From Natrinema versiforme (GTDB lineage: Archaea > Halobacteriota > Halobacteria > Halobacteriales > Natrialbaceae), in the NCBI RefSeq assembly GCF_005576615.1, contig NZ_CP040331.1, forward strand, positions 248,001-312,000: a stretch of 64,000 nucleotides of DNA, in the 5' to 3' direction. The notes beneath the pieces were generated by a model. It saw only the letters and a program-made list of their open reading frames with translations, had not been told where the DNA came from and made no database searches. Of the stretch, positions 1-64,000 are shown piece by piece; positions within the stretch are counted from its first letter, which is position 1, and every line of letters starts with the position of its first letter. The position numbers were made by a program, and so were the translations under genes.

Positions 1-405
1 ATTGGCGGTGGACATCTGGATCGACTTGTTCACCGCTGTCGGAAGATCACAGACCGCGCCGTAGTGCTGGTAGGCGGTAAATCCGCGTGCCACGTGGATT
101 CGGTTGGGCAACCGTTGACTGGGCGCGATCTGGGCGAGTGTCGTCGTCGTTGCGTGCCCGTTTGCGTCTACCCAGAAGGCGGGTCCGTCGTGTAGGAGGA
201 GGTGGTCGAGCACGAGCGACTGCAGGATTGGGACGCCGCGGCCTCCTTCGACGTCGAGCAGCGTGATGCCGTCGTCAAGCTGCGGCAACAGCATCTCGTC
301 CGTAGCCGGATCGGCCTGGTCAGCAAGGGACCGATTCCGGTCTGCCCCCCGCGTCGGCTGGTTCACCGCAAGACGGTTCGAGGGAGCTGTCGATTGGTCA
401 GGCAT
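1..405 (-). CDS. RecA-like hypothetical protein, 3' end cut by window edge
   Basis: An open frame reads from ATG at 405 to the left edge with no stop, so only the first 135 residues are seen. After a polar N-terminus of about 35 residues comes a segment with the feel of a RecA/RadB fold: DDGITLLDVEGGRG at about 46-59, then hydrophobic helices and LLLHDGPAFWVDANG. There is no canonical Walker A GKT; GGRGVP sits where a P-loop would be. It resembles conserved haloarchaeal proteins of unknown role often annotated as hypothetical. The RecA-fold assignment is inference. The gene is divergent from the one at 678. Confidence 0.6.
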   Translation of the reverse strand, partial: MPDQSTAPSNRLAVNQPTRGADRNRSLADQADPATDEMLLPQLDDGITLLDVEGGRGVPILQSLVLDHLLLHDGPAFWVDANGHATTTTLAQIAPSQRLPNRIHVARGFTAYQHYGAVCDLPTAVNKSIQMSTAN

Positions 406-562
406 ACTTGATTGGATGTCCACAATCCCGATAAGCCGCGGCGTGTCACTTCCACGTTTCAGGGAATACAGATGGATCGTATCCAATCACGGTACAGTCC
501 CGTGAATTCTCTATGTAGAGGCTGTTTCCGAGACCATTTCCTGAATCAAAACCTACCTATTG

Positions 563-603
563 TTAACCAACAGATCTGCGCTTTGCATCAGGGTGTTGGT
601 TAA
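563..603. repeat. 10-bp perfect inverted repeat
   Basis: TTAACCAACA (563-572) and its exact reverse complement TGTTGGTTAA (594-603) are separated by 21 nt. It lies in the intergenic stretch between two divergent genes (starts 405 and 678). It could be an operator, a hairpin or a replication-linked repeat; the sequence does not decide. Confidence 0.5.
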
Positions 604-677
604 TAGACCACAGCTGTCGACTCAGATTCTCTCGCTCGGAATGTTAATGCTCAACACTGCGTTGTATGCGGTGCTCT

Positions 678-1268
678 ATGAGCTATCCACGAACCTACGT
701 CGATCACCGAGATCCGAATCATCACGAAGCAATCCACCCGACTCGAAACATCGGGAACTCTCACGTTGTCGCGGGAGAATTCCTCACCTCGCGGTTTCAC
801 GATGCTCTCCAAACTGTTCTCCACCCACTGGGAGAGTCATTGGTCATCCAAGACCGACACGCACTCAACGATCTCGGGATCATTCACGCCAATGGATCGC
901 TCAACGATATGTCCCCGATCGTCCGTACATACGTCAAGCTCGACGACTATTGGACTCGAACTCATCGAACCTCTCTCAACGAGTTATTCGCCGGTCGACG
1001 TGCTCACGTCCTAAGCTGTTGTACGCGGTGCCTTCCTGAATTCTCTCGACACACATTCGAAGTCGAATCCGGACGGTCTGGTGCTGCGCTAGATACTACC
1101 CTTGCCCCGCTTCTCGAAAGTGGATTTCTCTCTCACAACGACGATGAGAAAACGACCTATACTGTCGATGAACTTCATGCGCTGTATCGGCCGACGGAAC
1201 GACTCTTCGACGCACTTCTTGACCAAGCAGCTGTCCTCTGTGAGCTGCTGCCCCCGACCGAGCTCTAA
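678..1268 (+). CDS. hypothetical protein
   Basis: A protein of about 196 residues, not recognised. The ATG at 678 gives an N-terminus MSYPRTYVDHRDP; an ATG four codons upstream (666) is also possible. No membrane segment or signal peptide is visible. A CC-x2-C cluster (SCCTRCLPEF, near residue 115) might bind metal, and the C-terminal half (about 140-195) is helical with a basic-acidic pattern reminiscent of a winged-helix tail. It is followed on the same strand, 65 bp later, by the SRAP gene. Real-gene status rests on the long open frame and on codon use similar to its neighbours. Confidence 0.5.
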   Translation: MSYPRTYVDHRDPNHHEAIHPTRNIGNSHVVAGEFLTSRFHDALQTVLHPLGESLVIQDRHALNDLGIIHANGSLNDMSPIVRTYVKLDDYWTRTHRTSLNELFAGRRAHVLSCCTRCLPEFSRHTFEVESGRSGAALDTTLAPLLESGFLSHNDDEKTTYTVDELHALYRPTERLFDALLDQAAVLCELLPPTEL

Positions 1269-1333
1269 TCGAACGAGTCCGGGCTTTCGGACATCCAGAC
1301 ACGTTGAATAATCTCCCGGTCGAATCAGGATGT

Positions 1334-2023
1334 ATGTGTGGCCGGAACTCGCTCTTCATCGACCAGGCCGACCTTGAGGCCCGCTTCGACGCCGAGGTCG
1401 TCACGGACGGCGGGTACACACCCCGATACAACATTGCGCCTGGCGACGACCTCCACATCGTCACGAACGAGGCTTCCGATGAGATCGACGCCTACCACTG
1501 GGGACTGATTCCGTTCTGGGCGGACGAACCCGAAGAGGGCATCATCAACGCTCGCTCCGAGACTGCCGACGAGAAACGCGTCTTCGAGCGGGCGTGGGAA
1601 TCACGTCCCTGTCTTGTCCTCTCGTCGGGGTTCTACGAGTGGAGGTCACCGAACGGCGGGTCGAAACAGCCCTACCGGATTTACCGCGAAGACGACCCTG
1701 CCTTCGCGATGGCCGGCCTCTGGGACGTCTGGGAGGGCGACGACGAGACGATCTCGTGCGTCACGATTCTGACGACGAAGCCGAACGACCTGATGAACTC
1801 AATCCACGACCGGATGCCGGTCGTCCTCCCGCAGGACGCGGAGTCCGACTGGCTCGCTGCAGACCCGGACACCCGCAAGGAACTGTGCAAGCCGTATCCG
1901 AAGGACGATCTAGACGCTTACGAGATCTCGACGCGAGTAAACAACCCCGGCAACGACGACCCCCAGGTCATCGAGCCGCTGGACCACGAGCAATCGGGTC
2001 TCAGTGAGTATAGTTCGGGATAG
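1334..2023 (+). CDS. SRAP domain protein (HMCES/YedK-type abasic-site DNA-protein crosslinker)
   Basis: SRAP proteins covalently trap abasic sites in single-stranded DNA through Cys2, shielding them from strand cleavage. The start is decided by this chemistry: ATG at 1334 yields MCGR, which exposes Cys2 after Met removal, whereas an upstream in-frame ATG at 1304 would bury it. Other family residues are present: YNIAPG (32-37), N72 in INARSE, E102 in SGFYEW and H158 in HDRMP. At 229 residues the length is normal. It is convergent with orc1/cdc6 (15 bp between stops). Seen: motifs. Known: family chemistry. Inferred: a role in repair during replication. Confidence 0.92.
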   Translation: MCGRNSLFIDQADLEARFDAEVVTDGGYTPRYNIAPGDDLHIVTNEASDEIDAYHWGLIPFWADEPEEGIINARSETADEKRVFERAWESRPCLVLSSGFYEWRSPNGGSKQPYRIYREDDPAFAMAGLWDVWEGDDETISCVTILTTKPNDLMNSIHDRMPVVLPQDAESDWLAADPDTRKELCKPYPKDDLDAYEISTRVNNPGNDDPQVIEPLDHEQSGLSEYSSG

Positions 2024-2038
2024 CTGACGGCGTAACGG

Positions 2039-3067
2039 TCACTGCATCGGCGACGCCGCTGCCGAATCGACGAGTGAGTACTCTCGATCCCGACTCGTCC
2101 CCTCTGCCTCGAGGAGATTGTACTGTTCCATCTTCGAGAGGTACGTGCGGATAGTCCGTTTCGTCCGTGGGTCATCGACGTCCTCGGTATAGAGCTCGTG
2201 AATCTCGCTCGGCCCGACCGGGCCGTGTTCGCGAACGATGTCGTAGACAACCCGTTGATGGGGGGTGAGCGAGTCGAGGCTCTTCTGCTTGATTTGGGCC
2301 CGAGCATCCTCGGCGGCGTCCAGGAGAATGTCGTCGGTGATGCGCTCGTGGTTCTCGCGATCGGCCTTTCCGGCGGCCGTTCGAAGGATGCCGATTGCGA
2401 GGCGGGCGTCGCCGGCGGCCGCGTCGGCGATTCGATAAAGCTGGTCGTCTGCGATGACGTCTTCGTCGAGGCCCCACTTCGCCCGCGCACTCAGGATGTC
2501 GTACAGTTGCTCGTCGTGATACTTGTCCATCCGGACGTGTTCGCTGGAGCGGAGTCGACTCACGAGGCGGTCGTCGACGCGGCTGAACAGCTCCTCTTCC
2601 TTGTTCGCGATGCAGATGATCGCGAACTGCGGGAGGCTGTGGAGGTCGTAGATGACGCTTGGGTCCTCGAGCTGGTCGACCTCGTCGAGGATGACGACGG
2701 TTCGCGGACCGTCGTGTTGTTGGAGCCGGTCGACGAGTTCGTCGTGGGGCGTCGACTGCCGGTGGATGTCGATAGTCGCGCCGAGGTCGTCGAGGATCTG
2801 GTAGAGCGTCCGGAATCGGGTGTAGTTGCGCCAGCAGTTGACGTAGGTGGTCTCGACGTCGAGGACCTCTTCCCGGAGTCGTTCGGTGACGAACTTCGAG
2901 ATGCACGTCTTGCCGGCGCCGCTGGGTCCGGTGACGATGGCCGTGTCGGCGGGTTCACCGTTCGTAATGGGCTCGAGAACGCTGGAGAGGTGGTTGACCT
3001 CGGCGTCGCGATGCTCAACTTCCCGAGGAACAAACCCGGCGCGGAGAACGCGAGCATCGCGAATCAT
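2039..3067 (-). CDS. orc1/cdc6: Orc1/Cdc6-type replication initiation protein
   Basis: Archaeal Orc1/Cdc6 proteins are AAA+ ATPases that bind origin repeats and load MCM. The 342-residue protein has Walker A GPSGAGKT (47-54), Walker B ILDEVDQ (126-132), a sensor-2-like AAAGDARLAIGIL segment (about 210-225) and a C-terminal winged helix (about 265-335, SLTPHQRVVYDIV onward). It is shorter than chromosomal haloarchaeal Orc1 proteins, which typically exceed 400 residues, and this fits the plasmid/accessory class. Its upstream 180 bp holds TTCCGGAA-type palindromes that may be its binding sites. Length and domain order suggest an active protein. Confidence 0.93.
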   Translation of the reverse strand: MIRDARVLRAGFVPREVEHRDAEVNHLSSVLEPITNGEPADTAIVTGPSGAGKTCISKFVTERLREEVLDVETTYVNCWRNYTRFRTLYQILDDLGATIDIHRQSTPHDELVDRLQQHDGPRTVVILDEVDQLEDPSVIYDLHSLPQFAIICIANKEEELFSRVDDRLVSRLRSSEHVRMDKYHDEQLYDILSARAKWGLDEDVIADDQLYRIADAAAGDARLAIGILRTAAGKADRENHERITDDILLDAAEDARAQIKQKSLDSLTPHQRVVYDIVREHGPVGPSEIHELYTEDVDDPRTKRTIRTYLSKMEQYNLLEAEGTSRDREYSLVDSAAASPMQ

Positions 3068-3120
3068 CTTTGCTTGATAGACTGGTTTTCTGGCTAGTAC
3101 TAAAAACGTGACCGGGTTGC

Positions 3121-3239
3121 TTCCGGAATCACTCCATTTGACGGCTTCATAGCTACCTCAATCACGGTGACGTCCGGCAGTTTTGTTTGTGGAAGATTCG
3201 TCCTTCCGGGAACTTCCGGAAAGCCCTCTGCTTCTGGAA
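3121..3239. repeat. TTCCGGAA-type short palindromes upstream of orc1/cdc6 (possible origin elements)
   Basis: TTCCGGAA occurs at 3121-3128 and 3214-3221, with variants TTCCGGGAA at 3204-3212 and TTCTGGAA at 3232-3239, all in the 180-bp gap ahead of the initiator gene. Haloarchaeal origins normally sit beside an orc1 gene, but these are not the canonical ORB sequence, so origin function is inference. Confidence 0.35.
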
Positions 3240-3246
3240 AGTGTCT

Positions 3247-6200
3247 CTACTCTGCAGCTGGAAGTTGGGATAACCAGTTCAGGACAGTCTGCTCTGCATC
3301 GTCGATATCTGAGACCGAGTTCGTCCCACCGAGGAGATTTTTCACACTCTCACTCGTTACAGCTGGTTCTACAACAGTCGCTTGTTTGGCTTCGGCGACC
3401 TGACTACTTCGGGTCACAGACGATCCACTCTCTCCACGCTGACCACAGACGAACTCCACATTATCGACTTCTGCTGGGGCAGCTTCGCGGACGAGTGCTT
3501 CGAATAGTGGATCCCCAGGTAGGAGCAGCCGAATCGACGGGAACTGCTCAGCAATCTCTGGGTTGAACGTCACAACAACACCGCTACCCCCTCCAAGCTC
3601 TGCCTGAGCTGTCTCTCTGAGCGAATCCGGCATTGCTACTGCATCCTCCTCCGGCAGTTCCAGAACGTATGCATCGTCGACGATATCTTCGAAGTCGTCG
3701 GCGCGGTCATGGTTCCGGAGGGCAGTAAACGACCATTCTGTCTCTTCGAGACGGTCGCTTTGCGTAAGCTGTGTCTCAATCGTCTCTAAGCTCACCAACG
3801 GTTCATACGACCGATCACCGGTCCCGATATCATCGAATGCGGGATAGCAATAGGGTTCCCACCCGTCAAGTCCGGAACTCTCGATTATCGCCTCTTTCGT
3901 CGATACCTCTTCTGGCTCACCTGCTAGCCCGGTCTCCTCGGCTTTCTCCTGGGCACGTTTTGCCCGTGAGTCCGCTTCTTCGACGACTAGCTCACTAGGC
4001 TCTCTGGTGTCATCCGACCCGGAACTACCCATAACGGCGTCTTTGATGTCCTGCTCGATGCTGTTCAGTACCGGACGCATCGGCCCAACCACGTTCTCGA
4101 ACAGCTGTAACCGTCCCTCCAGTTCCTCGTAGATGTCGCCGTCGATGCTGTCCTTGTAGGCGTAGTTGATGATCTTCACGACCTCGTTCTTCTGGCCGAT
4201 ACGGTCGATTCGACCGATGCGTTGTTCAACCCGCATCGGATTCCACGGTAAATCGAAATTGATCAGCGCATCCGCAGTTTGGAGGTTCAGCCCCTCACTC
4301 GCGCTGTCTGTACAGATCAGGATATTGGTATCGCCGTCAGTGAAATCGCGCTTGATCGCCTCTTTACCGACGTTCACCCACTCTCCGGTAGTTTCGTCGT
4401 ACTGCATCCCGCCACCACCACTGTACGTACCGACGTTTGGATGCGTGTCTGTCAGCGTCTCACGGATATGCTCGAGGGTGTCGTGATATTGCGTGAAGAT
4501 GATAATGTTATCACGGGCGCTCTGACGGAGTGAGCGAATGTCGCGGCGCAGCTGCGCTACCTTCGGGTCGGTGTGGGCTTGCCTGAGATCGTCCACGAAC
4601 TCTTGGAGGGCCGTCCGCTCCGCCTGAATCACGTCGGCGGCACCACGACTACTTGGCTGATAGGCGTCGAGGGATGCTTGGCCGATCGCTTCGTCGATGG
4701 TCGCTTCCGTCACTCCGGCGTCCCTACTAAGCTCGGAGACCTCCTCGGTCATGTCCTCAACCTTCTCGTCGAGCTTCTCCATCCGGCGCTGGAGGCTCTG
4801 CTTGATGGCGTGGAGACTGCTCGTCAGGCGCTGACGATACGTGGTCATCACGAAGCCTAATGCGAGCTTCTCTTTTCCTGTCAGGACTTTCTGCGACTGC
4901 TTATACGTCTCATCAATATACTGCTCTACCTGGTCGTACAACGGGGCTGCGTCACCCAGTTCGATCCGTTTTGTCTCGACATCCCGGGTCGGAACCGTAT
5001 CGTCGAGGAGCCCTAGATCCTGACACTGCTCCAAGACCGCTCGAGTATTCCGGAAGATGCGGGACTGAACCGGTGTCGACCACTGAGAAGCTTCCACAAG
5101 TGCGCTCCACTCCGTTGGCCCACAGTCGAAAATGAGCGAGCGCGGATCGTCAAAGCGAGGTGAGGTTTCGCGCACTCCGACGAGTTTCTCGAGGGCTTTC
5201 CGCTGTTGAATCGACTCTGTGTCCGTCACCTCGACTAGCGCCTTCGCCTGCTCGTCGTAGCCAGGATTCGACGTGAGATGTTCGTGAATGAGTTTCCCGA
5301 ACCGTTCAATTCTTGGTCGGCCTTCGTCCTCCTCCAGATCGAGCTCTTTCTGGAACTGTTGGAGAACCTGTTGCTGTCCATCAGCTACATTCTGATAGCG
5401 AGAGCCGACGGTACTGAGGCTATCTTCGAGTGCTTGCCGTGTTTCGAAGAACTCGACGAATCGGTCCTTGTCGTCCCAACCCTCTGGGAGATCGCATAGT
5501 CGAAGGAGATCGTAGAGCTCGCCAACATTCAACTGCATGGGAGTCGCCGTGAGAGCGTATAGACACCGGGAGGCCTCTTCGGCCTGTCCGAGCAGGTCGT
5601 AGAGTTTCGTCTCCTCGCGAGCACTGTGTGCCTCGTCGACGACTGTGAGGTCCCACACGCTCTCGTCGATGCGTGGGGCGACGTGTGCCTGATTACCTTC
5701 TCGGCGGGCGGTATGCCACGACTCGATTACGACGGTTGGCTCATCTCTCTCCGTAACGAACGAACCAATCGGCGTGTTCTCCCAGGCATCAGCGTCGACC
5801 GCTCCGGATGTGGGGATACGGTGATCCTCTGCGTCTCCGAGAGGACCGATCATGTAATCGCCGTCGTAGGATCGTTCGTGATAGTAGGCGTGGATATTGA
5901 AGCGGTCGAGGAGTTCGTTCTGCCACTGCTGTACCAACCCTGCAGGAACCAGAAACAGCGCCTGCTCAGCCTCTCCGACCTGCATTAGCCGTGAGAGGGT
6001 CAGGCCTGCTTCGATGGTTTTGCCGAGCCCCACCTCGTCACAGAACAGGAGGTTGTTCGGATAGATACTGACAGCGGTATCGGAGATCGTTCGCTGATGG
6101 GGCCAGGGCGTGACAGTACTGATTTCCTCTGCGAGATGGATTCCTCCCGGTGTTCGTCCGGCGACCGAGACGACACCAGCGGTATCGTCTTCGGGCACCG

Positions 6201-6885
6201 TCGTCTGGGGGTCGTGATTCTGGACTCGCTCGACGTGTTCCTCGAGCGTTCCATCGGTGTCCTTCCAGTCGATGAGGTCCTGGCGTGCAGCTTCGTCGAG
6301 CTCGAAGACATCGACGGAGGGGTGGAAGCCGTTCCAGAGTGCGTTGAACGTCGAGACGTCTTCCTCGACATACTTCGCCTCGCCGCGGCTCCAGGAGCGA
6401 TGAACTTTGAAGCGTTCGTAGTTGTACTGCCACGCACTGAGCGTCTCGTTGATACTCCCCTCGAAGCTGATCTTGTTGCCCTCGCGATCGACACCGATGC
6501 CGAGCTTCGGGTGGAAGAGTCCGTCACCGCCTTTGGGGTCGCCGACCTTGATTTGGAGGTCGCCGCGGTCGAGGAGGGTCGCGATGATGGTGAGCTGGGA
6601 CTCAACCCACGGTTCCAGGGGTTCATCTGCGTCAGGGAACATCGCTCCCTTCTCGCGCTTCTGGAGGTCGGCTCCAGCGATGACACGTACTGTTCCATCA
6701 GTCTCGAGGAGGGAGTCAACCCCTTCGAGAGCGTGTGCCAGACTACGCAGACTCAGATAGCCGGCGAGCCGGTCGTAGCGGATGACTTCGTTGAGGAATG
6801 GCCGGTAGAACGTCTCCATGAGCGTCCGGTTGGTCCGGAACTCGCTCTCGTACACCGGCTCCCACGAGACGTCCCTGAGGGTCAT
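3247..6885 (-). CDS. PLD-like domain plus SNF2-type helicase of a defence operon
   Basis: A 1212-residue protein. The N-terminus (about 1-190) resembles phospholipase-D-like nuclease domains (FHPKLGIGVD is an HxK-like motif; GSINET follows). It is followed by a two-lobe SF2/SNF2 helicase: DEVGLGKT with K289, DEAH near 416, and a C-lobe SEGLNLQ ... QRIGRIDRIGQ near 870-900. The C-terminal 250 residues are unassigned. It is the last gene of the minus-strand operon: its ATG directly abuts the methylase stop at 6886. SNF2/PLD helicases of this kind occur in DISARM, in DUF1156/DUF499 loci and elsewhere. Here the partners indicate a methylase-based anti-phage system. DNA translocation is inferred from motifs. 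Confidence 0.88.
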   Translation of the reverse strand: MTLRDVSWEPVYESEFRTNRTLMETFYRPFLNEVIRYDRLAGYLSLRSLAHALEGVDSLLETDGTVRVIAGADLQKREKGAMFPDADEPLEPWVESQLTIIATLLDRGDLQIKVGDPKGGDGLFHPKLGIGVDREGNKISFEGSINETLSAWQYNYERFKVHRSWSRGEAKYVEEDVSTFNALWNGFHPSVDVFELDEAARQDLIDWKDTDGTLEEHVERVQNHDPQTTVPEDDTAGVVSVAGRTPGGIHLAEEISTVTPWPHQRTISDTAVSIYPNNLLFCDEVGLGKTIEAGLTLSRLMQVGEAEQALFLVPAGLVQQWQNELLDRFNIHAYYHERSYDGDYMIGPLGDAEDHRIPTSGAVDADAWENTPIGSFVTERDEPTVVIESWHTARREGNQAHVAPRIDESVWDLTVVDEAHSAREETKLYDLLGQAEEASRCLYALTATPMQLNVGELYDLLRLCDLPEGWDDKDRFVEFFETRQALEDSLSTVGSRYQNVADGQQQVLQQFQKELDLEEDEGRPRIERFGKLIHEHLTSNPGYDEQAKALVEVTDTESIQQRKALEKLVGVRETSPRFDDPRSLIFDCGPTEWSALVEASQWSTPVQSRIFRNTRAVLEQCQDLGLLDDTVPTRDVETKRIELGDAAPLYDQVEQYIDETYKQSQKVLTGKEKLALGFVMTTYRQRLTSSLHAIKQSLQRRMEKLDEKVEDMTEEVSELSRDAGVTEATIDEAIGQASLDAYQPSSRGAADVIQAERTALQEFVDDLRQAHTDPKVAQLRRDIRSLRQSARDNIIIFTQYHDTLEHIRETLTDTHPNVGTYSGGGGMQYDETTGEWVNVGKEAIKRDFTDGDTNILICTDSASEGLNLQTADALINFDLPWNPMRVEQRIGRIDRIGQKNEVVKIINYAYKDSIDGDIYEELEGRLQLFENVVGPMRPVLNSIEQDIKDAVMGSSGSDDTREPSELVVEEADSRAKRAQEKAEETGLAGEPEEVSTKEAIIESSGLDGWEPYCYPAFDDIGTGDRSYEPLVSLETIETQLTQSDRLEETEWSFTALRNHDRADDFEDIVDDAYVLELPEEDAVAMPDSLRETAQAELGGGSGVVVTFNPEIAEQFPSIRLLLPGDPLFEALVREAAPAEVDNVEFVCGQRGESGSSVTRSSQVAEAKQATVVEPAVTSESVKNLLGGTNSVSDIDDAEQTVLNWLSQLPAAE

Positions 6886-9783
6886 TTATTCGAACTCGTT
6901 GAGTGCTGCCTGATTATCTTCGTCGTCCTCTCCTCGAACGTTGAGATTGATATTGCTGATGTCGATATCGAGGTATTCGCCCGTGCGCCCCGAGAGTATA
7001 TCGCGAAGGGTTTCCGCAGTTTCGTGTTCTGGGGGGAGTACCTCGAGGAGAGCGGTGACGGAGGTACGGAATCGCTCGTCATTCTTCAGGCCGCGATCGG
7101 ATAGCCACTCCCAGGCAGCTTCTGGACCTTTGGTTTCGTAGACGTGAATGGCAGAGTGTACTGCATCGATTCCATAACTGAACCGTTCACTAGTCGGGTC
7201 AACCGGATACTTCCGACTGGAGACATCCTCTCCATTTTCGACACGGACGATGTCCTGCACGCGGTGGCTATGCGTTTTGAGTTGGACATCACCACTACTT
7301 TTCCCCCAGATCTTTGTGTCGCGTTTCACGTCATCGATATTGACACCAACACCGATGCCAAGCTGACGAGCTTCGTCGTATGGCATTGTATCGGAGTCGT
7401 AGATGAGCCACGAGAGGACGTACCACCGGGTGAGTCCGTCAAGGTCGTCAAAACCTTTAGTTTCCAGATAACGTTCTGAGAGGACTTCAGCAACAGCGTC
7501 ACGGGCAGCAGTGAGAGCATCGCGTGGCGGAACTTCATCTCCTTTCTTGTCTACAACAGGGTAGTTGTCTGCGAACACACGTAGCGTCGGACCGAACGCT
7601 GCAATTATAGTATCTGTCTTGGTGAGGCTCAATCCAGAATCCAACAAGTCTCGCGCAGCTCCTTTTGCGGCTTCGCGGGTCTGCGACTTCACGTCTTCCC
7701 ACAACGTGGCCTCGACAGCTGAATTATCTTCCTGCGTAGGCTTTCGCCCAGTAAGCAGGATGGTGCTGTCCGCGCTTTGTGTTTCTCGCTTCCCCGCCCT
7801 AACCGGCATTTCGCTCGTTATCGGGTGCGTAGCCGTGATGGTGAATCCGGATTCGATCAGCGATGTAGAGAGTGTGTCCCAAGCATCGGTCTCCTTGTGC
7901 GTGAACATGATCGTTAAGACGCCACCCGGTTCGAGACTCTTGTAGAGATCAGAGAAAATGTCAGCCATCTTCTCTTCGTAGTCATCTTTTGCAAGTTCCT
8001 TCTTGGACTTCTCACCTTCTAGACCTTCGAACCGCGAAGGGTTCGCCACGGCCTCATCGGATTTATTTGTGAGCTCAGATGCGTAGAGGTCTGGGTGGAC
8101 ATCGCTGAGGTAGGCTTTTTGCATCGTGTAGAATACGTCGGACAGCTGTGCGTACATGATGCTGTCATAGTACGGCGGATCCACCACTGCCGCCTGGACT
8201 TCGTTTTCTCCAACCTTCGAAGAGAGGTCTGCTGCATCCCCACAGTAGAGGTCCGCTGCATCCTGACCGGTAATCATCGCCGCGAGTTCTTCGTATGAGT
8301 CGATGACCTTCCGGGACATATCGTTGTACCCCATAGTGTCCGCTGCGAGGTTGTTGTCGCAGAAGATTCGACAGAACGAGAAGTTGCTCCCAACGAAGAT
8401 CGGATTTGGATATCCTTTTCCAGTATGCCACGAGGATAGTCGGGAGTTGTAATCCACCATTTTGCTCGCGGCCACTGTGAGGATGGTGAGGATGGCTTCC
8501 GCGGTCAGATCGTCGTGTTCCGCGCGGATTTCATCAGCAGTATCGTGGAATGCTTGGCAGTACTCGTAATGGGAGACCAGCTGTCGGGGACTATAGAGAT
8601 CTCGCCATTCTTCCATTCCATAAGTAGCTGGGTCAGTGATTCGACTGCTCACTTCGACTTTCTCCGGAAGGAAAGTGAGGAGATCGAAGTCGGATTCTAT
8701 ACGCTCTTCGGCACGCTTGAGCGCTTGCTGGTCCATTTCCTCACCAGCACGGTAGCCGGATCCTCCACGTGGATCGTCGTACTTCACTCCGTAGATTTGA
8801 TACTCAAACTCATCGTTCTTTAACAAATCGCGCACCTCCTCGTACTCTGTAACTACTCCACAGTGAGGACATTCCACGTCTGACCTTGAAACCGGTCCAT
8901 CAGATGGGTCAAAACTAGAATCGGAGTTCTTTGCAAGTTCTACACACTCATATGACACATCTCCGTTTTCGTAATCCGGCTTGATCGCGACGCCTTCGCC
9001 GGCGCTACGCTTGTGGAGCCACCACTTCGGTACCAACGGGACCGTCCCAGCACAGGACTCACACTGAATGTGGTACGTACAGGCTGACGCCAGCACTTCA
9101 CGACCCTCCCGCTTCGTAGGGTACAGATCGTCGAGCTCCTCGCTCGCCTTCTTTTGGATTTGGTCGCGCCATTGGTAGAGTTCATCTTCGAGCGACCCGA
9201 CCTCAGGCGCGTACTCCAACATCACCTTCAGAATCATCGACGGGACGGGATTCAGCTCGTTCGCGATGGTGGGCAAGCCGTAGCGGATGGACTCGAAGGG
9301 AATCACTCCGCCACCAGCAGTCGCATCTAGAACAGTCGGTAATTCACCATCCCAGGTCTCTCGCAACGAGGTATGTAGATCTGCCAGCTCGTCTTCGGTC
9401 GGAGACTGCGTAAACGGTCTCGGATAGCCGTACCACTCGCCGAGTGTCCCGTCACGTTGTCCTTCAGTCGTCTTGCGCTCTTGAACGTACTCGCTGATGT
9501 TCTCTTCTAGACCGTCTGGCCCGATCTGCATCAGCGACAGCAGTTCATCCGCACTCGTTCCCTCCTCCATTACCGATCCAAGAATCGCCAGACGAGCCGC
9601 AGGGGTGGGGCGGCGAGCGAACCACGGGTGGATGTACCGGTGCGGCGGCATGTGCTTCGGATTCGCTTCCTTGAGATTCTCAATCCCTACTGCCTTCAGG
9701 GGGAGTTCGCCCTCGATTGCCAGCGAGGTGTACTCGTCGTCAGATTCAGGTTCGGTCTCGGATGTCGTGTGGGAGTCGCTCAT
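6886..9783 (-). CDS. DUF1156-type adenine-specific DNA methyltransferase of a defence operon
   Basis: A 965-residue protein. An N-terminal DUF1156-like segment (HRYIHPWFARRPTPAAR, about 48-64) precedes the SAM-binding motif DATAGGG (153-159) and the amino-methyltransferase motif D535-P-P-Y538. Two zinc-ribbon-like Cys pairs lie between them (CESCAGT and CPHCGVV, about 240-320). The order SAM-motif then DPPY is that of adenine methylases. The long C-terminal part (700-965) is unassigned. It is cotranscribed with the DUF499 ATPase, the small subunit and the helicase. Known: such methylases mark self-DNA in DNA-modification defence loci. Inferred: N6-adenine product and role here. Recognition sequence cannot be read. 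Confidence 0.9.
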   Translation of the reverse strand: MSDSHTTSETEPESDDEYTSLAIEGELPLKAVGIENLKEANPKHMPPHRYIHPWFARRPTPAARLAILGSVMEEGTSADELLSLMQIGPDGLEENISEYVQERKTTEGQRDGTLGEWYGYPRPFTQSPTEDELADLHTSLRETWDGELPTVLDATAGGGVIPFESIRYGLPTIANELNPVPSMILKVMLEYAPEVGSLEDELYQWRDQIQKKASEELDDLYPTKREGREVLASACTYHIQCESCAGTVPLVPKWWLHKRSAGEGVAIKPDYENGDVSYECVELAKNSDSSFDPSDGPVSRSDVECPHCGVVTEYEEVRDLLKNDEFEYQIYGVKYDDPRGGSGYRAGEEMDQQALKRAEERIESDFDLLTFLPEKVEVSSRITDPATYGMEEWRDLYSPRQLVSHYEYCQAFHDTADEIRAEHDDLTAEAILTILTVAASKMVDYNSRLSSWHTGKGYPNPIFVGSNFSFCRIFCDNNLAADTMGYNDMSRKVIDSYEELAAMITGQDAADLYCGDAADLSSKVGENEVQAAVVDPPYYDSIMYAQLSDVFYTMQKAYLSDVHPDLYASELTNKSDEAVANPSRFEGLEGEKSKKELAKDDYEEKMADIFSDLYKSLEPGGVLTIMFTHKETDAWDTLSTSLIESGFTITATHPITSEMPVRAGKRETQSADSTILLTGRKPTQEDNSAVEATLWEDVKSQTREAAKGAARDLLDSGLSLTKTDTIIAAFGPTLRVFADNYPVVDKKGDEVPPRDALTAARDAVAEVLSERYLETKGFDDLDGLTRWYVLSWLIYDSDTMPYDEARQLGIGVGVNIDDVKRDTKIWGKSSGDVQLKTHSHRVQDIVRVENGEDVSSRKYPVDPTSERFSYGIDAVHSAIHVYETKGPEAAWEWLSDRGLKNDERFRTSVTALLEVLPPEHETAETLRDILSGRTGEYLDIDISNINLNVRGEDDEDNQAALNEFE

Positions 9784-9798
9784 AATATCGAAATCTCG

Positions 9799-10416
9799 TT
9801 AGATGTGGTCGGCGAGCAAAACGCGAAGTGCTTTCGTACCGCTGGGTGAGGACGGCGAGCGAGCCTTAGCGTGCCAGTAGTAGCATTCACCCAGGCTCAT
9901 CTGGTCGATTCCCTTTGCGACTTCACGGAGACGGTCTCGGCGTCGCATCGGCTTCATCGAACGGAACGCGATCGAGAGCCGAACACCGGCCGCTTCGGGG
10001 AGACTCACGCTTGCTGGGTCTCCTGTACAGACGGTCTCGGGATCAAGACTCAGCTCACGGAAGGTAGATTCGATGAGAAAACTCACCTCGTTGAACGCCC
10101 CGCCGCGTAACGTCGCGATACGAATCGCACACCAGTCATCCCAATCGTACGCCGCGTCATCTGCCCCGGGGAGTTCGGACGGTGAACGGTCGCCGATAAT
10201 GGCCTCCTCCAGTTCGCGTACTGAGACGCTTACTGCTTTTTGGGCTCTCTCAAACCGTTCTCGTCGAGCCGTCGCGATATCACGGGGCGCCAGCTCGTAA
10301 AGCGTGATTTCGTGCTGGTCGTCGACCCGATCACGCGTCAACACGAATGTCGGTCGATTCCCGTACGCGCCGGTGGTGAAGGCGAACGAATTCCCCTCGG
10401 CGATGCCCTGGCTCAT
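9799..10416 (-). CDS. small conserved subunit of the DUF499/DUF1156 defence operon
   Basis: A 205-residue soluble protein between the ATPase and methylase genes, overlapping the ATPase stop by 4 nt (ATGA) and separated from the methylase by 15 nt. It occupies the position taken by DUF3780 proteins in related bacterial loci; the C-terminal half (RLSIAFRSMKPMRRRDR ... GECYYWHAKAR, about 145-190) looks like a haloarchaeal family possibly named DUF7680, but I am not certain of the name. No catalytic motif is visible. A likely scaffold or DNA-contacting subunit, by context only. Confidence 0.75.
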   Translation of the reverse strand: MSQGIAEGNSFAFTTGAYGNRPTFVLTRDRVDDQHEITLYELAPRDIATARRERFERAQKAVSVSVRELEEAIIGDRSPSELPGADDAAYDWDDWCAIRIATLRGGAFNEVSFLIESTFRELSLDPETVCTGDPASVSLPEAAGVRLSIAFRSMKPMRRRDRLREVAKGIDQMSLGECYYWHAKARSPSSPSGTKALRVLLADHI

Positions 10417-13400
10417 ACTTGGGTCACCTCGCTGGATTCGATCACACGGATCTGCGTGTGCATCGTGACGGTGAATGCGTTGTCGACCGCGAGGAGCTCG
10501 TCCAGGAGGTCGAACGTGTCGCCATAGAGGCGGTCATCGCCCTCGTCGAACTCAATCGCGAACTCGGCTTCAGCGGTACGACCGCCATCCGGATTCGCGA
10601 GATCTTCCGGCTCCATGTTGAATCTGAGGTGGCTCGCGAAGACCTCCGGGCGTCCATTGAAATCGACTTCGAACTCCGATTTCGAGTCGGCTCCGTCGTT
10701 GGCCTCATAATCGAAGTCCATCATCGTGTCCTCCGCGAAGTCCTCATCGTTGCTGAGTTTGTTTGCAGTGAACCACGCGCCCTTCCACGCATCGGCCCCG
10801 TCCAGATGGATCCAGACGCCTTCGACGATGGGCGTCAGTTCGTCAGGGTGTCCGTCGTACTCCTCGCGAGCGCTGGTAAGTTCGTCCGCGATGTCAGCCC
10901 GCATTTCCTGTAGGGCCCGAGAGACGTGTGCGGGCTCGGAGGTTCGAACTTCGATGAGTTTACTGAACGGCTCAGGTTCGTCATCGCCACCTGAACCGCC
11001 GCCGCTACTGCCGCCAGTCCCCTCATCATCGTCGTCAGTAGTCTCGTCCTCTTGCTCTTCGTCTTCGTCGGGTTCCTCCCATTCGATCTCACTCCCGACG
11101 TCGTCGACCAGCTCATCGAGCGAGGTGTAGAGTGTGTGCGACTGCGAGAGCTTCACGTCCTGATAGCTGAGGCCTGCGTGCAGATTCTTCGCGTCGTCGA
11201 GTTCGTGATCGGTCGCCGTGAGCGTCGTCTCGGGCGTGTAGTACCCGGTCTTCTGCTCCTCGTCCCAGTAGGCGTACCCGTCTTCACGGACGAGCCGGGC
11301 GATCGTCTTTCGCAGGGGGATGGGGGACAGGAGAATCTCTGCATCTTGGCGCTTCCCGAACTGCTCTTCGATTGCTCTCGTCGTCATCGAGGTCGAGCCG
11401 ACGTTCCAGATCGTCGCCTCGAACCAATCAACACCGTAGGCGTCCTCTCCTTCGGGGATGATCGCGCCTGCTTCATCGAGCTTCTCGATGACACTCTGAT
11501 GGATGGTGCTGTCGGTGGTGACGTTCCGATGAGCCAGGCCATCTCCAGTCGGGAAGTAGAGATGCGTATACGCCTTTTTGATGTCCTGATCGAGCGTGCC
11601 CTTCGCGCTATCGAGGCGTTCACCGAGCTTGTCCTGCTGTTCGGTGTTGAGCTCGTACTGGTCGCCGAGATTATTCTGGATGTGTTTGATGGCAGCGACG
11701 CGCTCTGCGGTCCGCTTCGCGTCAGTTACGTCGTTCGCGCTCGCTGCGAGGAAGACGACGTTGTTCTTGAACACCCGTGGCGTCTTCTGTCCGCCACTCG
11801 ACGATGCTGTATTCTTGAACAGCGTTTGGATTGCCTCGGGGACGGTCTCGTAGTCCGTGATGGTGACCGTATCGAAGTCCATCACGCACAGATGCGCTTC
11901 GTCGGCCGTATCCGGGATCTCGTGTGGCTCTTCCGGTCCGACAATCACATTCAGACTACCCTGGCCGAGCGCCTCGTCAAGGGCTTCCTCGAGATGCCGT
12001 CGGGCGAGCCCGTCTTGCAGCTGCTCGACGACGGAATCGATGAGTTTCGTGAGGTTCGGCTCTGACTTGAACTGGATCTTCTCACCGTTGTCTCCGTGCA
12101 GGTAGAAACACGCAGACCGACGTCCCTCTCCAAGGAGGTTATTGAGCGCGTCGTCGTAGTGCGCGAGCTCGACTTCGGTATTGGCAATCGCGTGTCGAAG
12201 AGGCCGGCGTGTAGTGCCGCGCCCGTCGGCGCCCTTCACGATGCTTTTCCAGAGGATTGCCGTCGTCAGATGTGTTCCGAGTGGGGGGTGTCCGTTCTTG
12301 ACCCAATTCCGGTCCTCTTCCTCTGCGTTCGCCGTGCCATCTTCCGAGAAGATGTCGGCTTTGATCGCGGCCTCGAAGTCCATGTCGACCGACGAGAACA
12401 GCCGGAGAAGTGTCGAACGAACGTCCCCGTCGGAGGGATGCATATCGAATAGGCGGACGAAGTGGCGTTCTTGGTAGTCGCTCTGGTGCTGCCAGAGGCG
12501 GTAGACTGCGCGGGAGAGGAGCTTGAGCGCACCACGAGTGCGCTGGAACGACGGGAGGGAATCCAGTTCCTCTGTGAGTGTATCGATGACCGTCGGATGA
12601 ATCGGGTAGCTGTCTTCGAGGCGGTCTCGGTGTTCCGGGTTCGTCGCACTGTCGGGGAAGGAGTCACGATCACCCGTGTAGAGAGACATGTAGGCATCAA
12701 CTGTCGCATCGCGCCCATCTTCCGCGACGCTCTCGAACAAGCGGTGTCGCAGGACAGCGGCAATTTCGTTGTCCTCCGTCGGCGTAATGGAGCCCTCGAC
12801 ACGGTCGCTGATACTGTTGAACTCAGAGATGGTCTCGGAGACGAGACCACGGACGTCTTCGGCTTGGTCGGCGAAGGCGGTGTCCGCGATACTGAGGACA
12901 ACAGTGACCTTGTCGTTGTTCTGCGTCGCGGACAGCAGCGACATCAGGAAGGTATTCGTCTGCTTCGCGAGCGTCGAATCTCCGATTTCGACAGCGGCAG
13001 CTTGCTCGAGATATGCGGCGATCTCGTCGATGAGGATGAGCGATGGATTGTCGTTCCGCTCGAAGAGCCGCTCGAGTTTGGTCGTTCCTGGAGGCGTTCG
13101 GTTCTCGTCGTTTTCGCGTAGGAATTCGTAGCCTTCCCGCCCGAACAGCTGGTAGGCCATTTCGCCCCACATCGTCTTCGTCGCGGGGGCGTCAGGGTCG
13201 TCGTAGTTCGAGCGAGCGTCCTCGGCGTCGACGTGTGTGCCCACGAAGACGGCTGAGTTGACGTCGAGACCAAGTGCAGCGGCGTCAGTATACTCATCGG
13301 CGATGTCTTGGTCGAGGATGAAGTCAGACAGATCGGGGACAGCACTCGGCGATTCTGCGAGGTGATACGCGGCAATCTGGTTGTGGGTTTTCCCGCCACC

Positions 13401-13706
13401 GAAGCTGGTGTCGAGTCGGAGAATGCCGTTCGTGCCGGTGTAGTCGTCGTTATGTGCGCCGACGAAACGGGTTGCGAGACGCGTGAGAAGCTCCTGCAGA
13501 CCGCTAGTGGGGTAGGTTTTCTCGAAGAAGAGTCGAGGGTCCGCGTAGACATCAGGAGCGTCGTCGCTGTGGGCGACGTCCGCGAGGCTAGCCGCGAATT
13601 GGTCCTCAGCGAGTTCACCGGTGAGAACGTCCTGGCGAGGTTCGCAAGAGTCGAAAATACTCGGCGGGCGATTCGTCGTGCCGGTGGTTGTGGGCGTATC
13701 GCTCAT
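10413..13706 (-). CDS. DUF499-type AAA+ ATPase of a defence operon
   Basis: A 1097-residue protein. A P-loop GGGKTH lies near 104-109 (TSFGGGKTHNQIAAYHL), with a Walker B LILIDEIAAYLEQ near 230. The DUF499 architecture is distantly related to the BrxC/PglY ATPases of BREX. An acidic, Gly/Ser-rich linker (DEDEEQEDETTDDDDEGTGG, about 890-910) separates a C-terminal domain of about 180 residues. It is the first large gene of the operon and overlaps both its neighbours (13703-13706 with the 46-aa gene, 10413-10416 with the small subunit), which indicates translational coupling. Family names DUF499 and DUF1156 are used for anti-phage loci in NCBI annotation; mechanism is unknown to me. Confidence 0.87.
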   Translation of the reverse strand: MSDTPTTTGTTNRPPSIFDSCEPRQDVLTGELAEDQFAASLADVAHSDDAPDVYADPRLFFEKTYPTSGLQELLTRLATRFVGAHNDDYTGTNGILRLDTSFGGGKTHNQIAAYHLAESPSAVPDLSDFILDQDIADEYTDAAALGLDVNSAVFVGTHVDAEDARSNYDDPDAPATKTMWGEMAYQLFGREGYEFLRENDENRTPPGTTKLERLFERNDNPSLILIDEIAAYLEQAAAVEIGDSTLAKQTNTFLMSLLSATQNNDKVTVVLSIADTAFADQAEDVRGLVSETISEFNSISDRVEGSITPTEDNEIAAVLRHRLFESVAEDGRDATVDAYMSLYTGDRDSFPDSATNPEHRDRLEDSYPIHPTVIDTLTEELDSLPSFQRTRGALKLLSRAVYRLWQHQSDYQERHFVRLFDMHPSDGDVRSTLLRLFSSVDMDFEAAIKADIFSEDGTANAEEEDRNWVKNGHPPLGTHLTTAILWKSIVKGADGRGTTRRPLRHAIANTEVELAHYDDALNNLLGEGRRSACFYLHGDNGEKIQFKSEPNLTKLIDSVVEQLQDGLARRHLEEALDEALGQGSLNVIVGPEEPHEIPDTADEAHLCVMDFDTVTITDYETVPEAIQTLFKNTASSSGGQKTPRVFKNNVVFLAASANDVTDAKRTAERVAAIKHIQNNLGDQYELNTEQQDKLGERLDSAKGTLDQDIKKAYTHLYFPTGDGLAHRNVTTDSTIHQSVIEKLDEAGAIIPEGEDAYGVDWFEATIWNVGSTSMTTRAIEEQFGKRQDAEILLSPIPLRKTIARLVREDGYAYWDEEQKTGYYTPETTLTATDHELDDAKNLHAGLSYQDVKLSQSHTLYTSLDELVDDVGSEIEWEEPDEDEEQEDETTDDDDEGTGGSSGGGSGGDDEPEPFSKLIEVRTSEPAHVSRALQEMRADIADELTSAREEYDGHPDELTPIVEGVWIHLDGADAWKGAWFTANKLSNDEDFAEDTMMDFDYEANDGADSKSEFEVDFNGRPEVFASHLRFNMEPEDLANPDGGRTAEAEFAIEFDEGDDRLYGDTFDLLDELLAVDNAFTVTMHTQIRVIESSEVTQV

Positions 13707-13843
13707 TCGTTTGTAGAGGTAGTTTCGTTGGCGCGTTCTTTGAGGAGCGTCTTGATTACTGAATCGAGGGACGTGTGGTCTTCCTCGTCCTTAATCTCCT
13801 CTAGCTGTTCTTTCGTCCAGTCCTGTACCCGTATCATCGGCAT
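13703..13843 (-). CDS. 46-aa ribbon-helix-helix-like protein leading the defence operon
   Basis: Starting at ATG 13843 (a second ATG at 13837 is possible), this short frame encodes MPMIRVQDWTKEQLEEIKDE followed by HTSLDSVIKTLLKERAN and ends in TGA overlapping the ATG of the DUF499 gene. The pattern 'x-Thr-x-x-Leu-x-x-Ile-x-x-x-x-x-His-x-Ser-x-Asp-x-Val-Ile' is that of short haloarchaeal RHH/VapB-like proteins. The overlap makes it the first cistron, so an autoregulator or coupling role is plausible. No toxin gene is adjacent. Confidence 0.6.
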   Translation of the reverse strand: MPMIRVQDWTKEQLEEIKDEEDHTSLDSVIKTLLKERANETTSTNE

Positions 13844-14055
13844 AATTGTATCACGAAATGTCCACTTCCCTGAGTTTCCTGCATAGTAGGTTATCAGGGT
13901 GTATACAGACAGTTGACTTAGTCATTTGGTATTTTAAAGAGGAGTTTAGTGTAACAGGTCTGGAGTTCGACTATGATACGCCCCTCTGGCCAATCTGACG
14001 TCCAATCCGCCAACTATTAGCCATCTCTTTGTAGCTCCGATCAGACTCGGACAAT

Positions 14056-14619
14056 ATGCCGAAGCCCGATATCGAAGTCCTCGACGACGGCGACGCCTAT
14101 CCATATTCGTCGCATATCAGCGTAGCAGGTACAGAACTCCAGCTGGGCGATCTTCTCCTCGTGTTTGATTCTCCCGACGACAATGGTGTCAGCTTCTTCG
14201 AGCGTGTCTATGGGTTTACTTGGCCGGGAATTATCACTCATGTCGTCGATGGGCCGGTTCCTGCTGAGTTCCACAATTTCGAGGATTTTGCTGCGGATCT
14301 CGACAGCGGGAAGTTCGCGGTCGCCAGCAAACGCGAACAAACGAGCTTCTTCGTCGACGAAGACACCGTCCGCACTATCACCCTCTACCGATACCAGTAC
14401 CAGGGCGGGTGGCAACCGATCGTGATTGATGAGCGACGAGATCCACTTGAGAACACCTCCTTCAATGAATCAATTACTCTCTATGAGGATGGAGAGCAGG
14501 TAATTGAAGAACTACTCGGGACGAGTTCCCCTGAAGAGAAGCAAGAGGTTGAGCATATCCGCGAATTTCTGCGGTCTGCTGGTTATCAGCTAGATCCAAT
14601 CTCTGATTCAGACGAATAA
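14056..14619 (+). CDS. hypothetical protein between two defence loci
   Basis: A 187-residue acidic, soluble protein, not recognised. The sequence alternates short beta-like stretches (ELQLGDLLLVF, RTITLYRYQYQGGWQPIVI) with a helical C-terminus (about 150-187). It is divergent from the DUF499 operon and convergent with the Argonaute gene, 17 bp between stops. Codon use is somewhat more AT-rich than the methylase operon. It could be an accessory of either neighbouring defence system or an unrelated cargo gene; nothing in the sequence decides. Confidence 0.6.
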   Translation: MPKPDIEVLDDGDAYPYSSHISVAGTELQLGDLLLVFDSPDDNGVSFFERVYGFTWPGIITHVVDGPVPAEFHNFEDFAADLDSGKFAVASKREQTSFFVDEDTVRTITLYRYQYQGGWQPIVIDERRDPLENTSFNESITLYEDGEQVIEELLGTSSPEEKQEVEHIREFLRSAGYQLDPISDSDE

Positions 14620-14636
14620 GCCTCTCACTCACCGAT

Positions 14637-16055
14637 TCACATATAGTAGAAATACTGTGGCCGAACCTCTGAAATGGACTCAGTATCTACTTCGGATAGG
14701 ATTGTACCGACACGCTTTGCAACACTCACGGTTGCTGGCATCCGAATTGCGTAGTCCGATGTATTCCAGTCGAGTTTTGTGAAAAAGAGAATCTCCTTAC
14801 AGATCTCTAACGAGGGTGTCTCACAAATCTCGTCAGGTCGGATCTCAATCGGTGATGGTACTCCACTCCCCTGATAGGTCGTCTCTTCCGGGACATATCC
14901 GGATGTGTAGAGATAGTGGACGTCGTCATCAGGGACGCTCAGGAGGGTTCCCCGCATGGCGGGATAATCCGTAGGTGGGAACAACCTGACCTTTGGCCGC
15001 CTACGAACCCAGACTAGATCTAAATCGCGAACACCGTCTGTGGCATCAAGCAACCCTTCACGTTCTTCTTCCCAGAAGACAGATGGCTTATGAAGGACGA
15101 ACCGGCTGGGACGTGTCCCTTTCTGAGCTTCGTAGTATTCCAGAATCTGCTCACCTACCTGTCTAGCCGCCTCATATGAGAGGTGGGGAGACCCATTCTC
15201 GTCCTCGGTGATATCCGGGAGTGGATCGCTCTGAAGGATAATATGGTCCCGTCCGTGAAAGACGTGAGCAAGAGCAGCTCGAATTACATCATCTCCTTCG
15301 TCTCGCTCTCTGTAGAACGAGAGCCCTGCGTAGCAGTGCCCATCTTCGATCTGCCGAGTTTTCCAGGGATGCCCTCGTTGAGACTTGTATAGAAGTCCAA
15401 CTGTGAGATTCCAGGCCCGAGATGCTCGCTGTCGGTCAGTACGGATCGAAAGTGTGGATGGCTTAATCAGTTGTGTGGGGATTCGAGCCTCCATCCCGAT
15501 CAGTTTGATTCGATTTCGCAGATCAGAACCTTCCGACTGGATTCGCGCATGGTCTTGGTTCTCAGGAGTACACGCGTCCATCACTTCTTGCGGAATACAG
15601 ACGATGATTGCGTTCGGCTGAACCGAATCCCGTTCGATTATCTCTATGTCTTTCCGCACTAGCTTCAGGAATCGCTCCATCCGATCTCTGGGGGTCGATT
15701 TACTCGTAACAGATTGGATGTCTCGTCGACGAATTTGGCGTCTCCAGCCCTTTTTTGCATTAATAGAGAGATTGAGCGGGGAACTCTTACCTAGCCCGGG
15801 ATAGGGAACCTGCCACGGATTATCACTTGTTCCTGGATGGATCCCGACCTCCATATCATGAAGTAGTTCGGTCAACCGGCGGATTGAATCTCGATCGCCG
15901 ATAATCCCGAGTTTGATAGTATGGTGTCCTTCCTCATAGAGGCGTGGACCATATCTGATAAGGCCTCGTTTGGGAGAGGTTTCAGTACCTCCTTCAAACT
16001 GAATCTCTGGCTCCTCGAGGTGACGAAGCGTGAACGGGGTATCTTGGGGCGTCAT
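14637..16055 (-). CDS. short prokaryotic Argonaute (MID-PIWI, catalytically inactive)
   Basis: At 472 residues it has the size of a short pAgo, lacking N and PAZ domains. The MID region (about 30-205) contains the nucleic-acid 5'-end pocket signature around RNRIKLIGMEARIPTQLI (180-197). The PIWI region (205-472) starts with AWNLTVGLLYK and ends in the Argonaute-typical aromatic C-terminus PQYFYYM. The DEDX slicer tetrad is lost: AGLSF (243-247) and HKPS (322-325) stand where catalytic Asp residues sit in active pAgos. It overlaps its upstream partner by 4 nt. Known: inactive short pAgos use guides to sense invader nucleic acid and activate an associated effector. Inferred: same here. Confidence 0.85.
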   Translation of the reverse strand: MTPQDTPFTLRHLEEPEIQFEGGTETSPKRGLIRYGPRLYEEGHHTIKLGIIGDRDSIRRLTELLHDMEVGIHPGTSDNPWQVPYPGLGKSSPLNLSINAKKGWRRQIRRRDIQSVTSKSTPRDRMERFLKLVRKDIEIIERDSVQPNAIIVCIPQEVMDACTPENQDHARIQSEGSDLRNRIKLIGMEARIPTQLIKPSTLSIRTDRQRASRAWNLTVGLLYKSQRGHPWKTRQIEDGHCYAGLSFYRERDEGDDVIRAALAHVFHGRDHIILQSDPLPDITEDENGSPHLSYEAARQVGEQILEYYEAQKGTRPSRFVLHKPSVFWEEEREGLLDATDGVRDLDLVWVRRRPKVRLFPPTDYPAMRGTLLSVPDDDVHYLYTSGYVPEETTYQGSGVPSPIEIRPDEICETPSLEICKEILFFTKLDWNTSDYAIRMPATVSVAKRVGTILSEVDTESISEVRPQYFYYM

Positions 16056-17476
16056 TGTTCAATTCCACCTGTGTTTTCGAGATCAGAAGCTGACTCGATG
16101 AGCTCATCACGTTCGTCTCCGTCTTTGGGCGGGCGGACATTGAGGGACAGCGAGTCAACTCTGGTTACTTCGAGTTCCTTTACGACGGGTATCTTTTCAC
16201 CCATAAACCGGTCAAGCTGGGTCTGATCCGACATCAGCAACTCTTCCCAGACACGCAGTTGGCGGTCGTACTTACTATTCTGGGCGTGGAAACGATTTGG
16301 CGAGAAGTCGTTTTGGAGCCGTGATTTACGCTCGCCTGTTACAGGTCGACGACCATCTGAAGTGAAAACCTGTGTGGGTAGCAGAACGTAGTAGTATTCT
16401 CCCGCATAGCGCCGTACTCGTACTTTGACACCGCGGTGGATGACATCGGGGTAGGAGTCTAACTCCTTTGCAACCCATGATCGACCTAGTTTTCGTTCGG
16501 TACCGTGCTGTCTGCGATCCAGTTCCGGGTATACGGTTGTTCCTTTCTCACGGTCGATGAGACAATCGTTGTCTCTTGCAACGAGAGTGAAAATCCCCCT
16601 GAGAAGGGATCTTACGATGTTTTCACGCTCCTCTTCTTGAGCCCGCGTTCGGAGGAACTCCTCGAACTCTCGCGTTTCGAAACGGTCCTCGTGTATGTAA
16701 TGACGAGTAGACCCCGGAAGATGGTCCGGATGAACGAGCGAATATAATTTCCGCTCGTGAAGCTTGATGGGGAACGCTTCGTTGTTGTAATTATAGACGC
16801 GAGCAGATTCGGCTTCCTCTGTCGTCTCTACGATGTACAGTGTCTCTGGGTAGCGGGTTACCTGAAACAGATTCGTCGCATATTCTGTTTCCTCAGAAAC
16901 CGGTTCATACGAATGAAGATATGGTTCGTACTGGAACCGTTCTGTTTTCTCGAACTGATGAGCTTGTTGACGGAGGTCGTCGTATGTACCTACGAAAACA
17001 TGGGTATCGATAGCAAAATCTCGGAACTCATCTACATCAGTATCATCTAGCCGATCTACGACCTCATCGTTAACGCTGTCTTTGAGCTTTTCGTAGAAGT
17101 CGACCAGTTTCTGATTATCGGTGACATCACGATCGAACAGGGCTTTCCAGAGCTGGTCATTAGAAAGTGTCTCCGTAAAAATATAGAAATCAAACCGGTG
17201 GGGTTGGGGTTGTTTGATATATTCGAGGAAATACCGGGCCAATTCGTCTCTAAAATCGTTCGGGCTGAGGCCTGTGGAATACGCTTTTGCCTCGGCTACC
17301 ACTTTATCGCCCGTAGCTTTGTTCACAAACTGAATATCGTCAAGCGTGGAGTGGAAAGCTGAATCCCGCTCAACCATGTAATTCAGCCCTTCCATGTACT
17401 CAATGACGACTTCCTTATAGTCCTCCCCGCGTCGCGCTGTCCCTTCCCGCTCTTTATATAGATTGTAGATGGGCAC
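16052..17476 (-). CDS. PD-(D/E)XK nuclease fused to APAZ domain (SPARDA DREN-APAZ effector)
   Basis: A 474-residue partner of the short Argonaute, GTG start. The N-terminal nuclease has the restriction-endonuclease core: an early acidic helix (GEDYKEVVIEYMEGLNY), D47 in LDDIQF and E62-A63-K64 in VVAEAKAY. The C-terminal half (about 215-474) has APAZ features: HRGVKVRVRRYAGEYYYV, then SRLQNDFSPNRFHAQN, and the terminal Leu-x-Val-Arg-Pro-Pro strand near 445. This nuclease-APAZ plus short-pAgo arrangement matches SPARDA, in which target sensing unleashes collateral DNA/RNA cleavage and abortive death. Divergent from the gene at 17589. The nuclease subtype is inferred from motifs. Confidence 0.85.
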   Translation of the reverse strand: MPIYNLYKEREGTARRGEDYKEVVIEYMEGLNYMVERDSAFHSTLDDIQFVNKATGDKVVAEAKAYSTGLSPNDFRDELARYFLEYIKQPQPHRFDFYIFTETLSNDQLWKALFDRDVTDNQKLVDFYEKLKDSVNDEVVDRLDDTDVDEFRDFAIDTHVFVGTYDDLRQQAHQFEKTERFQYEPYLHSYEPVSEETEYATNLFQVTRYPETLYIVETTEEAESARVYNYNNEAFPIKLHERKLYSLVHPDHLPGSTRHYIHEDRFETREFEEFLRTRAQEEERENIVRSLLRGIFTLVARDNDCLIDREKGTTVYPELDRRQHGTERKLGRSWVAKELDSYPDVIHRGVKVRVRRYAGEYYYVLLPTQVFTSDGRRPVTGERKSRLQNDFSPNRFHAQNSKYDRQLRVWEELLMSDQTQLDRFMGEKIPVVKELEVTRVDSLSLNVRPPKDGDERDELIESASDLENTGGIEQ

Positions 17477-17559
17477 GATGTATCTCGTTACAAGGAAGTC
17501 TCGTGTGAATTACTTTTCCCTCAGTCGTTGGATAGTCTACTGGGACCCGACGGTACTTC

Positions 17560-17566
17560 TATAAAA
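17560..17566 (+). promoter_or_regulatory. TATA box for the PIN-pair operon
   Basis: TATAAAA lies 22-29 bp upstream of ATG 17589, the spacing expected for a leaderless haloarchaeal transcript starting at that ATG. This favours 17589 over the ATG at 17580. The region 17477-17588 is shared with the divergent SPARDA promoter. Confidence 0.5.
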
Positions 17567-17588
17567 CGAGCGGTAGATATTGGATATA

Positions 17589-18437
17589 ATGAACCGCGAG
17601 GACTTGGGAACGACTCTGCGCCTCCTCAATCGCGAACGTGGGGCTGCGGATGCGCTGCCGAAAAAGTCGCTTCACAAGCTCCTCTATCGTGTTGACGTCA
17701 AATCTGCCGAGCAAAATTTGGACATCGAGATTCCGTATTATTGGTATCTCTTTGGTACCGTCTCTCCAGCCACGCCCTCGACTGTCCCCTCAGCGAGTAT
17801 TAACGAGCCCGGACTTGAAGATCGCCTACGTTCTGTTGTCTCAGAGGCTCTCTCTGAATATTACGAACATGGATTAGAATGGCTCACAGACCGAATGTAT
17901 GATGATGCGCCGTATCAGGTTCAGCGGGATTTTCGGGAGCTAGATAAGAAAATACGAACGTTACATATGGAGTACCACGATTTCTTTGAGGTTGACCCAA
18001 GCAGAGAATCAGTACTCAGCTCCGTCCACGACACTTTTGAATCATTTCCAAACGACCGATTTCCGGAGTACGATCGACCACTAATCAAGTGGTATAACTC
18101 GGTCACTCGAGAACTCCATTCTCATTCTCCTGATCCCTCCAGATTGATGACGGTGAATGTAACGTTCTGGCGTATCTTTGCACTCGAGCTTGCTCAACGG
18201 CATGCCCAGGGAATGTCTCCGGAAGAGGTTCGTGGGAACCTCGGTATAACCTCGTTTGAGGAGGCTCGGAGTTCTGCGATTCAGAAACTTGACGAATTCG
18301 AAGAGGAAGACCTTGATGCGAAATTTTCTGGATTACCGACTGAACTCGAATCTGAACGGAGTGCAGCTGACGAACTTGTTGCTCCGATTCTTGAACGCCG
18401 GGGAATTGCGCACGAAGATCTCCATCCGGGCCAATGA
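17589..18437 (+). CDS. hypothetical protein coupled to PIN nuclease (possible antitoxin/sensor)
   Basis: A protein of 282 residues, not firmly recognised. The N-terminus (LPKKSLHKLLYRVDVKS ... IPYYWYLFG) loosely recalls the Panacea/SocA-like antitoxin fold (KLQKLLY ... KYGP). The middle is helical and acidic, and the C-terminus (about 200-280) contains a helix-rich segment with an SPEEVRGNLGITSFEEAR motif that could be an HTH. The stop overlaps the PIN gene's ATG by 4 nt (18434-18437), the classic toxin-antitoxin coupling with the putative antitoxin first. It is much larger than VapB proteins, so a different kind of control is likely. The Panacea similarity is a weak pattern match only. Confidence 0.6.
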   Translation: MNREDLGTTLRLLNRERGAADALPKKSLHKLLYRVDVKSAEQNLDIEIPYYWYLFGTVSPATPSTVPSASINEPGLEDRLRSVVSEALSEYYEHGLEWLTDRMYDDAPYQVQRDFRELDKKIRTLHMEYHDFFEVDPSRESVLSSVHDTFESFPNDRFPEYDRPLIKWYNSVTRELHSHSPDPSRLMTVNVTFWRIFALELAQRHAQGMSPEEVRGNLGITSFEEARSSAIQKLDEFEEEDLDAKFSGLPTELESERSAADELVAPILERRGIAHEDLHPGQ

Positions 18438-19231
18438 CTCGATACTTCGTAGACACTAACGTCCTCATTGGACTCACGTTTTCTCACGATCGGTGGGCCG
18501 TAGAAGCAGAGCGTATCCTAGACGGTCATAACACGCTCTTCACGAGTGAGTTTGTGATCTACGAGTATTGCAGCCGTCCACAAGGAGCGCCTCGAGTTGT
18601 GTCTGACCCCGATCAGCTACAGGTTGACCCTGACGATACCGATGGCGTGTTCGGGACCGTTCTTGAAGACTTTCAAGAGAACGTCGAGGATAATATCCCA
18701 ATGTACAACCGAGAAATCGATTTACAGCGCTACGATGGGCTTTCCTTTGAGAGGATCTTAGAGATTTTCTTCAATAATATTGAGGTTCGAAGTCAGGCCA
18801 AGCCACACTTTGTTCGACACTTCCAGGACTACTTCTCCTCGCGTGAAATCACCCCACGGAATGCGAAACGGTGTGTCGAAGATCTTCGAGATCGTGTTCT
18901 CCACGACGCAAAGGAGCGGAAAGACGCACTAATGGATGCTGTCCACGTCATGTCGTCAACTTATGACGATCAGGAGCGCGCTCGCGGTCTAGTCAAGGAG
19001 CACATCGGAATTCGGGAGTCCCGGATTCCTCCAGTAGACTCTCAGTGGCTTCTTGACGCAATAGGGCTTGCAGAACGCGATATGCTTCAGCGTATTGTGA
19101 CCGGAGATAAGAAAGACATTGTCCGATATCAGCAACAGCTGACGTCATTATTTGATGTTTCAATCCTCTATATTTTGGATGAGTTTCATACGCGTTCCCA
19201 AGTCGGTCAGGATTCACACGAGATCCTCTGA
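18434..19231 (+). CDS. PIN-domain ribonuclease-like protein
   Basis: A 265-residue protein beginning with the PIN signature YFVDTNVLIG (D7), then E44 in SEFVIYEY and the acidic pair D164/D168 in KDALMDAVHVMSS. Together these complete a plausible Mg2+ site. VapC toxins are about 130 residues; this one has a long insert (about 55-140) and a C-terminal extension of about 85 residues, so it is not a standard VapC. It is coupled to the upstream 282-aa gene by an ATGA overlap. Known: PIN domains cleave RNA. Inferred: an effector of a two-gene defence or TA-like module next to the short Argonaute. Confidence 0.78.
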   Translation: MTRYFVDTNVLIGLTFSHDRWAVEAERILDGHNTLFTSEFVIYEYCSRPQGAPRVVSDPDQLQVDPDDTDGVFGTVLEDFQENVEDNIPMYNREIDLQRYDGLSFERILEIFFNNIEVRSQAKPHFVRHFQDYFSSREITPRNAKRCVEDLRDRVLHDAKERKDALMDAVHVMSSTYDDQERARGLVKEHIGIRESRIPPVDSQWLLDAIGLAERDMLQRIVTGDKKDIVRYQQQLTSLFDVSILYILDEFHTRSQVGQDSHEIL

Positions 19232-19322
19232 TTACGCAACGACTGGTAAGAAGGTACACTGTCGCCGGAGCTGAGGTCCACTCTGACAGGAAGTACTTAT
19301 GGGTGCCCTCCGGACGAAGCGT

Positions 19323-19889
19323 ATGGGACTCTTTGAGACCTTATTTAGCTCATCCACTGGGGATACTGTCCCTCAGGCACAGCAACCGAGTCAGCACGAA
19401 ATCTTCCCCGAGGACAAGTACAATGTCGCATACGCTGTAGCCGCTCGGCGTGAAGAAATTCGGGCGTTAGAAGGCCTGCTAGAAGCGGATCAGACCTCAC
19501 CTACCGCCCTGGAGGCTGAGCCTTTCCTTCAGGATATAATCGAAGAGATGGAGCGGGATCGGGAATACTCCCTCCGCCTTCGCACCTCTGGGGAGGAGCT
19601 CGTCGACGATATCCGTGAACTCATAGAGCATTGGGACAATCAGGTAGATGAGCAGATAGGGACGATTTGGTGGCCTATCGGAGCAGATACGAGGTTCAGG
19701 TTGTACCTCCATTATCTGGAACTCCGTGCTGACGCGGAGGATGACCAATTTTCGTTCCCGGAGTCTGCTGGACAGGTTCACACTCTCGTCCAGCGTGGTC
19801 TCAGTGCAATAGAAGATGATGACGACTCGAAGCTCGCTGTAGTCCATAAGCGAGACATTCCTTGGGAAGAACCAGCTGAGGACAGCTGA
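19323..19889 (+). CDS. hypothetical acidic protein
   Basis: A protein of 188 residues from ATG 19323; an ATG at 19299 would add eight residues. TACTTAT lies about 24-30 bp upstream of 19323, fitting a leaderless start there. After an N-terminal amphipathic segment MGLFETLFSS, which could touch the membrane, the protein is helical and acidic (about 45-120) with a WWPIGADTRFRLYLHYLELRA segment near 125. No known family recognised. It follows the PIN gene by 91 bp on the same strand, with its own likely promoter. Confidence 0.55.
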   Translation: MGLFETLFSSSTGDTVPQAQQPSQHEIFPEDKYNVAYAVAARREEIRALEGLLEADQTSPTALEAEPFLQDIIEEMERDREYSLRLRTSGEELVDDIRELIEHWDNQVDEQIGTIWWPIGADTRFRLYLHYLELRADAEDDQFSFPESAGQVHTLVQRGLSAIEDDDDSKLAVVHKRDIPWEEPAEDS

Positions 19890-19946
19890 TCCAGTTCGCT
19901 CCTTCTCAAAGAGACCGATTAATTGTATCCAGTATCAAACCCAGTT

Positions 19947-20381
19947 ATGGTAGAAATCTCAGACTCCCTGTGTTCGCTTTTCACTGCGAAAATTAAGGAG
20001 GAGGATGGCACTTTCGTCATCGAGATTCCTCCGAGTGAGATCAAGCACGGGGCGCTGACCGGTGATGAAACGTACCGCATCGCTCTCCTTGATTCCTCCT
20101 CCAAAGCTGAATCAACATCTCCACAGGCCCCACGGCATCCCGCCTCTCAGGGGAGCACGAGCCATGATTCATCTGGTCCTCCTGTTGATGAGGGAGAAGT
20201 GCGCGACGTGACAATCGAAACCGTCGGTGATCAAGGAGACGGTATTGCGAAAGTCGAACGGGGGTACGTCGTGATCGTTCCCGGCGCTCAGCCCGGCGAC
20301 GAGCCAACAGTCGAAATCGAACAAGTTCAGGAGAACGTCGCGTTTGCGAGCATTGTCGATAGCGATCCGCGAGCACTCTAA
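19947..20381 (+). CDS. TRAM domain protein
   Basis: A 144-residue protein from ATG 19947 (MVEISDSLCSLF). The N-terminal part (1-50) is a beta-rich segment seen in haloarchaeal small TRAM proteins, then comes a low-complexity Ser/Pro/His linker (about 50-85). The C-terminal TRAM/OB-fold domain (about 86-144: GDQGDGIAKVERGYVVIVPG) has the usual pattern. TRAM domains bind RNA. Haloarchaeal stand-alone TRAM proteins are thought to act as RNA chaperones or regulators. Function here is inferred from the domain only. Confidence 0.8.
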   Translation: MVEISDSLCSLFTAKIKEEDGTFVIEIPPSEIKHGALTGDETYRIALLDSSSKAESTSPQAPRHPASQGSTSHDSSGPPVDEGEVRDVTIETVGDQGDGIAKVERGYVVIVPGAQPGDEPTVEIEQVQENVAFASIVDSDPRAL

Positions 20382-20504
20382 CCCATTGTCCCTTCTGTGG
20401 ATCGATCTTCTTCTCGGTAAACCATCGGTGTGAGAAGGCTCCGTTCGCGTTTGTCTGATGGAGGTGGTTCTGAAAGTCACGTCACGTTTTCTTCACCCTT
20501 CGCG

Positions 20505-20810
20505 ATGGCACAACCTTCCAAGGTCGATATTCAATCTATGACAAAGGAACCGATTGAGGTACTCGACGACCTGGCCGACCAGGTCGCCGATGAGTTCGAG
20601 GCGTATAGACAGCCGGACGAATTCAAGGATGTCTCGCTCGTGATTGAGAACAGCGACGAGGAACATCCGACGCTGATCGTCCACGTTGATAGAGAGGACG
20701 CGGAGTCCCTTGCCGACCGTATTGATGAGTTCCTCCGCGAGCATGGTGCTCGTACTGAACGGGAACGACACTCAGCTACGGATGTCCGTGTGTTAGCGAC
20801 GGTCGACTGA
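20505..20810 (+). CDS. small hypothetical protein
   Basis: From ATG 20505 the protein is 101 residues (MAQPSKVDIQS); an internal ATG at 20538 is possible. It is acidic with an alpha-beta pattern: helix EVLDDLADQVADEFEAY, strand SLVIENS ... PTLIVHVD, helix ESLADRIDEFLREHG, strand VRVLATV. No family recognised. No membrane segment. It lies between the TRAM gene and the convergent nucleotidyltransferase gene. Confidence 0.5.
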   Translation: MAQPSKVDIQSMTKEPIEVLDDLADQVADEFEAYRQPDEFKDVSLVIENSDEEHPTLIVHVDREDAESLADRIDEFLREHGARTERERHSATDVRVLATVD

Positions 20811-20894
20811 CACCGCCCCTCCAATTTTTTGACTGACTGTAAACACCGCTGAAGGACCCTATCTTCACTTCAGATCAAGGGGGTCCCGACCGCT

Positions 20895-21590
20895 TCAGCT
20901 CAGGTGGTTAATCTGTGCAGACAGATACTCTTGGAGAGCGATGACCGTTTCTTCTGAGACTGCTGAGGCCCCGAAGTCACTCCGATACCCGTGCTTGAGT
21001 TCATCGCTCTCTATGATCTCCAGTCCACGCTCAAGCTGCTCCCGTAGCGCATCGTCGCCCCCTCGCCGAAGGTGAGGCGTGACAGCGTCGAGATCGATTT
21101 CTTCTGCTACTGCCAGGACGTCCCGGAGGTCTGTTTCACGGCCGCTATGGAGCTTTGCCGCGACGAGGACTGCCCCATCGATGACTCTGGCTGTGGTCGT
21201 CACTGTACCTCCGCTCACCTCTTGTTGGTGGCTGTGGTCGTACAGGTAGTCGAACGACCACTGTGCCTCCGTCTGGCGACACCCGAGTCCGTTTACCAGG
21301 AGATCGAAGCCGATCGGCTGCTGCGGCGTGAGCCGCTTCTCGTACTCGATTACTTCGGTGTCGTAGAACCATTCCTTGGCGTGGCTGTCCGTTTCCTCGA
21401 ATCCCTGTTGTTCGAGGAACTCGACGAAGTCAGCCTTGGAGTCCGGCGCGACGACGATATCGAGGTCCGTGGAGAAGCGAGCATTGAACGCTGAGACAGC
21501 GTACCCGCCGACGAGAACGTACTCGTGACCCTGTTGGGTGAGCTCCTCGAGCAGTTCGATGAGCGCGTCACTTCGGTTGTTGAAGCTCAT
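20895..21590 (-). CDS. nucleotidyltransferase-fold protein, AbiEii-like partner
   Basis: A 231-residue protein with the minimal nucleotidyltransferase motif: GG at 28-29 (VGGYAVSAF) followed by D42 and D44 in STDLDIVV. The rest resembles DUF6036/AbiEii-type proteins (about 100-200). Its ATG overlaps the stop of the upstream HTH gene (21587-21590), giving the HTH-then-NTase order of type IV AbiE toxin-antitoxin operons. Known: AbiEii toxins transfer nucleotides, for some homologues to tRNA. Inferred: same type of toxin. A plain housekeeping NTase of unknown substrate is the alternative. Confidence 0.75.
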   Translation of the reverse strand: MSFNNRSDALIELLEELTQQGHEYVLVGGYAVSAFNARFSTDLDIVVAPDSKADFVEFLEQQGFEETDSHAKEWFYDTEVIEYEKRLTPQQPIGFDLLVNGLGCRQTEAQWSFDYLYDHSHQQEVSGGTVTTTARVIDGAVLVAAKLHSGRETDLRDVLAVAEEIDLDAVTPHLRRGGDDALREQLERGLEIIESDELKHGYRSDFGASAVSEETVIALQEYLSAQINHLS

Positions 21591-22261
21591 GGCTGGGCCC
21601 GTTCGGTCTCTCGATACGCGACGCCGAGGTCGAGGTCCTCGTACATCCGGTCGAGCATCGCCAGCCCCGACTGGAACTGGGCGTAGTTCTCGTGCATATA
21701 CTCGATTGTCTCTGCTCTCGGGATCACCGGGTACCCTTCAACGTGCTCGATATCGAGTGACGCGCGTGGCTCGAGGACGATCTGCAGCGGTCCGTCCAAC
21801 TCGTCTCGGGGCTGTCGCTCGAATGCGGTCGGGAGGTCGAACGACTCAAAAAACGTCTCCCAGGCGTCGACGTCCTGCTCACGAACAGCGAGGAACAGTG
21901 GATAGTCGTCGGGCTCGCGACCGACCTGGTAGCCGCCCTGTGTCCACACGTAGACGGCGTCGATCCGCGTGAACGCGAACGGCCAGTCACTGAACTGTGG
22001 GATGACGTACGTTTCCTCGATGGAGGGTGGACTGACGCCGGCGCTGGCAGCGACGAGCTCGAGTGCTGCGTCGCGTACTCGCTCGTCGACGACAGTGAGG
22101 CCGTCATCATAGGAAACGTAGCCTGCGTCTTCCAGCCGATTGACGGCCTGTCTCACTGTCTCGTAGGGTGTGTGGAGGTGTTGGGCGACACGGCGGATGG
22201 AGTCACCACTCTCGATGGCGAGGATAGTCTGTGCCGCCGTGTCGTCGAGCACCTCATACAT
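21587..22261 (-). CDS. winged-helix protein paired with the nucleotidyltransferase (AbiEi-like)
   Basis: A 224-residue protein. The ATG at 22261 (MYEVLDDTAAQTILAIE) is preferred because the 36 residues of the longer frame are Cys/Phe-rich and unlike a folded domain. A winged HTH spans about 1-65 (DSIRRVAQHLHTPYETVRQA, NRLEDAGYVSYDDGL); residues 90-224 form an unassigned domain with IPQFSDWPFAFTR and a Trp-rich strand. The first gene of the pair would be the antitoxin/repressor. Its upstream region abuts the parA repeat array. Family call is by architecture and coupling only. Confidence 0.7.
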   Translation of the reverse strand: MYEVLDDTAAQTILAIESGDSIRRVAQHLHTPYETVRQAVNRLEDAGYVSYDDGLTVVDERVRDAALELVAASAGVSPPSIEETYVIPQFSDWPFAFTRIDAVYVWTQGGYQVGREPDDYPLFLAVREQDVDAWETFFESFDLPTAFERQPRDELDGPLQIVLEPRASLDIEHVEGYPVIPRAETIEYMHENYAQFQSGLAMLDRMYEDLDLGVAYRETERAQP

Positions 22262-22372
22262 CTGGTGGTTACCAATAATCCGGTAACAGTTAAAAGTCTT
22301 ACTCGACTGGCCGTAAAGCACGATCTCCCCACTTGTTTCGAAGGTAGTCCAGATCCCCACTGAAAACACGCG

Positions 22373-22681
22373 GAACGACTATAACGAATTCAACGAGCAA
22401 AACGAATAGAACGAGAAAAATGAATGGATTGAACGCATTCTGAGGAACGAACTGGTTGAGGATGAGCTGGCCGGCTTCTACTCGATGAACAGAACGAGTG
22501 AAACGAACGTAACGAATAGAACGAATGCATTGATGGCAACGATAGTATTTGCCTCAACGAGCGAAACGAACAATTGGTTTTAACATCGTAGTATTCCTCT
22601 CACCGAGTGAAACACCCTCACCAAACCAAACGAACAGAACGATCAAAACGAACGGAACGAACACAACGAGGCAAACGAAAG
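22373..22681 (+). repeat. 9-bp periodic RAACGANNN repeat clusters upstream of parA (candidate centromere)
   Basis: Units of the form [A/G/C/T]AACGANNN recur every 9 bp in four clusters: 22373-22426, 22492-22527, 22555-22572 and 22628-22681. The last cluster ends at the parA start codon. The 422-bp stretch 22262-22683 holds nothing else recognisable. Iterated short repeats beside a parA gene are typical of partition sites; the match to a ParB-like partner here is inference. Confidence 0.6.
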
Positions 22682-22683
22682 AA

Positions 22684-23502
22684 ATGACCGACACCAACAC
22701 CGCACGAATCACCGTGGCGAATCAGAAGGGAGGCGCGGGGAAGACAACCGACGTCATTCATACTGGCGGCGCACTCGCTGCCCGAGACCACGACGTCCTC
22801 CTGGTCGATATCGACTACCACGGGGGGCTCACCTGCTCGCTTGGCTACAATGATCTGTACTACGACACCGACCGCACAACGCTGTTCGACGTCCTCGACT
22901 TCGACCAGATGGAGTCGGTGAACGACATCATCGTCGAGCACGAGGAATTCGATATCCTCCCCGCCAGCGAGAAGCTCGCGAACAACAAAAACATCCAGAC
23001 GTTGCTTGAGGCCCCGAAGAGTCGAGAACGACTGGAGATGACTCTCGACGAACTCGATAAGGACTACGATTACATCATCGTCGACACGCCGCCATCCCTG
23101 AACGTCCTCACCGATAATGCCTTGGTCGCGACCGGCAACGTCGTCATCCCCGTCATTCCCGAGAAGCTCAACGCCAACAGCCTCCAGATTTTCGCAAAGC
23201 AGCTGAGCTCCCTCGAACAGGCGTACGGAGATATCAATCGGCTCGCGATTGTCTGTAACCGTGTCGAGCAGAACGCCGAACACCGCGACACCATCGAGGA
23301 GATCAAGTCGGCGTACTCCCTCCCAGTGTTCGAGATCCCGAAGCGGACAGATCTCTCCCAGTCGATCGGCAAGGGGGTATCCGTCTTCGGCTTCGGCAAG
23401 GAGAACCAACGCGTCGAGGATGCACGCGACCTGTTCAACGAGATCGCCGACCTGTTCGACGAGACGTTCGAGAAGACCGCGCCTGAGGAGGTGGAAGCAT
23501 GA
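22684..23502 (+). CDS. parA: ParA-family partition ATPase
   Basis: From ATG 22684 (MTDTNTARIT) the protein has 272 residues and a deviant Walker A KGGAGKTT (15-22), the ParA/MinD hallmark, followed by DIDYHGG and VDTPPSL (about 135-141). The longer frame from 22549 is rejected because its extra 45 residues are encoded by the repeat array and have no family match. It overlaps the next gene by 4 nt (ATGA at 23499). Known: ParA ATPases segregate low-copy plasmids and chromosomes with a DNA-binding partner. It is probably autoregulated through the repeats next to its start. Confidence 0.9.
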   Translation: MTDTNTARITVANQKGGAGKTTDVIHTGGALAARDHDVLLVDIDYHGGLTCSLGYNDLYYDTDRTTLFDVLDFDQMESVNDIIVEHEEFDILPASEKLANNKNIQTLLEAPKSRERLEMTLDELDKDYDYIIVDTPPSLNVLTDNALVATGNVVIPVIPEKLNANSLQIFAKQLSSLEQAYGDINRLAIVCNRVEQNAEHRDTIEEIKSAYSLPVFEIPKRTDLSQSIGKGVSVFGFGKENQRVEDARDLFNEIADLFDETFEKTAPEEVEA

Positions 23503-23906
23503 GCGACGGCTGGGGTGATGCTTCCGGCATCGAGGGCAACTACGAAGAGGAGGACGATGAGGTCGATTCCGGCGAAACGAGTGAGATGAGTGAAACGGTG
23601 GAAACCAGTTCATCGACCGAAACGACCGAATCGAATTCAACGAGTGAAACGAACAAAACGAGCGAAACGAAGACGAACATCAAGGACGAGTGGAACGGAC
23701 GAACGATCTACATTCCCGACAATGTCCTCGACGAGATGGAGGACACTTACCTCGAGTCCCAGTTGAAGCTCCGCAAGGCGGGCCAGGACGAGTTCAAGAA
23801 GAACCGTCACTTCTACCCGCTACTCGTCCAGTTCGGTGTTGAGGCACTCTCTGAGGCGGATGCCGAGGAAATCCAAGCTCGGCTTTCGGAACTCGGTGAT
23901 GAATGA
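23499..23906 (+). CDS. small DNA-binding partner of ParA (ParB-like role)
   Basis: A 135-residue protein coupled to parA by an ATGA overlap. The N-terminus (about 1-60) is acidic and then a Ser/Glu/Thr low-complexity tract (SETSEMSETVETSSS...), encoded by 9-bp repeats. The C-terminal part (about 62-135) may be a short DNA-binding helical domain: NGRTIYIPDNVLDEMEDTYL then helices QLKLRKAGQDEFKKN and FYPLLVQFGVEAL. It lacks the long ParB fold; small RHH-like or CopG-like partners are common with plasmid ParA. Role is by context. Confidence 0.65.
   Translation: MSDGWGDASGIEGNYEEEDDEVDSGETSEMSETVETSSSTETTESNSTSETNKTSETKTNIKDEWNGRTIYIPDNVLDEMEDTYLESQLKLRKAGQDEFKKNRHFYPLLVQFGVEALSEADAEEIQARLSELGDE
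23574..23672 (+). repeat. eleven 9-bp GAAACGANN-type units inside the ParA-partner gene
   Basis: Eleven consecutive 9-bp units (starts at 23574, 23583, ... 23664), several exactly GAAACGAxx, repeat the same motif as the array upstream of parA. They are in frame, so each unit encodes three residues of the Ser/Glu/Thr tract. DNA-level conservation of the core in a low-complexity region suggests that the site itself, not only the peptide, is being maintained. Confidence 0.6.
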
Positions 23907-23920
23907 CCTCGCGCAGAGCG

Positions 23921-23961
23921 AGGTCCGGCAGAAGTTGAGGGTGGCCGTCTCAATGCATACG
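23921..23961. repeat. 41-nt hairpin-bearing repeat resembling an IS end
   Basis: The sequence shares AGGTCCGG, GAAGTTGAG and GTCTCAATGCATACG with 34340-34380, where the inner part is a hairpin (TTGAGAC, 5-nt loop, GTCTCAA). GAAGTTGAGACT matches the inverted right end of the nearby IS copies. It is a likely solo IS end or remnant, located just after the partition operon. Confidence 0.45.
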
Positions 23962-24117
23962 ACGTGAACGCAACACAGTTTTCATTCAGAGGACTCAGGC
24001 TGGACCGACTGCTCAGTATGCATGCGATCGGTCATCCGGCCGTCGCAGATTAGGGGAGCCGTCGACAACAACAGCCCGTCTGAGTTACAATACAGATCGG
24101 CTCTGATGCTGTCTAAC

Positions 24118-24858
24118 TTATATATTGACAGTATCGCGCGTGGCTTCACTAAACACCGAGTTCGTCAACCACCGTTCTGCTCTGCGGAGTCGGTACCGAA
24201 GCGTAGATTTCGGAAGATCAAGTTCATCAGCCATGTCCCCCAGAGATGCTTCTCGCGGTGTCTCGTAGTAGCCAAACTCAACTGCTGCCTCGATGGCTTG
24301 GCGCTGGTCGTGTGGGAGATCCATCTGCGAGATATCTGCGTTCAGCCAAGCCGACGGGGACCCGACCTGTTTGAGTGATAACTCGACTCCCCCTGGGAGG
24401 CCGTCTTGTAACCGGTCGAATATCTCACCACCCATCGTATCGCCCGGGAGCAGGACTCGCCACTCGTACACGTTCCCGCGCCGTCGCGCGTCGAACAGTG
24501 CCCCATTACCGACTGTCTGCGTCGTGAAGAAGGGTATCGAGTGGCAGTACCTCCCGCCTGATGAGTACGAGTAAATGAACCGACCTCCTCTCTCGTCTGC
24601 GACCACCTCGTGCTCTCCATCGATAGTGCAATCAGAATGCTCACCGAGGCACTCGTTGCACACAGAGTGATCCATCATCACTCGCTCTACTTTGTCCAGC
24701 GCATCATTCGGCCCGACGAACCGGTCGACTCGCCAGAGCCCCGCACTCGAGGCGGTAACCCGTAGTGCACGGCCGACGAGATCTGGATGGGAAATAAACA
24801 CATCCATGAGTGGATCAGCACCTCGCTCGTACTCGGCTGTAAGGATATATTCGCGCAT
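24118..24858 (-). CDS. Bat-type helix-turn-helix regulator
   Basis: A 246-residue protein. The C-terminal HTH_10 (bacterio-opsin activator) domain spans about 185-240: LPHDQRQAIEAAVEFGYYE then LGDMADELDLPKSTLRYRLRRAE. The N-terminal 180 residues form a haloarchaeal sensory domain with Cys residues C66, C69 and C75 (CNECLGEHSDC) that could bind metal or respond to redox. TTTATAG lies about 20 bp upstream of its start. It is divergent from the thioesterase gene. Bat-type proteins are transcription factors; target genes cannot be read here. Confidence 0.85.
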   Translation of the reverse strand: MREYILTAEYERGADPLMDVFISHPDLVGRALRVTASSAGLWRVDRFVGPNDALDKVERVMMDHSVCNECLGEHSDCTIDGEHEVVADERGGRFIYSYSSGGRYCHSIPFFTTQTVGNGALFDARRRGNVYEWRVLLPGDTMGGEIFDRLQDGLPGGVELSLKQVGSPSAWLNADISQMDLPHDQRQAIEAAVEFGYYETPREASLGDMADELDLPKSTLRYRLRRAERWLTNSVFSEATRDTVNI

Positions 24859-24922
24859 ATACAGGCTATAAATCTGGCCCTACAAACTTCTTTGGTCGCT
24901 TTCTTACAGATTATGGGTTTTG

Positions 24923-25561
24923 ATGTTGCGTATACGCGAACCAAGAACTACGGAGTACTCCCGTAAACGTTGTGGCGTGAACGAGACGGATACCCGAAGT
25001 CTGGAAATTGAGCTCCCCATCGCTGTGTACGAGCACCTGGAAGACGAGGACAAGACGGTTACGGAAACCCTCGCGGCTCTCGCGACGGGCCACGTACAGT
25101 TGCAAGAGTCCATCGAGACCTACACGAACCGAGAGGATGGAGGCGCAGGCTCTGACTCGAATCGGCTGGAAACGAGCCCGCCGATCGCTGAATTACTTGG
25201 GTTTCAGGTGGAGTCGTTTGGAAATGGCGAAGCGATCGTCACTTTCGATCCCGGGCCGGAACACGCCAATCCGATGGGAACGCTCCACGGTGGCGTTCTC
25301 TGCGACATCGGTGACATGGCGATGGGAGCCGCCTACGGGAGTACACTCGCCGACGACGAGTCGTTCACGACGCTCGAATTAGACGTCAAGTTCCGGCGAC
25401 CCGTGTGGGAGCAGCCTCTCACTGCGACGGGGCAGGTTATCGACGCAGGACGAACCGTGGGGCTAGTCACGTGTGATATTACCGGCCCGGATGGGGAACT
25501 CGTTGCACACCTCCAAAGTACCTGTTTGACGTTACGAGGTAACTCTGCGGAAGGGCGATGA
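24923..25561 (+). CDS. PaaI-family hotdog thioesterase with N-terminal extension
   Basis: The hotdog domain occupies about 75-212; the PaaI signature ANPMGTLHGGVLCDIGDMA (about 112-130) carries the catalytic His-Gly-Gly region. An N-terminal helical stretch (RSLEIELPIAVYEHLEDEDK, about 26-60) is unusual for a PaaI thioesterase and resembles a short oligomerisation or RHH-like segment. Start is uncertain: ATG 24923, or GTG 24977 (GTG-AAC-GAG) which would give a protein 18 residues shorter. A TATAAA box sits at about 24867-24872 in the divergent promoter. Substrate acyl-CoA unknown. Confidence 0.8.
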   Translation: MLRIREPRTTEYSRKRCGVNETDTRSLEIELPIAVYEHLEDEDKTVTETLAALATGHVQLQESIETYTNREDGGAGSDSNRLETSPPIAELLGFQVESFGNGEAIVTFDPGPEHANPMGTLHGGVLCDIGDMAMGAAYGSTLADDESFTTLELDVKFRRPVWEQPLTATGQVIDAGRTVGLVTCDITGPDGELVAHLQSTCLTLRGNSAEGR

Positions 25562-25588
25562 ACGGGGACTCATCTACAACGGAAGTGG

Positions 25589-25619
25589 GAAGTTGAGACC
25601 ACTCTCCTCAATGCATACG
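25589..25619. repeat. partial copy of the IS-end-like hairpin repeat
   Basis: GAAGTTGAGAC, then 6 divergent bases, then CTCAATGCATACG: the ends match the 41-nt repeat at 23921 and 34340. It lies just before decayed gene fragments, so it may mark a past IS insertion or deletion. Confidence 0.4.
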
Positions 25620-25690
25620 CTCTCATTGTTAGCAAGGGACTGAACCGGATACCGAAGCTCCGTCTGGTGAAGGTGCCGACGAAATCTGAG

Positions 25691-25790
25691 TCTGTCGCCC
25701 GATGCAGGGTCGGTCGACGCGATACGCATCACTCCCAAGGAATGGTACAAGCAGAAAGTCTTCAAAGATTATCCCGCGTTCAAAACGTTC
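25691..25790 (+). pseudogene. fragment of a Bat-type regulator
   Basis: The plus-strand frame reads SPDAGSVDAIRITPKEWYKQ and continues KVFKDYPAFKTF. This matches the internal segment DAGLIGAIQITPEGWYEQKV of the Bat-type gene at 26820-27494 and the corresponding part of 28688-29380. There is no start, HTH or continuation, so it is a decayed duplicate. Confidence 0.65.
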
Positions 25791-25818
25791 CTGACTCTGA
25801 CTGAGACTGCATTCAACG

Positions 25819-25938
25819 ATGAAGGCAGCAGTCTACAGAGGAAGGAGGCGAGATAGTATCGAAGAGCGACCCGAACCGGAAGTCGAGGAACCGGCGGATG
25901 CCATCGTCCGAATCACGCACACGGCTATCTGCGGGTAT
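25819..25938 (+). pseudogene. N-terminal fragment of a zinc-dependent alcohol dehydrogenase
   Basis: ATG 25819 starts MKAAVYRGRRRDSIEERPEP and continues to ADAIVRITHTAICG, matching the first 40 residues of the intact dehydrogenase at 30505. Homology stops at about 25938, three bases before the stop of the SDR gene on the other strand (25941). It is truncated and nonfunctional. Confidence 0.7.
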
Positions 25939-25940
25939 CG

Positions 25941-26705
25941 TCAGAGCTGTTGGTCGGTTGGCCGGATGAGCATCTCATTCACACTGACATGCTGGGGCCG
26001 GGTCACGGCGTACGCAATCGCATCTGCGATGTCCTCGCTCTGGAGCGGTGTGATTGACTCGAGAAAGCCCTCTTCTATCTGTTCTTTAATTTCGTCGTCA
26101 GGAATGTGTTCTTGGAGCTCGGTTTCGACCGCACCGGGTTCAATGATCGTCGTTCGAATTCCCTCGGTAGTGACTTCCTGACGGAGTGATTCGGAGAATG
26201 CGTTGACACCAAATTTCGTAGCGGCGTATCCCCCGTTATTCGCAATCGCGTCCCGACCGGCCGTCGAAGAGACGTTGACGATGTGGCCAGCATCCTGCTC
26301 CTGCATTACTGGGAGCGTGGCGTGGGTGAGGTTCATCAAGCCCAGTAGATTGACTTCGATCATCTGCCGGAAATTCTCACGGTCGGCCCGTTCAACAGGT
26401 TCGAGCAACATCACTCCGGCGTTGTTCACGAGGATGTCGATGCGACCGTATTCGTCGGTGGTCGTCTCGACGAGATTGTCGATGTCGTCTTTAGCCGTGA
26501 GATCAGTGGGTACCGAGAGTGCCTCACCGCCTGCCGATTCGATTTGACCGGCGAGTGCCTCAAGTTCCTTTTTGCGGCGGGCGGCAAGGACAACACTTGC
26601 ACCCCGCGAGGCGAGGGCCTCGGCCGTGGCCTCTCCAATACCAGACGACGCACCAGTTACAATCGCTACCTGTCCAGCCAGTTCAGATCCGACTCTGTCA
26701 GACAT
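25941..26705 (-). CDS. short-chain dehydrogenase/reductase
   Basis: A 254-residue classical SDR: TGASSGIG (18-25) cofactor loop, ILVNNAGV (about 93), catalytic YAATK (about 158) and serine in VNVSSTAG. An NAD(P)(H)-dependent oxidoreductase of unknown substrate. It is 60-70% similar by eye to the SDR at 27631, with a 68-nt block of perfect identity. Its promoter has TTTAAA-N12-ATAGCAT. Preceded on the same strand by a Bat-type gene whose stop is 114 bp upstream. Confidence 0.9.
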   Translation of the reverse strand: MSDRVGSELAGQVAIVTGASSGIGEATAEALASRGASVVLAARRKKELEALAGQIESAGGEALSVPTDLTAKDDIDNLVETTTDEYGRIDILVNNAGVMLLEPVERADRENFRQMIEVNLLGLMNLTHATLPVMQEQDAGHIVNVSSTAGRDAIANNGGYAATKFGVNAFSESLRQEVTTEGIRTTIIEPGAVETELQEHIPDDEIKEQIEEGFLESITPLQSEDIADAIAYAVTRPQHVSVNEMLIRPTDQQL

Positions 26706-26740
26706 CAGTTACAAAGAGACCACTAACGACAGTGAGTCTA

Positions 26741-26765
26741 ATGCTATACGGATAGGGCATTTAAA
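26741..26765 (-). promoter_or_regulatory. TTTAAA-N12-ATAGCAT promoter element of the SDR gene
   Basis: Read on the minus strand: TTTAAA (26765-26760), 12 nt, ATAGCAT (26747-26741), 35 bp before the start codon. The same arrangement, with the same 12-nt gap, is found before three other oxidoreductase genes here (28455-28431, 30351-30327 and 30436-30460). The TATA-like hexamer is probably the core promoter; ATAGCAT is a candidate operator or -10 region element. Confidence 0.55.
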
Positions 26766-26819
26766 TTACTCCGTGAAGAGAACATAAGACCTCGGGAAGC
26801 CGTTCGGAATCGTCGCTCG

Positions 26820-27494
26820 CTACTGCGAAAGTACCTCTAAACGCGTAGGTGAGCCAAGTGTCGCAGAGATAAGTTGCCGCTCGGCGCGGCCGAGAAGGTC
26901 AGACAGCGAGGGTTGAGAAATACCTAATTCGTCCGCGAGTTCTCTCGCGCTAGTCTGGCGCGGCTGTTCGTAGTAGCCCCGAGACATGGCGAGTGACAGT
27001 GCCTCATACTGTCGCTCCGTCAATCCGTACGGTGCCGATTCTTCGGACGCTGAGGTATCCTGTGAAATGGAGCCGATCTCGACCGAGATACCGTGCTCCT
27101 CACAGCTCGTCCTGAACGTATTGAACGCAGGATAGTCTTTGAACACCTTCTGTTCGTACCACCCCTCGGGGGTAATCTGTATTGCACCAATGAGGCCTGC
27201 ATCGGGAGTATTGTCGAACGCTTCCGCGACGGACTCTTTAAGCACCGATGCCACCTTGAATACGTGCCTTCCATTTACGGTTCCGAGATCGGTCGCTTCG
27301 AACACGTCATCGAGTTCCAAGAGCGTCTCCACAGAGAGCGGTTCAGCGGCGTCAATCTCGACAACTACCTGCTGGTGGCCCTGATTTAACCCGATCACAT
27401 GTGGGCACTGTACTTGGTTGGCCTGTTCCAAGTTGGCAAGGCTAACGAGCGGCAACAACGGTGAACGGAGGTGAACTTCAGCGGTAATCGGCAT
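26820..27494 (-). CDS. Bat-type helix-turn-helix regulator
   Basis: A 224-residue protein. The N-terminal half is an alpha-beta sensory domain (about 1-150: LRSPLLPLVSLANLEQANQ, VEIDAAEPLSVETLLELDDV, ITPEGWYEQKV). The C-terminal HTH_10 lies at about 160-215 (LTERQYEALSLAMSRGYYE, ARELADELGISQPSLSDLL). It is upstream of the SDR gene and in the same orientation, so it may regulate the redox genes. It is similar in length and order to the Bat-type gene at 28688-29380. No metal-binding Cys cluster seen. Confidence 0.85.
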   Translation of the reverse strand: MPITAEVHLRSPLLPLVSLANLEQANQVQCPHVIGLNQGHQQVVVEIDAAEPLSVETLLELDDVFEATDLGTVNGRHVFKVASVLKESVAEAFDNTPDAGLIGAIQITPEGWYEQKVFKDYPAFNTFRTSCEEHGISVEIGSISQDTSASEESAPYGLTERQYEALSLAMSRGYYEQPRQTSARELADELGISQPSLSDLLGRAERQLISATLGSPTRLEVLSQ

Positions 27495-27630
27495 TATCAG
27501 GAGGTACGTGCTGGCCGGGCTTCTCTATTAGTTTTTCTGAGGTGCGTTTTATTCGATAGGGCCCGGTGCCGCGACAGTATTCGTATCGTCGAAGGAGTCA
27601 TCCCCTTGTTGTCGGCTCCTTTTTCGAGAT

Positions 27631-28398
27631 TTAGGGTTGGACCTGATCGATCGGACGGACGAGAACTTCGTTGATGTCCATGTGCTCCGGTTGGGTGACG
27701 ACGAATGTAATCGTCCGGGCGATATCGTCTGGCTGGAGCGGGGTCAGGGACTCGTTGAGGTCCTCTATCTGTGCTTTGATTTCCTCATCAGCAATGGACT
27801 CCGGGAGTTCCGTGGCGACCGATCCCGGCTCGATTGTCGCCACCCGAATCCCCCCCTCCGCAACGTCCAGGCGGAGTGAATCGCTGAACATCTTCACACC
27901 GGCCTTCGATGCGTTGTAGTGCGACCCATTCGGCATCAGGAACCTCCCGACGACTGAGGAGAGGTTGACGATGTGACCGCTTTCTTGCTCCAGCATCGTG
28001 GGAATGACCGCGTGAGTGAGGGTGATTAGGCCGGTGAGATTGACGTCGATTGTCTTTTGGAGCGTCTCCCGCTCCGCCTCCGCGATATGGGTGAGGGGCA
28101 TGAGCCCAGCGTTGTTCACGAGGATGTCGATGCGACCGTATTCGTCGGTGGTCGTCTCGACGAGATTGTCGATGTCCTCGTCATCCGTGACGTCAGTCGG
28201 AACGACGAGGGCATCACCGTCTTCGTCTTCGATCTTTGACGCGAGTTCTTTGAGTTCGCCCTCGCGTCGTGCAGCAAGGACGACGCTCGCACCCCGCGAT
28301 GCGAGCGACTGAGCGGTTGCTTCGCCGATGCCCGACGATGCCCCAGTAATAATTGCGACCTGTCCCTCAAGTTCAGTACCGAAATCGCTTGTCATCAT
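27631..28398 (-). CDS. short-chain dehydrogenase/reductase
   Basis: A 255-residue SDR: TGASSGIG (19-26), NNAG (about 95) and YNASK (about 160). It is a close paralogue of the SDR at 25941 (same LVETTTDEYGRIDILVNNAG stretch), differing mainly after residue 105. The start at 28398 gives MMTSDFGTEL; an ATG one codon downstream is possible. Promoter TTTAAA-N12-ATAGCAT at 28455-28431. Divergent from the Bat-type gene at 28688. Substrate not predictable. Confidence 0.9.
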   Translation of the reverse strand: MMTSDFGTELEGQVAIITGASSGIGEATAQSLASRGASVVLAARREGELKELASKIEDEDGDALVVPTDVTDDEDIDNLVETTTDEYGRIDILVNNAGLMPLTHIAEAERETLQKTIDVNLTGLITLTHAVIPTMLEQESGHIVNLSSVVGRFLMPNGSHYNASKAGVKMFSDSLRLDVAEGGIRVATIEPGSVATELPESIADEEIKAQIEDLNESLTPLQPDDIARTITFVVTQPEHMDINEVLVRPIDQVQP

Positions 28399-28430
28399 CC
28401 AAAAGGAGGACCGAGGAAGGATTGAGTCTG

Positions 28431-28455
28431 ATGCTATGTCGATAGTGTCTTTAAA
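28431..28455 (-). promoter_or_regulatory. TTTAAA-N12-ATAGCAT promoter element of the second SDR gene
   Basis: Minus strand: TTTAAA (28455-28450), 12 nt, ATAGCAT (28437-28431), 32 bp before the start. Flanking bases after ATAGCAT (CAGACTC) also match the first SDR promoter (TAGACTC). Confidence 0.55.
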
Positions 28456-28687
28456 TACTCTCTCAAGACTGGAATCCTAGTTATTGCGCCGGCCAGGACG
28501 TTCACCGGCGTCTCTGTGTCGTCTGTGAACAGGACGTTATAGAAGGTGGGTGACCCGAGAACTGCGCCGGGACTCGAGAAGCCCCTTTAGACGTGATATT
28601 AACTTGCTGAGAGACCGGCCCAGAACTCTGACCAACACGGTATCCCCTGAATAAGCCCTTAATAGCACGCGGCGTTATGCCTATTCA

Positions 28688-29380
28688 ATGACAATCACAG
28701 TCGAGTTCTCAATGTATTCGCCCTCTCTTCCGCTCGTAGATCTTGTCGAATCGCTCCCGTTTCGACAATTGGAGTGCGAACATGGACTCTGTCTGAAGCG
28801 GGACAGTGACGTCTTCGTTATCCATATCGACCCAGGAGACGACATCTCTGAGGAGGACCTTTCGGCTTTTGATGAAGTTGTTGAGGCGACGTCGCTCGGG
28901 CGGACAAAGGGTAAGGATGTCTATCGACTCACGGTTGAACTGGTGGATGACATTTCGGAGGCGTTCACCCCCGAACGGTTTACTGCCGTTGAGGTAGAGC
29001 CGATGATCCTCACGCCGGACGGCTGGTACGAAAAGAAGGTCTTCGAGGACTACGAAACATTCGACCGGCTCCGAACTCGTTTTGAAGAGTATGGCATTTC
29101 GATTGAACTCATTTCGATCACGCAGGGGTCTGATTCGAGAGGTGACTCGCCACAATACGGACTAACAGACCGGCAATACGAGGCACTCACGCTCGCTATT
29201 TCTCGCGGATTCTATGAGAGTCCTCGACAGGTCTCCACCGAAGAATTGGCTGAAGAAATGGGAATCTCGCAACCGTCTATGTCAGATCTCCTCCGCCGCG
29301 GTGAGCGACAGCTCCTTTCGTCCGCACTTGAACCCCAAACCCACATCAACGCGCTTTCCGCACAGGAACGGCTCCAGTGA
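28688..29380 (+). CDS. Bat-type helix-turn-helix regulator
   Basis: A 230-residue paralogue of the regulator at 26820, with the same two-part layout: N-terminal alpha-beta domain (VIHIDPGDDISEEDLSAFD, ILTPDGWYEKKVFEDYETF) and a C-terminal HTH_10 (LTDRQYEALTLAISRGFYE, TEELAEEMGISQPSMSDLL, about 158-212). It is divergent from the second SDR gene, the usual arrangement for a regulator and its target. The 289-bp intergenic region 28399-28687 otherwise shows only the SDR promoter and low-information sequence. Confidence 0.86.
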   Translation: MTITVEFSMYSPSLPLVDLVESLPFRQLECEHGLCLKRDSDVFVIHIDPGDDISEEDLSAFDEVVEATSLGRTKGKDVYRLTVELVDDISEAFTPERFTAVEVEPMILTPDGWYEKKVFEDYETFDRLRTRFEEYGISIELISITQGSDSRGDSPQYGLTDRQYEALTLAISRGFYESPRQVSTEELAEEMGISQPSMSDLLRRGERQLLSSALEPQTHINALSAQERLQ

Positions 29381-29520
29381 TTTCGGTCCAGAATATCCCC
29401 GACTTGAGGGAAAATACGAATCTGATGTTTCTATCGCTGTATGGGGATTTCTGAGGGGATCGCTGGAAAGGATTGACGCGTGATCTCGGGTCAATTCATT
29501 CGGCAGCAAGACACTCCTGG

Positions 29521-30291
29521 CTAAAGGTCGAAGATCGCGTCCATTTCGGCGGTAGTTAGTTCGAAGTCGAATATCTCAATATTCTCTTCCTGATGCTGCC
29601 GTTTCGAGGCTTTCGGTATGGCAGACACATTTTCCTGTTGTATCAGCCAGCGAAGCACGACCTGTGCTGGGGATTTCCCGTACCGTTTGCCTACTCGAAT
29701 CAGGGTCTCGTTCTCGAGTCTTCTCCCGACGGCCAATGGACTGTAGGCGGTCAGCATCACATCATTGTCCACGCAGTACTCCAAGAGTTGCGATTGGTCT
29801 GTGAATGGGTGGTACTCGACCTGGTTCGTAACGATCGGCGTATCCGATGCTGCCTCCGCTTCTTGCAATTGCGGAAGAGAAAAATTGCTCACTCCAATAT
29901 GTTGGACACGCTCTGCCTCCTGAAGCTCGTTCATCGCCCTGACCGACTCCGTGACTGGGACGCTCTGACTCGGTTCGTGAATCAGTAACAGATCAACATA
30001 CTCCATTTTGAGCCGGTCCAAACTGTCCTCAAAGGAGTTCTGGAGGTCGTCGTACGCCAGATTTCGCCTGAGAATTTTCGTTACCACAAATACCTCGTCG
30101 CGGGCAACGTCTGCATTCTCGACGGCTTCTCCAACGGCGTCTTCATTCCCATACATCTGAGCCGTGTCAATATGACGATAACCGAGCCTAAGCGCAGTTT
30201 CTACTGCGTTCCGAGTTTCTGTTCCTCCCATCCGAGCGGTCCCGAACCCTAACGCTGGGATGTCTGCACCCTGAACTGAGACATACTCCAT
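29521..30291 (-). CDS. aldo/keto reductase
   Basis: A 256-residue AKR from ATG 30291 (MEYVSVQGADIPALGFGT); a frame extended to 30357 is rejected because the added 22 residues precede the conserved N-terminal barrel strand. The catalytic tetrad can be traced: D and Y in DTAQMYGNE (about 44-52), K in VTKILRRN (about 78) and H in LLIHEPSQ (about 108). The C-terminal QENVSAIPKASKRQHQEEN is the cofactor (NADPH-type) binding stretch. Its promoter carries TTTACC-N12-ATAGCAT. An aldehyde or ketone reductase of unknown substrate. Confidence 0.9.
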   Translation of the reverse strand: MEYVSVQGADIPALGFGTARMGGTETRNAVETALRLGYRHIDTAQMYGNEDAVGEAVENADVARDEVFVVTKILRRNLAYDDLQNSFEDSLDRLKMEYVDLLLIHEPSQSVPVTESVRAMNELQEAERVQHIGVSNFSLPQLQEAEAASDTPIVTNQVEYHPFTDQSQLLEYCVDNDVMLTAYSPLAVGRRLENETLIRVGKRYGKSPAQVVLRWLIQQENVSAIPKASKRQHQEENIEIFDFELTTAEMDAIFDL

Positions 30292-30326
30292 AGACAAGAG
30301 ATACAATGGCGATCCACATGGCTGTA

Positions 30327-30351
30327 ATGCTATGTGGAAAGCGCGGGTAAA
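30327..30351 (-). promoter_or_regulatory. TTTACC-N12-ATAGCAT promoter element of the aldo/keto reductase
   Basis: Minus strand: TTTACC (30351-30346), 12 nt, ATAGCAT (30333-30327), 35 bp before ATG 30291. The variant TATA-like box still keeps the 12-nt spacing seen at the two SDR genes and the dehydrogenase. Confidence 0.5.
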
Positions 30352-30435
30352 TAGCATCGTGAGTTGAGCGTGGAGTGAAGGTGAGCCCCAGTTTCGAAAG
30401 CAGGTTTAATTCTCCGTATTCGCCTCATCGGACTA

Positions 30436-30460
30436 TTTAAATAGGCTTTCTTGATAGCAT
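30436..30460 (+). promoter_or_regulatory. TTTAAA-N12-ATAGCAT promoter element of the alcohol dehydrogenase
   Basis: Plus strand: TTTAAA (30436-30441), 12 nt, ATAGCAT (30454-30460), 44 bp before ATG 30505. Sequence beyond the boxes differs from the others, which makes the shared boxes more meaningful. Confidence 0.55.
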
Positions 30461-30504
30461 CGAATCTATGGCCCTCTCGGTGTAACTCAGACTGAGAACA
30501 AATC

Positions 30505-31548
30505 ATGAAGGCAGCAACCTACCGAGGCCCCGGTGACGTTCGTATTGAAGAGCATTCTGCCCCCGAGATAGAGGAGTCAACAGACGCGGTCATCCGCATT
30601 ACGCACACCGCAATCTGTGGGTCGGATCTCTGGTTCTACCGTGGCCAAGAGGACTATGACGAAGGCGCGCCTGTCGGCCACGAACCGATGGGCATCGTTG
30701 AAAAGGTTGGCGACGACATCCGGCACGTTGAGCCGGGCGACCGCGTGTTCGCTGGGTTCGCTATCAGTTGTGGCGAGTGCGAGTTCTGCCGCAAAGGACT
30801 CCACACTGCGTGCACGAATGGTGGGTTCTGGGACGGCCCGGGTGTCGGCGGCGCACAAGCGGAGAAACTTCGTGTCCCACACGCCAACGGAACGCTCGTC
30901 CGTGTTCCAGACCGGTATGCGAACGATGAGGACACGCTCGAAGCACTACTCCCATTGACCGACGTGATGGGGACGGGCCACCACGCCGCTGTCTGCGCGG
31001 ACGTCGAGGCCGGCGACACGGCTGTGGTCATTGGTGACGGTGCAGTCGGACTCTGTGCCGTCCTCGCCTCGAAACGGCTCGGCGCGGAGCGCATCATCGC
31101 GGTCGGCCACCATGAGGATCGCCTCGAACTCGCTGAGGAATTTGGCGCGACAGAGACCGTCTCCAGCCGCGGTCAAGAAGCCATCGATGAAATCCAAGAC
31201 ATCACATACGGCGGTGCGAATCACGTCCTCGAATGCGTCGGTGCAGAATCCTCACTAGAGACTGCTGCAACTGTTGCCCGTCCCGGAGGGAGCATCGGCT
31301 ACGTTGGCGTACCACATGTCGAAGACCCGTCATTCCTCGAACCATTGTTCTTCAGCAACGCCTCGTTCACCGGTGGCCCCGCTCCCACCCGAGCGTACGC
31401 TGAGGAACTTATGGAGGATGTTCTCCAAGGCACTCTCGATCCGTCACCCATCTTCACGAAAACAGTCGACCTCGACGGCGTGCCGGAGGGGTACGAGGCG
31501 ATGGACGAGCGAGAGGCAGTGAAAGTCATGGTAAAAGTCGATGCATAG
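30505..31548 (+). CDS. zinc-dependent alcohol dehydrogenase (MDR superfamily)
   Basis: A 347-residue medium-chain dehydrogenase: catalytic-zinc Cys in HTAICGSDLW (about 38), a structural-zinc tetrad in CGECEFCRKGLHTAC (about 90-104), and a Rossmann GDGAVG loop near 176. It oxidises alcohols or reduces aldehydes with NAD(P). The N-terminal 40 residues are duplicated in the fragment at 25819. Followed 59 bp later by a third SDR on the same strand, probably cotranscribed. Substrate unknown; the family includes Zn-dependent threonine, sorbitol and formaldehyde dehydrogenases. Confidence 0.92.
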   Translation: MKAATYRGPGDVRIEEHSAPEIEESTDAVIRITHTAICGSDLWFYRGQEDYDEGAPVGHEPMGIVEKVGDDIRHVEPGDRVFAGFAISCGECEFCRKGLHTACTNGGFWDGPGVGGAQAEKLRVPHANGTLVRVPDRYANDEDTLEALLPLTDVMGTGHHAAVCADVEAGDTAVVIGDGAVGLCAVLASKRLGAERIIAVGHHEDRLELAEEFGATETVSSRGQEAIDEIQDITYGGANHVLECVGAESSLETAATVARPGGSIGYVGVPHVEDPSFLEPLFFSNASFTGGPAPTRAYAEELMEDVLQGTLDPSPIFTKTVDLDGVPEGYEAMDEREAVKVMVKVDA

Positions 31549-31607
31549 CGTATCGCTAAGCATCCGACGGACAAGTTACCAGATGACACGCCGAAGTGGA
31601 GGAACCG

Positions 31608-32396
31608 ATGTCACGTAATCAAGATCAAACTGTGCCGACGAGCGAGAAATTCGATTTCGGAGACAAGGTGGCGTTCATCTCGGGAGCGGCGGGCGGGATT
31701 GGCCGCGCCACGGCGCTCGCGTTCGCCCGCGAAGGAGCCGACGTCGTGGTCGCCGACATCGACGAGGAGGGTAACCAGGAAACGGCAGATCTGATCGAGG
31801 AGACTGGAAGTCGCGCACTCGCGGTTGCGTGCGACTTGCGGGAGTCCGAGGACGTCCAAGCGGCGCTAGATGCCGCCATAGCGGAATTCGGGCGTCTGGA
31901 CATCGCCTGTAACAATGCCGGTGTCGAACAAGGCCCCGAAAAGACAGCAGAACTGGACGAGGAAGAGTGGGACCGGATCATGGATACCGACCTGCGTGGG
32001 GTCTTCCTCTCGATGAAGTACGAGATCCCGCTCATCCTCGAACAGGATGGCGCAATTATAAACATCGCTTCGGGTGCAGGAATTAGAGGCTTCCCTGAAG
32101 CTGCATACGTCGCCGCGAAGCACGGCGTCGTCGGTCTCACGAAATCGGCAGCACTCGAATACGCGGACACTGATCTCCGTATCAACGCCGTCTGTCCTGG
32201 TATCATCGACACCTCGATGATGGATCGCGTCACCGACAATAGGGGCGCGGGCCGTCAATCGGTGATCGACCAAGAGCCGATCGGACGGATGGGGACGCCC
32301 GAAGAGATCGCGGATGCTGTCATCTGGCTGTGTTCGGATGCTGCCTCGTTCGTACTCGGACACCCGATGGTCGTCGACGGTGGTCAGACGGTGTAG
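31608..32396 (+). CDS. short-chain dehydrogenase/reductase (glucose-1-dehydrogenase-like)
   Basis: A 262-residue SDR from ATG 31608 (MSRNQDQTVP); an in-frame ATG at 31596 is less likely. SGAAGGIG (about 26-33), NNAGVEQGPE, and YVAAK near 165. The C-terminal PIGRMGTPEEIADAVIWLCS and VDGGQ are typical of FabG/glucose-dehydrogenase-type SDRs. It is a different branch from the two SDRs at 25941 and 27631. In operon with the zinc dehydrogenase. Confidence 0.9.
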   Translation: MSRNQDQTVPTSEKFDFGDKVAFISGAAGGIGRATALAFAREGADVVVADIDEEGNQETADLIEETGSRALAVACDLRESEDVQAALDAAIAEFGRLDIACNNAGVEQGPEKTAELDEEEWDRIMDTDLRGVFLSMKYEIPLILEQDGAIINIASGAGIRGFPEAAYVAAKHGVVGLTKSAALEYADTDLRINAVCPGIIDTSMMDRVTDNRGAGRQSVIDQEPIGRMGTPEEIADAVIWLCSDAASFVLGHPMVVDGGQTV

Positions 32397-32470
32397 TACA
32401 GACAGGTGTACGACCCTCGATTAACCGGTTACACGAGTCCCTGAGCGTGTTGAGAGAGTAGTGCTTCAAA

Positions 32471-34147
32471 ATGGCTGTTACGTTTGAGTCTCAGCGTACG
32501 GTCTTTCGACAAATCGCGCGAAAGTCATACACCGACTGGCCAGCGTACAAGTTCAGACCGATATTTGATCGCTCTTCGCTTCCCGCACTGGAGTCTGACG
32601 TTCGTGTCGTCGCAGGAACGTGGTTTAACCACGACGAACACGAGACTGTCGAGCCGTTCATTCACTCACTGCCGCTCGCATATGTCCAGTTCAGTCCGTA
32701 CGACCGTTACGAAGGCTCAACGAGCTACGAGATGGAGACGCTGTTTCGCCTGTTTCTTCTGAAAGAGCTCTACGGTTGGGGTCATGAAACCGCTCTCGTT
32801 GAGTACCTCTCCCAGCATCCCGATCTCTGTGATCGACTTGGCTTGGAATCCGTGCCGAACCAGTCGACACTCTGGCGCAGTTGGCACCATCGCTTCACTG
32901 CTGATCTCCAAGATACCGTCAAGACCGCAGCTCGAACGATCCTCATCAAAGCCCAGAACGCGGGTGTCGCTGTTCCACGAGAGCCAGAACGACGGAGCCG
33001 CAGTCGAGGTAACGAGAGTCCGGAATCCATCCCTGACGACCAGACCGTATTAGAGCAGGTGGAGACGGTCACTGAGCAGATGAACTGTGTCGTCTTCCCA
33101 GCCTTCTCATTGGACCGTGGCGAAGGCTGTGAGATCCACGAGAACGCTTACTGGGACCTCCAGACATACTTGGGTCTCCGTGAAAACCTCGCCGTCAACG
33201 AGGGTGCACGGAGCTTCATTTATGAGTCCAATAGGAACCGGACACCACTCGGCCACGCACACCGCGAGCATGTCCGCGACCTCTCAATCGAGCAGATTCG
33301 AGAGATGTACCGACAGTCGGTGAGCCGATTGCTAGACCGGGTAGCAGAGACTGAGGAGTTCTTCCGGGCTGGTATCGTTGCCATCGACATTACCGAGTCT
33401 GATCCCTTCACTGGAGATCGAGCAGGCCACGAAGACGAGATCATCGGCACGAAAGAGAAAACCAACGAGTACGCCTACCAGTGGGCCACCGTCCAGCTGG
33501 TCGGGAATGCCGTCCCAATCGTGCTAGACGTGCGGCCGGTGCAGAAAGGCGATACACGCAAGGAGATTGTCGCGGACCTCTTGGACTCCGCTGAGGCGGC
33601 TGTTCACGTGGATAATGTGCTGATGGATCGGGAGTTCGACAGCCAGCATATCCTGGAAATGCTGAGTCAGCGCGGGCTATCCTATGTGGTTCCAAAGCGG
33701 ATGCAAACCAGTGAGAAAGCCCAGGCCAAGCGCCTTCTCAAACGGGGGAAGGACCGCTATGAGACTGATCGGAAACTGCATCTCGGAAATAACGAGTGGC
33801 ACTCGACGACGCTGATCTATCGGCGGAAGGAGAATTCTGAGCACACCGATTATCGACAGTACTCGGTGTTCATGACGAATAGAGGGCGTGGAAACCTCAC
33901 TGAGTACGGCTATCGCTGGGAGATAGAGAGCGGGTACAAGTCGATCAAGCGGTTCATGGCCGCGACAACGTCGAAGCACTTCGGGCTCCGGTTCTTCTAT
34001 TTCGCGTTCGCCTGTTTACTGTACTCAATTTGGCGAGCGGTTGATCTACTCGTACAGGTGCAGTTGACCGGTGAGTACGAACACTCGCCGATTGTGACTG
34101 CTGACAACACGCTGACGCTGGTGAAGAAGGAAACGGGAATTGGATAG
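32471..34147 (+). mobile_element. IS4-type DDE transposase (intact copy)
   Basis: A 558-residue transposase. Catalytic Asp residues lie in GIVAIDITESDPF (about 302) and VDNVLMDREFDS (about 382). The third acidic residue is in the YREK motif Y-G-Y-R-W-E-I-E followed by K seven residues after that Glu (about 482-496). Right end AGTCTCATCTTC lies at 34326-34337, 190 bp past the stop, matching the second copy at 40250-40261. No clear left inverted repeat was found. It lies just after the redox operon. The frame is complete, so it may be active. Confidence 0.85.
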
Positions 34148-34347
34148 TAACGAGACTCTCTCCGTGGGAGCGCGTGTTCTGAGTGGCGACACTATCCGGA
34201 GTCTCGGAAATCCTCTGGAATAGTTGCCTGCGAAACAAGAACGGGCGATCAGAAAGCGATCTGACGCAGATTCCGCTTATCGATTTGGCCGAAACCACGC
34301 ATCATAACCCCGATATACCCGCTGTAGTCTCATCTTCCCAGGTCCGG

Positions 34348-34451
34348 TAGAAGTTGAGACTGGTCGTCTCAATGCATACGGCCCTCAAACCTCTTTGTGT
34401 AGAAGTTGAGACTGGTCGTCTCAATGCATACGGCCCTCAAACCTCTTTGTG
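34348..34451. repeat. two tandem 52-bp copies of the hairpin-bearing IS-end repeat
   Basis: 34348-34399 and 34400-34451 are identical 52-nt units. Each starts TAGAAGTTGAGACT, has a perfect 7-bp stem (TTGAGAC / GTCTCAA, 5-nt loop) and ends in AACCTCTTTGTG. GAAGTTGAGACT is the inverse of the IS right end ten bases upstream. Together with the IS end (34148-34337) and the metal-operon promoter (34681 on), this explains most of the 603-bp stretch 34148-34750; nothing is recognised in 34452-34680. Confidence 0.75.
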
Positions 34452-34680
34452 GCTTAGAGTACTCATCACCAATATTGGATTCGTTATTATCGTCGCTTTC
34501 ACTTCGAACATATGTCTCAGTGAGCGATGAACTCCCCCTCAAGCAAGTCCATCAGTCAAGCCACCTTGGGGAACAGAGCGAGGAAAGTCTCAAGACTGTA
34601 GCTGCGGGTATTGGTGCTCTTACGATACCAACAGTACTGCTAACAGTGAGATCTCCACGCGAGATACGATCATTGTGGAA

Positions 34681-34724
34681 TTAGACGGTTCTAATCTAGT
34701 CTTTTGATAGAAACTACTATATCT
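34681..34724 (+). promoter_or_regulatory. promoter and possible operator of the metal ABC transporter
   Basis: An imperfect dyad TAGAC...CTAGTCT (about 34682-34701) precedes ACTATATCT (34716-34724), a TATA-like element about 27 bp ahead of ATG 34751. The dyad would be a candidate site for the DtxR-family regulator encoded downstream; weak evidence. Confidence 0.35.
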
Positions 34725-34750
34725 TTTGTCCCACCACCAACTAGCCGACG

Positions 34751-35800
34751 ATGGACGACACGCACCAGTCGAAAACGAAGCACAGTTTCTCACGCAGAAG
34801 AGCCATTACTGCGGGTGCAGGACTGCTCGCTACTGGCCTCGCCGGATGTATGAGCAACGGAGATACGACTGAATATGGTCCTGTTGCCGTCGCGTCGTTC
34901 TTCAGCTTCTATGACTTCGCCCGAAAGGTCGCAAACGGAACTCCTGTCGAAGTGCGAAACCTGATTCCAAGCGGGCTTCATGGCCACGGCTGGGAACCGG
35001 ATGCGAGTATCACCAAGGATATCATCGAAGCCGATGCGTTCATCCACGTTGGCTCAGACTTCCAACCTTGGGCCGACCGGGCAATCCAGACGCTCAAAGA
35101 TGACAACGTCGACACTCAACTCATCAACGTCCGGGAGGGCATCGAACTGGTCGACCTCGCCGCCAGCCTCGACCCTGAGGAAGAAGGTGTCGGCGAGGGT
35201 CGAGGGAAGGACCCCCACTTCTGGCTCGATCCCGACCGCGCGAAGCAGTCCGTCGACAACATAACCGATGGGCTCGTCGAACTCGCACCGGACCACGAAT
35301 CGACGTTCCGGGAGAACGCCTCGACCTACAAGACCGACGTCCTCGAACAGATCGAACAGGATTATCAGGCGATCTTCGACGCCGCCGAACGCGACGTCGT
35401 CCAACTCGCCGCTCACAACGCGTTCCAGTACATTGGCGTCAAGTACGACATCCAGATGCGCCCACTCGTCGTGAATCTTGCTGCCAGCGGCGATGTCAAG
35501 CCTTCCGACATCACGGAAGCCAAGCGCGTCATCGACGAGAATGATATCAAGTACATCGGTGCCGCGGTGTTCGAGACGCGCAAGCCTGCACAACAACTCG
35601 TCACCGAGACGGCGGTCGACGGGTACTTTCCCGTGACGCCGTACGCTGGCGTTCGGGAGGACTGGGTTAAGAACAACTGGGGGTACGAGGAAATCGCCTA
35701 CAACATCAATATGCCCACGTTCGAGGTCGTGCTCGGCAACAAACAGCCCGAGGAAGCCGGGCCCGATGGCTGGGCCGATGAGTGGATGAGCTTCGAGTGA
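34751..35800 (+). CDS. Zn/Mn-type ABC transporter substrate-binding lipoprotein
   Basis: A 349-residue ZnuA/TroA-family protein. The N-terminus has a Tat-like SRRRAITAG followed by a hydrophobic stretch and the lipobox LAGC (about 29-32), so it is a membrane-anchored exported lipoprotein. Metal-ligand candidates are the His residues in GLHGHGWEP, DPHFWLDP and AAHNAFQY. It heads a four-gene unit with an ATPase, a permease and a DtxR regulator. Known: this family imports Mn2+, Zn2+ or Fe2+. Which metal is used here is not decided by the sequence. Confidence 0.92.
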   Translation: MDDTHQSKTKHSFSRRRAITAGAGLLATGLAGCMSNGDTTEYGPVAVASFFSFYDFARKVANGTPVEVRNLIPSGLHGHGWEPDASITKDIIEADAFIHVGSDFQPWADRAIQTLKDDNVDTQLINVREGIELVDLAASLDPEEEGVGEGRGKDPHFWLDPDRAKQSVDNITDGLVELAPDHESTFRENASTYKTDVLEQIEQDYQAIFDAAERDVVQLAAHNAFQYIGVKYDIQMRPLVVNLAASGDVKPSDITEAKRVIDENDIKYIGAAVFETRKPAQQLVTETAVDGYFPVTPYAGVREDWVKNNWGYEEIAYNINMPTFEVVLGNKQPEEAGPDGWADEWMSFE

Positions 35801-35807
35801 ACTTCCA

Positions 35808-36596
35808 ATGAGCACACAAACCCCTGCGAGTACCACGAGTTCTGGAACGTCAAGCAGCACTGAGGCGGTCATCGAACTATCCGGGATCGACTTCGGATAC
35901 ACGTCTACCCCGGTCGTCGAGGATATCTCGCTTCGGATCGACCCTGGCGAGTACGTTGCGGTCGTAGGTCCGAACGGGTCGGGGAAATCGACGCTGATGA
36001 AGTTGATGGTGGGGTTGCTTCGACCGGACGAGGGAGTCGCCAAACTATTCGGCGAACCCTCGCGTCAGTTCGACGATGGCGAGCGGATCGGCTACGTTGC
36101 CCAGCACGCCAGCGCCTCGAAAGAGATGCCCATCACCGTCCGAGAAGTCGTGAAGATGGGCCGGTTCCCACACGTCGGCTTCGGTCGCCTCTCCAGTGAG
36201 GACTGGGATATCGTAGACCGGGCGCTTGACACGGTCGGTATGTCGGCGTTTGCCAATCGTCGTGTGACACAGTTGTCGGGGGGGCAGCGCCAGCGAGCAT
36301 TCATCGCCCGTGCACTCGCCAGCGAGGCCGACCTGCTCGTGCTCGACGAGCCGACTGTCGGTGTTGATATGGAATCGGTCGAGGCGTTCTACAATCTCTT
36401 GGATTCACTGAATAGCAACGGTATCACGGTCCTGCTCATCGAACACGACTTGGGCGCAGTCACCGAACACGCCGAACGCGTCATCTGTCTCAACCGCGAG
36501 ATATACTTCGACGGACCAGCCAACGAGTTCGTCGAGAGTAACGCGCTAGCACGCGCATTTGGCACCACAGCGAACCTGCTGGGTGGTTCTCGATGA
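35808..36596 (+). CDS. metal ABC transporter ATPase
   Basis: A 262-residue ATPase with Walker A GPNGSGKS (54-61), signature LSGGQRQRAF near 160, Walker B LLVLDEPTVG and a switch His in LIEHDLG (about 214). A Ser/Thr-rich N-terminal tail (1-20) is unusual but short. It starts 7 bp after the binding protein's stop and overlaps the permease gene by 4 nt. It powers import by the permease and lipoprotein encoded alongside. Confidence 0.93.
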   Translation: MSTQTPASTTSSGTSSSTEAVIELSGIDFGYTSTPVVEDISLRIDPGEYVAVVGPNGSGKSTLMKLMVGLLRPDEGVAKLFGEPSRQFDDGERIGYVAQHASASKEMPITVREVVKMGRFPHVGFGRLSSEDWDIVDRALDTVGMSAFANRRVTQLSGGQRQRAFIARALASEADLLVLDEPTVGVDMESVEAFYNLLDSLNSNGITVLLIEHDLGAVTEHAERVICLNREIYFDGPANEFVESNALARAFGTTANLLGGSR

Positions 36597-37603
36597 CTTA
36601 CCTATCTGTTGTTCCGCTTCAAGCGGGACCGTTAGACCCCGTGTTCGGGCCACTGTACTGGTTCCTGGAGGTGTGGTCGGACTTCATGTCTGCAATGGCT
36701 CGAGCGACTGGATTGGAACTGCTCCAGTACGGCTTCATGCACCGGGCGATCTTGGTGGGACTCTGTATTGGAGTGATGGCTCCCCTGATCGGAACGTTTC
36801 TCGTTCATCGGCAGCTAGCGTTGATCGGTGACGCACTCGCTCACACCGCCTTCGCTGGTGTGGCCGTAGGGTTGTTCCTCAACGCGGTCATCGATCTCGG
36901 AATCTCGCCGTATCTGACGGCAGTCGTCGTTGCGATGATCGCAGCCCTATTTATCGAACTCATATCGGAGGCGACCGACGCCTACAATGATGTCTCGATG
37001 GCCATCGTGCTCTCGACAGGCTTCGCGTTGGGGACGACGCTGATCAGTATCAATGCCGGTGGACTTGCTGTCGGCGTGAATCAGTACCTCTTCGGGAACC
37101 TATCGACGGTTTCGAATGATAGCGCGGCGATATTGTTGGCGCTGTTCGTGATCATTATCGGGATGGTCGCGCTCACACGCAACCAGTTACTGTACGTAAC
37201 CTTCGACGAGACGGCAGCGGCTGTATCCGGCCTCTCGGTCCGCTGGTACAATCGCATCATGGTGTTGTTGACAGCGATGGTCGTGGTCGGCGCAATGCAG
37301 ATTATGGGGGTTATCCTCGTGGCCGCGATGCTCGTCGTGCCCGTCGCTGGCGCATCACAGGTCTCTCGGAGTTTCAACGAATCGATCCTCGTGTCGGTCG
37401 TTCTCGCCGAGCTGGCCGTCATCCTCGGCATCGGTGTCTCGTACTATGCCGAGGCGACTGCTGGGGGCGTGATCGTTCTCCTCGCCGTCGCGATCTACGT
37501 CGCCGCCGTCGTGCTCGGAAAACTCCAGACGGCCCTCGGTGAGGAGACCACTCCTGAGATGGGAAGCATCGACGTGAGCGAAGCCAAACAGAGTGACGAC
37601 TGA
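36593..37603 (+). CDS. metal ABC transporter permease (ZnuB/MntB-type)
   Basis: A 336-residue ABC-3 family permease with about eight hydrophobic segments (from FMHRAILVGLCIGVMAPLIG near 45 to VVIVLLAVAIYVAAVV near 300). The family motif LIGDALAHTAFAGV lies near 80-93 and MILVVAMLVVP-like IMGVILVAAMLVVP near 245. ATGA overlap with the ATPase gene. It forms the membrane pore. Confidence 0.92.
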   Translation: MTYLSVVPLQAGPLDPVFGPLYWFLEVWSDFMSAMARATGLELLQYGFMHRAILVGLCIGVMAPLIGTFLVHRQLALIGDALAHTAFAGVAVGLFLNAVIDLGISPYLTAVVVAMIAALFIELISEATDAYNDVSMAIVLSTGFALGTTLISINAGGLAVGVNQYLFGNLSTVSNDSAAILLALFVIIIGMVALTRNQLLYVTFDETAAAVSGLSVRWYNRIMVLLTAMVVVGAMQIMGVILVAAMLVVPVAGASQVSRSFNESILVSVVLAELAVILGIGVSYYAEATAGGVIVLLAVAIYVAAVVLGKLQTALGEETTPEMGSIDVSEAKQSDD

Positions 37604-37669
37604 CAACTGCTTCCATAACGAGCCCCGTGCGGTAGCCCGCGAACTAAACGTTCGAGTATACCAGATGAA

Positions 37670-38389
37670 ATGAGTTCATCAGATTCTGACACCCCGGACG
37701 CGACGGAGTCGTCCCCAGTGATCACGCCGAAGATGGAAGACTATCTCCGTCGCATCTACCGTCTCGAACAGGAAGCCGACGGCCGGGTGTCCAACTCAGA
37801 AATCGCTGAACGGCTCGGCGTCACTAGAGCATCGGTGACGAGTATGCTCAGTACGCTCTCGAATCGAGGGCTGATCGACCGAGAACGGTACCGCCCGATT
37901 CGTCTCACGACCGAGGGCAAAGAAATCGCGCTACGAGTGGTCCGCAGACACCGACTCGCCGAGTCGATGCTCGCGGAGTTGTTCGAGTACGCGATCAGTG
38001 ACGTCGACGCAGAGGCCGATATCTTGGAGCACCACCTCAGTGAACGGCTCTGTCAGGAAATCGAACGGAAACTCGATGTGCCAGAAACCGATCCACACGG
38101 TGATCCAATCCCCGACAGTAATCTTGACCTTCCTCAAGCAGAGGATGTTTCCTCACTGGCTGAGATTGAAGAATCAGCGAGTGTAGAAGTCACGCGGATC
38201 TTGACGCAGAATGACGAGGTGCTGGAGTATCTCGTTTCGATCGGACTGGAACCGACTGAACGCCTCCACCTCGACAAAATCACACCGATTGGAATGATGG
38301 TCGTTACTATCGGGGACGCCAGTGAACAGACGAGTATTCCAAAAAGACTGGCCTCACAGATACTGGTTTCGCCGCTGGATGGCCCATAA
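37670..38389 (+). CDS. DtxR/MntR-family metal-dependent repressor
   Basis: A 239-residue regulator. N-terminal winged HTH (about 20-75: MEDYLRRIYRLEQEA, SEIAERLGVTRASVTSML), then the dimerisation/metal domain with HRLAESMLAEL and LEHHLSERLCQEIE (about 90-135), and a C-terminal FeoA/SH3-like domain (about 180-239). DtxR/MntR proteins repress metal importers when Mn2+ or Fe2+ is bound, which fits its place 66 bp after the permease. The second IS begins within 10 bp of its stop, so its 3' end may have been the insertion target. Confidence 0.9.
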   Translation: MSSSDSDTPDATESSPVITPKMEDYLRRIYRLEQEADGRVSNSEIAERLGVTRASVTSMLSTLSNRGLIDRERYRPIRLTTEGKEIALRVVRRHRLAESMLAELFEYAISDVDAEADILEHHLSERLCQEIERKLDVPETDPHGDPIPDSNLDLPQAEDVSSLAEIEESASVEVTRILTQNDEVLEYLVSIGLEPTERLHLDKITPIGMMVVTIGDASEQTSIPKRLASQILVSPLDGP

Positions 38390-38397
38390 CTCATACA

Positions 38398-40072
38398 GTG
38401 GTCGTGGATCACGAGTCTCGACGCACTGTCTTTCAACGAATCGCCCAACAGCCGTACGTCGAGTGGCCAGCTTATGACTCGACACCGCTCTACGACCGAA
38501 CCTCGCTCGCCGGGTTAGAATCGGACGTTCGAGTCATCTCAGGTGTCTGGTTTACGCACCCAGATCATAATTCACTCGAAGAGTTCGTCTGCGAACTCCC
38601 GATAGCCTACTTCAGATTCGAAGCTCACGACCGCTACGGAAGTTCAACACGATACGAGATGGACACCCTCTTTCGTGTATTCGTGCTAAAAGAACTCCAC
38701 GGGTGGCAGCACGAAACATCTCTCCTCAAATACCTCAATAGTCACCCGGCACTCTGCGAACGTCTAGGATTGGGGTCGGTCCCCAATCAATCGACACTGT
38801 GGCGCACTCGGAGCGAGCGCTTCACGCGAGATTTGTGCGAGACGGTCAAGAAAGTGGCTCGCACTATTCTCATCAAGGCCCAGAACGCGGATGTCGCCAT
38901 CCCGCGCGAACCAGAACGAAACCTCCCGCCTCAAGGAGACGACGCGGATGAATCGGACCCAGACAAGCATACCATCCTCGACGAAGCAGGGACGATTACC
39001 GAGCACATTAATCGCGTCGTCTTCCCATCGTTCTCGTTGAATCGTGGCGACGGCTGTGAAATCCACGAGAACGCCTACTGGGACTTACAGACGTATCTAG
39101 GGCTTCGTGAGATTGGCCGCTAACGAAGGTGCTCGCAGTTTCGTACATGAATCAACACGGGAGAGAACACCGCTCGGACACGCTCATCGCGACCACATCC
39201 GTGATCTTTCTTTCGTGCAGATCCGCGAGATGTATCGACAGGCGATCCGAAACCTCATCGACGAGGTCGCAGAAACGGAGGAGTTCTTCCGGGCCGGAAT
39301 CGTCGCCATAGACATCACCGAGGCAGACCCCTTCATGGGCGACCGCACCGGCCACGAGGACGAGATCATCGGAACGAAAGAGAACACCGACGAATACGCC
39401 TATCAGTGGGCCACAGTCCAGTTGGTCGGGAACGCTGTTCCACTCGTGCTTGATGCTCGTCCCGTGCGGAAAGGCGAATCACGCAAGGAAATCGTCGAAG
39501 ATTTGCTCAACTCTGCTGAGGGCCTCGTTCACGTCGACAACGTCTTGATGGATCGGGAGTTCGATAGTCAACACGTTCTGGAGATGATTAGCCAGCGCGG
39601 GCTGTCGTATGTCGTACCGAAGCGAATGCAGACCAGTGAGAAAGCTCAGGCGAAGCGATTACTCAAACACGGGAAAGACCGCTACGAGACCGACAGAAAG
39701 CTCCATCTCGGGAAGAATAAGTGGCACGAGACGACACTCATCTATCGACGGAAAGAAGACTCAGAACACGACGATCATCGACAATATTCGGTGTTCATGA
39801 CAAATCGAGGGAGTGGACACCTCACAGAGTACGGGTATCGGTGGGAGATCGAAAGTGGGTACAGGTCGATCAAACGGTTCATGGCGGCGACGACGTCGAA
39901 GAATTTCGGGCTTCGATTCTTCTACTTCGCATTCGCCTGTTTGCTGTACTCTATCTGGCGAGCAGTCGATTTGCTCGTCCAGGTCGCGTTGACCGGTGAA
40001 TATGAACATTCACCGATCGTGACGGCCGACAACACGCTTACGCTGTTGAAGAAGGAAACCGGAATCGGATAG
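38398..40072 (+). pseudogene. IS4-type transposase, frameshifted copy
   Basis: Homologous over its whole length to the intact transposase at 32471 but read in two frames: 38398-39123 (GTG start, ends LGLREIGR-stop) and 39107-40072. At the break the intact gene has six bases between the codons for E and A (E-N-L-A); here there are four, a 2-nt deletion. Catalytic Asp residues and the YREK motif are retained in the second part. A decayed copy; programmed frameshifting is unlikely since no slippery run is present. Confidence 0.85.
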
Positions 40073-40261
40073 CGAGGATCTCTACCCATAGTAGCCCGGC
40101 GTCCGAGTGGCTACACTACCCGCAGTCTCGGAAGCACTCGAGATTAGTTGACCATCCAACAATAATGGCCGGTCAGAAAGCGATCTGAATCATTTTCTAC
40201 TCATCGATTCGTCCGAAACCACGCATCACAGCCCCGCTAAACCCGCCGTAGTCTCAACTTC
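40073..40261 (+). mobile_element. right end of the second IS copy
   Basis: After the frameshifted transposase the sequence follows the 3' flank of the first IS (ATCAGAAAGCGATCTGA-like and CGAAACCACGCATCA blocks) and ends at AGTCTCAACTTC (40250-40261), the counterpart of 34326-34337. The remainder of the 450-bp gap to the recombinase gene (40262-40522) contains only the palindrome at 40276-40300. Confidence 0.65.
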
Positions 40262-40275
40262 AGAGGCCCGAGATT

Positions 40276-40300
40276 TTGTATAGCGATATACGATATACAA
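40276..40300. repeat. 25-bp palindrome between the IS and the recombinase gene
   Basis: Arms TTGTATA (40276-40282) and TATACAA (40294-40300) are exact inverted repeats; the centre GCGATATACGA is itself near-symmetric. It lies about 220 bp upstream of the integrase start and 15 bp past the IS end. A candidate operator or recombination core. Confidence 0.4.
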
Positions 40301-40522
40301 TTTCCTGTAGTGCGGAATTCCGACGGTAAGAGACTCTAGACCTCCGAATTCTTCCGATGGGCCGAATACAGAATGTGGTCCTGATTATGCCCGTAATCAC
40401 GACCACTTTGAAGTACCCCGGCGCCGTCGGTGAAGCACGAATGCTGCAACCGCCTCACGACGACGCTTCCCCCAGGGTAGAGGACCCGAGACCGGGGCTG
40501 CAGGACGGTGGAGGGCCGGTGA

Positions 40523-41758
40523 ATGCCTGACCGAGCGCTTTCGACGCCGCTCGACGACAGCTTCGAGCGCTACCTCCAAGACAAGGGGAAAGGCCGGGGC
40601 GGCGGCGGTGGGAACTATCGACGTAACGCTGCACGCGAGCTCGAACGGTTCGCCGAGTGGGCCGCCGGCGACCGCGGCGACGACGACTGGACCGGGATCG
40701 TCCCCGACGACGTCGACCGGGAGCCGACATTCGACGATCTCGACGAACGCGTGTTCCGGGAGTATGCCCGGCATCTCGGTGGAGATCGGGGACTCAAGCA
40801 GAACACGGTACAAACTTATTACCGCTATATCTCTGCCTGGTGTGGCTGGTGCGTCAACGAAGGGTATCTCGAGGCGCATTACGCGCAGCGGGCGAGTGCG
40901 ATGGCGCCGTTACCGGAGGACGACGGTCGCAAGCCCGGCGACCAACAGGCCTGGACGTCTGAACAGCGCCACGCCCTCACCCGCCACGTCGACGAACGGG
41001 CCCGCGACGCCGTCGAGGCGTACAGGACACTCCCAGAGGATACTGACCCCATCGATAAGCAGCGAGCGCGCTACGCGGCGCTGAAGGCGGCTCGTGACCG
41101 GGCGCTGGTGTTCGTCCTCGCGTACACAGCTGTCCGTGTCGGGGAACTCCTCCGAGATCCGAACGACCCACGCCGGCGCGGCGTTCGCTGGGAGGACCTT
41201 TCCCTCGACGACGGGAGTATGGACGTCTACCGGAAGAAACAGCAGTGGGACGCCGCGAGCCTTCCCGATCCGGTGATTTCTCCGTTGCGGAGCTACCGTC
41301 AGCTGGTGGACCCGCCGACGGACCGCTGGCCGGTGTTTCCGACGTTCGACCAACGGACGCTCGCAGAGCTCGTCCGGGAAGAGCTAGCCGAACGAGGGGA
41401 ACGCCCAGAAGGAATCGACGAGCGACGTGAGGCATGCGCCCGGGACCTCTTGCTGGCGCTCGATGAGAATATTCGGCCGCCGTCGATCACGACGGACGGC
41501 GCACGGTCGATTCTTCAACGGCTCTCGGAGGCCGCAGGGATCGACATCGACCATCCGAAACACGATTATCTTGCTCCGCACGGCGGTCGCCGAGGGATGG
41601 GTGAAGTCCTCGTCCGTGCATTCGGGTATACAGTTGCGGCTCGATATCTTGATAATTCCGAAGAGATGGTTCGAGAGCGGTACTCTCACATCGAGGCTGG
41701 TGAGTTAGGTGATGTCGCTACTGAGGCCCTCGAGGAGATCGATAGTGTACCGCAGTAA
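40523..41758 (+). CDS. tyrosine recombinase/integrase
   Basis: A 411-residue phage-type integrase. Catalytic residues: R205 in AVRVGELL, H353 and R356 in HGGRRG, and the nucleophile Y387 in RERYSHIE. The N-terminal half (about 1-150) is a SAM-like core-binding domain starting with a Gly-rich loop. It marks this region as mobile; no flanking tRNA or attachment repeat was identified. It may mobilise the metal island that starts downstream, but direction is not shown by the sequence. Confidence 0.9.
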   Translation: MPDRALSTPLDDSFERYLQDKGKGRGGGGGNYRRNAARELERFAEWAAGDRGDDDWTGIVPDDVDREPTFDDLDERVFREYARHLGGDRGLKQNTVQTYYRYISAWCGWCVNEGYLEAHYAQRASAMAPLPEDDGRKPGDQQAWTSEQRHALTRHVDERARDAVEAYRTLPEDTDPIDKQRARYAALKAARDRALVFVLAYTAVRVGELLRDPNDPRRRGVRWEDLSLDDGSMDVYRKKQQWDAASLPDPVISPLRSYRQLVDPPTDRWPVFPTFDQRTLAELVREELAERGERPEGIDERREACARDLLLALDENIRPPSITTDGARSILQRLSEAAGIDIDHPKHDYLAPHGGRRGMGEVLVRAFGYTVAARYLDNSEEMVRERYSHIEAGELGDVATEALEEIDSVPQ

Positions 41759-41790
41759 CTTATTTCGAGTGAGAGGGGTAGACCGTCGCG

Positions 41791-42444
41791 TCAAACCGCT
41801 TTGACAGTGAATAGCGAGTCGTCACTGAGGACGACCTGTATCCGGCGGTGCCAGGCGTCAGCGAAAGCCTCTCGTTGCTGTTCAGTTGCCGATTCGTCGA
41901 GAATCCCTTGGAGGTTCCCGATTGCGGGTCCACCGTCAGGAACGTCGCTGACGTGGTAGGTCACTTCGACGGTCTCGTCCGTGTCGGTTCGCCGGAACCG
42001 GAACGTCGGCTCTGCCGTGTCCGGGTCGAACGCGTCGAAGACGAGGAGGTCGCGGCGGCCGCCGTAGCCGCCGGCGAGCCCGCTGAATCCGTCGTCTTCG
42101 GTCGCGCCAGTAACGTACGAGATGATGCGGCTCATCACGCCATACGCAGCATCGTCCTGCGGGCCGGCCGCCTGCACCTCGATTTCGCTCCGAACTGGAT
42201 AGTCGTCGGGATACAGGGCGTCGAGCCCCAACTGGACGATCCGGTAGGCGCCCGAGGCAGTCGGACAGGAATGTCCCGCCTCTTTCACCGCGTCTCTATA
42301 GGTGATGACGAACGGGTCACCCGGTTCGAGAACGCCGAGGGCCTCCGCGACAGGGTCGCGAATTTCGATCGGATCGACGTCGTAGTCTACCTTCCAATTG
42401 GTTCTAGTCTGGGTCTCGGCGGTCGCAGTCGAGTTTGATGTCAT
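41791..42444 (-). CDS. FmdE-like domain protein in a metal-ATPase operon
   Basis: A 217-residue soluble protein. AGHSCPTASGAYR (about 57-69) looks like the metal-binding His-Cys motif of FmdE (formylmethanofuran dehydrogenase subunit E)-type domains (usual form GHxCPG). The rest is alpha-beta. It is the last gene of a minus-strand operon after the HMA chaperone and CPG ATPase (28 bp gap), which suggests metal binding or trafficking rather than methanogenesis. The family call is a pattern match without alignment. Confidence 0.5.
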   Translation of the reverse strand: MTSNSTATAETQTRTNWKVDYDVDPIEIRDPVAEALGVLEPGDPFVITYRDAVKEAGHSCPTASGAYRIVQLGLDALYPDDYPVRSEIEVQAAGPQDDAAYGVMSRIISYVTGATEDDGFSGLAGGYGGRRDLLVFDAFDPDTAEPTFRFRRTDTDETVEVTYHVSDVPDGGPAIGNLQGILDESATEQQREAFADAWHRRIQVVLSDDSLFTVKAV

Positions 42445-42472
42445 GAGTGGTGGTGATGATCGTATCTAGTGG

Positions 42473-44392
42473 TCAGTGGCGAAGCAGTCGCATCCCGTTG
42501 AGGATGACCGCGAGGACGCTGGCCTCGTGGACCAACATTCCCGCGGCGAGGGTGACGTAGCTGGTGAGCACGCCCGCGAGCAGGACGGTCACGGTCAGCA
42601 CTGCGAGCCCGACGTTCTCGAGGACGTTCCAGCGCGTCGCCTTGCTGAGTTTGACCGCGTAGGGGATGCGGTCGAGGTCGTCGGCCATCAACGCCATGTC
42701 TGCCGTTTCGATGGCGGTGTCCGTCCCGGCGGCACCCATCGCGATGCCAACGTCGGCGGTCGCCAGCGACGGCGCGTCGTTGATGCCGTCGCCGACCATC
42801 GCGACCACGTGGCCGTCGGCTTGGTAGGCCTCGATGACTGTCTGCTTGTCCTCGGGGAGGAGTTCGGCGCGGTACTCGTCGATGCCGACCTCCTCGGCGA
42901 CGGCGGCGGCCGTCCGCTCGTTGTCGCCGGTGAGCATCACCGTCTCGATGCCGACGTCCTGAAGCGCCGTGACGACCCCAGGAGCTGCCTTCCGGAGCTC
43001 GTCCCGCAGTGCGATTGCGCCGATGATGTCCCCGTCCCGGACGACGTGGACGACAGTTTCGCCGCGCTCCTCACGCTCGCGGACGTAGTCGGCGATCCGA
43101 CTGGGGACGTTAATGTCGCGGTCCTCCAGCAGTGCGCGATTGCCGACAACAACTTCGGTGCCCTTGGTATGGGCGATAACGCCCTTACCAGCGACCACGT
43201 CGAAATCGTCCGGACCGGGAATCGACCTGCTCCCCGCGTCCGTCTCGTCCGCCTGGGCGACCGTCGCCCCACCGTCCGTCGCAGCAGTCGGGCGCTCGCG
43301 GGCTGCGTCGACGATGGCGTCGGCGAGGTGGTGTTCGCTCTTCTTCTCGGCGGTCGCCGCGAGCGTGAGGACGTCGTCGGCGGCGATACCGAAACCTTCG
43401 ATATCGGCCACGGTGGTTTCGCCTTTCGTGAGGGTCCCGGTCTTGTCGAAGGCGACGAGGTCGATTTTGCCGGCGCGTTCGAGGTGTTCGCCGCCCTTCA
43501 TCAGCACGCCCGATCGGGCGGCGTTGCCGATGGCCGAGACGATGCTGACCGGTGGCCCGATGACCAGCGCGCCCGGACAGCCGATGACCAACAGCGTCAG
43601 CGACAGGATCGCATTCTGCGTGACTGCATACGCACCGATGGCCAGCACGATGACGGCCGGCGTGTAGTACTTCGCGAACCGGTCGATGAGACTCTCCGTG
43701 GGCGACTGGGCCTCTTGGGCCTCCTCGACGCGACGGATGATACGTTCGAGAGTCGTGTCCGAGCCCGCACCCGTCGTCCGGATTTCTAGCGCGCCCTCCT
43801 GGTTGACCGTCCCGGCGTAGACTTCGTCGCCGTCGGCCTTGTGGACGGGCGCGCTCTCGCCTGTGACCGGCGCCTGGTTGACGGCGCTTTCGCCGTCGAC
43901 GACCTCGCCATCGACCGGAATCTTCCCGCCCGGCTTCACGACGACGACCTCGCCCGCTTCGACCTCCCGGGCGGGAACCTCTTGGAGTTCCCCGTCGCGA
44001 CGGACGGTGGCCGTGTCGGGCGTCATCTCCAGCAGCTCCTGGAGGGCCGTCCGGGTCTTCCGCATGGTCCGGCCCTCGAGGTAGCTGCCGAGGCTGAACA
44101 GGAAGACGACGGCGGCAGCCTCCCAGTACTCGCCGATGACGATGGCACCGATAGCGGCCAGCGTCACCAGCGTCTTGATACCGAGCGTCCGGCTGGTGAC
44201 CTCGTGGTAGGCGGTCTTGGCGATGTCGTAGCCACCCACGATTGTCGCCAGGACGAGGATGGCGGCGCTTGCCATCTCGAAACTCGTGAGGTAGCCCAGA
44301 CTCCAGCCACTGCCGTACAGCAGGCCGCTCGTCGCCGTGACGATTGCCTTCCGGTGTTTTTGGTAGTACTGCGTGATCGATTGTTTGGTCAT
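42473..44392 (-). CDS. P1B-type heavy-metal ATPase with CPG motif
   Basis: A 639-residue protein from ATG 44392. The frame extended to 44563 overlaps the HMA gene and is rejected. There is no N-terminal HMA domain; that is encoded separately upstream. Core motifs: TGES, C272-P-G274 in the ion-binding helix (most relatives have CPC, CPH or SPC), phosphorylation DKTGT with D316, SEHH near 351 (usual SEHP), and GDGINDAP. The end has HEASVLAVILNG, resembling the HEG-S/T motif of P1B-4. Exports a divalent or monovalent metal from the cytoplasm, but specificity is not predictable. Confidence 0.9.
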   Translation of the reverse strand: MTKQSITQYYQKHRKAIVTATSGLLYGSGWSLGYLTSFEMASAAILVLATIVGGYDIAKTAYHEVTSRTLGIKTLVTLAAIGAIVIGEYWEAAAVVFLFSLGSYLEGRTMRKTRTALQELLEMTPDTATVRRDGELQEVPAREVEAGEVVVVKPGGKIPVDGEVVDGESAVNQAPVTGESAPVHKADGDEVYAGTVNQEGALEIRTTGAGSDTTLERIIRRVEEAQEAQSPTESLIDRFAKYYTPAVIVLAIGAYAVTQNAILSLTLLVIGCPGALVIGPPVSIVSAIGNAARSGVLMKGGEHLERAGKIDLVAFDKTGTLTKGETTVADIEGFGIAADDVLTLAATAEKKSEHHLADAIVDAARERPTAATDGGATVAQADETDAGSRSIPGPDDFDVVAGKGVIAHTKGTEVVVGNRALLEDRDINVPSRIADYVREREERGETVVHVVRDGDIIGAIALRDELRKAAPGVVTALQDVGIETVMLTGDNERTAAAVAEEVGIDEYRAELLPEDKQTVIEAYQADGHVVAMVGDGINDAPSLATADVGIAMGAAGTDTAIETADMALMADDLDRIPYAVKLSKATRWNVLENVGLAVLTVTVLLAGVLTSYVTLAAGMLVHEASVLAVILNGMRLLRH

Positions 44393-44396
44393 GGTG

Positions 44397-44612
44397 TTAG
44401 GCGGGCTGCGGCGTGTACCCCTGGTTTTCGATGGTCTGTGCGAAGGCGTCGGGGTCAGCGACGCTGTCGTCGTACTCGATTTCGACGCGGCCGGTCGCGT
44501 AGTGAACCTCGACGTGCTGGACACCGTCGACGTTCGACAGGGCGCGTTCGACGGTGCTCGCACAGGTCGGGCAGTCGAAGTCGAGGACGCGGAACTGGGT
44601 TGTGTCGCTCAT
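44397..44612 (-). CDS. HMA-domain metallochaperone
   Basis: A 71-residue HMA protein, CPTC motif at about 14-17 (DFDCPTCASTV) instead of the usual M-x-C-x-x-C. It ends 4 bp before the CPG-ATPase start and probably delivers metal to, or regulates, that pump. This replaces the N-terminal domain that the pump lacks. Divergent from the ArsR-type regulator at 44795. Confidence 0.88.
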   Translation of the reverse strand: MSDTTQFRVLDFDCPTCASTVERALSNVDGVQHVEVHYATGRVEIEYDDSVADPDAFAQTIENQGYTPQPA

Positions 44613-44794
44613 TACAGTTTGAGGTAGTGCCCGTACCCCAATAAGTATTTTTTAGATGATATGTTTGAATATGGATATAGGTGATTGGAACAGTTAAACA
44701 GGTCGTCTAGGGCTTTCGGTATCACGAACCCAGCAACCTGAGTTCAAAGCAGCGTCCCGCTAGCTTTTCCCGCCTGCTCATACTCAGTTCTCGT

Positions 44795-45319
44795 ATGAGT
44801 AGTTCCGGTACCGACCACCGGCTTGAGGACATCGCGGTGCGAGACACCCGGGTTTCGGACGCCATCGACGAACCGATGCGGGCGATGATCCTCGATATCC
44901 TCTCCGAGGAGGCGCTGACCGCAACTGAGGTCCACGGCCGTTTGGAGGACCGCGGCGTCGACCGCACGGAGAACACGGTTCGTCATCACATCAACGAGTT
45001 ACGGGATGCCGGTCTCGTCGACGTCGTCCGCTTCGAGGAAGGGCGCGGTGGGACGACGAAGTACTACCACGCGAATACGATCGTCCTCTCGTACTCGCTG
45101 CCAGAGTCAGCTGATGACGCTGTTGAGGAGATGATCGAGGCCGTTCAACCCCAGATCAGGGACTCACTCGATACTCTCACAGAAGACCACGACGACGCGA
45201 TAGCGGAGATCGTCGCAGATATGCAGCCGTGTGAGCACTGTCAGACCCAGAAGTACGAAACCTACGTGCTCCTAACTGTCCTCCGCCGGGCGTTCGTTCG
45301 TGCGCACCGAGATTCTTGA
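44795..45319 (+). CDS. winged-helix (ArsR-type) regulator
   Basis: A 174-residue regulator. The winged HTH occupies about 20-95 (RAMILDILSEEALTATEVH, TENTVRHHINELRDAGLV). The C-terminus (about 120-174) has CEHCQTQKYET, a CxxC pair that may sense metal. It is divergent from the HMA/CPG-ATPase operon, 182 bp away, so that operon is the likely target. The ArsR/HTH class is clear; ligand is inference. Confidence 0.85.
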   Translation: MSSSGTDHRLEDIAVRDTRVSDAIDEPMRAMILDILSEEALTATEVHGRLEDRGVDRTENTVRHHINELRDAGLVDVVRFEEGRGGTTKYYHANTIVLSYSLPESADDAVEEMIEAVQPQIRDSLDTLTEDHDDAIAEIVADMQPCEHCQTQKYETYVLLTVLRRAFVRAHRDS

Positions 45320-45339
45320 GCTTGCGCCCTGTACCGCTG

Positions 45340-45996
45340 TCAAGGCCTCACTTCACCGTGTGTTTTAGTTATCCGGCGATATCCCTCATACACAGCTGGC
45401 AATCCGAGGGGAAGTGCGAAGACTCCGAACCCGAGTAGGATGTATCCGGCTACGTGCCGGCGTCGCACAGCTAGAACTGTCGCGGCGACGCCGACGAACG
45501 CAATCAGATAGGCAAGATTACTCCAGAGCACGTTGTACGAGGAGCAGTATAGCCAGCAGACGACCGTGTAGGAGGGAGCGTTCCAGGTCGGCGGATGAAG
45601 CTTCGGCCAGAAAAACCGGCAGTATGTCGTCCAGCTGAGCATCGCGAGCGCCGGAAGTCCAGCAAGCCACATCGGTGTTCCGAACGGCATCCAGTCTCCG
45701 AATCGTCTATAGCCAGCGAGGAACAGCGCGGGAAAGCCGATAATCCACAGCCAGATACCGATAGTGTAGGTCACCGGCCAGTGTTCGATCCGGGGCTGTG
45801 CAATCGGTAATCGTAGAGACTCGGGCAGCGTCGCCCACGGGAACGAGGGATCGGGAACGGGATTCGTGAGGAACGCGACCAGACAGAGTCCAGTCCCGAT
45901 GAGGAGCCCGTATAACCCCACCGTCGTGTATCGGTCAAGCCACGCTGGAAGTTGCGGACGGGGAGACTGTTGACGGTGGTCGGGGTAGCCGGTCAT
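45340..45996 (-). CDS. membrane protein of unknown function
   Basis: A 218-residue protein with about five to six hydrophobic segments: GLYGLLIGTGLCLVAFL (about 27-43), TYTIGIWLWIIGFPALFLAG, LAGLPALAMLSWTTYC, VVCWLYCSSYNVLWSNLAYLI and YILLGFGVFALPLGLP. Cys and Trp are abundant. No family recognised. It begins 26 bp after the stop of the SHOCT protein gene upstream on the same strand (operon). It may be a metal-linked membrane component, by context only. Confidence 0.65.
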   Translation of the reverse strand: MTGYPDHRQQSPRPQLPAWLDRYTTVGLYGLLIGTGLCLVAFLTNPVPDPSFPWATLPESLRLPIAQPRIEHWPVTYTIGIWLWIIGFPALFLAGYRRFGDWMPFGTPMWLAGLPALAMLSWTTYCRFFWPKLHPPTWNAPSYTVVCWLYCSSYNVLWSNLAYLIAFVGVAATVLAVRRRHVAGYILLGFGVFALPLGLPAVYEGYRRITKTHGEVRP

Positions 45997-46022
45997 CCTT
46001 CAGCTTTGATGTCTCGTCGTAA

Positions 46023-46394
46023 TCAGGTATCTCGTTCGAGTGCTTCGCGTCGCTGTTCGTATTCCTCGTCAGTCAGCTCCCCGCGAGCGTAGGCAAGCCG
46101 AAGCTCTTCGAGTGCTTGGTCCGAGTCACTCGCATCTCCCGTGACTGCGCGATAGATGAGGTACCCACCACCGACGAGGGCAGCGAGGAACAGCAGCTGC
46201 ATCACAATACCGACGATGAACATCCAGCCGGGCATCGTCCCGTCGCCCCACATGTGACCGCTCCACATCCCGCCCATCATCGGACCGAACCCCATCATCC
46301 CGAAGCCCATGAAGAACAACGGGACGATGAAGACGGCACCGATGATAACGAGGAGGAGCGTAACAAGTCGCGTATCGTCTGAATTTGTCGGCAT
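46023..46394 (-). CDS. SHOCT-domain small membrane protein
   Basis: A 123-residue protein. Two transmembrane segments (about 9-35 and 56-83) flank a Met/Gly/Trp/His-rich loop (MMGGMWSGHMWGDGTMPG), which could bind Cu(I). The C-terminal SHOCT motif (ALEELRLAYARGELTDEEYE, about 93-118) is a short oligomerisation domain. A paralogue lies at 57931. The Met/His richness within a copper region suggests, but does not prove, metal handling. Confidence 0.75.
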   Translation of the reverse strand: MPTNSDDTRLVTLLLVIIGAVFIVPLFFMGFGMMGFGPMMGGMWSGHMWGDGTMPGWMFIVGIVMQLLFLAALVGGGYLIYRAVTGDASDSDQALEELRLAYARGELTDEEYEQRREALERDT

Positions 46395-46576
46395 ATTGTG
46401 ATCCCTCCGTGAGTTGGGGTTCTCAGATTATACTACGCACTAACTATTCAATGCGGTTGTGCCTTTGACCTACGTGTTCCACCTGCCACAATTCTTTTGA
46501 ATACCTACTCACCACGGCTCTGACCCGAACTATCTGAAGGAAAACTGCAATAGATGATCCCTTCGAACTGATACCT

Positions 46577-47965
46577 ATGGTAGCGACGATGATTGATGGC
46601 ATCTCCGAAGCTCTACGTATCGGAGTGGGCTTCCTCTGGACGGCAGCGTGGGCGATCATCATGGGCCTCACGATCACGAGTCTCGTCCAGGTCTACGTCT
46701 CCAAGGAGCGGATGGCGCAGGTCCTCGGCGATGGCGATCTGAGCGGGCTCACCAAGGCGACTGCGTTCGGCGCGGCCAGTAGTGGCTGTAGTTTCGGCGC
46801 CGTCGCTATCGGGAAGGGCCTGTTCAAGAAGGGAGCGCACGCGGTGAACTTCCTCGCGTTCATGTTCGCGTCGACGAACCTCATCGTCGAACTCGGATTG
46901 ATGATTCTGATTCTGCTCGGCTGGGAGTTCCTGGTCGCAGAGTTACTTGGCGGCCTCATCCTCATCGCCGTGATGGCCGTCATCGTTCATCTCACGCTTC
47001 CGGAGAACCTCTTCGATGAGGTGCGAGAGACGCTCAACGAGCGCGATCACGAGGCGGGCGTCACCGAGGATCCAACCTGCGGGATGGAAGGCAAAGACGA
47101 GTACACGCTTACGACTGACGGCGGTGAGACGCTCAAGTTCTGCTCGGAGGGCTGTATGGAGACCTACCGCCAGGAGATGTCGAGCCGCGGTGGGTGGCGT
47201 GACGAGTTACTGTCGTGGGGTGGCTGGTACAAAGTTGGGAACCAGTACCGCAAGGAGTGGTCGATGATCTGGAAGGACGTCATCGCCGGCTTCCTTATTT
47301 CTGGGTTCGTCATCGTCTTCGTCCCGCAGTGGGTGTGGAACACGCTGTTCATTCAGGGCGACGGCCTGCTCGTGACTGCCGAGAACGCCGTCATGGGCGT
47401 CATCATCGCCGTCCTCAGTTTCGTCGGCAGTATGGGCAACGTCCCGTTCGCCGTCGCGCTGTGGGGCGGTGGCGTCAGCTTCGCCGGGATCATCGCGTTC
47501 GTCTACGCCGACCTCATCACCGTGCCCGTGCTGAACGTCTACCGGAAGTACTACGGCTGGAAGATCATGCTGTACATCCTTGGCGTCTTCTTCGTGACGA
47601 TGGCGTTCACTGGCTTCCTCATGGAGTTGCTGTTCGACGCCCTCGGCATCGTACCAGATCTGGCCGGTGGCGAGACGGCGACCGAACAGACGTACTTCGA
47701 GCTCAACTACACGTTCTACCTCAATATTATCGCCTTCGCGCTCTCCGGGTTCCTCCTGTATGTCTACCGACGTGGAATCGGCGCACCAGGTCAGTATCGT
47801 GATCCGGTGTGTGGCATGCGGACCGACGATGAGGGGCCGAGTGCGTCCAATGATGGGATGACGTACTATTTTTGCTCGAAGACCTGTAAGCGGGCATTCG
47901 AGGAAGAGCCCACGGAATTTGCTGATCAAAGCCCGCAGATAACAAACCACGATCACGATCACTGA
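46577..47965 (+). CDS. permease with two YHS metal-binding domains
   Basis: A 462-residue protein. The N-terminal permease half (about 1-145) resembles DUF318/ArsP: GAASSGCSFGAVAIGKGLF and MFASTNLIVELGLMILILLGW. It is followed by a first YHS domain (DPTCGM ... FCSEGCMETY, about 167-197), a second permease half (235-400), and a C-terminal YHS domain (RDPVCGM ... FCSKTCKRAF, about 413-446). YHS/TRASH-like domains bind Cu(I) or other soft metals. A tail of NHDHDH ends the chain. It is likely a metal or metalloid exporter. Confidence 0.82.
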   Translation: MVATMIDGISEALRIGVGFLWTAAWAIIMGLTITSLVQVYVSKERMAQVLGDGDLSGLTKATAFGAASSGCSFGAVAIGKGLFKKGAHAVNFLAFMFASTNLIVELGLMILILLGWEFLVAELLGGLILIAVMAVIVHLTLPENLFDEVRETLNERDHEAGVTEDPTCGMEGKDEYTLTTDGGETLKFCSEGCMETYRQEMSSRGGWRDELLSWGGWYKVGNQYRKEWSMIWKDVIAGFLISGFVIVFVPQWVWNTLFIQGDGLLVTAENAVMGVIIAVLSFVGSMGNVPFAVALWGGGVSFAGIIAFVYADLITVPVLNVYRKYYGWKIMLYILGVFFVTMAFTGFLMELLFDALGIVPDLAGGETATEQTYFELNYTFYLNIIAFALSGFLLYVYRRGIGAPGQYRDPVCGMRTDDEGPSASNDGMTYYFCSKTCKRAFEEEPTEFADQSPQITNHDHDH

Positions 47966-48090
47966 TAGATGTACTGTGGTTCATCCGCTGTGAAGCACTT
48001 CATCATCGCACCTTCAATCCGCAATTGTCACACCTGTCGCGCCAAAATTGATTGTATGAGCAGTCAGATATCGAAACAAGGGGATGTCAT

Positions 48091-48672
48091 ATGAACCAAC
48101 GTCCAGCGGATACCGTCGTTGGTGTGCTCCTTGGGTTCGTCCTCTTGGCTGGCGGACTACTCAGTTGGCGGGCCTATCAACAGCGTCGCGCTATCGAGCA
48201 GTCGATGGGGCCGATGATGGACTCGTCTATGGGGGCGATTCACGGTCCAGATCCTCTCTGGTACGTGGTTGGAACCCTTCTGGTCGCAGGCAGTATCGGT
48301 GGCATCTATTACGTGGTTCGAGGGAATCTCATCGATTCGACAACCGACTCAGCGGATCACATCGACCCCGATCAGGTATCGGAGGCAACGCCTACATCGA
48401 TAGACGATGACGCCTCGCCGGCGACGCCTATCAATCCTGAATCGGATCCGCAAGCGCGCGTTCTCGATCTCTTACCGGATGATGAACGACGCGTCCTTGA
48501 ACCCGTCCTGAACTCGCCTGGAATCACGCAGATCGAACTTCGGGATCGATCTGAGTTCTCAAAGAGTAAAGTGAGCCAGACCGTGAGTTCACTCGAGGAG
48601 CGCGGGCTGCTGTATCGGGAACGACAGGGTCGAACCTACCGCGTGTATCCGAGTGATGACCTGCAGAACTAA
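48091..48672 (+). CDS. membrane-anchored winged-helix regulator
   Basis: A 193-residue protein from ATG 48091 (MNQRPADTVVG). Two transmembrane helices (VVGVLLGFVLLAGGLLSW, and WYVVGTLLVAGSIGGIYYVV near 60) flank a short Met-rich loop (MGPMMDSSMGAIHG, about 35-50). An acidic linker is followed by a C-terminal winged HTH (about 130-190: SPGITQIELRDRSEFSKSKV, SQTVSSLEERGLLY). Membrane sensing coupled to DNA binding is inferred. Met residues in the loop could sense Cu(I). It precedes the next membrane-protein gene by 33 bp. Confidence 0.8.
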   Translation: MNQRPADTVVGVLLGFVLLAGGLLSWRAYQQRRAIEQSMGPMMDSSMGAIHGPDPLWYVVGTLLVAGSIGGIYYVVRGNLIDSTTDSADHIDPDQVSEATPTSIDDDASPATPINPESDPQARVLDLLPDDERRVLEPVLNSPGITQIELRDRSEFSKSKVSQTVSSLEERGLLYRERQGRTYRVYPSDDLQN

Positions 48673-48705
48673 CAGACGTAGAAATTCATACTAACACTAC
48701 CCATC

Positions 48706-49410
48706 ATGTCACAAGCAACACTCGAAACTGATCGCATTAGCCGGGTTCTCAAGTCAAGCACGTGGCTCAATCTCCTCCTCGCCGCACAGTTGATCGCCGG
48801 GTTGGTGTACGCATATTTCACAGGAGATATGGGGAGCCGGTGGACCCATTTCGTCCTTCCATTTATTTGGTTCACCGCCTCAGTCTGGGTGATCTGGCAC
48901 ACTCGACCTGTAACGAAACGTCGAGTGTATCGTATTGGTGCCGCACTTGTCGTTGCTCTATATCTCATCGTGATGTTTTATTTTTCAGGATTACTTGGAC
49001 CGAGCACCTCTCATTTCGGGCAGCTCACTGGACCAAGCGGCTTCGGAATAACGTGGGGTCGATCTTTGGGATGGAGTCCGGTCTTCGTCTATACAGGTGA
49101 CCTGATCACGGTCTCGCTCATTCCTTACCAAGCGGTTGGCCTGTTCGCGCTGGCGTATCTCGTCTATGATGCATTGCTTGATTTCTCGCAGTCGGCAGTC
49201 GGAGGAATAGTCGGGATTGTGGCGTGCCCTGCCTGCGTTAGCCCGTTGTTTGCCGTACTACTTGCAGGCGGACTGAGTGGTTCTTCAACGATGTTATTGC
49301 TTGGTGCGTATGGCTACGAAATTGCGACCGTTCTGTTCCTCATGACAATTGGAATCCTCTACCATCGTCAGGCACTCACGAGGCAGTATCACCAGTTCCG
49401 AGGGAACTGA
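48706..49410 (+). CDS. membrane protein of unknown function
   Basis: A 234-residue protein with about six hydrophobic segments (WLNLLLAAQLIAGLVYAYF near 23, then four to five more up to YEIATVLFLMTIGILYH). A conserved-looking motif VACPACVSPLFAVLLAGG (about 162-179) carries a Cys-Pro-x-Cys pair in a membrane segment, suggesting a metal or redox role. No family recognised. Likely in one unit with the membrane regulator upstream (33 bp gap). Confidence 0.7.
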   Translation: MSQATLETDRISRVLKSSTWLNLLLAAQLIAGLVYAYFTGDMGSRWTHFVLPFIWFTASVWVIWHTRPVTKRRVYRIGAALVVALYLIVMFYFSGLLGPSTSHFGQLTGPSGFGITWGRSLGWSPVFVYTGDLITVSLIPYQAVGLFALAYLVYDALLDFSQSAVGGIVGIVACPACVSPLFAVLLAGGLSGSSTMLLLGAYGYEIATVLFLMTIGILYHRQALTRQYHQFRGN

Positions 49411-49682
49411 TCCATCTCGTTCGTGGTCAGCAATACCCGAGCCTCCCTCGCCGCCTGAACCGTGGTTATTGTCTGGATCGCCGCAATGAGGTGAACAGTC
49501 TCGACGGATCCCCTTTGCTCTCACCATTCCTCTGATCCTTTCGAATTCGGCAGGTATGAACGATCCCGTCAGTAGAAAACGTTTAGATGGCGTTATAGAC
49601 GTTCTTGAACGCTCTCCTGTTTGAGTTCACTCCCACGAAGATAACTCCGAACCCACCGTATGACTACTTGAGGCGAAAAACA

Positions 49683-50000
49683 ATGACCAACCGAAACCTC
49701 GGACGATGGCTGCTCGTGGTGCTCGCGATTGTCGGACTCGCGTTTGCCGCCCCGGTAGTTAGCGCACACGGTGACGAACCGATCCAGGGGAACGAGACGG
49801 CAGCTGAAGGGACGCCAGCCGATGGTAGTGCAGCAGACTGGGCGGCCTGGATGGAAGGTCACATGACCGACTACATGGGCCCGAATGCCGTTGACGAGAT
49901 GGAAGCGCACATGGGCGTGACCGTCGACGAGATGGCCCAAGATATGGCGGACGACAATCACACCGCGACGGGGATGAACGGACAGGGGTACGGCTGCTAA
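49683..50000 (+). CDS. small secreted Met/His-rich protein
   Basis: A 105-residue protein from ATG 49683 with a clear Sec signal peptide (LLVVLAIVGLAFAAPVVSAHG, about 9-29). The mature part is acidic with Met/His motifs: WMEGHMTDYM and MEAHMGVTVDEMAQDMADDN. These spaced Met and His residues are plausible Cu(I)/Ag(I) ligands. No family recognised. Placement in the copper island supports extracellular metal binding. Confidence 0.6.
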   Translation: MTNRNLGRWLLVVLAIVGLAFAAPVVSAHGDEPIQGNETAAEGTPADGSAADWAAWMEGHMTDYMGPNAVDEMEAHMGVTVDEMAQDMADDNHTATGMNGQGYGC

Positions 50001-50063
50001 CGATCCCTGTTCGGATCCTCGTCTGACACGATAGATATTCGACTTACTGACTCAACGATCACA

Positions 50064-50192
50064 ATGACACACTACACCAACACTCTCGGGCGGACGACTC
50101 GTCGAATCCAGCAGCTGCTGCAAGCCCGGCCATCCCTCCACCTATTACCGCAATTTTGGACGTTCGAGTCATCGGTTTTTGCCAATCTTTGA
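50064..50192 (+). CDS. possible small protein, 42 aa
   Basis: ATG 50064 opens a 42-codon frame (MTHYTNTLGRTTRRIQQLLQ...) ending at 50192, 8 bp before the stop of the convergent DUF63 gene. The N-terminus is basic, unlike typical acidic haloarchaeal proteins. It may be spurious. Confidence 0.25.
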   Translation: MTHYTNTLGRTTRRIQQLLQARPSLHLLPQFWTFESSVFANL

Positions 50193-50200
50193 GGCCATCG

Positions 50201-51202
50201 TTAAGCTCCCAACAGCATCCGAAGTGACCCACGAACGCCCATCGGGAGTCCGATCGCTCCGATGAAGAACGTCATAAGCCACCACCACGTGTGATTCATC
50301 TCCTCTTTCGCATCGGCGAGATACCACACGATGCCGACAGTCACGACGAGTTTCAGCACGAACGTCGATCCGGAGAATCCAGTCGCCTGGTACACGAGAT
50401 TCGTCACGACCAGCTTTGGGGAGTAGCCGAGGAACGTCACACCGATGAGATTCTGCGCAGCGTCCCACAACTGGCCGAAAACGGCCAGCAGAATTAGCGG
50501 GTGTCGAAGGTGGGTGATATTGGCGAAACTCGTGCCCCAGTAGTAGAGTGCGGTTACGCCGAGCGCTATCCCCGTCGTCGCGACAGGAACCCATAGGCTG
50601 AGTGGGGTCGATGTCGAGAGGCCGTGCCAAACAGCCCACCAGACGGCCCCGACAGCCCACACCGACCCGACGAGCCCGACTGTTAGCGGGATAGATCCGA
50701 TATTTTGGTCACGCAAGAGTGCACCGACACCGAGCGCGAGGATGGTGACAGCGGTGACGACGATGTAAATCGATGGCGTGATGAACCACACCGCGTAGTC
50801 CCCGAGCAGCCCGAGATCCTCGAGGGCGCGCATCGCCCCACCTGCGATGATGATCGGAGCGAACCCGTAGGCCAGTCGTGCGTCGAACGTGACGTCGAGT
50901 TGGTCGAGATACGCACGTAGTCCGGGGAGGCTGTATACGACTGCCGCGAGGTAGATTACCGTGTTCACCGCGTTGTAGCCCTGGACAGCACGAATCCCCT
51001 CGTGCGTGACTGGCTGACCGGCCGCATCGGCGACGACTGGTCCCCAGAGATACTGCCAGATGAACCGGTCGTAGACCAACGTCGGAAACACGAGGATGCC
51101 CCCACCGAGAAGGACGAGCGGGGCCAGCAGGTACAGCGCCCACCACTCGCGTGAGCCGGTCTCCGGAAGGACAGTCTCGACGCGGCGGGTGACAGTACTC
51201 AC
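50201..51202 (-). CDS. DUF63-family multi-spanning membrane protein
   Basis: A 333-residue protein from GTG 51202 (MSTVTRRVETVLPETG); the GTG overlaps the stop of the DUF7123-type gene as GTGA, so this start is preferred over the in-frame 51250 codon. About eight transmembrane segments follow. DUF63 is a conserved archaeal family without assigned function; this copy is on the metal island. Cotranscription with the upstream HTH protein and the copper ATPase is likely. Confidence 0.8.
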   Translation of the reverse strand: MSTVTRRVETVLPETGSREWWALYLLAPLVLLGGGILVFPTLVYDRFIWQYLWGPVVADAAGQPVTHEGIRAVQGYNAVNTVIYLAAVVYSLPGLRAYLDQLDVTFDARLAYGFAPIIIAGGAMRALEDLGLLGDYAVWFITPSIYIVVTAVTILALGVGALLRDQNIGSIPLTVGLVGSVWAVGAVWWAVWHGLSTSTPLSLWVPVATTGIALGVTALYYWGTSFANITHLRHPLILLAVFGQLWDAAQNLIGVTFLGYSPKLVVTNLVYQATGFSGSTFVLKLVVTVGIVWYLADAKEEMNHTWWWLMTFFIGAIGLPMGVRGSLRMLLGA

Positions 51203-51423
51203 GACCCGTTCACCTCCAATCGCCACGTCGTGCTTTTCGAGCGCCCCCACTGTTCGAGTGAAACGATTGTGAGTTCGTCCTGGAGCTGGCTGAGGTACTG
51301 CGCGACTGCCTTGGGAGATCCGTCGAGGTCGCTGGCAATCTCGCGAGCCCGGAGGTATGTCGGTTCGCTACTGGCTGTCTCGACGAGGTACCTTCGAACC
51401 GTGTGCCGGGAAATATTCGACAT
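51199..51423 (-). CDS. small winged-helix protein (DUF7123-like)
   Basis: A 74-residue protein from ATG 51423 (MSNISRHTVRRYLVETASSE), with a winged HTH pattern: REIASDLDGSPKAVAQYLSQ then EQWGRSKSTTWRLE. The longer frame to 51615 runs into CopA coding sequence and is rejected. It begins 17 bp after the stop of the CopA gene. It is a short DNA-binding protein common in haloarchaea; target unknown. Confidence 0.7.
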   Translation of the reverse strand: MSNISRHTVRRYLVETASSEPTYLRAREIASDLDGSPKAVAQYLSQLQDELTIVSLEQWGRSKSTTWRLEVNGS

Positions 51424-51440
51424 TGATCTAGAGGTGACGG

Positions 51441-54047
51441 TTAGCGAAGAAATCCGAAGAGCTTGTAGTCGTGATCGGGGGTGTACCGCCGGAACAGGAG
51501 ACTGTTCGTCAGCACCGACACCGACGAGAACGCCATTGCTGCTGCAGCGAGCACGGGCTGGAGGAGGCCGAGCGACGCTAACGGAATCATCGCCGTGTTG
51601 TAACCGAGCGCCCACACGAGGTTCTGTTTGATCTTCTGGAGTGTCGCGTCTGAGATTCGGATCGCCTTTACCACGTCGAGCGGGTCGTCTCGCATCAGCG
51701 TGACGTCTGCAGCTTCGATGGCGACGTCGGTGCCGGAGCCGATTGCTGTCCCGACGTGTGCGACCGCGAGTGCCGGAGCGTCGTTGACGCCGTCACCGAC
51801 CATCATCGCCTGCCGGCCCTCGTCTTGAATACTGTCGACCGCGTTGGACTTGTCCTCAGGAAGGACTCCTGCGCGGACGTTCTTCGGGTCGATACCCACC
51901 TGTTTAGCGACCGCACGGGCAGTTCGCTCGTTGTCGCCCGTAATCATCATCACGTCAACTCCCCGCTCCTGGAGTGCTGTGACAGCCTGCTTGGAGCTTT
52001 CCTTCACTGTGTCGGCGTCGGCGACCACACCCACGAGCTCCCCCTCGTAGGCGACCAGCATCGCCGTCTTCCCCTCGTTCTCGAGGCGTTCCATCGTCTC
52101 CTCAGCGGGAGAGGGGTCGATCCCGTTGTCCCGCAGCAGCTTGCGGTTGCCGACCAGCACCTCGCTGTCACCAATGACTGCTTTGATCCCGTGGCCCGGA
52201 ACGTTCTCGAAGTCGTCAGGCTCAGTCACGTCCAGGCCGCGTTCTTCGGCCCCTTCGACGATTGCACGGGCGAGCGGGTGTTCGCTGCCGCTTTCAGCTA
52301 TCGCCGCCAGTCGAAGCACATCATCCTCTGAGAGGCGCTCACGGGTGCTGAGCTGTCCACCATCTGGGGTCGGCTCGCCACCGTCAGTCACCACATTTCC
52401 ATCGCTATCAAAGACGACCACGTCGGTGAGTTCCATTTCCCCTTCGGTGAGTGTGCCCGTCTTGTCGAAGACGACTGTATCGACGTCTTTCGCTCGTTCG
52501 AGGATGTCACCGCCCTTGAACAGGACGCCGTTCTGGGCACCAATCGTCGTCCCGACCATCGTCGCTGCGGGCGTCGCCAGCCCCAGCGCACAGGGACAGG
52601 CGATGAGGATCGAGGACGCGAAGACAATTATCGCGAACTCGAAGACTGAAACGGTCCCACCGACCGGGGCCGGGCCGCCAGCAACCTGACCCCACAGCGG
52701 GAGCCAGTCGACGAAGCCAGCGAGAGCCTCGGGGAACAGGAACCAGACGACACCCCAGAGAAGGGCGTTCGCGATGACCGCAGGCACGAAGTACGCGGAG
52801 ATGCGGTCGGCGAGATTCTGGATGTCGGGCTGGCGCGACTGGGCCTCCTTGACTGTCTGGACGATCTGTTGGAGGGCCGTGTCTTCTCCAACCTTCGTCG
52901 CCTCCACGACAAGGACGCCGTTCTCGTTAATCGTCGAGCCGACGACCTCATCGCCCTCCTCTTTCTCGACAGGCACAGATTCGCCAGTGACCATTGACTC
53001 GTCGACGGCAGACTGACCGTCGACAACGACACCGTCTGTGGGAATCTTCTCACCTGGACGGATTTTCATCCGGTCACCAGTTGTGACCTCTTCAAGCGGA
53101 ACTTCTTCTTCACTGCCGTCCTCGCGGACAATGGTCGCCGTTTCGGCTTCCATTTCGAGGAGCTTTCGGAGGGCCTCACCCGCTTGGCCCTTCGACCGAG
53201 CTTCGAGATAGTTACCCAACGTGATGAACACGAGGATGAGGGCTGCCGTGTCGAAATAAAGTCCACCTGCAATGAGTTCAGCAAGGACTGCCACAGAGTA
53301 TAGATAGGCCGTTGTTGAACCGATCGCAATCAGCACGTCCATATTGGCGCGGCCGTTCTTCACGATCGCCTTGTACGAGTTCTTATAGAACGGCCAGCCG
53401 AGGATCGCCTGTACCGGCGTGGCGAGGAGGAACTCAACCCAGCCAAGTTCCACACCGAAGACGGCTTCAGGGACGATCGCGCCACCGAGCAGATAATTGT
53501 CGATGAGGAAGAAGAGCAACGGTGCCGATAACACTGCCCCAAAGAGGGTCAACCTGAGTTGTTTCCGAGTTTCGGCTTGACGGGCGGCATCTCGTGCGTC
53601 CTGGCCCGACTCTTCGTCGGCACCATCTTCGCGGACGGGCGAGTAGCCAGCCTCCTCGATAGCATCGTACAGCGCACCAATAGATACTTCCGCAGGATTG
53701 TAGGTGACCTGTGCTTCGTCGGTTGCGTAATTGACCTCCGCATTAACGACGCCCGGAATATTTTCAAGAGCGGTTTGGTTGGTCTCGGCGCAGTTGGCAC
53801 AGGTCATATCGGAGATGGCAATCGTTACCGTCTCAGAGACTGCGCCGTACCCGGCCTCGTCGATCGCGTCGTAGATTTCTTTGAGCGATACCTCTTCAGG
53901 GTCGTAGGTGACGGAACCCTCGTCGGTGGCGAAGTTCGCATCCGCCTCCGATACCCCGTCGAGCGATTCGAGAGTGTCCTGGATCGTCGCCGAACAGTTG
54001 GCGCAGGACATTCCCGTGATATCAAGATGGATTGTTTGGCTTGTCAT
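51441..54047 (-). CDS. copA: copper-exporting P1B-1 ATPase
   Basis: An 868-residue CopA. Two N-terminal HMA domains carry CANC at about 15-18 and 84-87 ([18 protein letters not shown]). Core: TGES, the ion-binding C484-P-C486 in [15 protein letters not shown], phosphorylation DKTGT with D528, SEHPLARAI and GDGVNDAPA, all canonical. It exports Cu(I) or Ag(I) using ATP. TTGGATTCCAA, the candidate copper operator, lies 76 bp upstream. Head of a probable unit with the DUF7123-like and DUF63 genes. High confidence by motif set. Confidence 0.95.
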
Positions 54048-54122
54048 GCTTGTTCTACTATACGGGGTCTAGGTTTAGGCGATTTACTGCTTCGAGAGGC
54101 GGGGTTTCGACTGCAGGAAAAT

Positions 54123-54133
54123 TTGGATTCCAA
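54123..54133. promoter_or_regulatory. TTGGAWTCYAA palindrome before copA
   Basis: TTGGATTCCAA at 54123-54133 lies between the regulator's stop (54142) and the copA start (54047). Near-identical sites precede both HMA chaperone genes at 54861 and 60341 (54813-54823 and 60257-60267). A candidate operator of the Lrp-TRASH regulator. Confidence 0.6.
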
Positions 54134-54141
54134 AGACAGCG

Positions 54142-54732
54142 TTACGCTCCCTCTTCGAGTCGCTGATACCGATCGTCGAACCGTGTGAGACAGGACGGAC
54201 AACAGAAGTGATAGATCTCTCCGTCGATTCTCGTCGTTTCACCTTGATTATCAACGGTATTGTTACATTCAGCACAGGTGAGTGCAAATTCGACGCCATC
54301 AACGGACGGCGTCCATTCAAGCTCGTCAATTAGCGTGACGGTGTAATCTGCTACATCGATCTCGTTAAAGAGTCCATCTACCCACTGACGTACGTTCTGG
54401 GCTTCAACACGGGCATAGAACCAAAGATCTCCTTCGGAGGTCGTGAAGACGTGTTCAACGCCATCTGACTCTCGAGCCCGCTCGCGGGCGGCCTCCAACG
54501 ACGCTGAGCCGATTTCGGCCTGAATAAATACCGGTACACCAGCTCGGAGATGAGCCCGGTTGACGTCAATCGTGAAGTTGTTAATGATGCCAGCTTCCTG
54601 TAATCGCTTTACCCGGTCAGACACGGCTGGCCCCGACAAGTCGACCTCCTCGCCAATATCGCTGAACGGGCGGCGGGCGTCATCAGCGAGTAACGAGAGG
54701 ATTTCTAAGTCGGTTTCATCCAAATTGCGCAT
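54142..54732 (-). CDS. Lrp/AsnC regulator with TRASH metal domain (copper-responsive)
   Basis: A 196-residue protein from ATG 54732 (MRNLDETDLEIL). An AsnC-type HTH (about 1-60: DARRPFSDIGEEVDLSGPAV, SDRVKRLQEAGIIN) is followed by an Lrp-like effector domain (60-140) and a C-terminal TRASH domain with CAECN (about 156) and CCPSC (about 180). This matches the Halobacterium copper regulator VNG1179C type, known to control a Cu ATPase and chaperone. It is divergent from a chaperone gene and just upstream of copA. Role inferred from architecture and neighbours. Confidence 0.88.
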   Translation of the reverse strand: MRNLDETDLEILSLLADDARRPFSDIGEEVDLSGPAVSDRVKRLQEAGIINNFTIDVNRAHLRAGVPVFIQAEIGSASLEAARERARESDGVEHVFTTSEGDLWFYARVEAQNVRQWVDGLFNEIDVADYTVTLIDELEWTPSVDGVEFALTCAECNNTVDNQGETTRIDGEIYHFCCPSCLTRFDDRYQRLEEGA

Positions 54733-54812
54733 ACGACCGCTTCGTCTCGCAGGATACATTATTGTTGCCCACAACACACCTTCGAAATCGGTGATCTAGG
54801 GCTGCGACAACA

Positions 54813-54823
54813 TTGGATTCTAA
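54813..54823. promoter_or_regulatory. TTGGAWTCYAA palindrome in the divergent regulator/chaperone region
   Basis: TTGGATTCTAA at 54813-54823 lies between the start of the Lrp-TRASH gene (54732) and of the chaperone (54861), so it could control both directions. Confidence 0.55.
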
Positions 54824-54860
54824 GCAGAAAACCACATAGAATACTCGCCCCTATCTACGA

Positions 54861-55064
54861 ATGGATATGACTCAGACAATCACCGTCGAAGGAATGACCT
54901 GTGAACATTGCGAGCAGACCGTCGAAGAGGCACTCGAAGAAGTTGAGGGGGTTACGTCCGCTACTGCGGATCGTGACTCAGAATCCGCGACGGTCGAGGG
55001 GTCCGCTGAACGGGATGAGCTTGTGACTGTGGTCGAAGACGCTGGATACGATGCCTCTGCGTAA
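54861..55064 (+). CDS. HMA copper chaperone (CopZ-like)
   Basis: A 67-residue HMA protein: MTCEHCEQTVEEAL with MxCxxC at about 12-17. ATG 54867 is an alternative start two codons in. It resembles the protein at 60341 (VEGMxCxHCEQTVEEALEEV). It is divergent from the copper regulator, so probably induced by copper. It delivers Cu(I) to the CopA HMA domains. A short hairpin follows at 55071. Confidence 0.9.
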   Translation: MDMTQTITVEGMTCEHCEQTVEEALEEVEGVTSATADRDSESATVEGSAERDELVTVVEDAGYDASA

Positions 55065-55070
55065 CAAATC

Positions 55071-55089
55071 CCGATTCTCGTCGAATCGG
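55071..55089 (+). terminator. hairpin after the chaperone gene
   Basis: CCGATTC (55071-55077), 5-nt loop, GAATCGG (55083-55089) is a perfect 7-bp stem 7 bp after the chaperone stop. A candidate transcription terminator; no T-run follows, so it is weak. Confidence 0.35.
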
Positions 55090-55135
55090 ATTCGGAGAGG
55101 GATTGATACGACTGCCAATCCCAGGTGTAGATACT

Positions 55136-57919
55136 ATGACTGATACACTTCCGTTCGATGCCGTCCGCGAGCTCGACGTCGACGGGACGACGTACAAGAT
55201 GGCCGATCTTCGAGCACTCGAAGAGCAGGGGCTCTGTGACCTCGACACGCTCCCTGTGAGCATCCGTATTCTGCTTGAGTCGGTGCTCCGGAACGCCGAC
55301 GGCGAAACTGTTACTGCAGCGGATGTCAAGAATGCTGCTGGCTGGAAGCCAGACGTACCGGACGCAGAGGTTCCGTTCTCTCCATCACGAGTCGTCCTAC
55401 AGGATCTCACTGGCGTGCCCGCAGTTGTCGACCTGGCGGCCCTTCGATCCGAAGTCGACCGCAAAGATCGGGACCCGACCCTGGTCGAACCAGAGATCCC
55501 TATTGATCTCGTAATCGACCACAGCGTCCAAGTCGACTACTTCGACTCCGAGGACGCCTACGAGAAGAACGTCGAACTGGAGTACGAGCGCAACGCCGAA
55601 CGGTATCGCGCGATCAAGTGGGCGCAGAACGCCTTCGAGAACTTCAACGTCGTCCCGCCGGGGACCGGTATCGTCCACCAGGTGAATCTCGAACATCTGG
55701 GTCGGGTCGTCCACGCCCGCGAGCAAGACGGCGAGAACTGGCTCCTGCCGGACACGCTCGTCGGCACGGACAGCCACACCCCGATGATCGGTGGCATCGG
55801 TGTGGTCGGTTGGGGCGTCGGCGGCATCGAAGCGGAAGCGGCGATGCTCGGTCAACCGGTCACGATGAAACTCCCCGAGGTCGTCGGCGTCCGTCTCGAA
55901 GGCGAATTACCCGAGGGCGCGACGGCTACGGATCTCGTGCTCCACATCACCGAACGACTCCGCGAGGTCGGCGTCGTCGACCGGTTCGTGGAGTTCTTCG
56001 GTCCCGGTGTGGAGAATCTCACAGTCCCCGACCGGGCCACGATCGCCAATATGGCGCCCGAACAGGGCTCGACGATCAGTATGTTCCCGGTCGACGAGCA
56101 GACGCTCGAGTATCTCGAACTCACCGGGCGTGACCCCGCCCACATCGACCTTGTTCGCGAGTACCTCGAAGCCCAAGGGCTGTTCGGGGAACAGGAACCA
56201 GAATATACTGAGGTCGTCGAGTTCGACCTCTCGACAGTCGAACCGAGTCTGGCCGGACACAAGCGGCCACAGGACCGGATTCCGATGGGGGACGTGAAAC
56301 AGAGCTTCCGGGGACTTCTCCACGGGGAGTTCGAGGACGACCTCGATGATGTCGACGAGGACGCCTTGCAGCGGTGGCTCGGTGAGGGTGGTGCAGCTGA
56401 TGCGGAGACCGACGGTGGCGTTCAGGTCGAACCCGAATCGGAACTGCACCCGTTAACCAAACGTGTCGAGGTCGACCTCGACGGTGAGACGGTCGAAATC
56501 GGACACGGAGACGTCCTCGTCAGCGCCATCACGAGCTGTACGAACACGTCGAACCCGTCGGTGATGATCGCTGCTGGACTGCTCGCCCAGAACGCCGTCG
56601 AGAAAGGCCTAGACGTCCCGCCGTACGTCAAGACGAGTCTCGCACCGGGTAGCCGTGTCGTCACGCAGTATCTCGAAGAATCGGGGCTGCTTCCGTATCT
56701 CGAAGAGCTCGGGTACGCCGTCGTCGGCTACGGCTGTACCACCTGTATCGGTAACGCTGGGCCGCTTCCCGATCCCATCGAGCAGGCAATCGACGACCAC
56801 GACCTCTGGACGACGAGCGTTCTCTCCGGGAACCGGAACTTCGAGGCGCGTATCCACCCGAAGATCCGCGCGAACTACCTCGCGAGCCCGCCGCTCGTCG
56901 TCGCCTACGGGCTCGCAGGGCGGATGGACATCGATCTCGAACACGAGCCGCTGGGCACTGACGATGAGGGTAACCCAGTCTATCTGGCGGACATCTGGCC
57001 GGACGCAGCGGACGTGCAGGCCGCAATCCACGAGAACGTCTCTCCGGAGATGTTCGAGGAGAAGTACGCCTCCGTGTTCGAGGGCGATGAGCGATGGGCT
57101 GCTCTCGACGCGCCCACGGGTGACGTCTACGAGTGGGATGAGGACTCGACATACATCCGTGAACCGCCGTTCTTCAAGGACTTCCCGGTAGAGAAACCCG
57201 GCGTCGCCGATATCGAGGACGCACGCTGTCTACTGACGCTCGGCGATACCGTTACGACCGACCACATCAGTCCAGCCGGCCCGTTCGGTCCCGACCTCCC
57301 CGCAGGTCAGTGGCTGCTCGATCACGGTGTCGAGCCACACGAGTTCAACACCTACGGCGCACGTCGGGGCAATCACGAGGTGATGATGCGGGGGACGTTC
57401 GCCAACGTCCGAATCGAGAACGAGATGCTCGACGACGTCGAGGGTGGCTACACGATCCACCACCCGACCGACGAACAAACCACGGTGTTCGAAGCCAGTC
57501 GCCGCTATCGGGACGAGGGGATACCGCTCGTCGTGATGGCTGGCGAGGAGTTCGGAACTGGGTCTAGCCGGGACTGGGCGGCGAAAGGAACGGACCTGCT
57601 CGGTGTCCGCGCAACCATCGCCGAGAGTTACGAGCGCATCTACCGCGACAACCTCGTCGGCATGGGTGTGCTTCCCCTGCAGTTCGATGATGGCGACTCG
57701 TGGGAATCTCTCGGTCTGGATGGGTCGGAGGTCTTCACGATCCACGGCCTCGATGACGGGCTCGACGTGATGGACGAACTGACCGTTATCGCCGAGCGTG
57801 CGGACGGGTCGACTGTCGAGTTCCCGGTCACAGCACAGGTCGGCACGCCGGCCGCCGTAACCTATATCGAACACGGCGGAATCCTCCACTACGTCCTCAG
57901 ACGCCTCCTCAGACAGTAA
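55136..57919 (+). CDS. acnA: aconitate hydratase (AcnA-type)
   Basis: A 927-residue protein from ATG 55136 (MTDTLPFDAVRELDVDGTTY), of normal AcnA length. The [4Fe-4S] cysteines are in SAITSCTNTSNPSV (about 468-481) and GYGCTTCIGNAGPLPD (about 530-545). Active-site residues are in GTDSHTPM (near 210), GTGSSRDWAAKG (near 804) and NTYGARRGNHEVMMRG. It interconverts citrate and isocitrate in the TCA cycle. It lies between copper genes, 72 bp after the chaperone, on the same strand. A second, chromosomal copy is likely elsewhere in such genomes, by inference. Confidence 0.94.
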   Translation: MTDTLPFDAVRELDVDGTTYKMADLRALEEQGLCDLDTLPVSIRILLESVLRNADGETVTAADVKNAAGWKPDVPDAEVPFSPSRVVLQDLTGVPAVVDLAALRSEVDRKDRDPTLVEPEIPIDLVIDHSVQVDYFDSEDAYEKNVELEYERNAERYRAIKWAQNAFENFNVVPPGTGIVHQVNLEHLGRVVHAREQDGENWLLPDTLVGTDSHTPMIGGIGVVGWGVGGIEAEAAMLGQPVTMKLPEVVGVRLEGELPEGATATDLVLHITERLREVGVVDRFVEFFGPGVENLTVPDRATIANMAPEQGSTISMFPVDEQTLEYLELTGRDPAHIDLVREYLEAQGLFGEQEPEYTEVVEFDLSTVEPSLAGHKRPQDRIPMGDVKQSFRGLLHGEFEDDLDDVDEDALQRWLGEGGAADAETDGGVQVEPESELHPLTKRVEVDLDGETVEIGHGDVLVSAITSCTNTSNPSVMIAAGLLAQNAVEKGLDVPPYVKTSLAPGSRVVTQYLEESGLLPYLEELGYAVVGYGCTTCIGNAGPLPDPIEQAIDDHDLWTTSVLSGNRNFEARIHPKIRANYLASPPLVVAYGLAGRMDIDLEHEPLGTDDEGNPVYLADIWPDAADVQAAIHENVSPEMFEEKYASVFEGDERWAALDAPTGDVYEWDEDSTYIREPPFFKDFPVEKPGVADIEDARCLLTLGDTVTTDHISPAGPFGPDLPAGQWLLDHGVEPHEFNTYGARRGNHEVMMRGTFANVRIENEMLDDVEGGYTIHHPTDEQTTVFEASRRYRDEGIPLVVMAGEEFGTGSSRDWAAKGTDLLGVRATIAESYERIYRDNLVGMGVLPLQFDDGDSWESLGLDGSEVFTIHGLDDGLDVMDELTVIAERADGSTVEFPVTAQVGTPAAVTYIEHGGILHYVLRRLLRQ

Positions 57920-57930
57920 CACCAACGCGG

Positions 57931-58329
57931 TCAGAAACGATCGTCGTCGGACACCAGGCGGGCGCGACGGTGATCAAACTCCTCGTCGTCGATTTCGCCA
58001 CGAGCGTACCGTTCTTGGAGAACAGCGAGTGCGCTGTCATCAGTATGGCCGTCCGTAGGGGACCGCGTTGTCAGCCAGTAAACGGCGTAGACTGGGAGGG
58101 CGATCAGAAGTGCCATCCACAGGAGCCCGAACAGTATCATTCCCCAGCCCCAGCCACCCCAGCCGGCCATGTGGCCGCTGTTCCACATGCCGTCGTGCCA
58201 GCTCCACATCATTGATTCTGGGACGGTCGCGTGCGTTAGCGCCATTCCGGCGACGACGGCCAGAGTCAGTGCCCCAACGACGATGAATCCCAGAGAACGA
58301 ATCCCGCGTGCTTGAATTGGATTTTGCAT
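57931..58329 (-). CDS. SHOCT-domain small membrane protein
   Basis: A 132-residue paralogue of the protein at 46023: two transmembrane segments (about 12-32 and 62-86) with a Met/His/Trp/Gly-rich loop (MMWSWHDGMWNSGHMAGWGG, about 40-59), and a C-terminal SHOCT motif (LAVLQERYARGEIDDEEFDH, about 104-123). The loop's Met and His residues suggest Cu(I) binding. It is convergent with the aconitase gene (11 bp between stops). Confidence 0.75.
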   Translation of the reverse strand: MQNPIQARGIRSLGFIVVGALTLAVVAGMALTHATVPESMMWSWHDGMWNSGHMAGWGGWGWGMILFGLLWMALLIALPVYAVYWLTTRSPTDGHTDDSALAVLQERYARGEIDDEEFDHRRARLVSDDDRF

Positions 58330-58357
58330 TGTTGTACTCCCAACGGTCTCGGCGTGG

Positions 58358-58918
58358 TTAGCCGAGGATGTATTCGAGGGCGGGGTAGCGCTCGACGAGC
58401 GTCTCGCCGCCGACGTCGTAGTTCTCGATGTACTGGTCGAGGCCCAGGATGCGGCCCGCGGCGAACGCGGCGACCGCGAGGAACACGAGCATGTACGCGA
58501 AGTCCCCGTTGATGAACCCGTGACCCATGTCCCAGTTGCCGAAGTAGAACATGAGCATCATCAGCGCGCCGAAGAACGCCGCGAGGCGGACGAACGCGCC
58601 GACGAGGAGGCCGAGGCCGATGAACAGCTCGCCGTACGGCACGGCGACGTTCGCGAACTCGACAAACCACGGCGTCGAACCCATCCACGCGAACAGGCCC
58701 GCCAGCGGGTTGCCGTTCGTCGCCGCAACGTTCGAGAGGTAGCCGCCGGCCGCGAACTCGCCGGTGATCTTCGTGAAGCCGGAGTACGCGAACGCGTAGC
58801 CCATCATGAGACGGAGCGCCAGCACGAACCACGCGCTGAGGCTGTGGACTTTCCCGCCGACGGTCAGGCCGCCGACTCTGCTCTCAAGCTGGTTCATGCC
58901 GGAGTCGAGTGTGGACAT
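58358..58918 (-). CDS. DoxX-family membrane protein
   Basis: A 186-residue DoxX-like protein with four transmembrane segments (LALRLMMGYAFAYSGFTKI near 33-50; LGLLVGAFVRLAAFFGALMML near 100; HGFINGDFAYMLVFLAVAAFAAG near 133). The long polar N-terminus is usual in haloarchaeal copies. DoxX proteins relate to thiosulfate:quinone oxidoreductase subunits or have unknown redox roles. It is divergent from the regulator at 59033 with a strong dyad between them. Confidence 0.85.
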   Translation of the reverse strand: MSTLDSGMNQLESRVGGLTVGGKVHSLSAWFVLALRLMMGYAFAYSGFTKITGEFAAGGYLSNVAATNGNPLAGLFAWMGSTPWFVEFANVAVPYGELFIGLGLLVGAFVRLAAFFGALMMLMFYFGNWDMGHGFINGDFAYMLVFLAVAAFAAGRILGLDQYIENYDVGGETLVERYPALEYILG

Positions 58919-58970
58919 AATTATTGCACCTTCAACTATCAGTAGGCGGGTAGAGACGATATAATAGCGA

Positions 58971-58997
58971 GCCGGCGTTCTGAGTCAGAAAACCGGC
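58971..58997. promoter_or_regulatory. 27-bp interrupted dyad between DoxX and the regulator (candidate operator)
   Basis: GCCGG-nn-TTCTG (58971-58982), AGT centre, CAGAA-nn-CCGGC (58986-58997) is symmetric on both arms. It lies between two TATA-like elements (ATATAATA about 58959-58966; CTATATTA about 59001-59008) in the 114-bp divergent promoter. A strong candidate site for the regulator encoded at 59033. Confidence 0.6.
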
Positions 58998-59032
58998 GGG
59001 CTATATTACCCTCCTGTAGCGAGTACGGACGT

Positions 59033-59383
59033 GTGACTGAGGAGGCCGACCCGTCGGACATCTTCGCCACACTCGACGACGAGTACGCCCGCAACATCCT
59101 CGTGGCGACGAAGACCGACCGACTCTCCGCGAAGGAGCTCAGCGAGGAATGCGATATGTCACGCCCGACCGTCTCGCGGCGTGTCACCCGCCTCGTCGAG
59201 CAGGGCCTCCTCGAGGAGTACACGCACGTCGACCCCGGCGGACGGCACTACAGCGAGTACGAGGCGCGACTCGAGCGTGTCGAAGTACTCCTCCAAGCAG
59301 AGGGCTTCGACGTGCAGATCGATGTTCGGCCGGACCCCGCCGACCGGATTACGTCCATCTTCGAGGAAATGCGGGGAGACTGA
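59033..59383 (+). CDS. winged-helix (ArsR/MarR-like) regulator
   Basis: A 116-residue protein, GTG start at 59033. The winged HTH spans about 15-75: ATLDDEYARNILVATKTDR, SAKELSEECDMSRPTVSRRV and RLVEQGLLEEY. It lacks an obvious effector domain. It is divergent from DoxX, with a dyad in between, and is followed 3 bp later by a small membrane-protein gene. Probably represses or activates this pair; ligand unknown. Confidence 0.85.
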   Translation: MTEEADPSDIFATLDDEYARNILVATKTDRLSAKELSEECDMSRPTVSRRVTRLVEQGLLEEYTHVDPGGRHYSEYEARLERVEVLLQAEGFDVQIDVRPDPADRITSIFEEMRGD

Positions 59384-59386
59384 CTC

Positions 59387-59662
59387 ATGGAACACACGTT
59401 ATTCGTCATCGGCAAGCTGTTCACGACCGCCCTGGCGCTGGTGATCGCCTACCAGGCCTATCGCGGATACCAACGGCATCACACGCAGTTACTCCTGTAC
59501 GTCGCGGCTGGCTTCGCGCTGGTCGGGCTCGGCGGCCTCCTCGAGGGCGTGCTCTTCGAACTCCTCCAAGTGTCGATTTTCGAAGCAGGATTCGTCGCAG
59601 CACTCGTCACCGCCGCCGGGATGCTGTCGATTCTCTACGCCCTGTATGCCCCGAACCCCTGA
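59387..59662 (+). CDS. small membrane protein (DUF7521-like)
   Basis: A 91-residue protein with three transmembrane segments: IGKLFTTALALVIAYQAY (8-25), QLLLYVAAGFALVGLGGLL (34-52) and AGFVAALVTAAGMLSILYA (66-84). It starts 3 bp after the regulator's stop, so they form an operon. This type of HTH plus small three-TM protein pair is common in haloarchaea. Function unknown. Confidence 0.75.
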   Translation: MEHTLFVIGKLFTTALALVIAYQAYRGYQRHHTQLLLYVAAGFALVGLGGLLEGVLFELLQVSIFEAGFVAALVTAAGMLSILYALYAPNP

Positions 59663-59799
59663 GGATTCGGGACGTTCATTCGAGAAGCGGCCTCTGGGCG
59701 TTGTTCCTCATTCGAAGTCGCTATTGTTCGGATTCCCCTTATTCTCACCAGTGTAGGGTCGCAGCGGGAATTATGTCCGTACCGGTCGTACAGTATCGT

Positions 59800-60195
59800 A
59801 TGATTCGAACACTCGTGGGTGTCCTTGGCGCTCTCTCAGCGCTGTTCCCGGACAAAATCGTCAGTCTCTTCGAGAAACTTGCGATTGCGAATCGAAGCGG
59901 GGGAACAGTGAGAGGGTGGGTCCGCCCAGCTATCCGGTCTGAGGGCGTTCTGATAGCTGCGATTTCCCTCCTCAATGGGCGAGCATACGCGTGGCTGATG
60001 AATCTTACCGGTGTGTTCGGCGCTATCGTCTTCCTGTTTCCCGATCTGTATCGAAGATTTGCCACCGCGTTCCTGTACGAGCGTCCGGAGTCGGTCGAAT
60101 GGAACGAGCGATTCCGCTCGGGTATTCGGGCTATCGGCGCACTATACGTCTTTTTAGCGGCGAAGACGTATCTGGAGCGCCACAACGGTACCTGA
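59800..60195 (+). CDS. small membrane protein
   Basis: A 131-residue protein from ATG 59800 (MIRTLVGVLGALSALFPDKI); ATG 59773 is an alternative that adds nine residues. AATTATGT lies about 25-31 bp upstream of 59800, consistent with a leaderless start. Hydrophobic segments lie near 2-14, 48-58, 68-85 and 112-122. No family recognised; the longer in-frame region upstream overlaps the previous two genes and is rejected. Confidence 0.65.
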   Translation: MIRTLVGVLGALSALFPDKIVSLFEKLAIANRSGGTVRGWVRPAIRSEGVLIAAISLLNGRAYAWLMNLTGVFGAIVFLFPDLYRRFATAFLYERPESVEWNERFRSGIRAIGALYVFLAAKTYLERHNGT

Positions 60196-60256
60196 GTCTT
60201 CCCGCATCGTCAGTTGCTGAATCTGAAATTTGGTTCGTTTCGGCTGCACGTATCAC

Positions 60257-60267
60257 TTGGAATCTAA
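60257..60267. promoter_or_regulatory. TTGGAWTCYAA palindrome before the third HMA chaperone
   Basis: TTGGAATCTAA at 60257-60267 is 73 bp upstream of ATG 60341. It is the same motif as at 54123 and 54813. Confidence 0.55.
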
Positions 60268-60340
60268 AGTTTGACCCCCAAGAGACCAGCATAATCGAAG
60301 GGGAAATCCGCTAAAGGGAGGGAGCCGTATGTACCTCTGT

Positions 60341-60538
60341 ATGACGACGACCATCACCGTGGAAGGAATGTCGTGCGGTCACTGCGAGCAGACGGTCGAA
60401 GAGGCCCTTGAAGAGGTCACTGGCGTGACTTCCGTGACCGTCGACAGGGAGAGTGAACAGGCAAGTGTCGACGGTGAGGCAGAGGTCACGGCCCTCGTGG
60501 CGGCCGTCGAAGACGCGGGATACACCGCTCACGCCTGA
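60341..60538 (+). CDS. HMA copper chaperone (CopZ-like)
   Basis: A 65-residue HMA protein from ATG 60341 (MTTTITVEGMSCGHCEQTVE); MxCxxC at about 10-15. Four extra residues would come from an ATG at 60329. It is a close paralogue of the chaperone at 54861 and probably serves the CPH-type ATPase that starts 146 bp later. A TTGGAATCTAA box upstream suggests copper control. Confidence 0.9.
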   Translation: MTTTITVEGMSCGHCEQTVEEALEEVTGVTSVTVDRESEQASVDGEAEVTALVAAVEDAGYTAHA

Positions 60539-60684
60539 GTATCGTGCGCTGCGGATAGCACAAGTCGCTTCGAGACGACGACTAACTGTTGTCTTCGGAG
60601 CTCGTCTACGCTGGTCCTGCTGTACGGTCTCAGGGCCGAAGATTCAAGAAGCCGGCGGAACCACCTCAATAGAGAACATGACTC

Positions 60685-62967
60685 ATGGACGACCACAAAG
60701 ATACAACTGAGAATTCCCCGGGAGGAGAGGACCAGCCGGACACCACCAGTCACCAGCACGAACACGGTGAGCACGATGAAGCGGTCGCGGAATCTGACGA
60801 GGAAGGGGTAGAACAGGAGCTACTAGAGGAGGAAGCTCACCCTGCTGCGGCAGGTGAGATGGCGTCCCACGAGCAGCACGAACACGCCGGACACGAGGGC
60901 GACGGGCACGGCCACGGTTCCCATGAGGGCCACGGTGAGGGGCATGGCGGGATGCACGAGGGCCACGAGCAGATGTTCCGGCGGCGTTTCTTCGTTTCGA
61001 CGCTCCTGTCGATTCCCGTTCTCCTGTACAGCGAAATGCTACAGGAGTGGCTCGGGTTCTCCGTCCCCGCGTTCCCGGGCAGCGAGTGGATCAACCCCGT
61101 CTTCGCGGTCATCGTCTTCGCGTACGGTGGCGTTCCATTCCTCCAGATGGCACTCCCGGAGCTGAAAGACCGGTCGCCGGGGATGATGACGTTGATCTCG
61201 ATGGCGATCACCGTCGCGTTTGTCTACAGCCTCGCGAGCGTGATTTTCCCCACACAGTCGGCGTTCTTCTGGGAGCTCGTCACGCTGATCGACATCATGC
61301 TGCTGGGCCACTGGATCGAGATGCGGTCGGTCCGGCGGGCCTCCAGCGCGCTCGACGAACTGGCGAAACTGATGCCAGACACCGCCGAGCGTATCACCGA
61401 CGACGGGGAGACCGAAGAAGTTCCCGTCAGTGAGCTCTCGGAAGGCGATCTCGTGCTCGTCCGGCCGGGCGCGAGTGTCCCTGCTGACGGCACCGTCGAG
61501 GAGGGTGACTCCGACGTCAACGAGTCGATGATCACCGGCGAGTCCAAGCCCGTCTCGAAAGAGCCTGGCGACGAGGTCATCGGCGGCACCATCAACGGCG
61601 ACGGGAGTCTCCGTGTTCGCGTCGGTGCGACGGGCGAGGAGACAACACTCGCGGGCATCATGCGCCTCGTCGAGGAAGCTCAACAGAGCAAGTCCAAGAC
61701 GCAAGTGTTGGCCGACCGGGCGGCCGGCTGGCTGTTCTACGTCGCGCTCGGGGCGGCAGTCGTGACCGCGATTGCGTGGACGGTCGCAGTCTCGTTCGAC
61801 GCGACGGTCATCGAGCGAGTCGTGACGGTGCTCGTCATCGCCTGCCCACACGCCCTCGGGCTCGCCATCCCGCTGGTCGTCGCGATCAACACCTCACTTG
61901 CGGCGCGCAACGGGATGCTCGTTCGCGACCGCATCGCAATGGAGGACGCACGGAATCTGGATGCCATCATCTTCGACAAGACAGGGACGCTTACCGAGGG
62001 CGAACACGGCGTCGTGGATATGGCGACCGTCAACGGTGTCGACGAGGACGACGCGCTCGGGCTGGCGGCAGCCGTCGAGAGCGACTCCGAACACATGATC
62101 GCGCGAGCGATTCGCGAGGCCGCCGACGAGCGAGACCTAACTACTCCCGACGCGACCGCCTTCGAGGCGATCAAAGGGCGAGGGGTTCGCGCAAACGTCG
62201 ATGGAAACGAGGTGTACGTCGGTGGGCCGAACCTGTTGACCCAGCTCGATAGCGAGATCCCCGCCCATCTCCAGCGCTTCGCTGACGAGGCGGGACAGAA
62301 CGCCCAGACAGTGGTGTATCTCGTTCGTGACGGCGATCTGATCGCTGCTTTCGCGATGGCCGACGTGATCCGTGAGGAGAGTTTCCGCGTCGTCGATGCC
62401 CTCCACGACTTGGGCATCGAGGTGGCGATGCTGACTGGGGACTCCCAGGACGTGGCCGACGCTGTCGCGGACGAGCTGGGCATCGACACGGTGTTCGCCG
62501 AGGTCCTCCCCGAGGACAAGGACGAGAAAGTCCAGGAGCTCCAGGACCAGGGGAAGCTCGTGGGGATGGTTGGTGACGGTGTGAACGATGCGCCGGCGCT
62601 GACGCGAGCCGACGTCGGGATCGCCATCGGGAGCGGCACCGACGTCGCCGTCCAGTCGGCGGATGTCATTCTCGTGCAGAACAACCCGATGGATGTAGTG
62701 CGACTCGTGAAACTCAGTAAGGCGAGCTACCGGAAGATGCAGGAGAACATCGTCTGGGCGGCCGGCTACAACGTCTTCGCAATTCCGCTTGCAGCAGGCG
62801 TGTTGGCACCGATCGGGATTCTGCTGTCGCCCGCCGTTGGTGCGCTCCTGATGTCGTTGAGTACAGTAATCGTCGCGATCAACGCCCAGCTCCTCCGCCG
62901 CGTGGACCTGTCCATCCCCGAACTGCCAGGCAGCACACCATCCACGGAGGCACAGCCTGCTGACTGA
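60685..62967 (+). CDS. copB: CopB-type P1B ATPase with CPH motif and His-rich N-terminus
   Basis: A 760-residue pump. The N-terminal 110 residues are His/Glu/Gly rich ([20 protein letters not shown]) instead of an HMA domain, as in CopB-type ATPases. Core: TGES, C387-P-H389, DKTGT with D431, SEHMIARAI (usual SEHP) and [13 protein letters not shown] pumps are linked to Cu(II) or Cu(I)/Ag(I) export. It sits just after a chaperone gene with a copper box. Its full length and motif set suggest an active pump. Confidence 0.93.
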
Positions 62968-63185
62968 AACGCTCCCGATCGCTTCGGAGGGTTTCATTCA
63001 ATTGAGTCCGGTTGGTGGACAGCAAATGGCGACACTGCGTAATTTCGGTGGGTATCGCTATGCAGTCACCGATTCCACAGTTTTCCCGAAGGGTGCATAG
63101 TTCGGTATACACAGACGCTTCCTCTGATGGGCTACATTGCTGCGCCAGCACTAGGTTTATACCGTTAGACGGGTTTCTTTCTAGT

Positions 63186-63290
63186 ATGAGCCTCGAAGAG
63201 ACGGTTGACTACCTCGCCGAGGAACTCGACCTCGAGCGAAGTGAACACGTCCGTGAGGTTGGTCAGTCAGTCGCCGAACTTCGCGACTGA
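63186..63290 (+). CDS. 34-aa acidic small protein
   Basis: ATG 63186 opens a frame (MSLEETVDYLAEELDLERSE then HVREVGQSVAELRD) ending at 63290. TTTATA at 63156-63161 is about 27 bp ahead, fitting a leaderless start. It is acidic and helical, like a truncated RHH dimerisation segment. Its stop abuts the stop of the Fic-like gene (63291) on the other strand. No partner is visible. Confidence 0.4.
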   Translation: MSLEETVDYLAEELDLERSEHVREVGQSVAELRD

Positions 63291-64000
63291 TCAGAACATT
63301 TCTCTGAAGTCCCGTTCGACGAGCCCGGCCTCCAGATACGTGATGAACTCTTGTTTCGTGGGTCCTTGACGGTCGAGCAGATCGTCCCGTTCTGCTCGTT
63401 CGAGAACCGCCTGCGCGAAGTCCGTACAGTGGGATTCGTGCTGCTCAGCGTATTCTGAGAGGGCTTCTCGCCAGTGCATATCAAGCTCGAACTCGGCTAA
63501 TCGGATTTGAATCCCGTCTTTCCGTTCGACGAGGTCGACGTCCAACTCTTCGAGCTGCTTGAAACGGAGATTGTTCCGGCGGACCGTGATGAGCCGCTTG
63601 GAATCGACGATATAGGGATCAACCCACTCTCGCCAGGTATCGTCGTCGACGTGCGTTCGTGGCATCTCAAAATCCGGGTCCACACTCTCAATACAGAACT
63701 GCAGCATCGCGATGCTAGTTCGATGATTCGCATTCGGGAGGGAATGTCGGAGGATCAAATTCGCCATCACCTCTCCAGCGACGGTCGGAAGTGGTGCTCC
63801 CCAGGAGACGTGATCGAGTGCCTGCTGGATCTTTTGCGGTTCGAACTCCTTGTAGAGCCGGAACTCATCCTCATCTCGAACATCGACCGCGGCTTCGAGC
63901 AACTCTACTAATCGGAATGCGACAACCTGCCCAGCACGGGGGAGGTCACGAATACGGTCGCTCAGCCATTCCTGATCGAAGTCGATATCTTGGGCTGATT
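63291..64000 (-). CDS. Fic/Doc-like protein, 5' end beyond window
   Basis: The frame is open from its stop at 63291 through the right edge (no start needed inside; an internal ATG lies at 63902). The segment LRHSLPNANHRTSIAML resembles the Fic/Doc motif HxF-x-(D/E)-(G/A)-N-(G/K)-R, but with Asn where the Mg2+-binding acid usually is and His for the next basic or Gly position. Flanking helices fit the Doc fold (VAGEVMANLIL before it). Doc-type proteins are toxins that phosphorylate or AMPylate targets. The variant motif makes activity uncertain. The C-terminal 110 residues are unassigned. Confidence 0.7.
   Translation of the reverse strand, partial: SAQDIDFDQEWLSDRIRDLPRAGQVVAFRLVELLEAAVDVRDEDEFRLYKEFEPQKIQQALDHVSWGAPLPTVAGEVMANLILRHSLPNANHRTSIAMLQFCIESVDPDFEMPRTHVDDDTWREWVDPYIVDSKRLITVRRNNLRFKQLEELDVDLVERKDGIQIRLAEFELDMHWREALSEYAEQHESHCTDFAQAVLERAERDDLLDRQGPTKQEFITYLEAGLVERDFREMF

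Follow-up and report, generated by a model that had tools for sequence, protein, structure and literature searches.

Four promoter sites in Natrinema versiforme most probably belong to a small regulon of reductase and dehydrogenase genes controlled by HTH_10 regulators encoded among them, as judged by sequence comparison. The sites lie together in the window, by which we mean the whole stretch of 64,000 nucleotides analysed (C3:248001-312000 on a 492-kb replicon; positions without a prefix are those of the window). In this comparison the site proved specific to one set of genes and linked to one type of regulator. The preliminary description had proposed a single regulon, perhaps under the neighbouring Bat-type regulators, and both parts of this proposal gained support: sites are found together with one HTH_10 subfamily, in this genome as in other haloarchaea, and the dyad within the site changes with the recognition helix of the regulator. 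Because of this linkage and co-variation, regulators of the core HTH_10 subfamily very probably recognise the operator.

The gene cluster and its promoter unit

Three proposed targets lie on the minus strand of the window: SDR1 (25941..26705, a short-chain dehydrogenase of 254 aa, Pfam adh_short), SDR2 (27631..28398, a short-chain dehydrogenase of 255 aa by Pfam) and an aldo/keto reductase of 256 aa (29521..30291, Pfam Aldo_ket_red), whose ATG at 30291 was picked from the sequence (a longer 278-aa ORF would overlap its own promoter). The fourth, on the plus strand, encodes a zinc-dependent alcohol dehydrogenase family protein (30505..31548, 347 aa, Pfam) and is followed 47 nt later on the same strand by SDR3 (31596..32396, 266 aa according to the ORF caller), an adjacency found again at loci L056 and L068. 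Two Bat-type regulators of the core subfamily, both recognised by Pfam HTH_10, are encoded between the targets. HTH_10a (26820..27494, minus strand, 224 aa) lies 136 nt downstream of SDR2 in the same orientation, and HTH_10b (28688..29380, plus strand, 230 aa) is divergent from SDR2. SDR2 with HTH_10a and the zinc dehydrogenase with SDR3 may each form an operon.

Each target had been described as preceded by TTTAMM-N12-ATAGCAT, and the four sites were confirmed in both position and strand. A genome-wide search with this pattern returned exactly four matches in 4,674,473 bases, all of them in one 3.7-kb cluster and none with the reversed control, and no random scatter of the motif through the genome was seen. 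When two mismatches were tolerated in a scan of the window, the same four matches alone were recovered, a number reached in 1 of 100 dinucleotide shuffles. The length of the 12-nt spacer held, but half of the site had been overlooked within it: CTWTC is conserved in all four sites, so the spacer is really N4-CTWTC-N3 and the full unit reads TTTAMM-N4-CTWTC-N3-ATAGCAT.

The SDR1 unit (26741..26765, minus strand, TTTAAA-N4-CTATC-CGT-ATAGCAT) scored 44.1 bits with the site matrix and contains the dyad CTATCCGTATAG (26744-26755, minus strand), and that of SDR2, which perhaps also serves HTH_10a (28431..28455, minus strand, TTTAAA-N4-CTATC-GAC-ATAGCAT), scored 46.6 bits and contains the dyad CTATCGACATAG (28434-28445, minus strand). 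The zinc dehydrogenase unit (30436..30460, plus strand, TTTAAA-N4-CTTTC-TTG-ATAGCAT, dyad 30446-30457) had been described as lying on the opposite strand and differing around the boxes, but it is the same kind of site and has the top matrix score of the four (51.2 bits). The box of the aldo/keto reductase unit (30327..30351, minus strand, TTTACC-N4-CTTTC-CAC-ATAGCAT, 36.7 bits) was correctly given as TTTACC; it reads as a TATA box with changes at two positions from the TTAAA of nearly all relatives, and this promoter may be weakened.

The conserved unit, TAYTTAAAYRCS-CTWTC-N3-ATAGCAY, combines a TATA box with a 12-bp pseudo-dyad downstream of it, CTWT-N4-ATAG. In the logo, TAYTTAAAYRCS-CTWTC-NNG-ATAGCAY-CR is followed 5 nt later by a conserved CYA. 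Boxes and spacing were kept while flanks and spacers diverged, and BRE positions showed little conservation. When the operator was sought alone and 40 nt upstream were scanned, a TAAR word lay at -8 in 34 of 35 cases, and 12 of the 47 operator matches were without any TAAR word. The median distance from the end of the motif to the start codon was 37 nt. TATA boxes are usually centred 26-29 bp upstream of the transcription start, and we therefore estimate that CYA is the start, predicted some 6-8 nt past ATAGCAT, and that the dyad covers roughly -25 to -8.

Linkage of site and regulator

The inner boxes alone, CTWTC-N3-ATAGCAT, matched the genome five times against one match for the reversed control, and the fifth match precedes an SDR gene at C3:63311. 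This gene, whose product is 81% identical to SDR2, belongs to a second cluster on the same replicon (about C3:62-67 kb) that encodes, besides the SDR, two HTH_10 regulators, two aldo/keto reductases, a cupin and a flavodoxin-like protein; further sites there lie before an aldo/keto reductase (C3:64908) and the cupin (C3:65921). The predicted regulon thus exceeds four genes, with three more promoters on the same replicon. A relaxed whole-genome pattern returned the seven promoters of the two clusters and 4 other matches, compared to 6 for the reversed control. Other motif matches in the genome (L006-L010, L012 and L013), without a TATA box in place or a target gene of this kind, were set aside as chance.

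A profile of the subfamily, run against the genome, found about 49 HTH_10 relatives. The best scores, 326-370 bits, belong to four of them, with the next at 117; these four, two in each cluster, are the only regulators of the core subfamily. The site matrix reached 43-51 bits at these four loci, compared to at most 5.7 bits at 26 other HTH_10 loci of the genome.

In other haloarchaea, loci found through the motif with the TATA box correctly placed carried it before genes for SDRs, zinc-type alcohol dehydrogenases, cupins or aldo/keto reductases, or before pieces of such genes, and a subfamily regulator was nearly always present within a few kilobases. Exact matches without a TATA box in place (L053-L055, L058-L060 and L065-L067) had no such target genes and were set aside as chance. 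For the reverse test, loci were fetched by the regulator alone and a site was counted at 20 bits or more. Locus counts are not independent, because many loci are closely related and some places were retrieved more than once; by this count 27 of 28 regulator-fetched loci had at least one site (56 sites, preceding SDR, zinc-type alcohol dehydrogenase, aldo/keto reductase and cupin genes), compared to 0 of 5 loci of distant HTH_10 proteins (plasmid-borne, under 34% identity). Permuted matrices run on the regulator-fetched loci gave nothing at 20 bits, and together with the genome-wide counts they rule out a chance origin of the sites as a whole.

A search of a second sample of 195 genomes with the regulator profile, which overlaps the first sample in part, found sites in 18 of 19 core loci versus 0 of 9 loci of a sister subfamily. 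Loci L148 and L086 have the regulator and no site. The core subfamily is patchily distributed and often plasmid-borne, and the unit recurs in several haloarchaeal families; apparent targets at other loci also include an alpha/beta hydrolase and a second oxidoreductase of the zinc type.

The regulators and their operators

HTH_10 (PF04967) matched HTH_10a and HTH_10b at 66.8 and 66.5 bits, against a cut-off of 23.1. The Pfam scan of both proteins returned HTH_10 only, with no PAS or GAF domain, so neither qualifies as Bat proper, and no NCBIfam model matched either. A sequence search against solved structures yielded no more than weak HTH matches. A fold search with an AlphaFold model (mean pLDDT 81.9, pTM 0.59) returned a sigma-4/LuxR-like HTH, and the N-terminal domain resembled part of Ta1207 (5m86; Z 9.9, rmsd 3.3, 140 aligned), a match that does not name the ligand. 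Cys30 and His32 of this domain are at least 90% conserved in the subfamily. Clusters with two core regulators and one operator type are common (the window, L014, L049, L050, L063, L083 and L094), and a division of labour or heterodimers are possible. No copy of the operator that could serve autoregulation was found on the same strand in the 250 nt before 33 regulator genes.

The core subfamily combines the recognition helix ISQPSxSxLLRR (ISQPS) with the operator CTWTC..GATAGCAY, also written CTWTC..GATAGCAT. The sister subfamily has VSAAAASDLLRR (VSAAA) in place of this helix. At 8 of 8 of its loci in one genus (L150-L157) the promoter that follows has the sequence ATAAAYGGG-CTTATC-AG-TAAGCR, and its TATA spacing equals that of the core; the dyad, CTTATCAGTAAGC, precedes an SDR related to SDR1, where the gene is recognisable. 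Near a third type of regulator (L089:13228, ISAPSVSDLLRR, ISAPS) lies a promoter with CTAATC-AG-TTAGCAC, dyad CTAATCAGTTAGCAC and TATA at -8. All three operator types are 4-4-4 dyads; the inverted repeat is exact in CTAT-N4-ATAG, CTTA-N4-TAAG and CTAA-N4-TTAG and imperfect in CTTT-N4-ATAG, the form of most sites. Across these three clades, two of them narrow, a different recognition helix goes with a different dyad sequence at an unchanged position. Of the sequence evidence, this speaks most strongly for binding of the dyad by HTH_10 proteins.

The published denitrification dyad, CGAACATGTTCG, occurs once in the genome, at C3:186845 (L162), before another HTH_10 gene (L162:803-1546, minus strand) and a divergent membrane-protein gene. 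This occurrence of CGAACATGTTCG is likely to serve a different HTH_10 subfamily as its operator.

In 16 of 41 subfamily genes, several of which are close relatives, the 3' end of the regulator gene overlaps the promoter unit that serves the following gene. The overlap keeps one register: CTWTC begins exactly 9 nt ahead of the stop codon, and aTAGcat of the operator supplies the TAG stop (for example L014:7917, L064:4953, L068:8667 and L094:5664; another of the 16, L097, is weak at 9.2 bits). Because the register is fixed, TTAAAC-ACS-CTTTC is translated into the C-terminus LNTLSx that is common in these proteins. The genes that follow differ (aldo/keto reductase, cupin or zinc-type alcohol dehydrogenase), and relatives with no site at the 3' end still often have similar terminal residues. 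The 3' end of HTH_10b holds a copy of the unit (29342..29376, plus strand, cacatcaacgcg-CTTTC-CGC-ACAGGAA, 20.7 bits) that has probably decayed; relatives carry an intact one there.

Sign of control and related systems

A regulator dimer would bind the dyad through the recognition helix ISQPSxSxLLRR, as its co-variation with the dyad indicates. Because the site falls between the TATA box and the expected transcription start, a regulator bound without inducer might keep the TBP/TFB/RNA polymerase complex from assembling freely. Relief might then come when the N-terminal domain (with Cys30 and His32 as candidates) senses an electrophile such as a reactive carbonyl or a quinone. The target enzymes suggest reactive carbonyls, quinones or similar compounds as the inducer. 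The sign of control is unsettled, with the position of the site favouring repression and the characterised relatives and rigid spacing favouring activation. If the regulon is granted, repression with induction is about evenly poised, and we lean slightly towards it; activation or a MerR-like two-way switch then falls just below that.

That the same regulon and regulators work by activation, with a dimer 3' of TATA contacting TBP/TFB or distorting the core promoter in a MerR-like manner, is a substantial possibility short of being probable. Such a fixed-geometry contact with TBP/TFB would make up for the missing BRE contact, and the weak conservation of BRE positions speaks for it, as does a TATA spacing that is invariant across non-homologous targets and three operator types, although rigid spacing could partly reflect one ancestral promoter. 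Against activation, the dyad would sit where polymerase contacts and melts DNA. In MerR-type bacterial promoters the site lies inside the core promoter with strict spacing, and YqhC, of the YqhC-yqhD-dkgA aldehyde system, controls an alcohol dehydrogenase and an aldo/keto reductase; in both cases the regulators and basal machinery are unrelated to those of HTH_10, and the likeness is one of analogy only.

An activating role is reported for the characterised HTH_10 regulators NarO, DmsR and Bat, together with nitrate-dependent repression in the case of NarO (PMC11218638, PMC10062603), and mutation of the denitrification dyad lowered promoter activity (PMC10062603), both in favour of activation. 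Against it, the effect of OxsR in Haloferax volcanii depends on where its motif lies with respect to BRE/TATA, and sites 3' of TATA are associated with repression (PMC9426492); OxsR is likewise a haloarchaeal stress regulator with a position-dependent effect, but it belongs to another protein family (TrmB) and its motif is CG-rich.

The published denitrification dyad CGAAYATDKTYG (CGAA-CATG-TTCG) has the same 12-bp, 4-4-4 layout and lies 66-79 and 319 nt before the start codon (PMC10062603). NarO and DmsR resemble the regulators of the window in having an HTH_10 domain, small size with no PAS or GAF domain and a 4-4-4 dyad at nearby metabolic genes (PMC11218638, PMC10062603). In contrast, the arms here are CTWT/ATAG, the targets are different, and the dyad has a fixed place directly 3' of TATA, whereas the published distances vary. 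The NarO/DmsR dyad CGAAC-N2-GTTCG was not found at the target promoters of the window, where the sites read CTWTC-N3-ATAGCAT. Hattori reportedly assigned the denitrification dyad to NarO in 2016. Bat, the bacterio-opsin activator, shares the HTH_10 domain and differs from HTH_10a and HTH_10b in its PAS and GAF domains (PMC11218638). A description of the motif, or of such a target site for Bat-type regulators, was not found in the literature searched (mostly open papers, and so weak evidence).

It is improbable that the regulon is real and its reader is encoded elsewhere, or is an alternative TBP/TFB pair for which ATAGCAT serves as an extended core element. The element does lie inside the core promoter, and TBPs and TFBs exist in several versions in haloarchaea. 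However, a TBP/TFB element would be expected at many promoters, and the genome has only seven, which accompany the four core HTH_10 genes without exception; the dyad varies with the recognition helix of the HTH_10 protein, and the linkage is kept in many genera. Recent copying of genes or clusters is a very improbable source of the likeness, even with SDR1 and SDR2 related and two similar clusters on one replicon, given that the targets are non-homologous enzyme families, the unit recurs in several haloarchaeal families, and divergence has affected flanks and spacers but spared boxes and spacing, orthologues giving no sign of boxes and flanks diverging equally.

If its fixed position within the core promoter is functional, the dyad with its HTH_10 regulators would represent a kind of control that is unusual for an archaeal promoter. 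HTH_10 proteins are very numerous in haloarchaea and mostly uncharacterised, few having known targets; here subfamily, operator, promoter geometry and targets are tied together, and a natural change of specificity becomes directly testable. We regard it as possible, if rather unlikely, that HTH_10 regulators are in part in-core switches, with a dimer on a 4-4-4 dyad at an invariant distance 3' of TATA and arms set by the helix; if so, the operators of further paralogues could be read from nearby promoters at the corresponding position. The sites might also find use as inducible promoters for halophiles.

Beside the cluster, the window holds a fragment of a subfamily-type regulator (25698-25805, plus strand) followed at 25819 (plus strand) by the first 40 or so codons of a zinc dehydrogenase (MKAAVYRG...ITHTAICG), and this region (25698-26000) is probably the relic of a third regulator-target unit. 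At 24118-25561 an HVO_2928-type HTH_10 gene and a thioesterase gene lie side by side, a pair that also adjoins a core regulator in Halobacteriales archaeon YIM A00010 (L068).
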